From the IMG/VR virus record IMGVR_UViG_3300023184_005537, positions 1-51,295 of that record: a stretch of 51,295 nucleotides of DNA, one strand, 5' to 3'. Positions 1-51,295 of this stretch are shown piece by piece. Below the pieces are notes generated by a model. That model was not told the DNA's origin. It did not search any database and saw only the letters and a list, made by a program, of their open reading frames with translations. How positions within the stretch are numbered: the stretch's first letter is position 1; each line of letters begins with the position of its first letter. The translations under genes and the position numbers were made by a program. This stretch comes from a virus.

Positions 1-2
1 TT

Positions 3-701
3 AATGCATCTGGATACACCGGAAAACCAAATGTAGATGCGTGTGAAACAAATAAGGATGTTTGTATTCATGCAAATATCATATTCCCTCAGATATTAAC
101 TGATTGGTGTGTATTGAATGAAATTCCCCTTGGTCATGTATCAAGTGGTTGTATTTATTATGGATCTGGACCAAATGGTACAGGGTTTACTGAAGAAGAT
201 GAACCAAACTTTTCATTTAAACAAAATAATTGCAGTATTTATAGTGGAATAAAGGTTTTGTCAGAAAATATGGTTAGAAAATGGGAAAAATCATATGTGT
301 GGAGATTAAGAATGCCATTTGAAGAATATGATCATCCACGTAATTTGATCAGTAAGATGCTTAAGTATCAAAAACAATTAAAGGCAGAAAACTCAATATC
401 ACACAAACAAGAATTTATTAATGCTTGTATTGAAACTATAATCAGAAAAGTTCCTTATGGAACGTATAATGTAACTAATACTGGATATATTACTACTGAA
501 TTGTTAGTTGATAAATTAAAGAAAACTATTGCAAAAGACAAAATATTTGAATTAATTGATAGTGAAGAATTTTATAAGTCTTGTGCATCTACTCCAAGAT
601 CTAACTGTATTCTTGATAATAGTAAATTGTTATCTACTGGAATCAAAATGAGCAATGTAGAAGATTCACTAAATTATTGTTTAAACAACTGGAAATCATG
701 A
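3..701 (+). CDS. NAD(P)-dependent sugar-nucleotide reductase/epimerase, C-terminal part
   Basis: The gene is cut by the left edge; the frame is open from base 3, well before the first in-window start-like codon (TTG at 114). The visible 232 residues begin with ASGYTGKPNVDACE, which resembles the mid-part of RmlD-like short-chain dehydrogenases, followed by a GHVSSGCIYYGSGPNG segment that fits the serine/tyrosine catalytic region. The Rossmann N-terminus is outside the window. Its stop overlaps the ATG of the RmlB-like gene (ATGA at 698-701), so the two are translationally coupled and probably act in one deoxysugar pathway. The exact substrate is not determinable. The family assignment is by resemblance and moderately sure. 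Confidence 0.6.
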   Translation, partial: NASGYTGKPNVDACETNKDVCIHANIIFPQILTDWCVLNEIPLGHVSSGCIYYGSGPNGTGFTEEDEPNFSFKQNNCSIYSGIKVLSENMVRKWEKSYVWRLRMPFEEYDHPRNLISKMLKYQKQLKAENSISHKQEFINACIETIIRKVPYGTYNVTNTGYITTELLVDKLKKTIAKDKIFELIDSEEFYKSCASTPRSNCILDNSKLLSTGIKMSNVEDSLNYCLNNWKS

Positions 702-1657
702 ATATATTAATAACAGGCGGATGTGGATTTATAGGCAGTCACTTTATTGAAGAAATTCTTAAACGTGATGACGTTGTAAAAGTTTATAATATTGATGCTG
801 GAACATATGCAGCTAATAAAACGTTACCATTTCAAGATGATATTAGATATCAAAGATTGAATATGGATATATCTGCTCCGTATTTTCCTGATCAAAAAAA
901 GTATATTGACTCACTTAATTTAGATTATGTAGTTCATTTTGCGGCTGAATCTCATGTAGATAATTCAATTAAGAATCCAAAAAAGTTCATTGATACTAAT
1001 ATTAACGGTACATTTAATTTGTTGGAAATTTTTAAGAATACAAATATAAAGAAGTTCATCCATATATCTACAGATGAAGTATTTGGTAGCTTAAGTTATA
1101 AAGAAAGAGAATTTAACGTTGATAGTCCATATAGACCAAATAGTCCTTATGCTGCAACAAAAGCAGCCAGTGATTTGTTAGTAAGAAGTTATGTTAAGAC
1201 ATACAATTTCCCAGCTATAATCACAAATTGTAGCAATAATTTTGGTTCAAGACAATATTCAGAAAAACTAATACCAGTATGTATTAACAAATTGAAGAAT
1301 AAGGAAAAGATTCCATTATATGGTAATGGAGAGAATATCAGAGACTGGATCTATGTTAAAGACCATGTTAATGCCCTAATTAATATTCTATTAGATGGTA
1401 TTGTAGGAAAACAATACTTGATTGGGGGTAACAATGAAATGTCTAATATACAATTAATATACTTAATTGTTGCTACGTATGAAACTCTTACAAATCAAAA
1501 AGTTGACTGGGAATGGTTTGAATATGTAACAGACCGTAAAGGACATGACTTTAGATATGCAGTTGACACCAAAGACTTTCAAATAGAGTTTAAAAACTTC
1601 AAATTGACAGATTTTAATGAAAACTTAAAAGAAACAATTAAGTCTTATATTGTTTAA
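698..1657 (+). CDS. rmlB: dTDP-glucose 4,6-dehydratase (RmlB type)
   Basis: This 319-residue extended SDR enzyme would convert dTDP-glucose to dTDP-4-keto-6-deoxyglucose in the cytoplasm using bound NAD. The N-terminal GGCGFIG (7-13) binds the cofactor. HFAAESHVD (80-88), STDEVFG (124-130, with the Thr-Asp-Glu triad of 4,6-dehydratases), YAATK (151-155) and a late DRKGHDFRYAVD box are all RmlB hallmarks. The ATG at 698 is chosen over an upstream TTG because it begins exactly at the Rossmann strand and gives the ATGA overlap with the previous gene. The 3' end overlaps the convergent LhgO-like gene by 20 bases. No RmlA homologue was recognised in the window, so the host may supply dTDP-glucose. 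Confidence 0.9.
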   Translation: MNILITGGCGFIGSHFIEEILKRDDVVKVYNIDAGTYAANKTLPFQDDIRYQRLNMDISAPYFPDQKKYIDSLNLDYVVHFAAESHVDNSIKNPKKFIDTNINGTFNLLEIFKNTNIKKFIHISTDEVFGSLSYKEREFNVDSPYRPNSPYAATKAASDLLVRSYVKTYNFPAIITNCSNNFGSRQYSEKLIPVCINKLKNKEKIPLYGNGENIRDWIYVKDHVNALINILLDGIVGKQYLIGGNNEMSNIQLIYLIVATYETLTNQKVDWEWFEYVTDRKGHDFRYAVDTKDFQIEFKNFKLTDFNENLKETIKSYIV

Positions 1658-2852
1658 TTTTATCAACTATATAATCTGCAATAGATAGTGATGATGTTGC
1701 AGCTGGACTAGGAGCATTAATTACATGATAAATGTTATCATCACTTATTATTTCAAAGTCTGAGATAAGTTCTCCGTTTGGTGACATAGCTTGGGCTCTT
1801 ACACCTGATCCAGCATATTCAATATCATCTATACTAATTGACGGAATCAATTTTTGTAAAGATTTGCAGAAATGATATTTGCTAATAGATTGTCTTAGTT
1901 CTGATATACACATCCACTTGTGTTTGTATATAAATTTCCACAATCCTTTAAATGTAATATAATCCCATATATCAAATAAATTGATGTTTGATAATTTGTA
2001 TCCTTCTCTTGAAAATGCTAACACTGCATTTGGACCTGCTTCAATATCACCGTTAATTAACCGTGTAAAGTGTACTCCTAAAAATGGAAACTTAGGATCT
2101 GGTACGGGATAGATTAGATTGTTCACCAACTTCTTAGCATGAGGTTTCAACTTATAGTATTCTCCTCTAAATGGAATTATTTTAGAATCAATTTTGGTTG
2201 TCAACTTAGCAATCTTGTCACTGTATAATCCTGCACAATTAATAATTGTGTCTTTTTCTGAAAATTGTATATCAATTTCTTGAGAGTCATTAGATGAAAT
2301 TGTTATTGTTTGATTTGTGATTGAAACAACCTTTGCATCAGTAATAATTTGATGTCCTTTGTCCAACAATAGTTGTTTTAACTTATTAATGACTTTGTGA
2401 TAATCAACAATACCTTCTTGAGGTACGTGTAATGCGTTCTTGACATTTTTGTTTACAAACGGTTCAATTTTATAAATTTCTTCTTGGTTAGATAGAAATT
2501 TTAATCCTTGTAATCCGTTTTTTGTTCCACGGTCATATAAATCATTTAATCTTAAAGATTCTTCATCATTTGTTGCTACTACTAATTTACCACAAATTTC
2601 ATGAGGGATATTATATTCTTGACAAAATGATGTCATCTGTTTGATACCATCAACCGCAAGTTTTGCTTTTAATGAACCTGGTTTGTAATACAACCCACAA
2701 TGTAACACTCCACTATTATGAGTGCTTTGATGTAAACCAACATCACTTTCTTTTTCAAAAACGGTGATATTAATGTTTTCAAATTTACATGAAAGTTTAT
2801 ATGCAGTTGCAAGTCCCACAATTCCCCCACCAATTATATAAGCGTTACTCAT
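1638..2852 (-). CDS. FAD-dependent L-2-hydroxyglutarate oxidase-like protein (LhgO family)
   Basis: A 404-residue FAD oxidoreductase of the DAO superfamily. The dinucleotide-binding fold is at the N-terminus (IIGGGIVGLATAYKL, about 6-20), followed by HNSGVLHCGLYYKPGSLKAK, the signature of the LhgO/L-2-hydroxyglutarate dehydrogenase family. Length matches the family (about 400). LhgO normally oxidises L-2-hydroxyglutarate to 2-oxoglutarate with electron transfer to quinones or oxygen. Here it is the last gene of the leftward operon, overlapping the nucleotidyltransferase-like gene by 4 bases, so an alternative role oxidising a sugar-acid or hydroxy-acid intermediate of glycan synthesis is possible. 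That role is inference; family membership is secure. Confidence 0.82.
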   Translation of the reverse strand: MSNAYIIGGGIVGLATAYKLSCKFENINITVFEKESDVGLHQSTHNSGVLHCGLYYKPGSLKAKLAVDGIKQMTSFCQEYNIPHEICGKLVVATNDEESLRLNDLYDRGTKNGLQGLKFLSNQEEIYKIEPFVNKNVKNALHVPQEGIVDYHKVINKLKQLLLDKGHQIITDAKVVSITNQTITISSNDSQEIDIQFSEKDTIINCAGLYSDKIAKLTTKIDSKIIPFRGEYYKLKPHAKKLVNNLIYPVPDPKFPFLGVHFTRLINGDIEAGPNAVLAFSREGYKLSNINLFDIWDYITFKGLWKFIYKHKWMCISELRQSISKYHFCKSLQKLIPSISIDDIEYAGSGVRAQAMSPNGELISDFEIISDDNIYHVINAPSPAATSSLSIADYIVDKIKQYKT

Positions 2853-3310
2853 AGTTTTTTTAACAAATCACTTGAAGAAAATATCTTTGGCATAGGTAGT
2901 ACACATTCTTCAATGTCATATTCTTTGCAAGTTAAACTTTCTGGTGCTACTAAATTAGATCCTTGACGGTCACCACTATTAAAAAATGCTAATTTATTAT
3001 CTGGATACTTTTGTCTAAAATACTTTAGTGATTCACATTGGGTTTTATCTTTATCAATTGAAATGAAAGTTTCATCAACAGATTTTAAATTTTTTACAAT
3101 ATTAATTCTGTGAATTTCATCCATAAATTCTTTTGATCCCTTTAATGCACGTTGATAATCACTATTTACAATAGCAACCAACCAATCACATTGTTCTTTT
3201 GCTCCGTTTATATATTCAATGTGACCATAATGAATAGGATTAAAATAACCGGATACAATTCCAATTTTTTTACTTTTATATTCTGGTAAGTTTGTTAATT
3301 CAGTAATCAT
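2849..3310 (-). CDS. Cytidylyltransferase-like nucleotidyltransferase (RfaE-C/TagD type)
   Basis: A 153-residue protein of the HxGH nucleotidyltransferase superfamily. GYFNPIHYGH near the N-terminus contains the HxGH nucleotide-binding box, and SSSDLL at the C-terminus occupies the place of the ISTT/S motif. Such enzymes join CTP or ATP to a phosphorylated polyol or sugar (for example glycerol-3-phosphate, or heptose-1-phosphate in RfaE/HldE). Start and stop overlap both neighbours by 4 bases, which fits a tightly coupled operon. The GHMP kinase of the same operon could supply a sugar-1-phosphate, which would make a heptose-like route plausible, but the substrate cannot be read from sequence. 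Confidence 0.75.
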   Translation of the reverse strand: MITELTNLPEYKSKKIGIVSGYFNPIHYGHIEYINGAKEQCDWLVAIVNSDYQRALKGSKEFMDEIHRINIVKNLKSVDETFISIDKDKTQCESLKYFRQKYPDNKLAFFNSGDRQGSNLVAPESLTCKEYDIEECVLPMPKIFSSSDLLKKL

Positions 3311-3933
3311 ACATTTGTGTCATATGTTTTTTGCAAAAAGTCATCTTTCATTACATATGGTTTCTTTTTTAAAAATACTTGCCATCCAACATGTAATATT
3401 TCATACAAATCTTGATAGATATACATAAATGCATCTATTGCAGTTTGTGGTTTTTCTTTGTCATGTCTATCATAACCCCATCCATAATCATCCATAACTA
3501 TGATACCATTTTGTTTTAACATTCTCCATGATAAAACCAAATCTTCTAATACATTCTTTGCAATATGACTGCCATCTATATAAATTAGATCTGCAAACTC
3601 TTCTTCTTTACCATTGTGACTAAGTGACTTTAATACACAAAATGAATCACCTTTTATAAATTTTACATTTGTATATGGAGCTAAATTGTTTTTTAGATAT
3701 TCTGTTTGTTCAATATCAATACAATACAAAAAGCCAGTTTCTTTATCATAAATATTTTCCAAACACCAAACGGCACTTCCTCCGCAAAAAGATCCTATTT
3801 CTATTCCTACTGTATTTTTCTTTCCTTTTAATTCATTTAAAAGAATATTCCAATTTGGAATATGGTTTTTGTGAAAATTTTCCCAGTCTGAATCTGGGAA
3901 ATTACAATGTGATGGATAATTATCGTAATTCAT
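3307..3933 (-). CDS. Class I SAM-dependent methyltransferase-like protein
   Basis: A 208-residue Rossmann-fold protein. The SAM-binding motif I appears as IEIGSFCGGSAVW (about 44-56), an acidic strand end as YCIDIE, and later DLIYIDGSH and IIVMDDYGWG fit the Methyltransf_24-like / cephalosporin-hydroxylase-like class often found in polysaccharide clusters. It probably modifies a sugar or glycan, for example by O-methylation. It overlaps the upstream GT2 gene by 4 bases. The acceptor is unknown; a SAM-fold protein without methyl transfer activity is the main alternative. Confidence 0.7.
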   Translation of the reverse strand: MNYDNYPSHCNFPDSDWENFHKNHIPNWNILLNELKGKKNTVGIEIGSFCGGSAVWCLENIYDKETGFLYCIDIEQTEYLKNNLAPYTNVKFIKGDSFCVLKSLSHNGKEEEFADLIYIDGSHIAKNVLEDLVLSWRMLKQNGIIVMDDYGWGYDRHDKEKPQTAIDAFMYIYQDLYEILHVGWQVFLKKKPYVMKDDFLQKTYDTNV

Positions 3934-5171
3934 AGTAATTTACTTAGATACCAAACGTCATCTGCATTAGTTAATTTGTTTTCATATGATTCCATTGATT
4001 TTATTGTAAATTTAAAGATATCATATTCAAATTGACCAATTTCTCCTGAATCTTGAATAACAAACATCAATTCACTTATAAAATTTGTATGTTCTTGTGT
4101 AAATTTACGTGCGTCAAATTCAATTAAAACATTGTTTATTTTTTCATCTGTAATAGATTTTACTCTATTTTTAATATTAAAATGTGAGATTTTTTGTTCT
4201 TCTGTTACATAACGGTTTATATAATCTGACGGTACATCTACATAGACTGTATCAGACCATGGTTCTATAAAATTAAGAATTTGTGGAGTGGTGTTATGGA
4301 TAATATATCCAACATCATATCTTTTACATACTTTAGGCATCATCAATTCATCATGAAGAACATTCATGTGCCATTTTCTCCACCATTCACGGAATTTAAT
4401 TTGTCTTAGTGTTGTATATTCTTCAGAATCTTTAGACCGTTTCCATACTTTACCTCCACCTACAGGAATTTCTTGGTAAATTTGAACACCATCTTTGAAC
4501 CTACTTCCACGGCAAGTCATATGATATACAAACGCATCTCTGGATTGTACAAAATTATATCCCGCAAGTAAAAATCTATTGAATAGATCTGAGTCTTCCA
4601 ATTCCATAGGAGCAAATACTCTTTTATCATGTCCTCCTATTGATTTGAAATCTTCAACATACATTATCCATGGAGCAAAAATTCCTGAAGTAGATTTGTT
4701 TTCATTCAAATTTTCTTGTGTTTTGACAAAATTTAAAAATTCTGTCATCTTAAACTCTTCTGGTTCCAATCCAAAGTTTTCAACAATCTTCTCTGGGCCC
4801 GGTGGATGTAGTGGTGGTTCAATGCGTGTACCTGATACTACAGTACCTTTTTTAACATGTTTCAACATGTTTTTTATATAATTTGGAGTAGCAATCATAT
4901 CTGCATGAAATATACCAAATATTTCATTTGAAGCTAATTGCGCACCAACATCATACAATACAGTATGACCAACTCTTTCTGGTCCTTCATTGCGGTAAAT
5001 TTTTGTGTATTTACCTTCTACTGATTTCATCCAATCCCATGTTTTATCTGTAGACGCATCATCCAATAGAATGATTTCTACATCTGATCCTATTTGATCA
5101 CGGATGCTTTTGTACGCATATTTAACGTATTTTAAATTGTTTCTTGAAGGTATTACTAAAGAAATGTTCAC
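3930..5171 (-). CDS. Glycosyltransferase family 2 (GT-A)
   Basis: A 413-residue protein with an N-terminal GT2 domain of about 220 residues: ISLVIPSRNN at 3-12, LLDDASTDKTW at about 35-45, and an IFHADM segment as the DxD-like metal/nucleotide-binding site. MELEDSDLFNRFLLAGY fits the GT2 acceptor loop (ED). The C-terminal 180 residues are of unknown function. It presumably transfers a sugar from a nucleotide donor in the cytoplasm; there is no transmembrane segment. It sits 3 bases after the ColD-like gene and overlaps the methyltransferase gene, so it may handle the deoxysugar made by its neighbours. Confidence 0.85.
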   Translation of the reverse strand: MNISLVIPSRNNLKYVKYAYKSIRDQIGSDVEIILLDDASTDKTWDWMKSVEGKYTKIYRNEGPERVGHTVLYDVGAQLASNEIFGIFHADMIATPNYIKNMLKHVKKGTVVSGTRIEPPLHPPGPEKIVENFGLEPEEFKMTEFLNFVKTQENLNENKSTSGIFAPWIMYVEDFKSIGGHDKRVFAPMELEDSDLFNRFLLAGYNFVQSRDAFVYHMTCRGSRFKDGVQIYQEIPVGGGKVWKRSKDSEEYTTLRQIKFREWWRKWHMNVLHDELMMPKVCKRYDVGYIIHNTTPQILNFIEPWSDTVYVDVPSDYINRYVTEEQKISHFNIKNRVKSITDEKINNVLIEFDARKFTQEHTNFISELMFVIQDSGEIGQFEYDIFKFTIKSMESYENKLTNADDVWYLSKLL

Positions 5172-5174
5172 GAT

Positions 5175-6350
5175 TTATATATTATTTAAAATGTTTAGTA
5201 GAGTATCAATCTTTTCTCTTTGAAGGCCTGGATAATTACCAATATACCAACCAAAGTGATGAACATAATCTACATTCTTAAACTTAGAATAGTCAATATT
5301 AAAATGTTTCTTTATATATGGTTGACGTAGTTGGTTTCCACCACCTGACATACCTCTTCTAAATTCAATACCTTTGCTTCTCAGAGTTTCTTCAACTACA
5401 TTTCTTTTTTCAAATGTACCGTCTTTTAGGATAACAATGAAAGCATAATTACATTGTCCGTCAACTTCAATGTCAGTTACATACTTGTCTTTATTTAGAT
5501 TTTCAATGAAATATTTAAAATTATCAACTCTCTTTGTATTGTTACTATCCAGTTTTTTGAGTTGAGATAAACCTAGTACAGCATTTAATTCAGTGCTTCT
5601 AAAATTATGAGACGGACGTAAGAAGATAAAATCTTTGTTCAAATCAGGATTATCTTCAATGATTTTGTTTTTAAAATCATTGTCCGTCATTTCTCTTGTC
5701 ATACCATGTGAACGTAATGCTCTACAGATTTGATAGAAATGATTGTCATTGGTACAAATCATACCACCTTCAATTGTAGACATATGATGTGCAAAGTAGA
5801 AACTGAAATTGCTAGCAAATCCATATGATCCTACTTTTTGACCTTTGAATGTTGTACCGTGTGATTCACATACATCTTCAATCAATAGGATATTTTTTTC
5901 TTTACATAGATCCAACAATTCTTGGGTCAATCCATTAATTCCCAATACATGAGTTAAGAATATAGCTCTTGTTTTTGGAGTGATTAGTGTCTTGAGAGTA
6001 TCAATATCAAAAGAAAAGTTCTTTAGGTTGATATCACAAAAGACTGGTGTGAATTTTGTAAATAAAACAGATGAAATATCAGAGATCCAAGTTAATGGTG
6101 GAACAATAATTTCACCATCTTCATGAATATAGTTGAGTGCTAACATTGTTAATTCATTTGCTGATGCTCCTGAATTGACCATTAAGTTATACTTTGTACC
6201 TAACCATTGTCCCCATGCATTTTCAAATTCAACTACTTTTGGGCCATTGGTAAGTTTAGGGATTGGAGATTGACTTAAAAAATTGATTAGTGATGTAACA
6301 TCTTCTCTATCAATATTGTCTTCCATTAAGGGTAAATAAAATTGATTCAT
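5175..6350 (-). CDS. PLP-dependent sugar C-3 dehydratase of the DegT/ColD type
   Basis: A 391-residue member of the DegT/DnrJ/EryC1/StrS fold-type I family. Substrate-binding and PLP features are visible: NSGASANEL (59-67), LIEDVCESHG (156-165, with the Asp that contacts the pyridine nitrogen) and FRSTELNAVLG. The position of the Schiff-base lysine is occupied by His188 (SFYFAHHMSTIEGG), as in ColD and E1, which remove the 3-hydroxyl instead of transaminating. The length matches ColD (about 390) and the CxC iron-sulfur cysteines of E1/RfbH are absent, so ColD is the best model: GDP-4-keto-6-deoxymannose to the 3,6-dideoxy ketose, with PMP regenerated from glutamate. A GDP-mannose dehydratase is in the same operon. 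A promoter lies just upstream (6360-6388). Confidence 0.82.
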   Translation of the reverse strand: MNQFYLPLMEDNIDREDVTSLINFLSQSPIPKLTNGPKVVEFENAWGQWLGTKYNLMVNSGASANELTMLALNYIHEDGEIIVPPLTWISDISSVLFTKFTPVFCDINLKNFSFDIDTLKTLITPKTRAIFLTHVLGINGLTQELLDLCKEKNILLIEDVCESHGTTFKGQKVGSYGFASNFSFYFAHHMSTIEGGMICTNDNHFYQICRALRSHGMTREMTDNDFKNKIIEDNPDLNKDFIFLRPSHNFRSTELNAVLGLSQLKKLDSNNTKRVDNFKYFIENLNKDKYVTDIEVDGQCNYAFIVILKDGTFEKRNVVEETLRSKGIEFRRGMSGGGNQLRQPYIKKHFNIDYSKFKNVDYVHHFGWYIGNYPGLQREKIDTLLNILNNI

Positions 6351-6359
6351 AACATTTTG

Positions 6360-6388
6360 ATTATTTAATATTTTCTTATATTTGTCAA
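6360..6388 (-). promoter_or_regulatory. Candidate sigma70-type promoter
   Basis: On the - strand TTGACA (6388-6383) is followed after 17 bases by AATAAT (6365-6360, 5 of 6 matches to TATAAT). The element sits in the 44-base gap before the ColD-like gene, 9 bases from its ATG. An exact -35 with ideal spacing in a gap in an otherwise overlapping operon supports function. It would give a very short leader. Confidence 0.55.
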
Positions 6389-6394
6389 TGTAAA

Positions 6395-7357
6395 TTAATT
6401 TGGAAACACTTCTAGTATTCTATTTGTATTGAATTTAAAATCTAATACATATCCGTTGTATTTGCTTATAATCTTTTGTTTTACTATACTGTCAGATACA
6501 ACCAACACAAATCCACATCCTCCACTGCCTAATAATTTGGCTCCATATGCACCCATATTCATTACATCATCTATAATTTCTTTGGTTTTTGTATTAGAGA
6601 TCAACGGAGATATGCGTTCTTTGCTTAACCAACTTTCATATAAACCTTGACCAATAGATTTGATGTCTTCTTTCAAGAACAGATCATATGATTGTTTGGA
6701 GATGTTTAATATATTACGTTTATTATCAATGTCATTTTCATGTGATTTTGCAATAACATCTGTATTACGTTGTTCATCTGTATATATTAAAGTAAATGAA
6801 TTTTGTAATTCTTGGGTAAATTCCTCTGTTACAGGCATTGGTTTGACGTAAAAGTTGCCATGTGTATCAATTTCAATACTACTAAGACCACTTGATAATG
6901 GCCAGATTTGATCTTGTATTCCCCCACTTTCTTTTAATACATTACGTTCAATATCAATTGCAGAATGAATTATCTGATTTTTTGAAAGATTCAACTGTTT
7001 TACTTTGTTAATTAAACAACATATACCAATACAATACGATGATGAACCTCCCAATCCGGTTCTAGCTGGTATATCTGAAAATGAAAACAACTCAATTGGT
7101 TTATCTACGTTGAAGTATCTTAATGTTTCTCTGATTAGAGGATTTTTAATTTCATCTATTGTATCAACCAATTCATATTTTGAATATGTACAAAGATATT
7201 GTTTTGATACAATAGATGGACGATATCTCATTGATAAATAACAATATTTATCAATTGTGGTTCCTATTATAAAAGATCCATAATTTTCATAGAATGATTT
7301 ATAGTCAGTTGATCCGCCAAATAAAGATATTCTAAATGGAACTTTTATAATATTCAT
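6395..7357 (-). CDS. GHMP-family sugar kinase (HddA/fucokinase-like)
   Basis: A 320-residue GHMP kinase. Motif 1 is PFRISLFGGSTDY (7-19), the ATP-binding motif 2 is ARTGLGGSSSYCIG, and motif 3 is AKLLGSGGCGFVLV near the C-terminus. The N-terminal FGGSTD box and the length are typical of D-glycero-D-manno-heptose 7-phosphate kinase (HddA) and related sugar-1-kinases, which make sugar-1-phosphates for nucleotidyltransfer. Two nucleotidyltransferase-like genes (2849-3310 and 16073-16891) are in the same operon and could act next. No GmhA or GmhB homologue was seen, so a heptose route is only one possibility; fucose or galactose salvage kinases are alternatives. Confidence 0.82.
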   Translation of the reverse strand: MNIIKVPFRISLFGGSTDYKSFYENYGSFIIGTTIDKYCYLSMRYRPSIVSKQYLCTYSKYELVDTIDEIKNPLIRETLRYFNVDKPIELFSFSDIPARTGLGGSSSYCIGICCLINKVKQLNLSKNQIIHSAIDIERNVLKESGGIQDQIWPLSSGLSSIEIDTHGNFYVKPMPVTEEFTQELQNSFTLIYTDEQRNTDVIAKSHENDIDNKRNILNISKQSYDLFLKEDIKSIGQGLYESWLSKERISPLISNTKTKEIIDDVMNMGAYGAKLLGSGGCGFVLVVSDSIVKQKIISKYNGYVLDFKFNTNRILEVFPN

Positions 7358-7388
7358 AACACAATTTAATTATTTTATAAAAACCAAG

Positions 7389-7919
7389 TTACTTCTCATT
7401 ATAAAAATCACCCCATTCAATAATTAGAGTTGGTTTTTTTGATTCATATGCTCTTGAATAAGTATCAAATACTTGTTCAGGTTCATCTAATCTATAGATA
7501 TCAATGTTAGGACACATTTGTTTAAATATATTTGTATAATCTCCTACATGTTGATGTTGGGGGTGTAATGGACGTTCAGATCCAATTGCAGTACGAATAA
7601 TTAATGGTGTTTTATATGGATTGTCTGACATCAATGAGATTTTATCCAAATGATTTGCTATCTGATTTGTTGCCAATAATAGAAAATTCCATCTTGGATA
7701 GATTGAAATTGGGTGATATCCATTAAATGACATACCAATTGACATACCCATTTGCATATCTTCATTGACTGGAAATTCTATCAATTTCTTTGCGTCTATA
7801 TCTTTTAATGTATTTGATATTGCTGTTCCTGGTACCGCAACGGCTTGTCCCAAAAAGATAGTATCTGGTTTTTCTCCAAGCCATGTCATTGCACGTTTTA
7901 ATTCATCGAAGTATTTCAT
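7389..7919 (-). CDS. Minimal E1-beta/transketolase-type ThDP pyrimidine domain
   Basis: A 176-residue protein matching only the pyrimidine-binding domain of pyruvate dehydrogenase E1 beta-like proteins. The conserved Glu that activates ThDP is likely in FPVNEDMQMGMSIGMSFNG; LIIRTAIGSERPLHPQHQHV fits the E1-beta active-site loop. Normal E1 beta is about 325 residues with a C-terminal transketolase_C domain, absent here. It ends the two-gene unit with the PP-domain gene one base upstream, so the pair should form one ThDP enzyme. In a sugar operon this suggests two-carbon transfer, analogous to AviB1/AviB2 or YerE, rather than central metabolism. That function is inference. Confidence 0.75.
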   Translation of the reverse strand: MKYFDELKRAMTWLGEKPDTIFLGQAVAVPGTAISNTLKDIDAKKLIEFPVNEDMQMGMSIGMSFNGYHPISIYPRWNFLLLATNQIANHLDKISLMSDNPYKTPLIIRTAIGSERPLHPQHQHVGDYTNIFKQMCPNIDIYRLDEPEQVFDTYSRAYESKKPTLIIEWGDFYNEK

Positions 7920-7920
7920 A

Positions 7921-8523
7921 TTAAAATTGAATTCTTTGTCCTGTTCCTGCGTGTGGATATTTAGATTGATATTTGTAATAAATTATTTTTGGATTATTAT
8001 CACCTTCAAAATTTAAGATGTTTGTATTCCATGTTTTTCTAGTATCTGTACATACAGATTTGTTGTTGTCTTCAATAATCCATGTAATTGGTAGATCATG
8101 ATACAAAGAATATTTATAATTTTCATAAAAACATCCTGTTTGTGAAGTCATGTCACCAACAAAACAATACACATGATCATTACTATTTTTTAGTTTATTG
8201 GAGTATGCTACTCCGCATGCAATTGGAATTACACCTGTTACAATTGCGGAACTAAAAATGTTATATTCTGGATAACACAATGCAATTGACCTTCCATTTT
8301 GGATGTCTAATAATAATCTATCTTCAGGAACACCTTTTAATAGACATTGATAATGTGATCTCCATGTACAAAATACCCAATCATTTGATTTAATATTTTT
8401 AAAAATATTGATCATTTGATCTTCATTTCCGTCATATAAATGAACAGGAGCTAATATCTTTTTTTGTTGAAACAAGTCACAGACTTTAATTTCAAAGTTT
8501 TTTAATTGTTCAGGCGTATACAT
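7921..8523 (-). CDS. Minimal E1-alpha-type ThDP diphosphate-binding domain
   Basis: A 200-residue protein resembling the PP domain of E1-alpha (pyruvate/acetoin dehydrogenase). FCTWRSHYQCLLKGVPED fits the E1-alpha N-terminal region, AIVTGVIPIACGVAYSNKLK the helix before the ThDP motif, and GDMTSQTGCFYE with IIEDNN about 27 residues after the GD forms the GDx(n)NN thiamin/Mg-binding motif. The family is usually about 360 residues, so this is a compact version. The ATG at 8523 is chosen because it lies 4 bases after the stop of the upstream gene; a longer reading from TTG at 8598 would overlap that gene by 70 bases. It pairs with the Pyr-domain gene downstream. Confidence 0.78.
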   Translation of the reverse strand: MYTPEQLKNFEIKVCDLFQQKKILAPVHLYDGNEDQMINIFKNIKSNDWVFCTWRSHYQCLLKGVPEDRLLLDIQNGRSIALCYPEYNIFSSAIVTGVIPIACGVAYSNKLKNSNDHVYCFVGDMTSQTGCFYENYKYSLYHDLPITWIIEDNNKSVCTDTRKTWNTNILNFEGDNNPKIIYYKYQSKYPHAGTGQRIQF

Positions 8524-8527
8524 ATTT

Positions 8528-9484
8528 TTAAATGTGATTTTTAATATACCATTCAACGGTTTCTTTAATTCCTTCTTCAAATGTAAATTTTGGAACAAAT
8601 CCTAATTCAGATACAATTCTTTGATTACTTACCATTCTGAATGGAATTGTTGTTGGTTTGCTATTGTCATAAATAACTTCAGGTGATTTGTTTGTAGCGT
8701 GTAAAATTGCAGTTACTATATCACCTATGGTTATTGCTGTTCCTGATCCTATGTTATATGGTCTCATAGGTACACCTTTCTCTAATACTAACAAAGAAGC
8801 ATTTACAACATCTTTAACATATAAGAAATCTCTAACAACATCAGGTGATCCCCATACAACAAAAGGATTTTCATTATTCAATACTCTTTTAATAAGAGCA
8901 GGAATAACATGACAAGTTTTTAAATTAAAGTTATCATGCGGACCATATATAGCAGTACCTCTCGCTAGTAATATTTCAGTGTTTGAAAATTTAGAAACGT
9001 GTTCCATCAACTTTTCTCTGTATCTTCTCATCCAACCATATCCAAAATACGCTTTGTATGGTTCATCAGTCCAAAATTCATCTTCTGTTAATGGATATCT
9101 TTTGTCAGGATATCCAGTTGAACTATTCAAATCAAAGAATTTTTTAATGTTACATCTATTACATGCATCAAGTACATTACCAAGCAATGAAATATTACTG
9201 ATTGAAGCTTGGATGTCAGTTGGAACAGTAGAAGGATGTGCAATTCTTCCTGCAGAATGAACAACATAATCAGCACCATCAATCAATTTAATACAATCAT
9301 CTACACAATTTAGATTTAAATTTTCATATATTTGTATTCTATCATCATTAACTTGAAGTGGTGATTTGTGTGTATTAGTTCTTACAATTGCTCCTCTATT
9401 TAAAAGTTCCAATATATAACTGGAACCTATAAATCCCGCTCCACCTGTTACAACAACAATTTTATTTTTAAAAAAGTCACTCAT
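8528..9484 (-). CDS. NAD-dependent epimerase/dehydratase, Fcl-like
   Basis: A 318-residue extended SDR protein. GGAGFIG at 14-20 binds NAD(P). NSSTGYP replaces the usual SS(x)YG box, and the catalytic motif reads YGWMR (149-153): the Tyr is present but the usual Lys is Arg. CHVIPALIKR and RDFLYVKDVV match GDP-fucose synthase-like proteins. It could be a sugar epimerase/reductase acting on the 4-keto product of the dehydratases in this operon, or a ColC-like partner of the ColD-like enzyme. It overlaps the next Fcl-like gene by 4 bases. The Lys-to-Arg change leaves activity uncertain. Confidence 0.75.
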   Translation of the reverse strand: MSDFFKNKIVVVTGGAGFIGSSYILELLNRGAIVRTNTHKSPLQVNDDRIQIYENLNLNCVDDCIKLIDGADYVVHSAGRIAHPSTVPTDIQASISNISLLGNVLDACNRCNIKKFFDLNSSTGYPDKRYPLTEDEFWTDEPYKAYFGYGWMRRYREKLMEHVSKFSNTEILLARGTAIYGPHDNFNLKTCHVIPALIKRVLNNENPFVVWGSPDVVRDFLYVKDVVNASLLVLEKGVPMRPYNIGSGTAITIGDIVTAILHATNKSPEVIYDNSKPTTIPFRMVSNQRIVSELGFVPKFTFEEGIKETVEWYIKNHI

Positions 9485-10464
9485 ATTTTATTTTTTGTAA
9501 ATGCGTTAAATCTATTATCAATAATGGATTTATTTTCTATGAACCATTCAGTGGTTTTACGTATACCATCTTCAAGTGACACTTTAGGATAAAATCCTTT
9601 TGCGTTTGCACGGTCCATATTTAGGATACGAATTTTATCTCCAGATGGTTTATCAGTCAACCAATTAATTGATAAATTTTGTTTATTGCTGTATTTTACA
9701 ACTAAATCTACTATTTCTTTTATAGAATGTCCCTTTCCAGAACCTAGATTAATAGGATCTGTTATTTGATTTTCTACTGCAAATAACATTCCATATGCAA
9801 CATCATCTGCATGAATAAAATCTCGGATTGGTGATCCGTCACCCCATACTTCTAATACATCATTTTCTTGTGCTTTACGTATTAATGATGGAATTACCAT
9901 TGCATTTAATGGATTAAAGTTGTCATAGTTTCCATATACATTTGCAGGACGAACAATGGAACTATTTTTAGTACCATATTGAATTTGATAAGCTGCAAGT
10001 TGTAACTCACCCATTCTTTTAGTCCAACCAGCAAACTTATCATTTTCTGATGGCATAGTCTTCCATACATCATCTTCAAAAAATACATCTGCGGGTGAAT
10101 ATACACCAACTGAACTTGTATATAGGTACCATTTAACATTAGCTTTTCTGGCTGCTTCTGCCATGTTGGTGTTAAACTGAAGCATAGGTACCATAAAATC
10201 CGCAGGTTGTTCTGCACACATTTTTGGAGATCCCTTGATTCCAGCAACATGAAATACATAATCCATTCCGTTACATATATTTTCACATTGATCTAAATAA
10301 CGTAAATCAACTTTAATAAATGTTGCTTCTGGCCAGAAATCACTTGGTTTATTTAAATCCGCAACAGTAACTATTGCATTTTGGTCAATCAATAGTTTAA
10401 CTAAGGATCTTCCAATCATTCCACTTCCACCTGTGATTAATACTTTCTTATTTGTAAAAAACAT
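9481..10464 (-). CDS. NAD-dependent epimerase/dehydratase, Fcl-like, altered active site
   Basis: A 327-residue extended SDR protein. GGSGMIG at 12-18 is the nucleotide-binding turn, YTSSVGVYS the serine box, and RDFIHADDVAYGM the C-terminal domain motif. The catalytic segment reads FAGWTKR (144-150), so the expected Tyr of YxxxK is Ala145 although Lys149 is kept; the His of the Fcl NSHVIPAL box is also replaced (NAMVIPSL). The protein may be a reductase or epimerase with an unusual mechanism, or a non-catalytic partner of the adjacent Fcl-like protein. It begins after a 45-base gap that contains no clear promoter. Confidence 0.72.
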   Translation of the reverse strand: MFFTNKKVLITGGSGMIGRSLVKLLIDQNAIVTVADLNKPSDFWPEATFIKVDLRYLDQCENICNGMDYVFHVAGIKGSPKMCAEQPADFMVPMLQFNTNMAEAARKANVKWYLYTSSVGVYSPADVFFEDDVWKTMPSENDKFAGWTKRMGELQLAAYQIQYGTKNSSIVRPANVYGNYDNFNPLNAMVIPSLIRKAQENDVLEVWGDGSPIRDFIHADDVAYGMLFAVENQITDPINLGSGKGHSIKEIVDLVVKYSNKQNLSINWLTDKPSGDKIRILNMDRANAKGFYPKVSLEDGIRKTTEWFIENKSIIDNRFNAFTKNKI

Positions 10465-10509
10465 ATTTTATATAAATTATCTATTGTATAATCTTGATGA
10501 TTTAACTGA

Positions 10510-11256
10510 TCATAGATTAACATATTTAAATAGACAATCTATTGATGAATTAATTTTTATATTTGGGAATGTACGTTGTATTTTTTCAACGTTTATATCA
10601 CCAACATTATAATAATAATTTCCGTATTGTATATTGGAAAAATGTCTTTCCAATTCATTTATGTAAACTGCGGTATGTGATGAAACATTTACTGTTTCAT
10701 TTTTTCCAGTATCAGTTTGTATGTATTCACTAATAACTTTGTATATTAATTCTTGATCAATATAGTTTAACTTTGAATCTTTTGTTAATGTTAAAGGAAT
10801 GTTGTTTTTTAAATTATGTATGTTTTTTGGTATTTTATTTGTGCCTAAAATACTTGATGGACGTAAGATTAAATAATTATTTTTTGTTTTAACTATTTCT
10901 TCTGAAATTAATTTACACCTACCATAAATATTTTTTACATCATCTATATTGATAGACGCATTTTCTTCTTTTGGTGTATTTTCTGGATATACATCAACAC
11001 TTGAAATAAAAACAAGTTTCTCTGATTGTATTTTGTTTACAATTTTGTCAGTCAACAAAATGTTATCATTGATATAATTGTATAAATTTCCTTGAGCAAT
11101 GTTATTTTTACAATTAAAGGCACAATGAATGACCACATCATATTTGACATTCATTAAATCATTCAGTGATGTTTGTCTTGTATATGAATCACTCTGAATT
11201 TTTGAATGCAAAAATTGACCTAATCCACTATTTGTGCCTGTAATTAATATTTTCAT
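10510..11256 (-). CDS. Short NAD(P)-dependent SDR sugar-nucleotide oxidoreductase
   Basis: A 248-residue protein, shorter than typical extended SDRs (about 300). MKILITGTNSGLGQFL holds the nucleotide-binding glycines, FISSVDVYP the catalytic serine box, and YGRCK the YxxxK pair. The C-terminal substrate domain is reduced. It is likely an RmlD/WcaG-like reductase for a 4-keto sugar nucleotide. It starts with a 4-base overlap with the GDP-mannose dehydratase gene, which suggests it acts on that pathway. The substrate is not readable. Confidence 0.7.
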   Translation of the reverse strand: MKILITGTNSGLGQFLHSKIQSDSYTRQTSLNDLMNVKYDVVIHCAFNCKNNIAQGNLYNYINDNILLTDKIVNKIQSEKLVFISSVDVYPENTPKEENASINIDDVKNIYGRCKLISEEIVKTKNNYLILRPSSILGTNKIPKNIHNLKNNIPLTLTKDSKLNYIDQELIYKVISEYIQTDTGKNETVNVSSHTAVYINELERHFSNIQYGNYYYNVGDINVEKIQRTFPNIKINSSIDCLFKYVNL

Positions 11257-12212
11257 TTAATGATATTTCTATAATATTCTAATAAAAATTCTACACTTTG
11301 ATCTAATGTATACTTTGGTTTCCATCCTGTTTTATTTTCAAATTTACTAACATCTGGAATCTGTAAAGTTACATCTACTGGTCTCAATAATTTAGGATCT
11401 TGTTCATGTGGAACTTTTACATTTGATTTGGATAATAATATTTTAAGAAATTCACCAACAGTTACTGGCTTTTCTACACCAATATTATAATCATCACCGT
11501 AATCACATTTATTAACTGCAATCCAATATGATTCTACGATGTCTCTTACATCAATGATTGATCTTACAGATTCTAGATTACCATATACCAATTTGTCTCT
11601 TTTACCCTTTTCAATTTCAACTACTTGTCTTGCAAATGCACTGGAGAATATATCTGGTCTTCTTGGATTGATATATGTAAATGATCTAGTAAGAACAACT
11701 GGTATGCCATATGATAGATAATAAGATCTCATCAATTTTTCTTGTGCCAATTTACTAATAGCATATACATTGATTGGATCAATCTTATGTGTTTCTTTGA
11801 TGGGAACATCTTCTGGTTTTACTTGACCATAAACTTCAGATGTACTGCAATGATGAATAATAGGTTTTAACTTTAGTATTCTGACTGCTTCTAGTAGGTT
11901 TAGTGTAGAATCTACGTTATTTTTAAAAATTGCAGATGGATATTCAAAACACATTCTTACATTAGCAATTGCTGCCATATTAAAAATGTAATCTGGTTTA
12001 ACTTCTTCTAGTGTTCTGATGACAGAACCCATGTCTGTTAAATCACATGTGTACAATTTGATCTTATCTTTTATGTTTCTAAGATTTCCATTTGATGAGT
12101 CTGTATGCCATCTTGATATGCCTGATACTTCTAAATTTGGAATTGTAGTTAGATATTCTGCTAAATAACTTGGGCCACTGCCACCAATTCCTGTGATTAA
12201 TGCTTTTTTCAT
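11253..12212 (-). CDS. gmd: GDP-mannose 4,6-dehydratase-like
   Basis: A 319-residue extended SDR that would make GDP-4-keto-6-deoxymannose from GDP-mannose. The N-terminal cofactor motif is TGIGGSGPSYLAEYL, the catalytic box STSEVYG, and YAISK the Tyr/Lys pair. The strongest family mark is the C-terminal LLRPVDVTLQIPDVSKF, typical of GMD, together with FTYINPRRPDIF. Its product is the branch point for GDP-L-fucose (Fcl gene at 23372-24316) and GDP-colitose-like sugars (ColD-like gene at 5175-6350). It lies 2 bases after the NanM-like gene and overlaps the short SDR gene. A related GDP-6-deoxyhexose dehydratase is the alternative. Confidence 0.85.
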   Translation of the reverse strand: MKKALITGIGGSGPSYLAEYLTTIPNLEVSGISRWHTDSSNGNLRNIKDKIKLYTCDLTDMGSVIRTLEEVKPDYIFNMAAIANVRMCFEYPSAIFKNNVDSTLNLLEAVRILKLKPIIHHCSTSEVYGQVKPEDVPIKETHKIDPINVYAISKLAQEKLMRSYYLSYGIPVVLTRSFTYINPRRPDIFSSAFARQVVEIEKGKRDKLVYGNLESVRSIIDVRDIVESYWIAVNKCDYGDDYNIGVEKPVTVGEFLKILLSKSNVKVPHEQDPKLLRPVDVTLQIPDVSKFENKTGWKPKYTLDQSVEFLLEYYRNIIK

Positions 12213-12214
12213 AT

Positions 12215-13303
12215 TTATTGTTTTAGTTTATTTAACTGCTCTCTGTAATAAAATAATTCTACTGCAGTAGGTAAAATTTTCTCAATTTCTTCAATTATAG
12301 ACTCTAAACTTTCAATAGATGGATTTAATCTATTTGTGTTCCATAAATTAAATAATTTATCTGTTGAATTTATATTAGAATTTAATCCGTCCTCCTCATT
12401 TTTAATATCAGCGTATATTTCAGTATATTTTGCATGATATGGTATAATATATGGACACTGCAAATATTTTGGTACTCTTTCCCAATGTTTAATATGCCAG
12501 TTTTTTGGAATATTAACCATACATGCATTTGAATTTTTAGTTTGTGTTCCGTTATCTAAAAATCTATTCAACCAATAAACAGATTTAATCTTTAATGTAT
12601 TTGTTACTAAGTTATAATAATAATTAACTGTGTCATTATTCATTTCTCCCAAAGAACATGTATTAATGAATAGATCAAAATTAACAATTTTTTTAGAATC
12701 AATGAATTCTTTCAAAAATGGAACAGGAATATATAAAATATCAAAGTCTTTATTAAGATCTGATGGTTCTGTTACCAATACATGAGATTTATTTGGAAAT
12801 TCTAAATTTAGATAACTATATGAACACATTATACTTTCAGATAAATCTATAATTACATATTTTATTTTATTGTTTGTTAATAGTATTTCTCTGGCAAATG
12901 CACCATAACCAGCGCCTATTTCTAATATTGAATTACAGTTAGCTAAATTATGATGATTATTGAGTATATATCTCATAATATTAACTTGACAATGATTTAC
13001 ACTTAAATCTTTTCTTACTACTATTGGACTAAAATACTTACTTATTTTGCTATATGTTACATCTGGATATGCATTTGATAACCAATCAATTGCTGGAATA
13101 ATTTGATCATCACATTTCTTCCAAGGAACCACTCCATCAATAGAAAAATCAAATTTTGCTGTAAACGTAGTAACAAGAGATTCAAGTGACATACTTGATA
13201 ATATCAATTTTCTATTGACGGAATTATTTCTCTGCCAAGTTGGATTGAGAATTAATTCTTCATTTGAAATTTTTGTGTATAATTTTTGTATATTTGTATT
13301 CAT
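12215..13303 (-). CDS. Putative sugar O-methyltransferase (NanM-like)
   Basis: A 362-residue protein with a class I SAM-binding centre: ILEIGAGYGAFARE (about 125-138) and VIIDLSES for motif II. The N-terminal helical extension, including a Trp-rich VVPWKKCDD segment, and the overall length fit the putative sugar O-methyltransferase family seen in capsule and O-antigen clusters. It would methylate a hydroxyl of a sugar nucleotide or a nascent glycan. It precedes the GDP-mannose dehydratase gene by 2 bases. The acceptor sugar is unknown. Confidence 0.75.
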   Translation of the reverse strand: MNTNIQKLYTKISNEELILNPTWQRNNSVNRKLILSSMSLESLVTTFTAKFDFSIDGVVPWKKCDDQIIPAIDWLSNAYPDVTYSKISKYFSPIVVRKDLSVNHCQVNIMRYILNNHHNLANCNSILEIGAGYGAFAREILLTNNKIKYVIIDLSESIMCSYSYLNLEFPNKSHVLVTEPSDLNKDFDILYIPVPFLKEFIDSKKIVNFDLFINTCSLGEMNNDTVNYYYNLVTNTLKIKSVYWLNRFLDNGTQTKNSNACMVNIPKNWHIKHWERVPKYLQCPYIIPYHAKYTEIYADIKNEEDGLNSNINSTDKLFNLWNTNRLNPSIESLESIIEEIEKILPTAVELFYYREQLNKLKQ

Positions 13304-13327
13304 ATAAATTTTACTTTTTAAAATTTA

Positions 13328-14281
13328 TTACAAATTTGTATATTTAGTACTAGAATTAATTATGATTGGATATGATTTAATCATTTCTTTAATTCCATAA
13401 TCTAAATTATATTTAGGAGTCCAACCAGTATTTTCTAACTTTTGATTACTTACAATATAATTTCTCTTGTCTTGGTCTTTTGCAAATTCATCTTGTTTGA
13501 TTACAAAGTCAGGAACATATTGTTTGATTTTTTCACACAATTCCAATTTACTTAAATTTGCATCTGATAGACCAACGTTGAATACTTCTCCTTTATATGA
13601 ATCAAAGTTTTGTAACATTCTCACAAAGACTTCAGAAACGTCTCTAACATGAATGTAATTTCGTTTAAAATGAGATTCAAACAACACAATATACTTGTCT
13701 GTTAACGCTTTTAAAACAAAGTCATTTACCAACAAATCTTTTCTGAATCTATATGATGTACCAAATACAGTTGCAAGTCTCAATGAAATTGCTCGATTTG
13801 AATCTAGAGCATATCGTTCACCTAGACATTTAGTTATTCCATATGTTGAAATAGGATTTAGTCTGGTATTTTCTGTACAGAATGTATCATTTTCACCAAT
13901 ACCATATCCGCTATTTGTATTTGGCAAAATGATCTTGGTATCTTGACTTGTGTTTTTTACAATAAAATCAATTTGATTTGCATTAACATCTTCCGCTAAT
14001 TTTTTATCTCTGTCACATGCTGGAAATCCTACGATTCCTGCCAATGGATATATGAAATCTACGTTTAGATATTTTTTAAGTTTGTTTTGGTCTCTCACAT
14101 CACCATATACAAATTCTAATTTTTCATTCGCACATAGTGGAAATAATCCCTCTTGTTTATACATAAGATTGTCATATACAGTAATCTTATTGATGTTTAA
14201 TTCTTCAGATACTTTTAGTAATTTTTCAACTAAAATTGTACCAAGATATCCGGCTCCGCCTGTTATTAGTATGTTTCTCAT
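13328..14281 (-). CDS. NAD-dependent epimerase/dehydratase
   Basis: A 317-residue extended SDR. MRNILITGGAGYLGTIL starts directly at the Rossmann fold, PNTNSGYG occupies the serine box, and YGITK is the YxxxK motif. HVRDVSEVFVRML and a C-terminal TGWTPKYNLDYGI are typical of nucleotide-sugar epimerases/4,6-dehydratases. The ATG at 14281 is chosen instead of TTG at 14326, because a good promoter (14298-14326) lies between the two and the residues ahead of the ATG are non-conserved and Asn-rich. The serine box has Asn-Thr-Asn-Ser, so the exact reaction (epimerase versus reductase) is uncertain. Confidence 0.78.
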   Translation of the reverse strand: MRNILITGGAGYLGTILVEKLLKVSEELNINKITVYDNLMYKQEGLFPLCANEKLEFVYGDVRDQNKLKKYLNVDFIYPLAGIVGFPACDRDKKLAEDVNANQIDFIVKNTSQDTKIILPNTNSGYGIGENDTFCTENTRLNPISTYGITKCLGERYALDSNRAISLRLATVFGTSYRFRKDLLVNDFVLKALTDKYIVLFESHFKRNYIHVRDVSEVFVRMLQNFDSYKGEVFNVGLSDANLSKLELCEKIKQYVPDFVIKQDEFAKDQDKRNYIVSNQKLENTGWTPKYNLDYGIKEMIKSYPIIINSSTKYTNL

Positions 14282-14297
14282 ATTTGTTGTAAACTCT

Positions 14298-14326
14298 TTT
14301 ATATTGTTATTTTGATTAATTGTCAA
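14298..14326 (-). promoter_or_regulatory. Candidate sigma70-type promoter
   Basis: On the - strand TTGACA (14326-14321), a 17-base spacer, then TATAAA (14303-14298, 5 of 6). It lies between the stop of the upstream GT gene and the ATG at 14281 of the epimerase gene, 16 bases from that ATG. It supports an internal transcript for the GMD-containing part of the operon and fixes the start of the epimerase. Confidence 0.6.
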
Positions 14327-15223
14327 TTATAAATTTTTTAAATATTTGTCAAAAAAATGTTTTGTAGTCCAATTGTTGATTAATTTGTTAAAAGCATTGT
14401 CAGATAAGTACGTGTACTTTTCATAATTTTTTGAAATTTCATGTATTTTTTCTTCTAAATCATTAGTATTATACCAATATATAAAATCTTTGTCTGGTTC
14501 AAAATACCATTCAACACATCTAAATTCTTCATAGTGACACAGTATAATAGATCTACATGCAGCGGCTTCTAATGTTCTTGTCTTTGGTTGTGGTACAAGT
14601 CTTGAATTTTTAAGGTTTTTAAATGCTTTGTGACCAACGTATTGTTCATCCAATTTACTCCCCGGAGGAACAACTAAACAATTGTGTACAACTGATATTT
14701 TGCTATTTGCATTTAGCTGTAATTTTTGTTTATAACCAACTCCCCTAAAATTGCCATAATTATATGAAACAATACAATTATTAAATTTATTTAGTATTTT
14801 GACGTAATCACTTATTATTCCACTGTTTGGCATTACGTGACCTGTAAAATATACATCATACTTTTTTGTAAAGTCCGTTGGTATATTTTTAACATTAAAT
14901 GGGTGAAATCCATAAATTCTTCTATCATCATTATATAGATTATTATAATATTCAATTGAATATGGACAAGTTGATATAATCTTTTTTATTTTGTGATAAT
15001 TTGATCTTATACGATGTTCTTGTGCAGGCACCCAAAAACAGTTTGGTTCTTCAAAGTGCATGTAAACAACGTCATCATATTCATTAAATAAATCTAGATT
15101 TGACCCAACACTTACTAAATTGTAATCAGTTAATGTAGGTATAGATTCAAATTCTTTAAAATTATAAAATCTCATTTGATCTTCTGGATGAAGAGAATGA
15201 TAATTTTCAGATATACATTTCAT
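14327..15223 (-). CDS. Putative GT-B glycosyltransferase (CgeB-like C-terminal domain)
   Basis: A 298-residue protein without membrane segments. The C-terminal half, with PKTRTLEAAACRSIILC followed by a DFIYW segment, resembles the nucleotide-sugar-binding half of CgeB-like / Glyco_trans_1_2 GT-B enzymes, where an Arg-x-Glu motif near the donor is expected. KKYDVYFTGHVMPNSGI fits the start of the second Rossmann domain. The N-terminal half is not recognised. It ends at the promoter of the epimerase gene and follows the next glycosyltransferase-like gene by 5 bases. Donor and acceptor are unknown. Confidence 0.6.
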   Translation of the reverse strand: MKCISENYHSLHPEDQMRFYNFKEFESIPTLTDYNLVSVGSNLDLFNEYDDVVYMHFEEPNCFWVPAQEHRIRSNYHKIKKIISTCPYSIEYYNNLYNDDRRIYGFHPFNVKNIPTDFTKKYDVYFTGHVMPNSGIISDYVKILNKFNNCIVSYNYGNFRGVGYKQKLQLNANSKISVVHNCLVVPPGSKLDEQYVGHKAFKNLKNSRLVPQPKTRTLEAAACRSIILCHYEEFRCVEWYFEPDKDFIYWYNTNDLEEKIHEISKNYEKYTYLSDNAFNKLINNWTTKHFFDKYLKNL

Positions 15224-15228
15224 AAATT

Positions 15229-16086
15229 TTATCCGGTGTATGTTTCTTTTAGAAAATCAAAAATTTGATAGTTTATATTTGGGTTCATGTATAATGCTGC
15301 AAATATTATGTTACTTGGTGAAATTAATAAATGATCACATTTAGTAAGATTAATTGTATCAGTTAATACGTCAGTACATTCTTTTGTCATTGATACACCT
15401 CTATCAAACTCAATTTGATTTTCTTCTACTCTCTTCATCGGAAGATATAACAATTTGTCTTTAAATTTATTCAAACATTCTTCAAAAAATATCCTTTGAC
15501 TAGATGCAATGTATATTTTCTCATACTTTCCATTTTCAAATGTAGATTCTATTTGTTCTATATATTTTTTATTGAATTCTTCTACTGACATTAAATTTTT
15601 AAATGGAGTCATTTTTCCATCATTAGTAAAATACATTATGATATATCTATAATTTATTCCCAGTGTTTTTGGTGGAATATCATATGACGGAATTAATTCA
15701 GACTTAAACTTTAAATTTTCAGTATATAGGTAATTATACAACCGTCTCAATTTTACAAACTCTGGTTCTGTATAAACATTTCCTTTGCAGAAAAACCATC
15801 CATTATCATATTTGTTAAACAACAATTCACCAATGTCTTCTTTAAACGCTTCTTTTATTTGTTCAGTAAACAATGGAGAATGTTGAATATTAGCATTATT
15901 TTCATAGTCATGTGGTTTATATGCATATTTTTGTTGAAAAAACTCATCAAAAACATTTTTGTTTGGCACTCCATCCCAATGTACGTGAACTGGTATATCA
16001 GTTCTCATTGAATACCAATACCACCCTAATGCTGCATTTAGATTGCTAAAAAAACCAGCGTTTAATCTATTTTTAACCAATATCAT
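15229..16086 (-). CDS. Putative fucosyltransferase-like protein (GT23/NodZ-type fold)
   Basis: A 285-residue protein whose layout resembles the alpha-1,6-/O-fucosyltransferase superfamily: an N-terminal NAGFFSNLNAALGWYWY (GGFGD/N-like loop), a central LGINYRYIIMYF in place of the HxRxxD peptide, IYIASSQRIFFEE as the TDxxxx strand-loop, and a C-terminal CDHLLISPSNIIFAALY like the S-N-S donor loop. GDP-fucose made by this cluster is a natural donor. The HxR arginine is only weakly matched, so donor assignment is inference. It overlaps the nucleotidyltransferase gene by 14 bases. Confidence 0.5.
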   Translation of the reverse strand: MILVKNRLNAGFFSNLNAALGWYWYSMRTDIPVHVHWDGVPNKNVFDEFFQQKYAYKPHDYENNANIQHSPLFTEQIKEAFKEDIGELLFNKYDNGWFFCKGNVYTEPEFVKLRRLYNYLYTENLKFKSELIPSYDIPPKTLGINYRYIIMYFTNDGKMTPFKNLMSVEEFNKKYIEQIESTFENGKYEKIYIASSQRIFFEECLNKFKDKLLYLPMKRVEENQIEFDRGVSMTKECTDVLTDTINLTKCDHLLISPSNIIFAALYMNPNINYQIFDFLKETYTG

Positions 16087-16891
16087 GATATTTTTCCCAA
16101 TAACCTTTTATAAAATTTGTTTCTTCATTTGTCATCTTATTATCAATCAATGACTTCCAATATTTAAATGAAATCAAATCAAACGGTGTACCCAAACAAA
16201 CATAATTGTTGGTTGGATAATGAGTAACATACAATCCATCTCTAATCATTTGATTATAAACCAATGTAACATAATACTCACCATTTACAGTTTCATCGTT
16301 TTCAATCAGCTTATTTAAGTAGTGTTTTAGAATTTTTCCTGATTTAAAGTAGTATATTCCACTAGATGCATATTCTTGAATAGGATCATTTGTGTAGTGT
16401 CCTTTTTCTTTAACTTCTAAAACTTTAGATCCATCTGTTTTAAGATGCGCAAAGTTTATAGTTCTCATTCTATGAGGATGCATTCCTACATGTGTAACTA
16501 AACAACCATCACAATTTGTTTTTGTCAGTGTATCTACAAAATCTTTATAATCCCATTTGTGAGTTAGATCACAATATGATATGATATAGGGTTCATCATC
16601 TACTATTTTATTTTCCATTTGAAGAATGGATATAACAGGACCCTTTTTATGTGCAGATATCACAAAAGTAGAAGACTCTGGATATAGTTTTTGTAATACT
16701 TTATCAATATTATAATGTTCAACGTCATGGTTATTGATAACAAAAATAACATCTTTAAAGTCTATTGCGGGAAACATATCAACAACATATTCAATCACCA
16801 TCTTGTCATTGATCTTAATTAATGGTTTAACAATAAACCCTTCTTTGGTAAATCTTTCACTATTTCCGCTTAATGTAAAAATATATTTCAT
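16073..16891 (-). CDS. Sugar-1-phosphate nucleotidyltransferase-like (GT-A fold)
   Basis: A 272-residue NTP_transferase family protein. The N-terminus FTLSGNSERFTKEGF with VKPLIKINDKMVIEYVV is the usual G-x-R-F...PK-x-L pattern, with Ser-Gly replacing the first glycines. ISYCDLTHKWDY contains the metal-binding Asp and SSGIYYFKSG the later acceptor strand. It probably activates a sugar- or polyol-phosphate to an NDP derivative in the cytoplasm. It overlaps the GDPD-like gene by 4 bases, an association that suggests phosphoglycerol or a similar phospho-substituent. The substrate is unknown. Confidence 0.75.
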   Translation of the reverse strand: MKYIFTLSGNSERFTKEGFIVKPLIKINDKMVIEYVVDMFPAIDFKDVIFVINNHDVEHYNIDKVLQKLYPESSTFVISAHKKGPVISILQMENKIVDDEPYIISYCDLTHKWDYKDFVDTLTKTNCDGCLVTHVGMHPHRMRTINFAHLKTDGSKVLEVKEKGHYTNDPIQEYASSGIYYFKSGKILKHYLNKLIENDETVNGEYYVTLVYNQMIRDGLYVTHYPTNNYVCLGTPFDLISFKYWKSLIDNKMTNEETNFIKGYWEKYHDIG

Positions 16892-17370
16892 AACACAAAT
16901 AATTTAAAATTCTTCTCTTTTATATTTACAGGATAATCAGTTAAAACGCCATAACAATTATTAAAAGATTCCTCTGAATATATAGGAGAAATTTCCGGCA
17001 TAACAATTATTGATTTTTCATTTGTTGGAACTCCTGGTTTACAAAAAATGTTATGTTTAGATGTTAATACATATTCATCATTAGAGTGACCAAATATATT
17101 TAATTCTTTAAAATTTAATAAATAAATTAAAGACTCTATATTTTTACAATGTATCCACAATTTTGAAGAATTTTCCAATAGATAGTCTTTCAAATTAGGA
17201 TCTAAGGTCAAATCATCTTGATCATGACCAAGATATAAAAGATTATTAATGTACCATACATCAATTTCTACATCAAATCCTAAACTAATAGCTAAACTTA
17301 TGGATTGAATTTTATTTTCTTTATTTTTGTCTGGTCCGTTTAAGTTTCCACGGTGAGATATTATTTTCAT
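16888..17370 (-). CDS. Compact glycerophosphodiesterase-like protein (PI-PLC/GDPD type)
   Basis: A 160-residue protein. SHRGN (5-9) gives the first catalytic His6 and Arg7, FDVEIDVW contains Glu35 and Asp37 for metal binding, and LGHD gives His49; these are the GDPD active-site set. Normal GDPD enzymes are about 250 residues in a full TIM barrel, so this form is shortened. It would hydrolyse a glycerophosphodiester or act on a phospho-substituted sugar. It overlaps both neighbours by 4 bases, between a GT-like gene and a nucleotidyltransferase. Related small proteins are known in polysaccharide clusters but their role is unclear. Confidence 0.7.
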   Translation of the reverse strand: MKIISHRGNLNGPDKNKENKIQSISLAISLGFDVEIDVWYINNLLYLGHDQDDLTLDPNLKDYLLENSSKLWIHCKNIESLIYLLNFKELNIFGHSNDEYVLTSKHNIFCKPGVPTNEKSIIVMPEISPIYSEESFNNCYGVLTDYPVNIKEKNFKLFVL

Positions 17371-18176
17371 TTGTTTTTCCAGGCTAAATTTAGTATTTCA
17401 TCTACAGTTTCTTTATGTTGTGTATATGGTCTCAGAGAATGAAAATCTATATATCCACCACTTTTTAATATGTTCACATCATATGGTTTTAATATGTGTT
17501 CACCAACACCTCTATCTCCTCTAGTCATACCTTGACTAAAATCATAATGAAATCCTACAAAATTTATAGAATTTAATTTTTCTCTCATTTTCTCTGTTGT
17601 GTATTGTTCACAACAACACATATGTCTTTTTTCATCAGTATTCCAACCCTCACTGAAAAATCCAAGTCCGTATTTGTTTTCATACAAAAATTTACATGAT
17701 TCTTCAAATGAATCATGCAATTCAAAGTTCTTATCAAGAATATGACCCTTTGCAACATGATAATGACTTACAAGATCTGCACCACCATCTTTTGGACCTT
17801 TTATTTGCCATAAATTTGCGGGATTTGAAATCTTGTTATGACCTAAATGTACATGGAAATCATCTGATACATCTTTTATTGTATCTATGAATCTATTTCT
17901 TTGAAGTGGAAATAGATCAATATCACCTAAAAGCCAAGTTGTATTTGGTTCCATTTTAGCAAACCAAATTCTTGACCATAACAATTGTAATAATTTTGGA
18001 TAGTTTAAAGGTTTCAGATGAATGACTTTTCCATATTTTTCAGAAGGAGTATGTTTATCACCCAAATAAATTAAAACAGATTCAATACCTAACTTTTCAT
18101 AAAATATTTTTGAGATGGGTTCCCAAAAATCAACATACTCATCAGATGATGAAAAAAGCACTTTCTGTATTTTCAT
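17367..18176 (-). CDS. Putative GT-A glycosyltransferase-like protein
   Basis: A 269-residue protein. TWLLGDIDLFPL (80-91) gives a DxD motif (Asp85, Asp87) after a hydrophobic strand, as in GT-A enzymes. Upstream, a conserved-looking IYLGDKHTP and a region rich in Trp and Arg fit a nucleotide-binding fold. A CCC run and several His residues at 190-215 are unusual. I do not recognise a defined family; the call rests on the DxD and the context of glycosyltransferases on both sides. It is separated from the GT10 gene by one base. Confidence 0.45.
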   Translation of the reverse strand: MKIQKVLFSSSDEYVDFWEPISKIFYEKLGIESVLIYLGDKHTPSEKYGKVIHLKPLNYPKLLQLLWSRIWFAKMEPNTTWLLGDIDLFPLQRNRFIDTIKDVSDDFHVHLGHNKISNPANLWQIKGPKDGGADLVSHYHVAKGHILDKNFELHDSFEESCKFLYENKYGLGFFSEGWNTDEKRHMCCCEQYTTEKMREKLNSINFVGFHYDFSQGMTRGDRGVGEHILKPYDVNILKSGGYIDFHSLRPYTQHKETVDEILNLAWKNK

Positions 18177-18177
18177 A

Positions 18178-18996
18178 TTATTGGTTTAGATAATTAACGT
18201 ATATATAGTCCTCAGAAATTTTATAATTTAATGCAAGTTCAAAATTATTAATGATATGATTTGATTTGTTTGTATAAAATGATATCAAATAATTTTCATC
18301 TGTTAGGATAGTGTCTAACTCTTCCAAAGAATCAAATGTTATCATGCCTTCTTTGTCAAAAAATTTATCAATAGATGGACATCCCCAATATATAGGAACG
18401 GTACCAGTTAGTAAACAATCAATAATCTTTTCAGTAAAATAATAATCTTCTTTACAATTTTCTACTACAACTGAAAACGCATAATCTCTACAAGAATCAA
18501 TTTTTTCAAAAGTTCTATGATCAAACATTCTACCCATCAAGTCAATATATTTACCGTATTTATTTGCAATTTGATGTCTAAGATTTTGACCATCAGTAAA
18601 CCGCTTCTTTGAAATCATCATTGAAATTAACTTTGTTTTTTCATAGTCATATTTAATTTCATCATCTTTCAAAAAACATCCACCGGTAGGTGAAAAGTAT
18701 GAATTTTTTGTATTATCTAATATTTTCTTTGAATGTGTAAAAATTTTGTCAAACAATTTACTATTATTATAAACAAATTCATATGAATTGGGTGTTATTG
18801 AAGGAGATTCAAGTAACCATGCATATTTTTTAATATTAGGTGGAATTACATCTATTTCAAATACATGTGAATCAGTCAGAAAAATCACATCTCCGTGTTG
18901 ATTGTTTCTATCCCATTCAAAATAGGATGGTTTATTATATCCACTGCTTGAATATGCATGTGAGAATAGACTGTCTTTAATTGAAAATTTTCTCAT
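18178..18996 (-). CDS. Alpha-1,3-fucosyltransferase-like (GT10)
   Basis: A 272-residue protein with the C-terminal GT10 signature: YAFSVVVEN (172-180) followed by YYFTEKIIDCLLTGTVPIYW (185-204) and GCPSI (205-209). In GT10 enzymes this stretch binds GDP-fucose. The N-terminal acceptor domain is short and has no membrane anchor, so it acts in the cytoplasm. GDP-L-fucose is predicted to be made by the GMD and Fcl genes of the same operon. It overlaps the SGNH-like gene by 4 bases. GDP-colitose is an alternative donor. Confidence 0.85.
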   Translation of the reverse strand: MRKFSIKDSLFSHAYSSSGYNKPSYFEWDRNNQHGDVIFLTDSHVFEIDVIPPNIKKYAWLLESPSITPNSYEFVYNNSKLFDKIFTHSKKILDNTKNSYFSPTGGCFLKDDEIKYDYEKTKLISMMISKKRFTDGQNLRHQIANKYGKYIDLMGRMFDHRTFEKIDSCRDYAFSVVVENCKEDYYFTEKIIDCLLTGTVPIYWGCPSIDKFFDKEGMITFDSLEELDTILTDENYLISFYTNKSNHIINNFELALNYKISEDYIYVNYLNQ

Positions 18997-19643
18997 ATTA
19001 AATTGAGTTCTTTTAATTTATTTATAACAATTGGGTATGCAGATTGATTAAGATGGTAATCATCAAGAAAATAACTCATGTTTGTTAATCCATCTGGATT
19101 TATTAATTCATTAATGATAGATAAAAAAGGAATTTGATTTTCAACGCATTTTTGTTTTAACATATCATTCCATTTCAAACTAATCTCATTTCTTAATAAG
19201 CAGTTACTATAAATTGGATTATTAACATCATCATTATGACCTTTTGTAGTAGATGGGTGACCTCCCCATCCAATTACTTTGTAATTATGTTCTTTTAAGA
19301 ACAAAAATGAAGAAAATAAATAATCCATTTCTTCATTTACAACGTCATCAATACTTCTGTTATCATTTATAACTTTTTTTGGAATGTGCCATCTACAATC
19401 TATTTCACCAACAACAAACATTATATAGTCATTTTCATTGAATTTAATTTGTTCTATTTTAGAAAGAAAATAAGGAAAAAATCTAGAGTCAAATTTATGA
19501 GCTAATACATGTTTGTAATCAGGATTTTGGAAATTTCCGGAATATGATGTAAAATATTCATTTTTTTTACTTCCCCATTCAATTTCACCTGGACGGCTAT
19601 CAGTAAAAAAATGGGAGTGACTATTACCAAATGCGTATATCAT
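18993..19643 (-). CDS. SGNH/GDSL-like hydrolase or esterase
   Basis: A 216-residue protein with a degenerate SGNH pattern. AFGNSHSHFF at the N-terminus is block I with Ser8 as the likely nucleophile, VVGEIDCRWH resembles block III (GxND), and DDYHLNQSAYP near the C-terminus supplies the Asp-x-x-His pair of block V. Such proteins remove or transfer acetyl groups on glycans. It has no signal peptide, in contrast to secreted SGNH enzymes. It overlaps the genes on both sides by 4 bases. The activity is inferred. Confidence 0.6.
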   Translation of the reverse strand: MIYAFGNSHSHFFTDSRPGEIEWGSKKNEYFTSYSGNFQNPDYKHVLAHKFDSRFFPYFLSKIEQIKFNENDYIMFVVGEIDCRWHIPKKVINDNRSIDDVVNEEMDYLFSSFLFLKEHNYKVIGWGGHPSTTKGHNDDVNNPIYSNCLLRNEISLKWNDMLKQKCVENQIPFLSIINELINPDGLTNMSYFLDDYHLNQSAYPIVINKLKELNLI

Positions 19644-21166
19644 ACTCTAATCCATTCTTTAAACAAAAGAGAATCAATGTCAAATCCTTCTTTTATTAGT
19701 GCATTTCCAAACCAAATTGATGGGACAATAATAGTAGAATCAACTCTATTATTCAAATATGCTGCCCACCACCCAAAACTACTATTGGATATAATTATAT
19801 TTTTACATAGTGATATCAAATATAGTTCATTATAGTCTTCATCTTGAATATATTCAACTGGAACATCAAATTGTAAATTGTTCTTACACCATTTGATGTC
19901 ATCACTAAATATGTATATTTTAGAAGTTTTTACTCTCTTTACTGCTTCTTGATAATAATCTACTGTTAATAATGGATGATGATCAGGGAATTTATGATAA
20001 TCACCTCTACGAACTTGTATTGCAGTAGCATCATCAGGAATATTATATTTAACTTTTAAGTTATCAATAACAGTTTCATTTAAGAATAGATTTTTAATGT
20101 ATTCTCTATTGTGATCAAAATATTTGAATGATTGAAAATGCCCATTTAACTTTAAATTTGGTTGATATGGGATTGGAGAATAATCACATGAATTTTTTGT
20201 ATAAAAACTATTCAAGGTTATATTAGAATCAAAAATGATTTTTTTGAAAATATTAGATGAATAAGTATTTACATTTCTCCCTTGATTTGGAAGAATATGT
20301 TCTTTGTTATTGACTACTAATAAAGCATTATTGTCTTTTGCAAGAGAAGCTGCAACTGCAATCTCAAACATCTGATTACCCAATCCACCAGCAAGAGTTG
20401 GACTTATAAATGAAATTTCACGGTATGGTATTCTACTTCTGATTATTGATTCATAATCAATTTTAACATTTAAATTGTCAGTATGTGCTCTGCTCTTATT
20501 ATTTGCTTCAGTGTGATTATACAAATAAATTGGATCTGTTACTCTGAATACTTTGTTTGGTGGACACAATTCCAATGCAGCAAACATAATAGCCAAATCA
20601 TCTGGTCCAACAATATACTTTTGATCATGAATGAAATCATTTTTATCAATTTGTTTCCATACTGCACCTTTCATTGATTTGAGATGTGAAGTTCTCCACG
20701 CATCTTTACGGTACAATTTGTTTTTGATTACGTCATTAGGTATTTCTGAATTTTGTGGATATGGTTGTGATATATTATCATTACCTTCCCATACTACCAT
20801 TCCACCATAAGTCAACCAACATTGAGTTTGATTATAAACGGAATTTAAGTATGATAATACGTTATCACAATAAAACATATCATCACCATCTAAAAATACA
20901 ACAACATCATTGTCATTTATAGTTACATACTTTTCTAAATTAGAGTAGAACCATGTCTTTAACTTTCTAACGTCAGATTTAATGTAAGTAAACTTTTGAT
21001 TGTCTCCTACAACATTTTTATACTCTAATTCAGTGTTGTCTTCAGATGCGTCATCATAATAAACAACTTTATAATATGGGTAATCTTGAGATAAAATTGA
21101 TGATATATTATGTTTTACCCACTTACCGTTGTCTTTGCTTCCAATTACTATAATAAAATTGTTCAT
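19640..21166 (-). CDS. Bifunctional glycosyltransferase: GT2 + GT11 (alpha-1,2-fucosyltransferase)
   Basis: A 508-residue two-domain protein. Residues 1-240 form a GT2 domain (VVYYDDASEDNT at 34-45, FLDGDDMFYC at 91-100). Residues 255-508 form a GT11 domain: GGLGNQMFEIA (260-270), VRRGDY (385-390), IFSDDIKWC and NSSFGWWAA (461-469). GT11 enzymes transfer L-fucose from GDP-fucose to a 2-hydroxyl. One polypeptide could therefore add a hexose-type sugar and cap it with fucose. It overlaps the flanking genes by 4 bases. No transmembrane segment is present. The two domains are continuous in one frame with no sign of a recent sequencing join. Confidence 0.9.
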   Translation of the reverse strand: MNNFIIVIGSKDNGKWVKHNISSILSQDYPYYKVVYYDDASEDNTELEYKNVVGDNQKFTYIKSDVRKLKTWFYSNLEKYVTINDNDVVVFLDGDDMFYCDNVLSYLNSVYNQTQCWLTYGGMVVWEGNDNISQPYPQNSEIPNDVIKNKLYRKDAWRTSHLKSMKGAVWKQIDKNDFIHDQKYIVGPDDLAIMFAALELCPPNKVFRVTDPIYLYNHTEANNKSRAHTDNLNVKIDYESIIRSRIPYREISFISPTLAGGLGNQMFEIAVAASLAKDNNALLVVNNKEHILPNQGRNVNTYSSNIFKKIIFDSNITLNSFYTKNSCDYSPIPYQPNLKLNGHFQSFKYFDHNREYIKNLFLNETVIDNLKVKYNIPDDATAIQVRRGDYHKFPDHHPLLTVDYYQEAVKRVKTSKIYIFSDDIKWCKNNLQFDVPVEYIQDEDYNELYLISLCKNIIISNSSFGWWAAYLNNRVDSTIIVPSIWFGNALIKEGFDIDSLLFKEWIRV

Positions 21167-21879
21167 ACGTTTTTCAAAACAATGATTGGTTGATATACAC
21201 CTGAAATTCCAAAGTCAGTTTCCATTAAATGTTCTTCCATTCCAACTGTTCCTACAACTTCCCATTGATCAAATAGTAGCGGTAATCTAATATTTCCATA
21301 TACTCTATGAGCATTCCATACAATTTTATCTATTCCTGTTGGAACAGCTAAATACAAAAGACCGTCTTTTTTGATGATCTTTTTCATTTCTTTCATTGCT
21401 CTAATATCACCGTTTGGATTTATAGGATCACCGTATCTTCCAAGACCGTCATGTTCAAATGATGATATAGAAAACGCACAATCAAACTGATATGGATTCT
21501 TCCAATAATCATCTATGGTTATTTGTTTTATGTCTGGATGATCATAATAGGTTTGATTATAATCAATTGCAGTTGGTTGACCACCATTTGCTAATACAAT
21601 TGACTCATACCACGGTAAAATTGAACCCATTACTGCTACTGTTTTACCAGTAACAGGGCAAGAATCTAATGCGTCATATAACCAAGTATCTGTATTTCCA
21701 TAAGATACGCCTTGCATTTTTTTCTTTGCATTTGATATCATTTCTTCTACATCATTAAAGGTAAACTTTCTTAAATGTGTAGCAGTATCATTATGGTACC
21801 AATTTTCTAATTTAACACCGCCTGACAAAAATTCAGACTGTTGTGTTGCCGTTAATTCATTCCATTGTGGAGGGATCAT
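21163..21879 (-). CDS. DUF268-like SAM methyltransferase-fold protein
   Basis: A 238-residue protein. VAVMGSILPWYES resembles a modified motif I, and SSFEHDGLGRYGDPI with NGDIRAMKEM and KKDGLLYLAVPTG fit the DUF268 family, which has a methyltransferase-like fold. Members occur in polysaccharide and glycan clusters in bacteria. It may methylate a sugar, but key SAM contacts are not clear. It overlaps the GT-B and GT2-GT11 genes by 4 bases. Confidence 0.65.
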   Translation of the reverse strand: MIPPQWNELTATQQSEFLSGGVKLENWYHNDTATHLRKFTFNDVEEMISNAKKKMQGVSYGNTDTWLYDALDSCPVTGKTVAVMGSILPWYESIVLANGGQPTAIDYNQTYYDHPDIKQITIDDYWKNPYQFDCAFSISSFEHDGLGRYGDPINPNGDIRAMKEMKKIIKKDGLLYLAVPTGIDKIVWNAHRVYGNIRLPLLFDQWEVVGTVGMEEHLMETDFGISGVYQPIIVLKNV

Positions 21880-22868
21880 AAGTTATTTTCTAGTATATTA
21901 GACATCTTTCTTTTCCAAACATCAATATTATAATTTTGTTTATAAAATTCTTTTGCTTTATTAGAACATTCATTATAAAATGAAATGTCATTTTTTAATC
22001 TCAAAACTAATTCTCTTGCGGTATAAACGTCCTCTGCATCAACTGATAATTCTGGAAAACATATTTTTTGAGTGTCTACTTTATTGTTTCCAATACAAGG
22101 AATACCAAAATAAGCACAATTTAAACTAAATGTACCCGCAGCAATAGTTGGCATAAGATGTATTGCGTATTTAAATGTTGATAGGGTTTTTATCCAATCA
22201 TGCCATATAAGTCTTGGTAATACAGTCAAATTTGGAATTTGATCCTCACCTTGTCTACTAGAATGTGATGATTGAACAAAAATAGGATGTGATAGTTCAG
22301 TTGCAACCATATAACTTTGAAAGCCACCATACCACCTACTAAAATTACCACCAATAATAACTTTATTTTCTGGCTTTGGTTCTATGTTTCTAATCAATTC
22401 TTCTACCATTAGAGTAGGAATTGTTTCCACACGTTTTCCTGGATACAATCCTTTATACCAATTAGTATCATACTGATTGTGTGAAAATAGAATATCACAC
22501 TCAGCTAATTGATTATAAAAATTAAATTGATCTTCCAATGTAAAGTCATTTACATACCAAGTTGGACCTTCTTGTATTGAACATACAAATTTATTTTTTA
22601 ATTTCAGATCAGAAACAACGGTGGAGGAAAATACATGAGAATATACGTTTTTGTCCTTTGTTAATGTTTTACCTTCAGAATTTAAAAATACTCCGCCTTT
22701 TGGGAAAATGATCATCACATAATCATATCCACTTATTTGATTCCAATTTTCTAAAAAGAAATGATCAGCATTTAATGCATTCATCCATGCAAATTCAGTA
22801 CGCATGTTGTTGTTACTAGGAGGTACTTTTCCATTAAATGGCAATTCACTCAAAAACGCAATTTTCAT
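21876..22868 (-). CDS. Putative GT-B glycosyltransferase
   Basis: A 330-residue protein. The N-terminal half begins MKIAFLSELPFNGKVPP. The C-terminal half has KVIIGGNFSRWYGGF at the start of the second Rossmann domain, followed by IHLMPTIAAGTFSLNCAYFG, which matches the GT-B donor-binding region (in GT4 usually S-xx-E-xx-G; here the Glu is replaced). The ATG at 22868 is used rather than TTG at 22880 because it lies 4 bases after the upstream stop and begins the first beta strand. Donor unknown. Confidence 0.6.
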   Translation of the reverse strand: MKIAFLSELPFNGKVPPSNNNMRTEFAWMNALNADHFFLENWNQISGYDYVMIIFPKGGVFLNSEGKTLTKDKNVYSHVFSSTVVSDLKLKNKFVCSIQEGPTWYVNDFTLEDQFNFYNQLAECDILFSHNQYDTNWYKGLYPGKRVETIPTLMVEELIRNIEPKPENKVIIGGNFSRWYGGFQSYMVATELSHPIFVQSSHSSRQGEDQIPNLTVLPRLIWHDWIKTLSTFKYAIHLMPTIAAGTFSLNCAYFGIPCIGNNKVDTQKICFPELSVDAEDVYTARELVLRLKNDISFYNECSNKAKEFYKQNYNIDVWKRKMSNILENNL

Positions 22869-22872
22869 ATAA

Positions 22873-23382
22873 TTAATCAATCTTACACACTAATATATCA
22901 TTTTCAACGTGACCGTCTAAATAATAAAATGAATAGTTTTCATTTATTGATTGTATAAATGATATTATATTTTCAAAATTTAAAACAGAATTATAATTTC
23001 TCCAACATCTGATATCATCTATCATGATAATATGATTTTTATTTTTATGGTTTTTTATATGATTTAATTCTTGCAAAATTGGAAATTCTTCAATTCCATG
23101 TCCTGTATCTCCACCAGAAAAATGGCCATCTAACCAAAAAGTTATCTGTTCATCATATTTATTGATGATATCACCTAATATCACAGCGGAATCTCCCAAA
23201 ACAATATTTACATTTGGATTATTTTTAAATCTTTCTTTTCCAATATCATAAAATTTTTGAGAAATTTCTATAGACGTTATATTTTTATAATTTGAATTTA
23301 ACGCAGATTGAACTCCGTCACCATAAAATGTTCCGGTTTCTATGAATATATCTGAGTATTTTTCTATAAATTTAATTGGCAT
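22873..23382 (-). CDS. SAM methyltransferase-fold protein (FIETGT family)
   Basis: A 169-residue small Rossmann protein. FIETGTFYGDG is a motif I variant, ITSIEISQKFY supplies the acidic residue that would bind the SAM ribose, and WLDGHFSGGDTG with IIMIDDIRCW complete a compact fold. It is paralogous to the gene at 46137-46679, which shares FIETGT, LGDS, ITFWLD and an IDGY/LDGH ending. Its action on a glycan is inferred from position between GT and Fcl genes. It overlaps the Fcl gene by 11 bases. Confidence 0.6.
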   Translation of the reverse strand: MPIKFIEKYSDIFIETGTFYGDGVQSALNSNYKNITSIEISQKFYDIGKERFKNNPNVNIVLGDSAVILGDIINKYDEQITFWLDGHFSGGDTGHGIEEFPILQELNHIKNHKNKNHIIMIDDIRCWRNYNSVLNFENIISFIQSINENYSFYYLDGHVENDILVCKID

Positions 23383-24316
23383 ATGTATTTTTACTATTTT
23401 CTTTAAACCATGTATAAGCTTCTTGTAATCCTTGACGTAATTCTACTTTTGGTTTCCAACCCAAATTAAATAGTTTAGTAGAATCTAATAAACGTTTAGG
23501 AGTTCCATTTGGTTTTGTAGTGTCCCAAATAATATTACCTTTATAACCAACTACATCTTTAATGATTTCAACAATTTCTTTGATTGTATAATCTTCACCA
23601 TAACCAATATTGATAATTTCAGGTGAATTGTAGTTTTCCATCAAAAATACACAAGCGTCTGCTACGTCATATGCATTTAAAAATTCTCTTCTAGCACTGC
23701 CATCACCCCAACACACTACTTCTTCAAGATTATTAATCTTTGCTTCATGGAACCTTCTAATTAAAGCGGGTAATACATGTGAGTTTGTTGGATGGAAATT
23801 GTCATTGACACCGTATAAATTACATGGCATTACACTGATAAAATTATCTTGATATTGTCTATTATATGATTGACATTGAATTATACCTGAGATCTTTGAA
23901 ATTGCATATGGTTTATTGGTTGGTTCCAATTCTCCTGTCAACAAATATTCTTCTTTAACTGGAACAGGTGCATATTTTGGATATATACACACACTTCCCA
24001 AAAACATTAGTTTTTTAACTTTAATATCATGACATGCTTGAATTACATTATTTTGTATAGATAGATTGTCATGAATAAATTCTGCGGGATATACATTGTT
24101 TGCTTGTATACCTCCAACTTTTGCTGCGGCTAAAAAAACATAATCAGGAGTATTATCTGCAAACCATTTATTTACTGCTTTTTGGTCTCTCAAATCTACT
24201 ATATTTTTATTTACAGTTAGTATATTTGTATATCCTTTACTAGTCAGTTCTCTTACTAATGCAGATCCTACTAACCCTTTGTGACCAGCAACAAAAATTT
24301 TATCTGTTTTATTCAT
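23372..24316 (-). CDS. fcl: GDP-L-fucose synthase
   Basis: A 314-residue epimerase/reductase that converts GDP-4-keto-6-deoxymannose to GDP-L-fucose with NADPH. All family marks are present: AGHKGLVGSA (10-19), AAAKVGGIQAN, LGSVCIYPK holding the catalytic Ser and Cys equivalent to E. coli Ser107/Cys109, YAISK for Tyr/Lys, and NSHVLPALIRR with the catalytic His. It completes the fucose pathway with the GMD gene 11 kb downstream in the same operon. It overlaps the GT2 gene upstream by 4 bases. Of the Fcl-like proteins here, this is the only one with an intact active site. Confidence 0.93.
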   Translation of the reverse strand: MNKTDKIFVAGHKGLVGSALVRELTSKGYTNILTVNKNIVDLRDQKAVNKWFADNTPDYVFLAAAKVGGIQANNVYPAEFIHDNLSIQNNVIQACHDIKVKKLMFLGSVCIYPKYAPVPVKEEYLLTGELEPTNKPYAISKISGIIQCQSYNRQYQDNFISVMPCNLYGVNDNFHPTNSHVLPALIRRFHEAKINNLEEVVCWGDGSARREFLNAYDVADACVFLMENYNSPEIINIGYGEDYTIKEIVEIIKDVVGYKGNIIWDTTKPNGTPKRLLDSTKLFNLGWKPKVELRQGLQEAYTWFKENSKNTYAN

Positions 24317-24978
24317 ACTTTGAATCCTTTGTTTTCTTCTTCTGTGAATAATTTATTGTACTTAATGTTTGTTTGAATTTGTTTTTCTATGGTTTTATTG
24401 TGGTGTAACGCTAATTCATATACTGCCGGTAAATGAACATATGTTTTTGCACCTTCAATCTTTTCATGTAATCTACGTTTCCATTCAATATAAGATACAT
24501 TTCTAAATAATCTACCTTGAGGGTCCGGCCAATTAACAATCAATCTATCTTCATATGATGTTAATCTCCATCCCCATTGTTTTGCATTTTCTTGATTTAC
24601 TCCTTTAAAATCATTTATACGTGGAATCCAAAATAAGTCAATATCATTATTTAACTCAATTAATTCTTTTAATGATTCTAATAGTGTTTCAGTTGGTAAC
24701 TCATCATCATCAATTTGAAAAATATATTCTCCTTGACATTGACTCTTACCATAGTTTTTATGTTCACTATAATTTCTGTCTAACTTATGTTTGTAAATTT
24801 TAAAGAAATTATTACCAGACACATCATTTAATATTTTTAATGTGACTGGATTGTCACTATAATCATCTAGTATAATACATTCATTATTTTGACCGTATTT
24901 ATACAGTCTTTCTAAAAGGGGTTGAAGTTCAACCCCTGTATTTTTAGTTGTTACCAAATAACTTATAAATGGTTTCAT
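24313..24978 (-). CDS. Glycosyltransferase family 2 (GT-A)
   Basis: A 221-residue single-domain GT2. ISYLVTTKNT at the N-terminus, CIILDDYSDNPVT for the first Asp pair, and YIFQIDDDELPTE for the DxD metal-binding site are visible. DRLIVNWPDPQGRLFRN resembles bacterial GT2 enzymes that modify the core of polysaccharides (WaaE-like), where the donor is a hexose or heptose. It overlaps the Fcl and GT4 genes by 4 bases. No membrane helix is seen. Confidence 0.82.
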   Translation of the reverse strand: MKPFISYLVTTKNTGVELQPLLERLYKYGQNNECIILDDYSDNPVTLKILNDVSGNNFFKIYKHKLDRNYSEHKNYGKSQCQGEYIFQIDDDELPTETLLESLKELIELNNDIDLFWIPRINDFKGVNQENAKQWGWRLTSYEDRLIVNWPDPQGRLFRNVSYIEWKRRLHEKIEGAKTYVHLPAVYELALHHNKTIEKQIQTNIKYNKLFTEEENKGFKV

Positions 24979-26312
24979 AGTTTTGGAAGGTCTAACTTCT
25001 TAAGTTTAGGCAAATCTAACTTTGGTAAGTCTAATCTCTTAAGCTTAGGAAGAACAATCTTCTTTTCAACGGAGAATTCAGGAACATATTTATTTAAAAT
25101 CTCATGCAATCTTACATCCATTGCTTGAATACTAAACTTTTGTTCATTTTCAATTCTCAACTTTTCATAATCTTCCAAAATATCTTTTGATAGACTATTA
25201 TATAATTTCTTTAGTTTATCTGCTGCAAGGCTTTGTGATACATAAAACCAAGAAGATTCTTTAATCAACCATTCATTTACTGATCCTGGATCAATTGGTT
25301 TAATTGTTCCTTCAAAAAACTCTGCATATTTTGGATTCAAGAAGTCCAAATGACCACTCCAATTTGAAACAACTGTTGGTTTACCACTCAATGTTGATAA
25401 CAAGATTGGATGTCCATATCCTTCACCATGAGTAAAATTAACATGAACTTTTACCTTTTCATGGTTGAATAACGCATTCATTTCTACTGGACTCAATTCA
25501 CCGTGAATCAAATATACATTTGGAACGTTTTCTCCAACCATAGATTGAACCTTCTTAATTTTCTTTAGAATGTCATCTCTATCAACTTTGGAGAAATTTG
25601 CTCCGTTGGTTTTCAAAATTAAGCAAGGTCTATTATCAGGCTTTGAATTTTTAAAAGTTTCTGAGAAAACCTTGATTAAATTAGCAATATCTTTTCTGTC
25701 AGTAAACAATCCACCATGAGTCCACTGACCAACAAATAAGAATGCAAATTTTTCTGGAATTGTTGACATTACATCTTCAATGTTTTGAACCTTTTCATCT
25801 GTTTTCTTATAAGTTGAAGTATCAGCACCCCAGAAACATACTTCTAGTGGCTTTTCACACTTCAATGATTCAACTTTTCCATCTTGGTATTGTTTTTGAT
25901 ATTGAGCAGATTCAAATACCTTTTTAACATGATTGCTAGTTACAATATTCATGTTCATTCTATTCAATCCCTCAATAAATTGACCAGATGCTACAGTAGT
26001 TTCAATACCAGCAGTAATACCAATATTATATTTACCTACTGATTGGAATTCATTTGGAATGCTAATCTGTACAAATAAATCAGGTTGTTTCTGTAAAGGA
26101 GCATTTAAAAAATGACTGAATAGTTTTTTGTCTTCCTCAGTAGTAATATCAGTATCACTTACTTTTGATGGACAACCACCCCATCTTGTAGGAGCAATTT
26201 TAACATCATATTTATCATATCTAATAATACTTTTTGCAAGATCTGTTGCCAAATCACCATAACCGCTTCTATTGAAGACTGGTCCTTGAATTACACATAA
26301 TGGTTTACTCAT
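24975..26312 (-). CDS. GT-B glycosyltransferase (GT4) with LPKL-repeat tail
   Basis: A 445-residue GT-B enzyme. The N-terminal domain has a glycine-rich IQGPVFNRSGYGDLA, and the second Rossmann domain begins FAFLFVGQWTHGGLF. VHVNFTHGEGYGHPILLSTL is the GT4 donor-binding loop with the E-x7-E-like geometry (the second Glu replaced). The last 30 residues are a repeat of LPKL units (KLKRLDLPKLDLPKLKKLD), which looks like an extended or helical add-on. A weak AGGA precedes the ATG by 8 bases. It lies 4 bases after the dUTPase gene. The donor is unknown; DNA or protein glycosylation is possible. Confidence 0.78.
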   Translation of the reverse strand: MSKPLCVIQGPVFNRSGYGDLATDLAKSIIRYDKYDVKIAPTRWGGCPSKVSDTDITTEEDKKLFSHFLNAPLQKQPDLFVQISIPNEFQSVGKYNIGITAGIETTVASGQFIEGLNRMNMNIVTSNHVKKVFESAQYQKQYQDGKVESLKCEKPLEVCFWGADTSTYKKTDEKVQNIEDVMSTIPEKFAFLFVGQWTHGGLFTDRKDIANLIKVFSETFKNSKPDNRPCLILKTNGANFSKVDRDDILKKIKKVQSMVGENVPNVYLIHGELSPVEMNALFNHEKVKVHVNFTHGEGYGHPILLSTLSGKPTVVSNWSGHLDFLNPKYAEFFEGTIKPIDPGSVNEWLIKESSWFYVSQSLAADKLKKLYNSLSKDILEDYEKLRIENEQKFSIQAMDVRLHEILNKYVPEFSVEKKIVLPKLKRLDLPKLDLPKLKKLDLPKL

Positions 26313-26316
26313 AAAT

Positions 26317-26997
26317 TTATCCTAGTTTTTGTTCTCTTTCTTTAATTGCGTCAATATATTTTTTTTGTGGTGGCACTACATTGTTGTTATTCATTTCATA
26401 CAATTCAGCAATGTTTTTGATTTGTTGTTTGGTAGTATCTGTTGATTTATTATCAGTACTACCAAAACCACCTTCACCTCTGTTGGTAGAATCTAATTCA
26501 TCTACCAACACAAACTCAACGTTTTCTACTTTGGTTACTTTTAGTTGACAAACTTTATCACCCTTATTATAGAGTTTAGTAGAGTTAACATGTCCTTCCA
26601 ATAGATTATCAGTTCTAATTCTATAATCTTCTGGTTGCCAGATATACTTGAAACGAAGTAATACTTCACCACGATAATCTGCGTCAATCAATCCAATACA
26701 GTTGGCTAATACCAAATTATACTTACTAACACTACTACGAGGAAATGCTAGAATGTCATAATCCAAATCAGTATAACCAAATCCACTATACTGTCTTTCT
26801 TTTTGAACTGCTAACTTAAGATTGGTCTTGTATTGAATGTAGTCAATGCGTTTGTATGCACCATTCTCATACTTTTCACCAACAATTTCTGGATCACTTG
26901 TAACAATTACATCAAAACCAGTAGCTCTATCAGTACCTTTCTTGGGTAGATTGTCTGTAGACTGATATGTTTCATTCTTTAATACTTGAATCTTCAT
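26317..26997 (-). CDS. dut: dUTP diphosphatase
   Basis: A 226-residue trimeric-type dUTPase that hydrolyses dUTP to dUMP and PPi, keeping uracil out of phage DNA. All five motifs are present: ATGFDV (25-30), PRSS (86-89), GLIDADYRG (102-110, with the catalytic Asp), GDKVCQL (146-152) and TNRGEGGFGS (171-180) for the C-terminal P-loop-like flap. The core is longer than the usual 150 residues because of an insert around 120-143 and a 45-residue tail after motif 5. It lies between two glycosyltransferase genes and overlaps the upstream one by 4 bases. Confidence 0.95.
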   Translation of the reverse strand: MKIQVLKNETYQSTDNLPKKGTDRATGFDVIVTSDPEIVGEKYENGAYKRIDYIQYKTNLKLAVQKERQYSGFGYTDLDYDILAFPRSSVSKYNLVLANCIGLIDADYRGEVLLRFKYIWQPEDYRIRTDNLLEGHVNSTKLYNKGDKVCQLKVTKVENVEFVLVDELDSTNRGEGGFGSTDNKSTDTTKQQIKNIAELYEMNNNNVVPPQKKYIDAIKEREQKLG

Positions 26998-27980
26998 AGT
27001 TTAGATAGTGTAGTATCAATTTCTGATTTTAGTTTGTCAATGTTAATCTTAGGAACTTCTACACCAAATGTATTGTGTGGTTGTGAATTACCAACACAAT
27101 CTGATGTTGTATGAATAGAAAAGCCAGGTTCTGGAATAAAGTTGTTAATTGTATAGTCCATTGCCTTAATAAATTGAGCACACATATTCTTGGCATTAAT
27201 ACCACCTTCATTCATTGCCCATCTACGTCCTTCCAATCCACACTTTTCACGTTGTTCTGAAGTCATTAAATACCAATACATAATTGCTTCAGCAGCTTCT
27301 TCCCATGTACAGATATCATCAAAAATATATGGTGTTGGTATACTACCTTGAATTGTTTTAACTACTGGCCAAATTGGTTTTGCCCATACACCATGATTCT
27401 TATACTTACCTACACTGTTTGTACCAAATTCAAGGGTAAATTCAATTGGTTTGCCATCATTATCTACTTGACCAATTTGGTCTTGTAACCCTCCAGTTAC
27501 CGTAGTAATTACTGGAGTACCGCACATAATTGATTCAGCAATACTCAATCCAAATCCTTCATTGGAACTGATTAGAATTGTAACGTCTGCAATATTATAC
27601 ATTGCACACATTTCTTCTGGACTAATCTTATGTTCAACAAATACTACATCATAATTTGGACATAGAGCAGTAATTACTTCTGGTAAGTCTGTACCTGCGT
27701 CTTGTAGTTTTTCAGTATGTAATACTAATACGCACTTAGCAGCTTGTTCTGGTGTTAGATTATCACAGAATGCTCTAAAAGCTAATACTACATTACTTGT
27801 CTTTTTACGTTGAACGTTACGACTATTATAGAACAATACAAAGTCATATTGTTTATCACCAAATAGTTGCTTTTTCTTTTCTTTGATGAGTTTATGATCT
27901 GCAGCTAGTGGTGTAAATACATCACTGTTGATACCGTGAGGAACTAAATGTAATAGATGTTTTTTATTTTTAAATGGCAT
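26994..27980 (-). CDS. GT-B glycosyltransferase, C-terminal (donor) half
   Basis: A 328-residue protein that starts in the hinge of a GT4 enzyme: LLHLVPHGINSDVF (9-22) is normally mid-protein. FVLFYNSRNVQRKKTSN begins the second Rossmann domain, and SSNEGFGLSIAESIMCGTPV holds the two catalytic/donor glutamates. The missing N-terminal domain is encoded just upstream at 27988-28518, in another frame. The frame of this gene stays open for eight codons before its ATG, so a +1 shift in the last codons of the upstream gene would join the halves. Weak ribosome site (AATAAAG). See findings. Confidence 0.82.
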   Translation of the reverse strand: MPFKNKKHLLHLVPHGINSDVFTPLAADHKLIKEKKKQLFGDKQYDFVLFYNSRNVQRKKTSNVVLAFRAFCDNLTPEQAAKCVLVLHTEKLQDAGTDLPEVITALCPNYDVVFVEHKISPEEMCAMYNIADVTILISSNEGFGLSIAESIMCGTPVITTVTGGLQDQIGQVDNDGKPIEFTLEFGTNSVGKYKNHGVWAKPIWPVVKTIQGSIPTPYIFDDICTWEEAAEAIMYWYLMTSEQREKCGLEGRRWAMNEGGINAKNMCAQFIKAMDYTINNFIPEPGFSIHTTSDCVGNSQPHNTFGVEVPKINIDKLKSEIDTTLSKL

Positions 27981-27987
27981 AACTTTA

Positions 27988-28518
27988 TTAAACTGTTTGG
28001 TTTTCTACTTCATCTAATGAGAAACAGTTTTCTGCTCCCAATACGTGTTTAGCAATATTATTTGATTGTTTACTGATAGCAAACAATGCGTCACAACTCT
28101 GATAAAATGGTCTATTCCACATTGGATATGGTAAATCATCCCAAATATGAAGATATGTCAGTGGTACTTTTGCTCTAACTTGTTTTTCAATAGCATACAA
28201 CCATCCCCAAAATCTAGGATCAGTGAAATGCATGATTGCGTCAGGCTTTTCAATTTGCATAATAGAAAATAACATTTGGTCATTTCCATAACCATCAGTA
28301 GGATACAATTTGATACTTGCATCTGGTACTTTTGTCAAATCTCTTGTTGCTTGATTTAAGTCAACAATTTTACCTGCTTCTGGATGTTTGATTGCACCTG
28401 CAATTTGAACCCAATCATAGTGATGAACTGTACCCAAGGCCAATTCTCTAGACATAGTTGCAATACCACTATGCATTCTTAAATCATCTGATAGTAATAA
28501 TATTTTCTTTTTCTTCAT
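27988..28518 (-). CDS. GT-B glycosyltransferase, N-terminal (acceptor) half
   Basis: A 176-residue protein equal to the first Rossmann domain of a GT4 enzyme: KKILLLSDDLRMHSGIATM at 4-22 with the N-terminal glycine loop, MHFTDPRFWGWLY, and CDALFAISKQSNNI, the segment that in full enzymes leads into the hinge. It ends at two tandem stops (TAA TAA) 7 bases before the ATG of the C-terminal half. It is 6 bases downstream of the RHH gene. It is most likely one half of a split or frameshifted glycosyltransferase. Confidence 0.78.
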   Translation of the reverse strand: MKKKKILLLSDDLRMHSGIATMSRELALGTVHHYDWVQIAGAIKHPEAGKIVDLNQATRDLTKVPDASIKLYPTDGYGNDQMLFSIMQIEKPDAIMHFTDPRFWGWLYAIEKQVRAKVPLTYLHIWDDLPYPMWNRPFYQSCDALFAISKQSNNIAKHVLGAENCFSLDEVENQTV

Positions 28519-28524
28519 AAATTG

Positions 28525-28749
28525 TTAGTTTTTAGATCCAGTAATACTTAATTTGGTAACTTGTGCCTCTTCACTTAAAACTGGAATGCTGAAATTATAT
28601 AATCTGTCTTTAAATTCTCTGTCGTTCAAATACAAATACATTGCTCTATTCACTAGATCTTGCAAATGAAACTTGGATTTAACGTTTTGAATCTTAAATG
28701 ACTCATATAAACCATTATCTACCTTTACGGTTGTAACACTGCTTTTCAT
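28525..28749 (-). CDS. Ribbon-helix-helix (CopG/Arc-like) DNA-binding protein
   Basis: A 74-residue protein. SSVTTVKVDNGLYESFK at the N-terminus fits the beta ribbon and start of helix A, and FHLQDLVNRAMYLYLND fits helix B. The ATG at 28749 is chosen; an earlier TTG at 28776 adds nine residues of no conserved character (translation of a palindromic AT repeat). Two overlapping palindromes (28750-28771) touch the start codon and are a candidate operator, which suggests autoregulation. It is probably a transcriptional regulator of the operon. The tail is Ser/Thr-rich. The fold assignment is by pattern only. Confidence 0.6.
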   Translation of the reverse strand: MKSSVTTVKVDNGLYESFKIQNVKSKFHLQDLVNRAMYLYLNDREFKDRLYNFSIPVLSEEAQVTKLSITGSKN

Positions 28750-28771
28750 ATATACGTATATACATATATAC
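28750..28771. promoter_or_regulatory. Overlapping palindromes, candidate RHH operator
   Basis: ATATACGTATAT (28750-28761) is a perfect 12-base palindrome. GTATATACATATATAC (28756-28771) has perfect 7-base arms (GTATATA/TATATAC) around a 2-base centre. Both lie directly upstream of the ATG of the ribbon-helix-helix gene, where binding would block initiation. The short unit TATAC(G) recurs at about 10-15 base intervals, as tandem RHH operators do. Function is inferred. Confidence 0.4.
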
Positions 28772-28792
28772 GGCAATTAAGGTAGATTTATT

Positions 28793-29701
28793 TTAATCTA
28801 ACAATTTATCTGCTTTACCGTCACAATTAACCTTGTGATGTTGACAATATTTACAGTTCTTCTTGGCTTTACCAGGAATCTTTGGATATGAACCACTTAC
28901 ATTATAATCACCTTCAACTGTAAAACACTCAGTAACAAACGTTGCAAAGTCACCTAGAGTAGATGCAATTGCTTGTTTATTATGCATTGGTTCATAAATT
29001 TGAATACGACTTTGAGGAAAGTCTACAGCTTCATATAGTTTTCTCTTTAAGATAAAGAATTCTACTTCAATATGATTCAAATCAACGTTGAACTTCTTTG
29101 CATAAAATGCTTTATATAGCAAGATCTGACTATACTTGGCTGGATCTTCCTTTTGATACTTATTCCATCCATTAGAACTGGTTTTAAAGTCATAAATCTT
29201 ATACTTACCAGTTTCTTTATCTTTAAGAACCAAGTCAACGTAAGCAATGAACTCTACATTATTCTTAATTGGTAGATCTAATGGAATTTCCACACCAATG
29301 AACTCATATTTCTGAGAAGGAAAATATTTGAGACGGTTCTTTGTACTAAGAAATGTCTTTAAGATATCTTCACCGTCAAATACAAACTCAGTGTATTCAT
29401 CATCTGTATAGGTAAATTTACTATCTGGTTTACTCTTTTCTTTTTGAATTTCTTCCTCAAACTTAACTTTGAACAATTCAAATACATTGATACTATCAGC
29501 TTTCTCAACGGATTCAGTGTACAGTGATTGTAAGAATGTTTGAACAGAATGATGGATTGCTGTACCAAAGAATATATTTAAACTTGCATCATAGATTCTT
29601 TTACCTTCCAGATAGTTAAGTTTCCAACTGTAGGGACATTTCATCCACATTGAATATTGGCTAAAACTTACCCGTTTCTTTTTTATTTCTTGTACATCCA
29701 T
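28793..29701 (-). CDS. PD-(D/E)XK nuclease of the Cas4/RecB family
   Basis: A 302-residue nuclease. SFSQYSMWMKCPYSWKLNY opens the family pattern, GTAIHH (46-51) is motif I, AYVDLV (153-158) and YDFKTS (170-175; Asp171, Lys173) are the metal-binding core, and SQILLYKAF (191-199) is the QxxxY motif. Cys22 with CKYC (283-286) and Cys293 form a likely 4Fe-4S ligand set as in Cas4/AddB. It is probably a 5'-3' exonuclease or helicase-associated nuclease in phage DNA replication or recombination; there is no CRISPR array. It is the first gene of the leftward operon and lies 6 bases downstream of a TATTCT element, so its mRNA may be leaderless. Confidence 0.85.
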   Translation of the reverse strand: MDVQEIKKKRVSFSQYSMWMKCPYSWKLNYLEGKRIYDASLNIFFGTAIHHSVQTFLQSLYTESVEKADSINVFELFKVKFEEEIQKEKSKPDSKFTYTDDEYTEFVFDGEDILKTFLSTKNRLKYFPSQKYEFIGVEIPLDLPIKNNVEFIAYVDLVLKDKETGKYKIYDFKTSSNGWNKYQKEDPAKYSQILLYKAFYAKKFNVDLNHIEVEFFILKRKLYEAVDFPQSRIQIYEPMHNKQAIASTLGDFATFVTECFTVEGDYNVSGSYPKIPGKAKKNCKYCQHHKVNCDGKADKLLD

Positions 29702-29707
29702 TTGAAT

Positions 29708-29736
29708 AGAATAACTTATAAAATATATGAAGTCAA
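29708..29736 (-). promoter_or_regulatory. Candidate sigma70 promoter for the leftward operon
   Basis: On the - strand TTGACT (29736-29731), a 17-base spacer, then TATTCT (29713-29708). The -10 ends 6 bases before the ATG at 29701. It is the only good match before the first of about 33 leftward genes. The predicted transcript begins at or near the A of the ATG, giving almost no leader. Confidence 0.5.
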
Positions 29737-29759
29737 TCTATAACAACTATTTATTGAAT

Positions 29760-30494
29760 ATGAAAAATCTATTATTCTCATTATTAATGGTGTTGTCTGT
29801 TAACGCAAACAGTTTGTTTCTTTATGATTCCACAGAAAAAACTGAGTTATCAGAAGTAGTTGGTGGAAAATTAAGTGTGTTGTCCACTACTGTTGGTAAC
29901 ACATATACACTAACAAATGGTCTTAGTGTTGTAGCTGGTACAAATCAAACTACTTCTTATGTATTTCCACATAAAATTGCTGTATATCAAAAAGAATCTA
30001 CCAGTGTATATTTCAACCAAACACCAATTGAATACAATAATACATTCAAATTACCTGAAATAGTTAAATTAAAAGAATCCGAATTTAATTTTACTGTAGA
30101 TGGTGTACTATATTGCGTAAGCAAATGTCCAAGTCAAACTACTATAGGTACTCCACTTGGATTTATTACATTTACTAACGCCAAATTTTTTGTAACATCT
30201 GGAGCTAAATATACTCATGTATATGTAGTAGAAGGTAATGTAACAGTTTCAGATACAAAGTCAAAGAAAAAGAAACAATTAAAAGCTGATGATTACCTTG
30301 TTATAACACCACAAATAGTATTGTCTCCAAGAGAAGGTACTATAAGTAACTTAGGCAACTCTTTCAGCATCAAAGAAGTAGAAGATACAGAAAAAGAAGT
30401 ACACGTTAAAGAAACTCAAGTGTTAACTGATAAACTTAATAACGTACTTTTTATAAACTATGACGCAAATATATTTGGTGTTAAATTAAATTGA
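29760..30494 (+). CDS. Exported FecR-like domain protein
   Basis: A 244-residue protein. The ATG at 29760 is preferred because it gives a compact signal peptide (MKNLLFSLLMVLSVNA) with an Ala at a plausible cleavage site; an ATG at 29727 would add 11 residues. No lipobox Cys is present. The middle, with ITFTNAKFFVTSGAKYTHV followed by VEGNVTV and DDYLVITP, resembles the FecR domain, a beta-helix-like fold in periplasmic proteins. A YCVSKC pair may form a disulfide. This is the only protein in the window with a clear secretion signal. Role in the phage is unknown; envelope or surface modification is possible. Confidence 0.55.
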   Translation: MKNLLFSLLMVLSVNANSLFLYDSTEKTELSEVVGGKLSVLSTTVGNTYTLTNGLSVVAGTNQTTSYVFPHKIAVYQKESTSVYFNQTPIEYNNTFKLPEIVKLKESEFNFTVDGVLYCVSKCPSQTTIGTPLGFITFTNAKFFVTSGAKYTHVYVVEGNVTVSDTKSKKKKQLKADDYLVITPQIVLSPREGTISNLGNSFSIKEVEDTEKEVHVKETQVLTDKLNNVLFINYDANIFGVKLN

Positions 30495-30519
30495 CAGTGT
30501 TTAAAAATTAGGTTATAAT
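30491..30519 (+). promoter_or_regulatory. Consensus sigma70 promoter
   Basis: TTGACA (30491-30496), 17-base spacer, TATAAT (30514-30519): a perfect match. It starts inside the last bases of the FecR-like gene (its stop is at 30492-30494). The -10 ends 6 bases before the ATG at 30526, so the mRNA is predicted to begin at or close to the start codon. It would drive the small gene and the DNA polymerase. Confidence 0.8.
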
Positions 30520-30525
30520 AGAATT

Positions 30526-30753
30526 ATGAGATTAGAACAATTGTATTCATTAACTGAAGATGAAACCGCAATGCTTTGGGGAATTGTTAATTTAGCAACT
30601 CCTCCTGTTATTAGTGCTTATCAAATGGATGTGGAATTATTCACAGCTATTAAAGATGAAAAGCTAAAACAACGAGTGAATCAGTTTGACAAGTACGTAA
30701 AACCAGAGTATATTGAACTATACAACTCACTTAAAGCTAAGTTGGGTTATTAA
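30526..30753 (+). CDS. Small hypothetical protein upstream of DNA polymerase
   Basis: A 75-residue acidic helical protein with no motif I recognise. It begins MRLEQLYSLTEDETAML and ends KAKLGY. A perfect sigma70 promoter ends 6 bases before the ATG and there is no ribosome-binding site, so translation from a leaderless message is possible. The stop is 4 bases before the polymerase ATG, so it is probably co-translated with it. The consistent reading frame and position support a real gene. Confidence 0.65.
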   Translation: MRLEQLYSLTEDETAMLWGIVNLATPPVISAYQMDVELFTAIKDEKLKQRVNQFDKYVKPEYIELYNSLKAKLGY

Positions 30754-30757
30754 AAAT

Positions 30758-33292
30758 ATGTATCAAAACATCTTTGTAGATAAAAAAGAAAACACAGTAC
30801 ATTTGTGGGATGATGAAAAGGGTTATGTAACATTTCCATTCAGAAACTACGCATACAGAAAGAGTTCTAACGGAACTTACCGTTCAATCTATGGTGACAA
30901 GTTGGAGAAGATTTATAACTTCAATCCAAGAGATCCATCATTGTTTGAAAGTGACGTTCCAATGGAAACTCGTATTCTAATTGATGCGTATGAAGACAGT
31001 GATGAACCATCAAAAGGTCACCGTGTAGTCACAATTGATATTGAGGTTAGTTCTGAAGGTGGATTTCCAGTTGTAGAAGAAGGTGATAAGGAAATTACAG
31101 CTATTGCTATTCATGATGATGCAACAAAACAATATACTGTATTCATCTTGGATAAGGAAATGAAGATTCAAGACAGTATCAATGACAACGTTGAAATCAA
31201 GTCATATGACAATGAAGAATCATTGTTGATGCACTTCTTCACCAAATGGGAAGAAATTCAACCTACTATTGTAACTGGTTGGAACATTGACGGATTTGAT
31301 ATGGTTTACTTGTACAACCGTGCAAAACGTGTTGTTGGTGAAACCAATGCTAAACGTCTAAGTTCAATTGGTATTTGTTATTTCAACAAGTTCTTGGAAC
31401 GTATGACTATTGCTGGTGTATCTTGTTTGGACTATATGATTCTATACAAGAAGTTCAGCGGTAAGAATGAACCAAGTTATGCTCTAGGTGCTATTGGTAA
31501 GAAGGTTGTTAATATTGAAAAGATCAGTTACAAAGGTAGTTTGAATGATTTGTACAAAGATGATATTAACAGATACATTGAATATAACTTGAATGACGTT
31601 AAGATTGTTGTTGCTCTTGATAAGAAATTACAGTTTATTGACCTAGCTAGGGGTATTTGTCATACTGGACACGTAGGTTATGAAAATTTTGGTATGAGTT
31701 CTAGGTTTTTGGAAGGTGCTATTCTTATTTATCTACGTAGAAAGAAGCAAGTTGCTCCTAATAAGTCATTGGAAGGCAGAGCTGAATATGAAAACCAATT
31801 GGAACAAAATGAAGAAGGTTTTGAAGGTGCTTATGTTAAAGATCCTATTCCCGGCCGTTATGATTGGGTCTTTGACTTGGACCTTACATCAATGTATCCG
31901 AATATCATCATCAGTCTTAACATCAGTCCAGAGACTAAAGTAGGTAAAGTAGAAAACTGGAATGTAGAAGAATATGTTAAAAACAATGTAACTACTTTAT
32001 ACATTGGTGGCAATCCATATACTGTGGATGAATTCAAATCACTATTGTCAGAAAACAATCTGAGTGTTGCTAGTAATGGTGTCTTGTATAAGAAACCAGA
32101 ACCAAGTGGTGATATGGGAACTGTACCTAGCATTCTGGTTAAGTGGTTCGATGAACGTAAAAATTTAAGAAAGTTGGCTAAGAAACATGCAGATTTAAAA
32201 GAATGGGAAAAATATGAATTCTATGATAACAGACAAAAAATTCAAAAGATTTTGCTTAACAGTATTTACGGTTGTTTGGGTCTACCTGTATTCCGTTTTT
32301 ATGATAAGGACAATGCTGAAGCAGTTACACTAACTGGTGTTGACATTATTAAAACCGCCGGTAAATCTATTAACCAATATTACAAAAATGTACTCAAAGA
32401 AGATGGTGATTATCTTATTTACACTGATACTGATTCTTGTTTTGCTAGCGCTCTACCTATCATTCAAAAGACAATGCCGGAGATTGATCTCAAAGATGAA
32501 GAACAGATGACCAAAGCAATCTTACAAGTCTGTGGTGAAGTTCAATCATTTGTAAATCAAATGTTCAATATCATGGCAGACCGTATGTTCAATGTTCAAG
32601 TACATAGGTTTGACGCTAAACAAGAAGTTATTGCTAAGACTTCATTCTGGTTGGCAAAGAAACGTTATTGTCAATTCATCATCAACAAAGGTGGTGTAGT
32701 GTGTGATGAACTGGAAGTTAAAGGTATTGACGTTGTTAGAACATCATTTCCAGCTAAATTCCGTTCATTCATGCAAGAGTTCTTGATTGATCTATTAAAG
32801 AAGGCTGATAAAGAAACTATTGACCAGAAAATCTTGGACTTCAAAGAAAATATCAAAAACTTGAATATTGTTGATATTGCTAAGAACACCAGCGTTAAGT
32901 TTGAGAGTCAAGACAAGACCAAGAGTTATGACAACAACAAACGTCAACCATTCAAGTTTTTGTCTGGTACTCCAGCTCAAGCTAAAGCTGCTTTGGCTTA
33001 TAATGATCTACTTGTGAAGTGGAACTTGGTCAAATCAGTTCCAAAGATTCTACACGGTCAAAAGATCAAGTGGGTATATTTGAAACAAAATGAATATGGC
33101 ATTGAAGGTATTGCCATGAAAGCTGATGGCACTGACCCAGATCAAATCATGGACTTTATCACCAAGTATGTAGACCGTGAGGCTATGTATGAACAAGAAT
33201 TAAAGAGTAAATTGGTAGACTTTTATAGTGTCTTGAAGTGGGATTATCCCAATGAAAATGATGCTAAAGCTAGTGAGTTTTTTGGATTTTAA
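30758..33292 (+). CDS. 43: DNA polymerase, family B (T4 gp43-like)
   Basis: An 844-residue replicative polymerase with 3'-5' exonuclease. TIDIEV (92-97) is Exo I, and GWNIDGFDMVYL is Exo II. DLDLTSMYPN (373-382) is polymerase motif A, KILLNSIYG (about 497-505) motif B and YTDTDS (555-560) motif C with the catalytic aspartates. The length is close to T4 gp43 (898). The ATG at 30758 is chosen because it follows the stop of the small gene by 4 bases and gives MYQNIFVDKKENTVHLW, like the N-terminus of this family. A clamp and clamp loader follow in the same direction. No intein or intron interrupts it. Confidence 0.96.
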   Translation: MYQNIFVDKKENTVHLWDDEKGYVTFPFRNYAYRKSSNGTYRSIYGDKLEKIYNFNPRDPSLFESDVPMETRILIDAYEDSDEPSKGHRVVTIDIEVSSEGGFPVVEEGDKEITAIAIHDDATKQYTVFILDKEMKIQDSINDNVEIKSYDNEESLLMHFFTKWEEIQPTIVTGWNIDGFDMVYLYNRAKRVVGETNAKRLSSIGICYFNKFLERMTIAGVSCLDYMILYKKFSGKNEPSYALGAIGKKVVNIEKISYKGSLNDLYKDDINRYIEYNLNDVKIVVALDKKLQFIDLARGICHTGHVGYENFGMSSRFLEGAILIYLRRKKQVAPNKSLEGRAEYENQLEQNEEGFEGAYVKDPIPGRYDWVFDLDLTSMYPNIIISLNISPETKVGKVENWNVEEYVKNNVTTLYIGGNPYTVDEFKSLLSENNLSVASNGVLYKKPEPSGDMGTVPSILVKWFDERKNLRKLAKKHADLKEWEKYEFYDNRQKIQKILLNSIYGCLGLPVFRFYDKDNAEAVTLTGVDIIKTAGKSINQYYKNVLKEDGDYLIYTDTDSCFASALPIIQKTMPEIDLKDEEQMTKAILQVCGEVQSFVNQMFNIMADRMFNVQVHRFDAKQEVIAKTSFWLAKKRYCQFIINKGGVVCDELEVKGIDVVRTSFPAKFRSFMQEFLIDLLKKADKETIDQKILDFKENIKNLNIVDIAKNTSVKFESQDKTKSYDNNKRQPFKFLSGTPAQAKAALAYNDLLVKWNLVKSVPKILHGQKIKWVYLKQNEYGIEGIAMKADGTDPDQIMDFITKYVDREAMYEQELKSKLVDFYSVLKWDYPNENDAKASEFFGF

Positions 33293-33297
33293 TTGTT

Positions 33298-33714
33298 ATG
33301 AGTAAATATAAAGAAATGCTAACCATTCCAATAGAGGATGGATCAAATATCCCTTTGTATCTAAATGCACCACATTTTGCTATTTCTAAAGGTTATAACA
33401 GAGTGGTCATAGGACAACGTGGACCATATGTAGAATTTAATAAAAATCAAATCATTTGTAATGCATTGCATATACCGTGTAGTCAGTTATATAGATTAAG
33501 TGACCCAAAAGTATATTACATTGAATTTAGAACAACTGATTGTGATGTAAAAGTGTACTATCAAATGAGAAGTGTTGCTTATGCAGACTACAAGATAGGA
33601 TATTTTTATATCTCACCAAGTGATTTATATAAAGTTGACGGAACTTCATGTATGGTTTTACCTGATGATTACACTGAAACAGCCAAAGAATTTTTTGATT
33701 TTGAATCAAAATAA
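33298..33714 (+). CDS. Hypothetical protein between polymerase and clamp
   Basis: A 138-residue protein of unknown function, starting 5 bases after the polymerase gene. It is rich in aromatic residues and beta-prone (RVVIGQRGPYVEF, VYYIEFRTTDCDVKVYY), and ends FFDFESK. It does not resemble T4 RegA, which lies near gene 43 in T4. No signal, membrane segment or zinc motif is seen. Position in the replication operon suggests an accessory role. Confidence 0.6.
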   Translation: MSKYKEMLTIPIEDGSNIPLYLNAPHFAISKGYNRVVIGQRGPYVEFNKNQIICNALHIPCSQLYRLSDPKVYYIEFRTTDCDVKVYYQMRSVAYADYKIGYFYISPSDLYKVDGTSCMVLPDDYTETAKEFFDFESK

Positions 33715-33754
33715 AAAATAGACAAAACAAAAAAGTATAGTAGACTAAAAAAGT

Positions 33755-34492
33755 ATGACAAAAGACACATTAAAGACGTTTATCAGCAAGTACTACCTTG
33801 GCGGTACAATTGAATCCGTAAAGTGGGTAGTTGATAAGAATAACAAACAACTCAAGACAAGTGCTATTACTGAAGACAAAAACGTTCTATTGAACGTCAC
33901 CTTCAATAACTTTGAAGATCTAACTGATGCTGAATTGGGTATCAATGATACTTCCAAGTTGGTAAAGCTACTTAATGTACTTGGTGATAACATCAACGGA
34001 TCATATAATACCAGTGGTGACAAGATCACTAGTATTGTATTCAGTGATGATCATACTGATGTACAGTATGTAACTGCTGATCTAAGTGTTATTCCAGTAG
34101 CTCCTCCACTCAAGAAACTTCCTCCTACCAATGCAGAGATTGCTCTTGACGCTGAATTTATTTCACGTTACATCTCTTCAAAGAACGCTCTTCCAGATGT
34201 TGAAACATTCACTCTTCTTATGAACAAGAAAGGTGTACTTGAATTGGTAATTGGTCATTCAAGTATCAACAGTAACCGTATTAAGTTGAATGTTGCCACT
34301 AAGAATGGCAAGGATAAGGTTGCAAAGAACATTAGTTTCAACGCAAATCATCTAAAAGAGATCCTTATTGCTAACAAGGACTGTACTGACGCAACCTTGA
34401 AGGTAAGTGATGCTGGTCTTAGTGTAGTTGAGTTCACTTGTGGTGAATTTACCGCTAACTATTACCTAGTTGAACTCAAGACCATTGACTAA
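33755..34492 (+). CDS. 45: Sliding clamp (T4 gp45-like)
   Basis: A 245-residue DNA polymerase processivity factor, close in length to T4 gp45 (228). The N-terminal LKTFISKYYLGGTI, the central ADLSVIPVAPPLKKL linker between clamp domains, and a C-terminal FTANYYLVELKTI are the kind of pattern seen in T4-type clamps. It would form a ring on DNA and bind the polymerase. It lies directly before a strong terminator and before the clamp loader gene. A TATAGT element at 33736-33741 lacks a good -35. Confidence 0.8.
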   Translation: MTKDTLKTFISKYYLGGTIESVKWVVDKNNKQLKTSAITEDKNVLLNVTFNNFEDLTDAELGINDTSKLVKLLNVLGDNINGSYNTSGDKITSIVFSDDHTDVQYVTADLSVIPVAPPLKKLPPTNAEIALDAEFISRYISSKNALPDVETFTLLMNKKGVLELVIGHSSINSNRIKLNVATKNGKDKVAKNISFNANHLKEILIANKDCTDATLKVSDAGLSVVEFTCGEFTANYYLVELKTID

Positions 34493-34531
34493 AATTTAGA
34501 GAAAAGAAAGACAAAACATACATCATCATCT

Positions 34532-34558
34532 CCCGGCACCTGTTGTGCCGGGTTTTTT
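34532..34558 (+). terminator. Rho-independent terminator after the clamp gene
   Basis: CCCGGCAC (34532-34539), a CTGTT loop, GTGCCGGG (34545-34552) and six Ts. It is the most GC-rich structure in the window and lies 40 bases after the clamp stop. It should end clamp transcripts and allow high clamp expression separate from the loader gene. Confidence 0.93.
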
Positions 34559-34600
34559 GTTGGTTGACTTTTGGACCAAACATGGTAATCTATTAAAGAT

Positions 34601-35551
34601 ATGAGTTTTATTGCATTTGAAGAAGTTAAACAGACTGAAACGCAACATTATCTATGGGTTGAGAAGTACCGTCCCAACACTTTAGACAATTATGTTGGAA
34701 ATCAGCAGTTGAAAGATACTGTCAAGGGTTATATTGAGAAACATGATATTCCTCATTTGTTGTTTTATGGTACGGCTGGTACTGGTAAAACTACCTTGGC
34801 TAAGGCAATTACAAAGAATATTGACTGTGATGTGATGTATATCAATGCATCTGATGAAAACAGTGTAGACAATGTACGAACCAAGATCAAAGGTTTTGCT
34901 AGTAGTGTTGGTTTTAGGAAGATTAAGGTTATTATCCTTGATGAATCTGACTTCTTGAGTCCAGAAGCTCAAGCTGCTCTACGTAACATGATGGAAACCT
35001 ATAGTTTGACTACACGGTTTATTCTGACTTGTAACTATGTAGAGAAGATTATTCCCGCTTTGGTTTCACGTTGTCAGACTTATAAGATTGAACCATTGAG
35101 CAAGAAAGAAGTAGCGGTACATCTAAAGATGATTTTGGATAAGGAATCTGTACAATATACACCAGAAGATCTAGGATATATTGTTAACACTTACTATCCA
35201 GATATCCGTAAGATTCTAAACTACAGTCAACAAAGTGTTCTTGATGGTAAGATCAAGATCAGTGAATTAAACAGTACCAGTGTAGATGTAAAGAGCAAGG
35301 TTATTGAATTGATCAAATCCAAGTCACCAAGTGCTTTTAATGATATCCGTCAATTGATTGCAAATAGTGATATTAAGCATTTTGAGGAGATTTATGATAC
35401 TTTGTATGATAAGGTGGATGATTATTCTAATGGTAAACAAACTTTGGCAGTTTTAGTTATTGCTGAATATATGTATCAGAGTGCAATGGTTGTCAATAAG
35501 GAGATAACTTTCATGGCTTGTATTGGCAAACTACTCAAGGATCTAAAATGA
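34601..35551 (+). CDS. 44: Clamp loader ATPase subunit (T4 gp44 / RFC small subunit-like)
   Basis: A 316-residue AAA+ ATPase that loads the sliding clamp. EKYRPNTLDNYVGN (21-34) is RFC box II-like, GTAGTGKTT (57-65) the Walker A, IILDESD (111-117) the Walker B, and SRCQ (156-159) holds the arginine finger of the SRC motif. The C-terminal collar domain is as in gp44. An upstream TTGACT at 34564-34569 has no good -10 match. The stop overlaps the ATG of the zinc-finger-like gene. No gp62-type partner was recognised nearby. Confidence 0.93.
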   Translation: MSFIAFEEVKQTETQHYLWVEKYRPNTLDNYVGNQQLKDTVKGYIEKHDIPHLLFYGTAGTGKTTLAKAITKNIDCDVMYINASDENSVDNVRTKIKGFASSVGFRKIKVIILDESDFLSPEAQAALRNMMETYSLTTRFILTCNYVEKIIPALVSRCQTYKIEPLSKKEVAVHLKMILDKESVQYTPEDLGYIVNTYYPDIRKILNYSQQSVLDGKIKISELNSTSVDVKSKVIELIKSKSPSAFNDIRQLIANSDIKHFEEIYDTLYDKVDDYSNGKQTLAVLVIAEYMYQSAMVVNKEITFMACIGKLLKDLK

Positions 35552-35829
35552 AAAAGAAACAAACTCCGATATGTCAGAAGGTTGAACTAGATAATTGTTT
35601 TAGTTGTAAAGTTGTTGCTGGTAAACCACATAAGCGTAACTGTGATATTGAACGGTGTAGTGAATGTGGCGGTCAAAAGTTAGGTTGTGAATGTACTAAT
35701 CATGACAAACAGTTTGCTAGATGGACTGGTTTTTGGCCTGGAGAGTTGGAGTGTAAAGCATTGAATATGGACTTGAATACCTTTTATATGACTGGTATGC
35801 ACAAGATATTCTTTGTTAAACCTTCCTAA
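35548..35829 (+). CDS. Small zinc-ribbon-like protein
   Basis: A 93-residue basic protein with at least seven cysteines. NCFSCKV, RNCDIERCSECGGQK and GCECTNH form two CxxC-type pairs and more. The ATG at 35548 overlaps the clamp loader stop (ATGA), so it is coupled; an earlier in-frame ATG at 35518 lies inside the loader gene and is unlikely. A WTGFWPGELECKALN stretch is also conserved-looking. Metal-binding is inferred. Its 3' end overlaps the convergent GNAT gene by 14 bases. Confidence 0.65.
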   Translation: MKKKQTPICQKVELDNCFSCKVVAGKPHKRNCDIERCSECGGQKLGCECTNHDKQFARWTGFWPGELECKALNMDLNTFYMTGMHKIFFVKPS

Positions 35830-36202
35830 CTTTGTCAAAGAATTCAGAATTATAATTGGTGGTCATGTAAACTTTAATTTCTTTATCTTTGAGTCTAAAG
35901 AATTTCTTGGCTCTTTTGTATAATTTTGTACCAATTCCTTTTCTTCTGTACTTACGGCGTATATACACCATGAATTCAAACTTAAAATTTGTAGTTCTGG
36001 ATGATTTACGTTCTTTAATTACAGCCCAACCAACACATTCACCGTTATCTTTTACAATAAACACTCTGTTTTTAACTTTGTGTCTTATATCACAACACTC
36101 TACATAAAGTGTATAAATTGAACCACTTGTAACAAGTTTGCTACAAGCCTTTTCTTCCTCCAAATTTACTCTTAAAGCGTCCTTTGAGTAGATACGGATC
36201 AT
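35816..36202 (-). CDS. GNAT-family N-acetyltransferase
   Basis: A 128-residue GNAT-like protein. RRKYRRKGIGTKLYKRA (about 83-99) is the acetyl-CoA-binding R/QxxGxG/A loop, and VKDNGECVGWAVIK the preceding beta strands. It transfers an acetyl group to an amine of a protein, antibiotic or small molecule; the target is unknown. It is transcribed opposite to the replication genes, and a TATAAT-like -10 on the - strand (36212-36207) lies upstream, without a good -35. Length is at the short end for GNATs. Confidence 0.75.
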   Translation of the reverse strand: MIRIYSKDALRVNLEEEKACSKLVTSGSIYTLYVECCDIRHKVKNRVFIVKDNGECVGWAVIKERKSSRTTNFKFEFMVYIRRKYRRKGIGTKLYKRAKKFFRLKDKEIKVYMTTNYNSEFFDKVRKV

Positions 36203-36236
36203 AATTATTATAAAAATAAATATAAAAACAAAACTG

Positions 36237-36265
36237 TTGACATCTAAGTGATTTGAAACTATACT
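36237..36265 (+). promoter_or_regulatory. Strong sigma70-type promoter
   Basis: TTGACA (36237-36242), a 17-base spacer and TATACT (36260-36265, 5 of 6). It lies in the divergent gap between the GNAT gene and the 36283 gene, 17 bases before that ATG. Together with the promoter at 30491 it indicates a host-type RNA polymerase holoenzyme recognising early phage genes. Confidence 0.8.
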
Positions 36266-36282
36266 GTTAAAAATTAAAATAT

Positions 36283-36516
36283 ATGGAAAAAGAACTAACT
36301 ATTAAAGACAAAGTAACCAACGCAATTATTATTCAACACGATGATCTAAAGTTTGATGGTAAAACAATTACCATTCCAAGCTATTATGTTAATAGCATCT
36401 TAGATTATATCAAAGATTATGATGTTGATGGAGTACCACAAGTAGATATTGATGATTATATTTCATTTCGTGATTTTCTTTATGATATTCAAGAACACAA
36501 AAATCAAGGAAATTAA
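36283..36516 (+). CDS. Small hypothetical protein
   Basis: A 77-residue acidic protein (MEKELTIKDKVTNAII and later QVDIDDYISFRDFLYD). I do not recognise a family. It is the first gene after a strong promoter and is followed 3 bases later by the next gene, so both are probably early-expressed. No ribosome-binding site is clear (A-rich leader). Confidence 0.6.
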   Translation: MEKELTIKDKVTNAIIIQHDDLKFDGKTITIPSYYVNSILDYIKDYDVDGVPQVDIDDYISFRDFLYDIQEHKNQGN

Positions 36517-36519
36517 TTT

Positions 36520-37107
36520 ATGGGAATGTATGATGACATAGTATGTAAATACCCACTTCCTTTACCGGAAGATCCTAAAGGTTATTGTAATAACAGATAT
36601 CAAACTAAAGACTTTGATAACGCACTGGATTTATTCGAAATTCGTGAAGATGGTACACTTTGGCTACGGTGCGCTGAGTATGAATATACAGACGGTAATC
36701 CAAACGCTAAAAGTTTAATTGAAAAATTACCAACTCGTAAGGAAACCAAAGTTTGGTGGCAACAAATTTTCCCAATAACAGATACAGTCAGACTGTATGC
36801 GTATGATAGTGATACTAATGACAAATATGATTATTGGATTGAATATGATGTAACATTTGTAGATGGTAAGGTTACTGGAGCTAAGTTGTTAGAATTTACC
36901 GCAACTGATAATAGTGAAAGAAAAGAACAACATCGTAAGGATGTTGAGTATTGGACAAATAGACAAAAATTTGAATATACACTATTTTACAGATTGATTG
37001 GTAAACCGTATAATAAAGTTATTACTTTTATTTGTAGGAGTATTCATAAATCTGCAACGTGGATAACTTACAAGATTTGGAACGTTGAACGGTTTTTAAA
37101 AATATAA
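36520..37107 (+). CDS. Hypothetical phage protein (MGMYDDI family)
   Basis: A 195-residue protein that starts MGMYDDIVCKYPLPLPED and continues with YQTKDF and LFEIREDGTLW. This N-terminal pattern recurs in many phage hypothetical proteins, but no function is known. The C-terminal third is basic and aromatic (FYRLIGKPYNKVI). An AAGGAAA sequence 8 bases before the ATG makes a good ribosome-binding site, one of the few in the window. It follows the 36283 gene. Confidence 0.65.
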   Translation: MGMYDDIVCKYPLPLPEDPKGYCNNRYQTKDFDNALDLFEIREDGTLWLRCAEYEYTDGNPNAKSLIEKLPTRKETKVWWQQIFPITDTVRLYAYDSDTNDKYDYWIEYDVTFVDGKVTGAKLLEFTATDNSERKEQHRKDVEYWTNRQKFEYTLFYRLIGKPYNKVITFICRSIHKSATWITYKIWNVERFLKI

Positions 37108-37147
37108 TTATAAATGATTTTGTTTATTTGATAGTTATACCCAAGTT

Positions 37148-39703
37148 ATGCGTAATGTACACTATATCAGTCAGACAGGAACATCAGGATATGCAAATGC
37201 ATCCAAGGGATATGTATATGATCTAATAAAGAGAGGTATAAATGTCAAGTGGACAACGTTTCTATGTGATCAGTCATTGATTGTAGAAACAACTGAATTT
37301 GATTCCTATATAAACAAATATAGGGATAATAATATCCCAGAGAATGAAATTGATACCGTTATAATTCATTCTACACCTGATATTTGGCAAAAGATCATAG
37401 AAGACTTAAATATACAATGTGAAGGTAAAACTGTAATTGGTAGAACTGTGTGGGAATTTAATAAATTAATACCTGAATGGGTAGATTTTATTAATACAAG
37501 TCAAGTTACACAAGTAAGTGTTCCTACATTATGGAATAAAGAAGTCTTTGAAGAAAGTGGGGTCAATAAATCTATTACTATTGATCCCCATTTGTATGTA
37601 GATTACCCATACAAATCATATAGTTTAAAATACTTATTAGAAAATAAATCTACTGTTATTTATAATAAAAATTTAGAAAATTTTAATTTTGAAACATCAT
37701 ATAAATTTTATACAATTGGACAATTAATATCAAGGAAAGGTATAAAAGAAACAATTTCTACATTTTGTAAATCATTTACCAATGAGGATAATGTTGTTTT
37801 ATTTGTTAAAACTTTTGGATTAGACTATTCATATGAACAACAAGTTAAATGTTTAGAAGAAATTATAAATTCTATAAGAAATAGTCTAAATATAGATCAT
37901 CCACCAATTGTATTTGTTAAAGAAAATTTAACTTATGATGAATTGCAGTCTTTACATGATATTTGCAATTGTTATGTACAATTAACAAAAACAGAGGGAT
38001 TTGGTCTTGGAATTTTTGAGGCCTTTAATAAGAAAAATGAAATTTTAGTAACTGGTTATGGCGGTCAAGTTGAATTTTTGGGTAAAACTTATAAGGGATT
38101 AATTAATTATAATCTTAAACCATTAACTGTTAATGAAAGTGTATTTTTTCAATTTAAATTAGATGATACATATCAATGGGCTATTGCAGATGAAAATCAT
38201 TCAACATTTTTATTAAAAAAATTAATAAAAAAAGATTATAAAGAATTAATTAATTTTGGTGAAGGATTTCATGGATTAGAAATTGATGGAGGGAAATCTT
38301 TTAAGTGGATGAGTGATCTGAATGAAATCTATATCAATGAAGATGTTGATGTTCTAATATTAGAAATAGTAAATGTGATTGAATCTAATATTTTCAATAT
38401 AATTGATGATAAAGGAAAAACATCAACATTAAGTTTAATTAAAGGAAGTCAAACAATAAAAATCCCAGTAAAAAATGTCAATAAAATTATAATTAACAGT
38501 AAATTTTTTATACCATCAATATCAATAAATTTATCAACAGATGATAGAAAATTATCTTGTAGATTGTATGATTTAAAATTAGTTCATAATAAAAGAGAAA
38601 TTAATGTTCCTGTAGATAAAATTAATTATACAAACCAAGATATAAAAAAATTGAATGATAGTGGTAAATCAATTACGGAATATGTAGGAGATTACGGTGA
38701 AATGTCAGTAAGAATAAAAGATATTAATCTTTTAGGTAAGATTAATTTGGGAGTGCAAACATCTTTTTATTCACATAGATCTGGATGGGATTATGTTATA
38801 CATAATATGTCAGAATTTAATAATCCTAAAGGAGTATATTTTGACGGATTTATTGAAAATGCATTTAGTTGGCGTAAAAATCAATATATTAAAGATAAAA
38901 TAATACCATACAAAACGCCGTGGATTGGATTTTTACACAATCCACCTAATATGCCATTATGGTTTAGTGATAATAATTCATATCCACAAACATTACTTAA
39001 TGATGAATATTTTAAAGAAAGTTTAAATTCATGTAAAGGATTGTATGTTTTATCAAATTATTATAAAAAATTCTTGAAATATTATTTACCTCAAGTTCCT
39101 ATAAATGTATTGTATCATCCAACTGAATTACCTGAATTGAAATTTAGTTTTGATAAATTTTATAAAAATAAAAACAAGAGTATTGTTAATATTGGATGGT
39201 GGTTGAGAAGATTAAACTCTATATTTTTATTAAATAGTGGAATCTATAAAAAGATTAGATTGATGCCAAATAATAAATGTAAGGATACTATTTTAAGATT
39301 AACTAACATTGAACGGGATTTATATAATATTATACTAACTAAAAAACAAATTGAATCAGTAAAAATTGTAGATCATTTAAAAAATGATGAATATGATCAA
39401 TTATTATCACAAAATATTGTATTTTTAGATTTATATGACACAAGTGCAAATAATGCTGTCATTGAATGTATTGCAAGAGGCACTCCATTATTGATTAATA
39501 GACATCCAGCTACAATTGAATATTTAGGAGATGAATATCCATTTTATTTTGATACTTTAGAAGAAGCTTCTGAAAAATCCAAAGACTATGCATTGATACA
39601 AGAAACTCATAAATATTTGATGACTTTTGATAAAAGAAAACAAATAACAATTGAATATTTCAAACAACAATTTAAAGAATCAGAGATATATAAATCATTA
39701 TGA
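37148..39703 (+). CDS. Two-domain GT-B glycosyltransferase
   Basis: An 851-residue protein with two GT-B enzymes in one chain. The first (about 1-380) has YTIGQLISRKGIKETI at the start of the donor domain and KTEGFGLGIFEAFNKKNEI, the GT4 motif with both glutamates. The second (about 530-851) has KSIVNIGWWLRR and FLDLYDTSANNAVIECIARG, a GT-B donor loop with one Glu retained. A region rich in Asn/Lys/Ile (380-530) separates them. It begins a very AT-rich block. A TATAAATG element (37109-37116) lies upstream but its role is unproven. Donors are unknown. Confidence 0.8.
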   Translation: MRNVHYISQTGTSGYANASKGYVYDLIKRGINVKWTTFLCDQSLIVETTEFDSYINKYRDNNIPENEIDTVIIHSTPDIWQKIIEDLNIQCEGKTVIGRTVWEFNKLIPEWVDFINTSQVTQVSVPTLWNKEVFEESGVNKSITIDPHLYVDYPYKSYSLKYLLENKSTVIYNKNLENFNFETSYKFYTIGQLISRKGIKETISTFCKSFTNEDNVVLFVKTFGLDYSYEQQVKCLEEIINSIRNSLNIDHPPIVFVKENLTYDELQSLHDICNCYVQLTKTEGFGLGIFEAFNKKNEILVTGYGGQVEFLGKTYKGLINYNLKPLTVNESVFFQFKLDDTYQWAIADENHSTFLLKKLIKKDYKELINFGEGFHGLEIDGGKSFKWMSDLNEIYINEDVDVLILEIVNVIESNIFNIIDDKGKTSTLSLIKGSQTIKIPVKNVNKIIINSKFFIPSISINLSTDDRKLSCRLYDLKLVHNKREINVPVDKINYTNQDIKKLNDSGKSITEYVGDYGEMSVRIKDINLLGKINLGVQTSFYSHRSGWDYVIHNMSEFNNPKGVYFDGFIENAFSWRKNQYIKDKIIPYKTPWIGFLHNPPNMPLWFSDNNSYPQTLLNDEYFKESLNSCKGLYVLSNYYKKFLKYYLPQVPINVLYHPTELPELKFSFDKFYKNKNKSIVNIGWWLRRLNSIFLLNSGIYKKIRLMPNNKCKDTILRLTNIERDLYNIILTKKQIESVKIVDHLKNDEYDQLLSQNIVFLDLYDTSANNAVIECIARGTPLLINRHPATIEYLGDEYPFYFDTLEEASEKSKDYALIQETHKYLMTFDKRKQITIEYFKQQFKESEIYKSL

Positions 39704-40662
39704 AAAAATATATTGTTACAGAAAGAGCAGGAGGATTTGGAGATATTTTTTGTACATTAATGGGAACTTGGATTTTGGCAAAATATAGTAACAGAGATGT
39801 AATTATAGATTGGAGAAGAAATCCATGCAATTGGTATTGTGGACCAAATATAAAAGAAAAAAAATCAGGATCATATGTTCCAATTAATTCATTTTTAACA
39901 GTATTTGATTTTCCAAAGAGTATGTTGGGTGTTAATTTTTATTTACCGGAACATATAGCAGAATTTGGAGTCAGAAACAATAGTAACAATTTTTGGGAAT
40001 ATGATGATTTAAAAATTTTATCACAAGATTCAGTGAGTGTAGAAGAAACAAATAATATTTTATTTTCTGATGATATATTCATTAGAAATAGTATAAGATA
40101 CGGAACTCCATGTGTGGGATCACCTGTCAATATGGATAATAAATCATTTTTTTCTGAAAAAATAACAATCAAAGACTTTTTTGAAAACATTAAAATTAAT
40201 GATTTTATGTTAAACAAGATAAAACTTCATGAAGAAAGATTTATTAAAAATAAAGTATGTGGTATTCATATAAGATATGGAAATAATGTAGAGACAACAA
40301 ATCCTTCAAGATATCCAAATTGGATTGATGACTCTACACTAGTTGAATCAATAAAACTTAAAATTCAAAATTTGTGTGATAAAGATTATCATTTTTTTAT
40401 TTGTACAGACACGGAACGTGTGAATGAAATGTTATTAAAAGAAATACCAAATAGTTTTAGTTTAAATAAAGAATATTCCAGTGAAAATGAATGGATAATG
40501 TTATTAAATGCACGGCTAAATCCAATATCTACATTTCAAGATGCTTTTTTAGATATGTATTTTTTAACTAGATGTAATAAATTAATATACATCAATCATA
40601 GTGTATTTACAACGATTCCTCAATGTTATTATAATGATAATGATAAAATTTCTATTTTTTAA
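39700..40662 (+). CDS. Putative fucosyltransferase-like protein (NodZ/GT23-like)
   Basis: A 320-residue protein. ERAGGFGDIFCTLMGTWIL (8-26) fits the N-terminal G-FG-D loop, CGIHIRYGN corresponds to the HxRxxD donor motif, and HFFICTDTERVNEML is the strand-loop with the Ser/Thr-Asp before the C-terminal donor site. These are features of the alpha-1,6-/O-fucosyltransferase superfamily. With GDP-fucose made elsewhere in the window, fucose transfer is the best guess. It overlaps the two-domain GT gene by 4 bases. Confidence 0.6.
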   Translation: MKKYIVTERAGGFGDIFCTLMGTWILAKYSNRDVIIDWRRNPCNWYCGPNIKEKKSGSYVPINSFLTVFDFPKSMLGVNFYLPEHIAEFGVRNNSNNFWEYDDLKILSQDSVSVEETNNILFSDDIFIRNSIRYGTPCVGSPVNMDNKSFFSEKITIKDFFENIKINDFMLNKIKLHEERFIKNKVCGIHIRYGNNVETTNPSRYPNWIDDSTLVESIKLKIQNLCDKDYHFFICTDTERVNEMLLKEIPNSFSLNKEYSSENEWIMLLNARLNPISTFQDAFLDMYFLTRCNKLIYINHSVFTTIPQCYYNDNDKISIF

Positions 40663-40671
40663 ATATTTAAC

Positions 40672-41421
40672 ATGAATATTAATAATTTTTTCAAAAAAAT
40701 TTTAGTTTTAAATTATGATCAAGATAGAAAAGAGTATATTGTTAATCATTTTAAAGAAAGAAATATTAAAAATTATATTTTTATCAATGGTATAGACGGA
40801 AAAAAATTAAAAAATAAAACAGGATATAATAATCTTGTTAAAATATACAAACCATCTTTACAAGAACCTTCTGTATTTTCTTGTTGGCCATTATCATTTG
40901 GTGAAATAGGATGTAGTCTTGCTCACTTAAAAGCCTTTAGATACATTTTAAATAATAAATTAAACAATGCATTAATTTGTGAAGATGATATATTTTTCAA
41001 TGATAATTTTAAAAATCATGAATTTATGTTAGACAGTATTCCTGGTAACTGGGATCTTTTACATTTTCATTCTTGGAGAGGATTTGATGAAAACCACGGA
41101 GAATACAATTTATCTAAAAAAAGAAAACGGATTAATCAATATGTATATAAAGGATATAAGGAATATGGGGGTACAACTTGTTATGGTATAACATATAATA
41201 CTGCAAGATGTTTAATTACATGGTCATGGCCTGTAATGTATGCAGCTGATGGTATTGTTGATAAGATATCAGAAACTGAAATTAATAGAAAATACTGGAA
41301 TGATTATGTAATCTATCCATTTATATGTGAACAATCAAAACCATCTTTAATTGATGAAGTTGACAATCAATGTAAAGATGTAAAAATAACCAGAATTGAA
41401 AGATGGAAAAACCATGAATGA
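40672..41421 (+). CDS. Glycosyltransferase family 25
   Basis: A 249-residue GT25 enzyme. KKILVLNYDQDRKEYI at the N-terminus, FGEIGCSLAHLKAF (about 77-90) and ALICEDDIFF (DD as metal-binding acidic pair) are the family marks; GGTTCYGITYNTARCL fits the acceptor loop. GT25 enzymes add galactose or glucose in LPS, LOS and collagen. It is very AT-rich and lies 9 bases after the preceding gene. It overlaps the LicD fusion gene by 8 bases. Confidence 0.82.
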   Translation: MNINNFFKKILVLNYDQDRKEYIVNHFKERNIKNYIFINGIDGKKLKNKTGYNNLVKIYKPSLQEPSVFSCWPLSFGEIGCSLAHLKAFRYILNNKLNNALICEDDIFFNDNFKNHEFMLDSIPGNWDLLHFHSWRGFDENHGEYNLSKKRKRINQYVYKGYKEYGGTTCYGITYNTARCLITWSWPVMYAADGIVDKISETEINRKYWNDYVIYPFICEQSKPSLIDEVDNQCKDVKITRIERWKNHE

Positions 41422-42358
41422 AATAATTAAATACTCAACTGACTGTTTAAAAATATTAACTAATAAATTTATATCTAATGGAATATTTCATTGGATAGAT
41501 TTTGGCACACTTTTATCTGCATATAGAGATGGAAAAATGTTTGATCATGATTATGATGTAGATGTTTGTGTATTTAAAAAAGACAAAGAAAGTGTAGTTT
41601 CTATACTCAGTGAGTTACAGGATTTGGGTATACTATCAATATTATATGGAACTGAAGGCGGTGTAATAATGATTCAGTTCATAGAAAATGACACTACTTC
41701 TAGAAGATTTGACATTTATATATGTGAAAGATATGGAAATCTCATTGGAATGCCTCATTTTAATGGAAATTTTAAATTTAAATCTTTTTATATTGATGAA
41801 TTGGAAACAATAAAACTTGGAGATTATCAATTTAATTGTCCTAGACATTTGTCATCATTTTTAAAAGTAAGATACGGTAAAGATTATATGATTCCACAAT
41901 ATAGATGTGAAGAATTAGATAAAGAATGGTGGGAAATTACAGATAATGTTAGTGTTGATAAAGAAACGCATGTTGCCTATACATATGGTGTGTATGATAT
42001 GTTTCACATTGGTCATCTTAATCTTTTTAAACGAATCAAAGAAAATTTTGATAAATTAATTGTAGGTGTTCATAATGATGAACAAGTTATTACATATAAA
42101 CAAAAACCAATAATATCCTACAAAGATAGATTAGAAATAGTAAAATCATGTAAATATGTAGATGATGTAGTAGAAAATGCTCCTTTAATAATTACAAACC
42201 AAATTTTAGATCAATTTAATGCAGATTATGTAATTGCAGGAAGAGAAAATGAAGAATATCTTAAAAAATATTATGATGTGACAGAAAATAGATTACATTT
42301 GATTTCTAGAACACCTGATATATCTACATCTATTTTAAAATCTAAAATTGTAAAATGA
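41414..42358 (+). CDS. LicD-like / cytidylyltransferase fusion
   Basis: A 314-residue two-domain protein. Residues 1-180 resemble LicD/fukutin-type phosphotransferases: FHWIDFGTLLSAYRDG (25-40) and DHDYDVDVCV (44-53), with the DxD pair. Residues 185-314 form an HxGH cytidylyltransferase: TYGVYDMFHIGHLNLF, with later PDISTSILKSKI as the ISTS motif of glycerol-3-phosphate cytidylyltransferase (TagD). It could make CDP-glycerol or a CDP-polyol and transfer the phospho-group to a glycan. The ATG at 41414 is preferred to the TTG at 41396. The fusion is unusual; see findings. Confidence 0.82.
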   Translation: MNEIIKYSTDCLKILTNKFISNGIFHWIDFGTLLSAYRDGKMFDHDYDVDVCVFKKDKESVVSILSELQDLGILSILYGTEGGVIMIQFIENDTTSRRFDIYICERYGNLIGMPHFNGNFKFKSFYIDELETIKLGDYQFNCPRHLSSFLKVRYGKDYMIPQYRCEELDKEWWEITDNVSVDKETHVAYTYGVYDMFHIGHLNLFKRIKENFDKLIVGVHNDEQVITYKQKPIISYKDRLEIVKSCKYVDDVVENAPLIITNQILDQFNADYVIAGRENEEYLKKYYDVTENRLHLISRTPDISTSILKSKIVK

Positions 42359-43020
42359 AAGTAATTAATGACTATGCCTATCCAGAATGGGACAATTATT
42401 ATTGTAATAATTTGTTGTATACAGTGTATGGTCATCCTACAAGAGAATTAATTGAAAAACAGTTTTTAATTGAATATTTTAAGAATAAAAAGATTATAAA
42501 TTCAATTGATGTGGGTGCTCATATTGGATTCCATTCCTTATTTTTGTCAAATATTTTCCAGAATGTATACTCATTTGAAGCAAATCCAGATAACTTTTCT
42601 TGTTTTCAATATAATACTAGAAATATTAAAAACATACACGGATTTAATTTTGCAATTGGAGATAAAAATGATTCATGCAAAGTTGAAATACCATGGGATT
42701 TTCCTATAAAAGAAAATATTAATAGTGGTATGAGTTATATTACTGATGGTGATTCAATTAAAATAAAACGGTTGGATGATTTATATTTATCAAATATAAA
42801 TTTTATAAAAATTGATGTTGAAGGATATGAATATTTTGTATTAAATGGTGGTAAACAACTATTATCCAATAATAATATTCTAATAATGTTTGAATCTAAC
42901 GGTAATGAATCTAGATTTAATCTAAGATTAAAAGATATACAAAATTTACTTGAGTCTTTGAATTACAAATTTATCAATCAGATAGATCAAAACATATTTT
43001 ACTCTAATTATGAAAGTTAA
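42355..43020 (+). CDS. FkbM-family methyltransferase
   Basis: A 221-residue SAM methyltransferase. IDVGAHIGFHSLFLS is motif I, VYSFEANPDNFSCF motif II with the ribose-binding Glu, and FIKIDVEGYEYFVLNG motif III, the FkbM signature. FkbM enzymes methylate hydroxyls of polyketides and sugars. It overlaps the LicD fusion (4 bases) and the next gene (11 bases), so it works on the same glycan. Confidence 0.85.
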   Translation: MKVINDYAYPEWDNYYCNNLLYTVYGHPTRELIEKQFLIEYFKNKKIINSIDVGAHIGFHSLFLSNIFQNVYSFEANPDNFSCFQYNTRNIKNIHGFNFAIGDKNDSCKVEIPWDFPIKENINSGMSYITDGDSIKIKRLDDLYLSNINFIKIDVEGYEYFVLNGGKQLLSNNNILIMFESNGNESRFNLRLKDIQNLLESLNYKFINQIDQNIFYSNYES

Positions 43021-43726
43021 GTTATTCACATACTGGGAAGGATTTAAACCAGATTATATAAAATTGTGTGAAAAAATAATATCAAAACAAATTTGTTCTG
43101 ATATTGAATATCACCCTATAAATGATATCAATTTATATGATTATTTATCAGAGAATGAACTACCATCAAATTTAAAAAATATTAGTTGCATTGCACACAG
43201 AGCTGATTATATTAGATGTTCTATTGTATATAAATACGGCGGAATATGGTTGGATTCAGATCAAATTTTATTATCAGATTTATCAGACGTAATTGAACTG
43301 TTGAAATCATATGATTATGTAACATATGAATGGGCAAAAAATCAACCTTCAATTGGGTTTTTTGCTGCCAATGAAAAATGTATTTTATTAGAAAAATGGA
43401 AATATGAAATGGATAATTTATTGTCTTTGAAAAACGTATTTCATTGGACGGAATTAGGATATGAGATATTATACCCTATTTTAAATGATTTATTGATTGA
43501 CAATATTTTTAAATATTATGCATTTGACGCTAGAAAAGGATTTGCTCCATTAGAATGGTGTGAATTTGATAAGTTTTTTAAAATAGATGAAAAATTAGAA
43601 ATTAAAAATTTAAAATCTATAATGCTTTATAACTCAAAGTTTCCAGATTGGTTTAAGAACATGTCTCAAGATGAGATATTAAGAAATGACTATTTGATCT
43701 CCAAACTTTTTAAACAAGTATTATGA
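43010..43726 (+). CDS. GT32-like glycosyltransferase
   Basis: A 238-residue protein. The N-terminus LFTYWEGFKPDYIKLCE is the usual strand-loop for this family, and AHRADYIRCSIVYKYGGIWL (62-81) followed by DSDQIL (82-87) is the GT32 DxD block. It would use a nucleotide sugar to extend a glycan. There is no membrane anchor. It overlaps the FkbM and GT25 genes. Confidence 0.82.
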   Translation: MKVKLFTYWEGFKPDYIKLCEKIISKQICSDIEYHPINDINLYDYLSENELPSNLKNISCIAHRADYIRCSIVYKYGGIWLDSDQILLSDLSDVIELLKSYDYVTYEWAKNQPSIGFFAANEKCILLEKWKYEMDNLLSLKNVFHWTELGYEILYPILNDLLIDNIFKYYAFDARKGFAPLEWCEFDKFFKIDEKLEIKNLKSIMLYNSKFPDWFKNMSQDEILRNDYLISKLFKQVL

Positions 43727-44319
43727 AAATTTTTTGTGTGACTTTAAAAGAGTCAGAACATAGAATTGAAATGGCAAAAAAAGAGTTTGAAAAATACAAT
43801 CTTTCTTATGAATTTTTTTATGGAGTCAACGGTAATAATACCAATTTAAAAGTTATAAATGACAATGAATGGGAACATACACAAATGAATCCAGGTAGAA
43901 TTGGATGTTTTCTTTCACATTTCATATTATGGAATCATATATTACATAGTGAATATGATGAAGTACTAATAGTAGAAGATGATTTTACATTAGATGTTTC
44001 ATTTGATAAAATTTTAGAATACAAACATGAACTTCCAATAGATTGGGATTTGTTTTTTGTAGGATATTGTTGTGAAACTGATACAAAAATGAAATCTATA
44101 TCTGAAAATATAATGATAGGTGATGGAATTTGTACTCACGGTTATTTTATAAATAAAAAATGTATATCTAAATTATTGCCTATCATTTTTCCAATTGATT
44201 TGCCTATAGATGTAAAAATGCGTACTTTATATAATAAGTTGAATGTTTATTTTAGTAGAGAAAAATGTATAACAAATGGATCAATAAATAAACAATATGA
44301 ATCTAAAACTATCATATGA
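43723..44319 (+). CDS. Glycosyltransferase family 25
   Basis: A 198-residue GT25. FCVTLKESEHRIEMAKKEF (3-21) is the N-terminal strand and Arg-containing helix, RIGCFLSHFILWN corresponds to GEIGCSLSH, and VLIVEDDFTL carries the acidic metal-binding pair. It is 50 residues shorter than the other GT25 gene at 40672. Its start and stop overlap both neighbours by 4 bases. The donor is probably a UDP-hexose, by family. Confidence 0.8.
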   Translation: MKIFCVTLKESEHRIEMAKKEFEKYNLSYEFFYGVNGNNTNLKVINDNEWEHTQMNPGRIGCFLSHFILWNHILHSEYDEVLIVEDDFTLDVSFDKILEYKHELPIDWDLFFVGYCCETDTKMKSISENIMIGDGICTHGYFINKKCISKLLPIIFPIDLPIDVKMRTLYNKLNVYFSREKCITNGSINKQYESKTII

Positions 44320-45254
44320 AAATTGCGTTTTATTCTAATGCATTATGTTTGAGAGGTACAGAGATTAATTTATATAATCTTGCAAATTATAATGAAACAC
44401 TATTAAACAATCAAAGTATTATTATTTCTCAACTTAATACAAATTTAGACGCATTAGAAAAATTTAAAAATAGATTTAAAGTAATTTTGTCAGACTTTGA
44501 GGAAATAGATTCTATAATTACAAAAGAAAAAATAGATTGGATTTACATAACAAAGGCAGGAAAAATAGATAAATATGTAACTAATATAGTTCCATCATTC
44601 ATTCATGTAGTATTTAGAAACAATCAACCACATGGAAGTAAATATATCTATATATCTGATTGGTTAGCTAAAAATCAAGGATATGATCCAGAAAGTTATT
44701 CATTGCCTTATATTGTTGAAAAAATAAATTCATATGGGGATTTGAGAAATTATTTAAACATACCAAATGATGCAATAGTATTTGGTTGTTATGGAGGTGA
44801 ATATGAATTTGATATAGAATTTGTACATGATGTTATAAAAAATATTGTGAAAAATAGAAAAGATATCTATTTCATATTTATGAATATAAATAAATTTCAT
44901 GAGGATCATCATCAAATTATTCATTTGCCTGGAACTTGGGATTTAGTACTTAAATCAAAATTTATTAATACTTGTAATGCTATGTTGCATGCAAGATATA
45001 TGGGAGAATCATTTGGATGTGCAATAGCAGAATTTTCAATGGCAAATAAACCAGTAATAACTTATAGTGAAAGTGGAGACCGGTGTCACATAGAAATATT
45101 AAATGATAGAGGAATTTATTATAGTAACAGTGATCAATTAAATAATATATTGAACAATTTAAACAATTACATAAAATATGATGATTATAATACCATCTAT
45201 TCAAAATTTTCAGCTGAAAACATAATTAGTAAATTCAAAAAAATGATTGTTTAG
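44316..45254 (+). CDS. Putative GT-B glycosyltransferase
   Basis: A 312-residue GT-B-like protein. MKIAFYSNALCLRGTEINLY has the N-terminal strand and a loop where GT4 enzymes carry GG. The second domain begins FGCYGGEYEFD, and HARYMGESFGCAIAEFSMAN (about 235-254) is the GT4 donor loop with Glu at both expected positions. It ends the + strand glycan block, one base from the convergent GT10 gene. The donor is unknown. Confidence 0.75.
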   Translation: MKIAFYSNALCLRGTEINLYNLANYNETLLNNQSIIISQLNTNLDALEKFKNRFKVILSDFEEIDSIITKEKIDWIYITKAGKIDKYVTNIVPSFIHVVFRNNQPHGSKYIYISDWLAKNQGYDPESYSLPYIVEKINSYGDLRNYLNIPNDAIVFGCYGGEYEFDIEFVHDVIKNIVKNRKDIYFIFMNINKFHEDHHQIIHLPGTWDLVLKSKFINTCNAMLHARYMGESFGCAIAEFSMANKPVITYSESGDRCHIEILNDRGIYYSNSDQLNNILNNLNNYIKYDDYNTIYSKFSAENIISKFKKMIV

Positions 45255-45255
45255 A

Positions 45256-46140
45256 TTAAACTTCTTTACATTTATCAATAGTATTTAATACTTGTTTAAT
45301 TAGATTTAGTTCATTTATGTATTTTAATTTAGCTGATTTAGTATCAAATTGATTGTATGATATTTCTCCGCTGTTGATTTTATCTATTACTGATATACAT
45401 TCATTAAAGTTATTTACTTTTATAAGATTATTTTCTGTAAATATATCCAATACATTTGGAGCGCCACAATATATTGGAACCGTGTCACACATAAAACAAT
45501 CATATAATTTTTCTGTAATATAACCTTTTTCATAACTATTTTCTATGCAAATAGAAAATTTATAATTAATTAATCCATTATATTTTAATAATAAAGGACC
45601 GTAGATATTTTTGCTTATGTCTGGTATAAAATTTTTTCCGTATATATCAACAGTTTTATTATTGGCATCAAAGTAGTCAGATAACTGTTTTCTTAATTTA
45701 TAACCATCTTTACTATCATTTTTTTCACCACATATGAAACTTATGAGTTTGGGTTTAAATGTGTTTTTAAAATTCATATTGTCTGGTAATGTATCACAAA
45801 ACATTTCATATGATATTATGTCATGCATAAATCCACAATTTGTCCATTCAATAACATTATCATGATTGTATAATGACTTATCATGAAACATTACAACCTT
45901 ACATAACTTATACAAATCTTTATTCCAATGATGCCATGATGGTTCCATTACTAAACCGATTGTTTTATCATAGTTTTTAATCTTAGATTTATCTTGTATA
46001 TCATTTATAATTACTAGATAATCATAATCATCATTAAATGTTAAAAGATCATAGTAATCAGAATTTGTACCATAATTAGATAGTATTCTAGTATAAAGTT
46101 GTTTATCACCACACCAACTACATGTAAATTTAAGCTTCAT
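45256..46140 (-). CDS. Alpha-1,3-fucosyltransferase-like (GT10)
   Basis: A 294-residue GT10 enzyme. FSICIENSYEKGYITEKLYD (195-214) with CFMCDTVPIYCGAPNV (215-230) is the GDP-fucose-binding signature. KLISFICGEKNDSKDGYKLR is the strand before it. It lacks a membrane anchor. It is a second, diverged GT10; the other lies at 18178-18996. Its start overlaps the methyltransferase-like gene by 4 bases, and the two face the + strand block convergently. GDP-fucose from the left-hand operon would be the donor. Confidence 0.85.
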   Translation of the reverse strand: MKLKFTCSWCGDKQLYTRILSNYGTNSDYYDLLTFNDDYDYLVIINDIQDKSKIKNYDKTIGLVMEPSWHHWNKDLYKLCKVVMFHDKSLYNHDNVIEWTNCGFMHDIISYEMFCDTLPDNMNFKNTFKPKLISFICGEKNDSKDGYKLRKQLSDYFDANNKTVDIYGKNFIPDISKNIYGPLLLKYNGLINYKFSICIENSYEKGYITEKLYDCFMCDTVPIYCGAPNVLDIFTENNLIKVNNFNECISVIDKINSGEISYNQFDTKSAKLKYINELNLIKQVLNTIDKCKEV

Positions 46141-46679
46141 ATCTTTGCAACAATGATGTCATTATCAATATATCCATCAATATATGATATGTTATAATTT
46201 CTATTTATTCTATATAATGAATTTAAAACGTCAGGTAATGTCACAGTTGAACCCCAAACACCATTCATTCCAAACATACGTACATCATCAATCAAGATAA
46301 TATGATCATTCCTTTTTAATGTTGATATTATTTCTAACTCTTCAAATAAAGGACACTTTCTTATATTCGGTGTTACACCAGGTATTATATTACAATCATC
46401 CATGTGTGCGTCTAACCAAAATGTTATTTTTGTATCAATTAAAGGTAATATATTTCTTAACACCATAGGAGAATCTCCTAGATGAAATTGTATATTATTG
46501 TATCCTTCACATTTTTTGATTGCAATTGATAGTAAATGTTGTTGTAATTCTATACTGATTACTTTTTTAAATCCTAAACTAGATGCAACAATAGCAGTTT
46601 CACCATGATATGTTCCTGTTTCAATAAACGTATCTGTAACAAATTGTTTTAATTGAGATTTAGTATCTCTGAAACTCAT
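46137..46679 (-). CDS. SAM methyltransferase-fold protein (FIETGT family)
   Basis: A 180-residue small Rossmann protein paralogous to the gene at 22873-23382. Shared marks are TFIETGTYHGET, ISIELQQHLL, FHLGDSPMVL, KITFWLDAH and ILIDDVRMFG. The pair is each time next to glycan genes (Fcl, GT10). Methyl transfer is not certain; nucleotide-sugar modification is the alternative. A TATAAATA octamer lies on the - strand 60 bases upstream (46747-46740), but AT content makes it weak evidence. Confidence 0.62.
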   Translation of the reverse strand: MSFRDTKSQLKQFVTDTFIETGTYHGETAIVASSLGFKKVISIELQQHLLSIAIKKCEGYNNIQFHLGDSPMVLRNILPLIDTKITFWLDAHMDDCNIIPGVTPNIRKCPLFEELEIISTLKRNDHIILIDDVRMFGMNGVWGSTVTLPDVLNSLYRINRNYNISYIDGYIDNDIIVAKI

Positions 46680-46750
46680 AAATTATATATATACCTTTCT
46701 ATAATCTAAACTTTTTTTTAAAAACGTGATATTTTTTGATATTTATAGGT

Positions 46751-47326
46751 ATGTTTAAACCTATAAGAGAAAATGATTTGGGTGATAGAATGTACACCGG
46801 CCAATCCTACATTCAAGGTGGCGGTGGTGCTGGAGTAGATACATTCAGTTCACCTGATGTATCACAAACACCAAAAAGTTTTAGTTATGTTCCTGGTATT
46901 GCTGGTAGTCAAAGTAACATAACAGCAGTTCCACCAGTGGATTATGATAATAAACCAATGGTAGATCCAGCAAAATTTGATAAAGAAGTTGAAGATATCA
47001 AAACCAAGGTAAGTCCAGATGAAGTTATTGCTGGAATTCAATATGAATTGAAGAAAATGGTGTATAAAAGAAAAGATCTAGCCAAGATCTTAGTGGTAGC
47101 AAATCTCAAAAGAGATCCTAAATATTACAGCAAATTACATATGTTGAATATTGATGATGATGACATTGAACCAGCTCAAGCTCCTTTTATTCCTACACAA
47201 AACCCATATCAAAGTGAACCAGTAGTTCAATATCAAGATTATAGAACTCCAAGTGAAAAAGCAATTGCTGAAATAATGAAAGAAATGGCTCAAAAGAAAC
47301 ATGAAAAAAGATATCCAAAACATTAA
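46751..47326 (+). CDS. Hypothetical virion-type protein with DPxYY module
   Basis: A 191-residue protein. The ATG at 46751 is preferred to an upstream TTG (46736), because a TAGG ribosome-type site precedes it. The N-terminus is Gly/Ser-rich (QSYIQGGGGAGVDTF). The C-terminal half has ELKKMVYKRKDLAK and VVANLKRDPKYYSKL, a short module that recurs in the two following genes. No function is known; its place with the lysozyme-fusion gene suggests a virion or assembly protein. It overlaps the next gene by 26 bases. Confidence 0.6.
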   Translation: MFKPIRENDLGDRMYTGQSYIQGGGGAGVDTFSSPDVSQTPKSFSYVPGIAGSQSNITAVPPVDYDNKPMVDPAKFDKEVEDIKTKVSPDEVIAGIQYELKKMVYKRKDLAKILVVANLKRDPKYYSKLHMLNIDDDDIEPAQAPFIPTQNPYQSEPVVQYQDYRTPSEKAIAEIMKEMAQKKHEKRYPKH

Positions 47327-48149
47327 TGAAGAGCCAAATGACCCTCTTATTGGTGATCCAAGAATGAAGGGTAGAAGATGGCAAATTGATCCTTACTATG
47401 ATGATCATGAAACATTTAGTAAGATACAAAAACCAATGAAAAAACAAAAACCTATGCCTAATAATAAATTTAAACACATTAATGAATTTGATAAATGGAT
47501 TGATACTGAACATAATGATTGGGATGTATCATACAGAGAATTTTATGAAGATATCCTTGAAGAACAAGTTGGTACTTTGACAGGCGGTGTAGGTGATGCT
47601 ACTGCTTCAAGTGATGTTGATCCAGTTGAATTATCTCTTGGACAAACAGTTGAAATGGAACATACAACTGATCCAAATATAGCCACAGAAATTGCATTGG
47701 ATCATTTAAGTGAAGATCCACAATATTATACTAAACTCAAAAAAGCTGGATTAGCTAAGGAATTAGATGTAGTTAACGCTTCATCTGGATTTGGTGATCC
47801 TGATCATCCAATTAATGATAAGAAAAGACTTGGCAGTGATGTAACATGTACTGCTGGTAATAATATTGTTGGTACTATAGGTAATACTCCTAATGGTAGT
47901 ATTGAAGGTAGAAAAAATGTTCCTCCAATTGTAGATAAAACTGTTGAAATTGATATTATTGAACCAACATATCAAGAATTAAATGAAGTAAGAAAAAAGA
48001 AGAAAAAGAAAGGTGCTAAACCAACCAATCCTAAATTGTGGTCTAGAGCCAAATCAATGGCAAGATCAAAGTTCGACGTATATCCTTCAGCTTATGCCAA
48101 TGCATGGGCAGCTAAATGGTACAAGAAAAAAGGTGGCGGTTGGAGATAA
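47301..48149 (+). CDS. Hypothetical virion-type protein (DUF5661/DUF5872-like modules)
   Basis: A 282-residue protein. IALDHLSEDPQYYTKLK (about 130-146) is the DPxYY module, followed by GFGDPDHPINDKK. The C-terminus, LWSRAKSMARSKFDVYPSAY with ANAWAAKWYKKKGGGWR, is a basic motif found in many phage hypothetical proteins and recalls DUF5872. The middle is Asp/Thr-rich. The family names are from memory and uncertain. Function is unknown; DNA-binding or head assembly is possible. Confidence 0.6.
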   Translation: MKKDIQNINEEPNDPLIGDPRMKGRRWQIDPYYDDHETFSKIQKPMKKQKPMPNNKFKHINEFDKWIDTEHNDWDVSYREFYEDILEEQVGTLTGGVGDATASSDVDPVELSLGQTVEMEHTTDPNIATEIALDHLSEDPQYYTKLKKAGLAKELDVVNASSGFGDPDHPINDKKRLGSDVTCTAGNNIVGTIGNTPNGSIEGRKNVPPIVDKTVEIDIIEPTYQELNEVRKKKKKKGAKPTNPKLWSRAKSMARSKFDVYPSAYANAWAAKWYKKKGGGWR

Positions 48150-48169
48150 TTTAATATTTATTACATCAT

Positions 48170-50278
48170 ATGAGTACCTATATCAAATATATTGAATACG
48201 CAAAAGAAGCAATTGGTGAGTTAAAACAACTAGAAACCTTAAAAAAATCCCTAAAAGGAGCTAAACTGGCTCAAGCAATCAAAGAAAAGGGATTAAAGAA
48301 AATCACCAAGAGTCACGTTGATTCAGTATTACACGGTTTGGGTAAAGACAGTGATTATTCTCCATTAACGGATAGTCAAAAACAAATTGCTAAAGAGTTA
48401 CAAGATATTGGAGAAAAAGTAGCACTAACTCATAAAGATAAAGCAATTGCAGGCATTCTTGAAAAGGTTTCAATTGGTACATTAAGATTAGGAATGGTTC
48501 AAGAAATGAGTACTCAAGAAAATGATTTGAAAGCAGTAATTACTGCTATTTCAAACTTAAAGAAAGATCCTAATTATTACAACATTTCTGAATTGACTCA
48601 CAAACAATGGATGGATAGTCAATCAACTGGAATTGGTAATCCAAAACATCCTGTTAATTCTGATATTGAAGATCAAGTAGGTAAATTGACCGCAGAAAAC
48701 GCTGAAATGGCTCAAAGTGATGTTACCAAACTAATTGATTATAGTGAAAAACTACAATCAATGTTCACTGTAGATGATAATTTGGAAGACTGGGTTAAGG
48801 CTAAATTAAATCATGCATGTGATTATGTAGCTACAGTAAGAGATTATCTCAAGTTCTATAGTGAAGAAAAAGAAAAAGGTACACAAAATATTGAAGAAAA
48901 GTGGACCAATAAGTATAAAAAATCTATAGATTGTAGCAATCCTAAAGGTTTTAGTCAAAAAGCACATTGTAGAGCTAGAAAGTTAAGACAATCAGGTAAA
49001 CATACTAAGAGTAAGCCTGTCAAAGAATGTTACAAAGAAGCCTTACTAGAGTTATTAAAAGAACAAGATAGTAGTATGGCAATGGGTGCGTTAAAACAAA
49101 TTAATAATGACGCAAAAGAATTACAATCAATGTTGCAACCAACTACTCAATTGGAAGATTGGGTAAAGGCTAAATTGAATCTTGCCGGTGAATATCTTGA
49201 TGATGTGTATCATCATTTGGATCATTTTGGTCCACAAGGTAGAAAATTAGATGAAGGTTACTATGAAGACCAGGAAAAAAGACGACGTGAAAGAATGTTG
49301 AGATTTGGTACAACTATATCACCAGAAAAAAAATACTGGTTTAAACCAGATGGTACTATGGCTGAAGCTGGATATAGTCATGAAGAATGGATTAGAAACA
49401 ATGATCCATCACTTGTTGGTGCTACATTGATTGACACTTATGATAATGCAGTAAAGAAAGGTTATATTAGAGCAGTATTGGATTTAAATCATAATTTCTT
49501 GACGTTATCCAATCTGGAAAATTATGACTTTTCTATGAATGGAGATCCAAGCAAAAATATACCCGCCGTTAATTCATCTGTAAAAAATTCAATTAAAGAT
49601 TTTATTGCAGAAAAAGGTATTTTACTAACTGCAACCGGTAAGGGTAAAATCATCAAAGATTTTTCTAGCCTTGATGAAAGTCAAATTACAGAAGATTGGA
49701 AAAAGACATTAGCAACAACTGCATTAGCCGCAGCAACTGCATTTGGTGGTGGTTCATCTTTACAAGCTAAAACAAAAGCACCAACTACACCTAACGCAAT
49801 TACTAGAACTGTATCAGTCAAAGAACCATCAAGCAATAGTTCATTTGCAGATTATTTAAAATATGTAGAAAACGGTAATAAAGTTGGATATGATAAAAAC
49901 AAAAAGTTATGGTTTCCACATAAAAGTGTTGAAGGTGGTAGTGATACCATAGCTTATGGTCATAAAATACAATCAGGTGAAGATTTTAGTGCTGGTATAA
50001 CTGATGCTCAAGCTGAAGATCTTTTCAAAAAAGATATTGAAAAAGCAAAAAGTCAAATTAAAAAAGAGTTAAAGGGTATAAAGTTAACACCAAAACAAGA
50101 AGAAATGTTTATTGATTTTGTGTTTAATATGGGTACTTTAAAGAAGTTTCCTAAATTTACTGAATTTGCATTGAAAAATGATTTGGAAGGCATGAAAGAT
50201 CAATACAAAAGATATTCTGGTGGTAAAGAACTTAAAGGTAGAAACACAGCATTTGCCAGAAGATATTTAGACGTTTAA
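48170..50278 (+). CDS. Multidomain virion-type protein with C-terminal T4-type lysozyme domain
   Basis: A 702-residue protein. Near residues 125-165 there is a NLKKDPNYY module and GIGNPKHPVNSD. A LEDWVKAKLN... helix pair occurs twice (about 195-230 and 317-352). Between them CSNPKGFSQKAHCRARK with GKHTKSKPV is a basic, Cys-containing motif. A small hydrophobic stretch (about 515-527) precedes the lysozyme domain (555-702). In that domain, FADYLKYVENG holds the likely catalytic Glu and DTIAYGHKI the Asp/Thr, with MFIDFVFNMG later; this resembles GH24. It may be a particle-bound peptidoglycan hydrolase or a precursor that is cleaved. Evidence for virion location is indirect. Confidence 0.72.
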   Translation: MSTYIKYIEYAKEAIGELKQLETLKKSLKGAKLAQAIKEKGLKKITKSHVDSVLHGLGKDSDYSPLTDSQKQIAKELQDIGEKVALTHKDKAIAGILEKVSIGTLRLGMVQEMSTQENDLKAVITAISNLKKDPNYYNISELTHKQWMDSQSTGIGNPKHPVNSDIEDQVGKLTAENAEMAQSDVTKLIDYSEKLQSMFTVDDNLEDWVKAKLNHACDYVATVRDYLKFYSEEKEKGTQNIEEKWTNKYKKSIDCSNPKGFSQKAHCRARKLRQSGKHTKSKPVKECYKEALLELLKEQDSSMAMGALKQINNDAKELQSMLQPTTQLEDWVKAKLNLAGEYLDDVYHHLDHFGPQGRKLDEGYYEDQEKRRRERMLRFGTTISPEKKYWFKPDGTMAEAGYSHEEWIRNNDPSLVGATLIDTYDNAVKKGYIRAVLDLNHNFLTLSNLENYDFSMNGDPSKNIPAVNSSVKNSIKDFIAEKGILLTATGKGKIIKDFSSLDESQITEDWKKTLATTALAAATAFGGGSSLQAKTKAPTTPNAITRTVSVKEPSSNSSFADYLKYVENGNKVGYDKNKKLWFPHKSVEGGSDTIAYGHKIQSGEDFSAGITDAQAEDLFKKDIEKAKSQIKKELKGIKLTPKQEEMFIDFVFNMGTLKKFPKFTEFALKNDLEGMKDQYKRYSGGKELKGRNTAFARRYLDV

Positions 50279-50279
50279 T

Positions 50280-50606
50280 ATGGATGAGTGGAGATCAATA
50301 GGAAGTGGAATGTTTGGCGGTATGTCTATGCAAAGACCTACCGCAACTACTGTGCCAGATTTTGATCCAGTTGCTTTAATGATGAAGAAAAAGCAACAAC
50401 AAGATAATCCCCAATTACCACCAACAATAGAACATAATCCTGATGATGTGTATGAATTGGAGGAATTTTGTAGAAAACATAATATAATAGGTTTTAATTG
50501 CGGCAGAATGAGTCCTAAATCCGCATTAAGAATGTTAAAGTCAAGAATGGGTGTTCCTATTGAAGAAGCTACACCAACTAAGATAAAGAGTTTATTGAAG
50601 GGTTAA
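50280..50606 (+). CDS. Small hypothetical protein
   Basis: A 108-residue protein with a Met/Gly-rich N-terminus (SIGSGMFGGMSMQRP) and a C-terminal part that looks folded (FCRKHNIIGFNCGRM). It starts one base after the lysozyme-fusion gene and ends with a 4-base convergent overlap on the fibre-like gene. No family is recognised; it could be a head or neck component, from context only. Confidence 0.55.
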   Translation: MDEWRSIGSGMFGGMSMQRPTATTVPDFDPVALMMKKKQQQDNPQLPPTIEHNPDDVYELEEFCRKHNIIGFNCGRMSPKSALRMLKSRMGVPIEEATPTKIKSLLKG

Positions 50607-51175
50607 GTCCACTGTGCAATTGGTGTTCTAATCCACTTTTCATTGGTGTATATATAAATAAAATTGTTATCAAATCTTATTTCACCAGGTGATCCTGAAG
50701 ATGTCATATTTAGTGGTGCAGATCCAGTATTATTTATTGACAAATAATTAAATGAAGCAGTTGGTGAACTTATTGCGCTTGCAGTTAAACTTGTAAAATT
50801 ACCTGTTGAAGCAGTTAATTGGCCAATTGCGGTATTATTAATTGAACCACTTTGTATAACTGCTTGTGATGCTAGTATATAAGACGCACTAATTACAGAT
50901 GTAGAAATTTCTGTTGTGGTAATATTACTTAATGATACTTTTGATGCAGTTAATTGATCTACTATTACCTTACTACCACTCAAACTGCCTGTGACACTAC
51001 CTACAACACCAGCATATGCATATACTACATCAAATGCTTTTAAAATACCATTTACAACTGCATTTAACCCAAAATATCCATATGATGAGGAAATTGTAGT
51101 GGTCTCAATATTTGAACCGGAAAAACTTCCAGTAAAACTGCCACTCTTAATTAAGACTGTTGATAGCGTTCTCAT
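50603..51175 (-). CDS. Repetitive tail-fibre/structural-like protein
   Basis: A 190-residue protein rich in Ser, Thr, Gly and Ile with short repeats: GSFTGSFSGSNI, GSVTGSLSGSKV, IGQLTASTGNFTSLTASAIS. These beta-strand-like repeats are typical of trimeric phage fibres. The C-terminus GSPGEIRFDNNFIYIYTNEK followed by WIRTPIAQW resembles the closing motif of many phage structural proteins with a Trp near the end. It is transcribed leftward. It is probably a short fibre, whisker or baseplate decoration. Glycosylation of its Ser/Thr-rich surface is possible but unproven. Confidence 0.65.
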   Translation of the reverse strand: MRTLSTVLIKSGSFTGSFSGSNIETTTISSSYGYFGLNAVVNGILKAFDVVYAYAGVVGSVTGSLSGSKVIVDQLTASKVSLSNITTTEISTSVISASYILASQAVIQSGSINNTAIGQLTASTGNFTSLTASAISSPTASFNYLSINNTGSAPLNMTSSGSPGEIRFDNNFIYIYTNEKWIRTPIAQWT

Positions 51176-51236
51176 TTAATATAATATAAATATCAAACAA
51201 TTTCCTTGTTCTTCAATTCTTTTATAAACAGATTGA

Positions 51237-51295
51237 TTATCCAATTTTATTTGTAAGTTCAATAATCTTTTTTTCCAATTGTTCAATTTTATCAA
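51237..51295 (-). CDS. C-terminal end of a coiled-coil-like protein (partial)
   Basis: The right edge cuts a leftward frame; the last 18 residues read DKIEQLEKKIIELTNKIG then stop at 51237-51239. The heptad-like Leu/Ile pattern suggests a coiled coil. The gene lies 61 bases upstream of the fibre-like gene on the same strand. With so few residues this is a weak call. Confidence 0.35.
   Translation of the reverse strand, partial: DKIEQLEKKIIELTNKIG

Follow-up and report, generated by a model that had tools for sequence, protein, structure and literature searches.

The window analysed here is the complete IMG/VR virus record IMGVR_UViG_3300023184_005537 (51,295 bases). It carries two short adjacent genes for the halves of an E1-type ThDP enzyme, set among genes of sugar metabolism, and the question raised by this locus is which reaction so small an enzyme would carry out beside a sugar 3-dehydratase. 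Branching of ketosugars has been reported or proposed for three superfamilies of ThDP enzymes, namely DC/YerE, α-KADH2 and transketolase (PMC12247030). The α-KADH2 branching enzymes attach a C2 unit derived from pyruvate to the ketone of a deoxysugar or an analogue, as proposed or shown for individual members (PMC4425429, PMC12247030).

Domain composition and conservation of the ThDP pair

The PP-domain subunit, of E1-α type (200 aa; 7921-8523, minus strand), and the Pyr-domain subunit, of E1-β type (176 aa; 7389-7919, minus strand), are encoded by open reading frames lying 1 bp apart. A Pfam scan matched the former to E1_dh (59.0 bits, 5e-16; cut-off 22 bits) and the latter to Transket_pyr (36.2 bits, 6e-9; cut-off 27 bits), and gave no match to Transketolase_C (PF02780) in either subunit. 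Coordinates, lengths and domains agree with the initial annotation of this DNA, which had described two proteins of 200 and 176 aa with PP and Pyr domains only and without transketolase_C. Among PDB sequences the PP subunit matched human PDH E1 α (1.5e-8) and the Pyr subunit matched PDH E1 β (archaeal, 3.3e-9; human, 4.7e-6). Single-chain AlphaFold2 models reached pLDDT values of 93.8 (PP) and 91.0 (Pyr); the best Foldseek matches were human PDH E1 α for the PP model (TMq 0.82) and E1 β subunits for the Pyr model (TMq 0.87).

Catalytic positions were assigned by eye from PDH E1 alignments. On this assignment, R55, H57, G123, E151, N153 and H191 of the PP subunit (ThDP/metal and catalytic positions) are unchanged in 34 of 34 sequences, while position 124 is Asp in 29 and Glu in five; E53, Q123 and H124 of the Pyr subunit are unchanged in all 31 sequences compared. 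The pair thus retains the features by which a ThDP enzyme is recognized: the Pyr domain has its catalytic Glu and the PP domain its metal-binding Asp/Asn. The two genes are adjacent in 91 of the 92 loci that hold both and, with the catalytic residues invariant, this means that the minimal pair is real and conserved and not a chance arrangement. In the PP subunits of L034, L043, L054, L065 and L084 the GD motif has Glu in place of its metal-binding Asp (GEM).

Comparison with known ThDP enzymes

Like the window pair, AviB1/AviB2, Pau11/Pau12 and KbDH-α/β of the α-KADH2 superfamily are two-subunit E1-type ThDP enzymes. They are known from actinomycete antibiotics, whereas the present pair comes from a phage. 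The AviB1/B2-type homologues Pau11 and Pau12 are full-length E1 subunits of 325 and 345 aa (PMC4425429), longer than the 200 and 176 aa found here, as judged by their reported lengths. The pair has the separate E1-α-type PP and E1-β-type Pyr subunits of this superfamily (Pfam and models) and its link to deoxysugar ketone formation (see the non-redundant counts below), but not the full-length subunits with transketolase_C in the β chain. It was filed as a minimal variant, not as a member of the AviB1/B2 group, because the Pyr subunit has 176 aa and lacks PF02780. The pair is probably a minimal form of the known E1-type sugar-branching enzymes.

Other known ThDP enzymes differ from the pair or were rejected as assignments. 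YerE and JanthE (DC superfamily) are single chains in the order Pyr-central-PP, so that superfamily and domain order both differ from those of the pair; a YerE-type lyase was discarded, the pair consisting of two short E1-type chains without TPP_enzyme_N/M/C, and any likeness to YerE would be at most one of action. Transketolase was discarded on the absence of the Transketolase_N, Pyr and transketolase_C set (Pfam). AzcB/AzcC (PDB 9u8q), a two-subunit ThDP enzyme with deposited chains of about 165-170 residues, is a structural match to the Pyr subunit, but the identity is 11%, the enzyme is described as an α-imino acid decarboxylase and the Pyr subunit matches E1 β far better. An ordinary PDH or acetoin E1 was ruled out by family cut-offs, and Acinetobacter 'phage' matches to the pair proved to be ordinary acoAB operons.

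The 3-dehydratase partner

The constant partner of the pair is a ColD-like PLP-dependent sugar 3-dehydratase (391 aa; 5175-6350, minus strand), identified by its match to ColD, by a His where the PLP Lys would stand and by its ThDP neighbours. A His in place of the PLP Lys marks sugar 3-dehydratases such as ColD and RfbH, and not aminotransferases. A GHMP kinase gene lies in the 1,038 bp between this gene and the pair, a distance that bears out the earlier statement that a 3,6-dideoxy-forming gene stands 1 kb away. The best PDB match and nearest solved relative is ColD (2gms, GDP-4-keto-6-deoxymannose-3-dehydratase; 179.8 bits), which shares the His for Lys exchange; perosamine synthetase (129 bits) and a CDP-type 3-dehydrase (115 bits) scored lower. 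A homologue of the 3-dehydratase was found within 8 kb in 73 of 97 related loci, and His occupies the PLP-Lys position in all 73 (67 at an identity of at least 47% and six at 30-37%).

Association of 3-dehydratases with ThDP enzymes

IMG/VR was searched with the 3-dehydratase of the window alone, and loci with complete 6-kb flanks were scored for a ThDP enzyme. The ThDP classes were scored by profile HMMs built for this analysis; the transketolase class is a one-sequence profile, the source of which (L171) was checked with Pfam. A ThDP enzyme was present within 6 kb in 52 of the 56 viral loci picked by the window-type 3-dehydratase, and the 6-kb flanks of the other four gave no ThDP match. Loci of RfbH-type 3-dehydratases, a different branch, held a ThDP enzyme in 46 of 50 cases (29 YerE-like, nine minimal pairs and eight transketolases). 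The control, consisting of loci with a Lys-type DegT aminotransferase, gave 2/38, one of the two positive loci being the contig from which the control query was taken.

With sequences clustered at 85% identity, the non-redundant counts were 27/29 for the window type, 24/27 for the RfbH type and 2/31 for the Lys-type control (Fisher p against the control of 2.8e-12 and 7e-11, respectively), figures to be read with regard to the differing background of the control phages and to relatedness that clustering reduces without removing.

Exchange of the ThDP enzyme at one locus

Where the minimal pair is missing from a 3-dehydratase locus, the ThDP gene is mostly of another type. Full-size E1 α/β genes fill the slot in L138, L167 and others, a split transketolase fills it in L171 and a YerE-like enzyme, directly before the 3-dehydratase, in L163. 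The L163 protein scored 298 bits with JanthE (8rph) against 252 bits with acetolactate synthase, and its assignment by sequence as YerE/JanthE-like is therefore of moderate confidence. The identity of structure 8rph as JanthE was taken from the literature (PMC12188165).

A quick tree of 50 3-dehydratases implies at least 15 changes of ThDP type, and the exchange can be followed in pairs of closely related loci. L182 and L175 are collinear, with 79-81% DNA identity on both sides of the slot, which holds a split transketolase in the one (L182:3339-5019) and a minimal pair in the other (L175:1773-2899). The 7 kb downstream of the slot are 85% identical in L170 and L168, one of which has a full E1 with two further open reading frames and the other a minimal pair. 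The dehydratase genes of L105 and L164 are 96% identical, next to a transketolase and a minimal pair, respectively.

YerE/JanthE-like genes thus take the place of the minimal pair beside the same 3-dehydratase clade. The substrate of YerE, CDP-4-keto-3,6-dideoxyglucose, is itself formed by a 3-dehydratase. Nothing speaks more strongly for ketosugar branching by the minimal pair than the exchange among three superfamilies at a single locus; since the pair travels with the 3-dehydratase and is exchanged in place for branching types, it is probably a sugar-branching enzyme itself. The cassette, found in environmental phages and some bacteria, often comprises a B12-radical-SAM protein, a ThDP enzyme, a sugar kinase, the 3-dehydratase and an SDR. 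We give even odds to the view that it is an undescribed branched-deoxysugar cassette with an exchangeable branching-enzyme slot, in which phages swap the branch enzyme and keep the 3-deoxygenation. The exchangeable slot itself appears to be undescribed, and no published account of phage branched-sugar enzymes or of the function of the pair was found in the open-access papers searched.

Probable modules of the YerE kind were found in phages that also carry the minimal pair. In L007 an RfbH-type dehydratase stands beside a protein that is clearly JanthE-like (594.9 bits, against 260 for acetolactate synthase), with a diverged minimal pair about 3 kb farther along, and in L012 and L016 a JanthE-like/RfbH-type module lies within about 9 kb of a minimal pair/ColD-like module. 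These JanthE-like and RfbH-type genes are a probable yersiniose-type module in phages. The full-length JanthE/YerE-like enzymes beside RfbH-type 3-dehydratases are located at L007:3332-5143, L012:16845-18632 and L016:15708-17531. Auxiliary genes reported from lake viruses include a viral 'acetolactate synthase', a CDP-glucose 4,6-dehydratase and a perosamine synthetase (PMC8226683); this 'acetolactate synthase' may be a YerE-like gene.

Proposed function

We consider it likely that the minimal pair is a carboligase acting on the 3-dehydratase product. In the best reading it is predicted to be a minimal α-KADH2-like carboligase that sets an acyl branch, probably acetyl from pyruvate, on a 4-keto-3,6-dideoxysugar. 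Each active site of this minimal E1-type enzyme would be built by one PP and one Pyr subunit. Acting downstream of the ColD-like 3-dehydratase, the pair would decarboxylate a 2-oxo acid, most likely pyruvate, and transfer the activated acyl group (acyl anion) to the C4 ketone of an NDP-4-keto-3,6-dideoxyhexose, giving a 4-C-branched deoxysugar. The new ketone could then be reduced by nearby SDRs, and glycosyltransferases would attach the branched sugar to a glycan. For yersiniose such a reduction of the ketone after branching is a proposal; for paulomycin it has been shown, with another reductase (PMC4753412).

From these comparisons we infer complex formation, the donor, the acceptor with its nucleotide, the branch position, the product and the destination of the sugar. 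The full chemistry, a C2 unit from pyruvate placed at C4, stands in our judgement at the midpoint between right and wrong. GDP as the nucleotide of the acceptor is put forward tentatively, as somewhat doubtful. The 4-keto sugar could come from either of two alternative sources in the window, a GMD-like NDP-sugar 4,6-dehydratase (11253-12212, minus strand; NCBIfam gmd 140.5 bits, cut-off 415) or an RmlB-type 4,6-dehydratase (677-1657, plus strand; NCBIfam TIGR01181 346.4 bits, cut-off 365.1). Against a firm choice of GDP stand this RmlB-type enzyme and a GDP-fucose-synthase-like (Fcl-like) gene (23372-24316; 465.7 bits, cut-off 500), which could use the product of the GMD-like enzyme and can account for the GMD-like gene. 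No 4,6-dehydratase was found as a constant neighbour of the cassette in the related loci.

By analogy with YerE and AviB1/AviB2, the initial annotation had proposed that the pair is a ThDP carboligase acting together with the 3-dehydratase beside it. The proposal is supported by the association (27/29 against 2/31), by replacement in the slot and by the co-carriage of JanthE-like/RfbH-type genes, comparative support that goes well beyond the original argument from proximity.

If this is correct, the pair would be a ThDP carboligase of very small size, and phages would be a source of enzymes that form tertiary alcohols, which are in demand as biocatalysts (PMC12247030). Phages would then encode branched 3,6-dideoxysugar pathways, so far described from bacterial O-antigens and antibiotics, and would change the sugar branch by swapping the ThDP enzyme, diversifying a surface sugar. 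The reading also offers a function for many phage genes whose present annotation is transketolase-like or unknown.

Alternative readings

The GHMP-type sugar kinase between the pair and the 3-dehydratase (6395-7357, minus strand) is HddA-like, with an NCBIfam HddA score of 131.8 bits that is far under the cut-off of 600. Such a kinase is frequent but not constant, occurring in 44 of the 97 related loci and in many of them between the pair and the 3-dehydratase. It would suit a pathway in which the pair builds a free higher-carbon sugar early, the kinase and a nucleotidyltransferase activate it and the 3-dehydratase acts later, as would the split transketolases that can fill the slot and the kinase, nucleotidyltransferase and phosphoheptose isomerase genes of the cluster in cyanophage S-SM2. 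We regard this order of events as unlikely: more than half of the cassettes have no kinase, including trios in which PP, Pyr and dehydratase genes are directly adjacent; the YerE-like and full E1 enzymes that occupy the same locus do not build carbon skeletons in the pathways known; and no conserved sugar isomerase was found adjoining the pair.

Two other contexts were also discarded. A heptose pathway as the sole context is suggested by GmhA/HddA-like genes near the S-SM2 homologue, but the kinase is missing in many cassettes. For a phosphonate pathway (ThDP enzyme, CTP-transferase and B12-radical SAM, as for fosfomycin), no PEP mutase came to notice among the genes seen, E1 type is the wrong ThDP family and the dehydratase is a sugar enzyme.

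A 3-dehydratase of this kind does not require a ThDP enzyme, since the cyanophages S-CAM7 (L336) and ACG-2014f (L337) carry a GMD-Fcl-ColD-like gene trio with no ThDP gene in the examined flanks, although their dehydratases branch outside the cassette clade. Phage colitose-type cassettes such as these join ColD-like genes to an Fcl-like reductase without a ThDP enzyme, unlike the locus in the window. Together with the GMD-like and Fcl-like genes of the window, they speak for a cluster making a plain colitose-like 3,6-dideoxyhexose through GMD, ColD and the Fcl-like reductase, with the pair as an unrelated step of the glycan locus. This is slightly less probable still, as neither the association of 27/29 against 2/31 loci would be expected of an unrelated gene nor the exchange of four ThDP types in one slot beside near-constant dehydratases, and about 17 kb separate the Fcl-like gene of the window from the dehydratase. 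The trio of these cultured cyanophages, annotated as hypothetical, aminotransferase or CDP-type dehydrase, is likely to encode a colitose pathway.

That the pair is the E1 of a 2-oxo acid dehydrogenase (PDH or acetoin type) in truncated or decayed form, inactive or a decarboxylase/dehydrogenase only, is very improbable, for although the family-level matches are to PDH E1 and each E1 subunit is represented in part only, the scores are far under the PDH cut-offs (92 against 394 bits and 46 against 321 bits), no E2 or E3 gene was present among the neighbours scanned, and in hundreds of phage contigs both halves remain whole and side by side, their catalytic residues unchanged.

Other members of the cassette

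Two SDR genes adjoin the pair (8528-9484 and 9481-10464, both minus strand; Pfam Epimerase), in an order kept in L012, L015, L016, L018 and others. The nearer one may act on the branched sugar as a ketoreductase or epimerase. Both have altered YxxxK motifs, placed by eye and kept in relatives, the Tyr being replaced in one (FAGW[TA]K) and the Lys changed to Arg in the other (YGWMR); the two are perhaps a heteromeric pair. A further SDR (13328-14326, minus strand) is common to 64 of the 97 related loci, and an RmlC-like epimerase is found near the pair in 36. A cytidylyltransferase-like protein (2849-3310, minus strand; Pfam CTP_transf_like; 11/97 loci) and an FAD enzyme of the L-2-hydroxyglutarate oxidase family (1638-2852, minus strand; NCBIfam; 8/97 loci) each belong to one cassette sub-type. 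The FAD enzyme scores 486.7 bits (NCBIfam cut-off 299) inside a phage glycan cluster, and genes of its family also occur in seven related loci and in Verrucomicrobia.

A B12-binding radical-SAM protein is encoded in 61 of the 97 related loci, often directly upstream of the pair; no radical-SAM gene was seen in the window. The protein of L072 (8488-10005; 505 aa) has homologues in 60 other related loci, including, besides phages, the bacterial contigs L092-L094. Its nearest solved structure is the apramycin diol-dehydratase AprD4, with a low score, and C-methylation as its role in the cassette is a guess.

Distribution and fused relatives

An alignment search found 588 stretches in IMG/VR encoding relatives of the pair, of which the best 80 were retained. 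Relatives were also present in 12 genome contigs assigned to Parcubacteria, Bacteroidales, Verrucomicrobia, Acidimicrobiales, Omnitrophota, Prochlorococcus, Desulfobacterales and others; some of these may be viral or mis-binned, because most of them are metagenome bins. Cyanophages S-SM2 and P-TIM68 encode both domains in a single fused protein of 402 aa annotated as 'transketolase central region-containing protein', and PHROG 34187 spans both halves of the pair. With this fused protein and the 588 IMG/VR relatives, the earlier expectation that the enzyme would be new for a phage does not hold as far as presence of the gene is concerned.

The PP and Pyr domains of the fused protein (SSM2_198, PHROG 34187) are homologous to the pair, with identities of 38% and 33-34%, respectively. 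SSM2_198 is one chain beside a zinc alcohol dehydrogenase with no 3-dehydratase nearby, whereas the window has two chains. Since the fused cyanophage homologues adjoin a zinc alcohol dehydrogenase instead, part of the fold family would have another job, and the fused PP-Pyr proteins are likely to be a second sub-family with a different role. Fused proteins adjoining a gene of about 340 aa were observed at L008:15986-17194 and L009:15989-17197 and in L100 and L102; in S-SM2 and P-TIM68 this gene is the zinc alcohol dehydrogenase.

In a 735-kb phage genome the PP and Pyr halves are split by a radical-SAM/SPASM gene. Such a gene stands beside or between the ThDP halves at L010:14379-16597, in this genome, and at L101:7547-9836 (Desulfobacterales). 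The plasmid collection gave distant E1 homologues only (23-30% identity). On a plasmid of Azospirillum ramasamyi (L334:3683-8342) a full-size E1 α/β pair has an SDR gene on one side and a DegT gene on the other, so that the exchanged ThDP slot has its counterpart in a bacterium; the DegT gene that follows the E1 pair has the His-type motif SFFFSHHISTMEGG.
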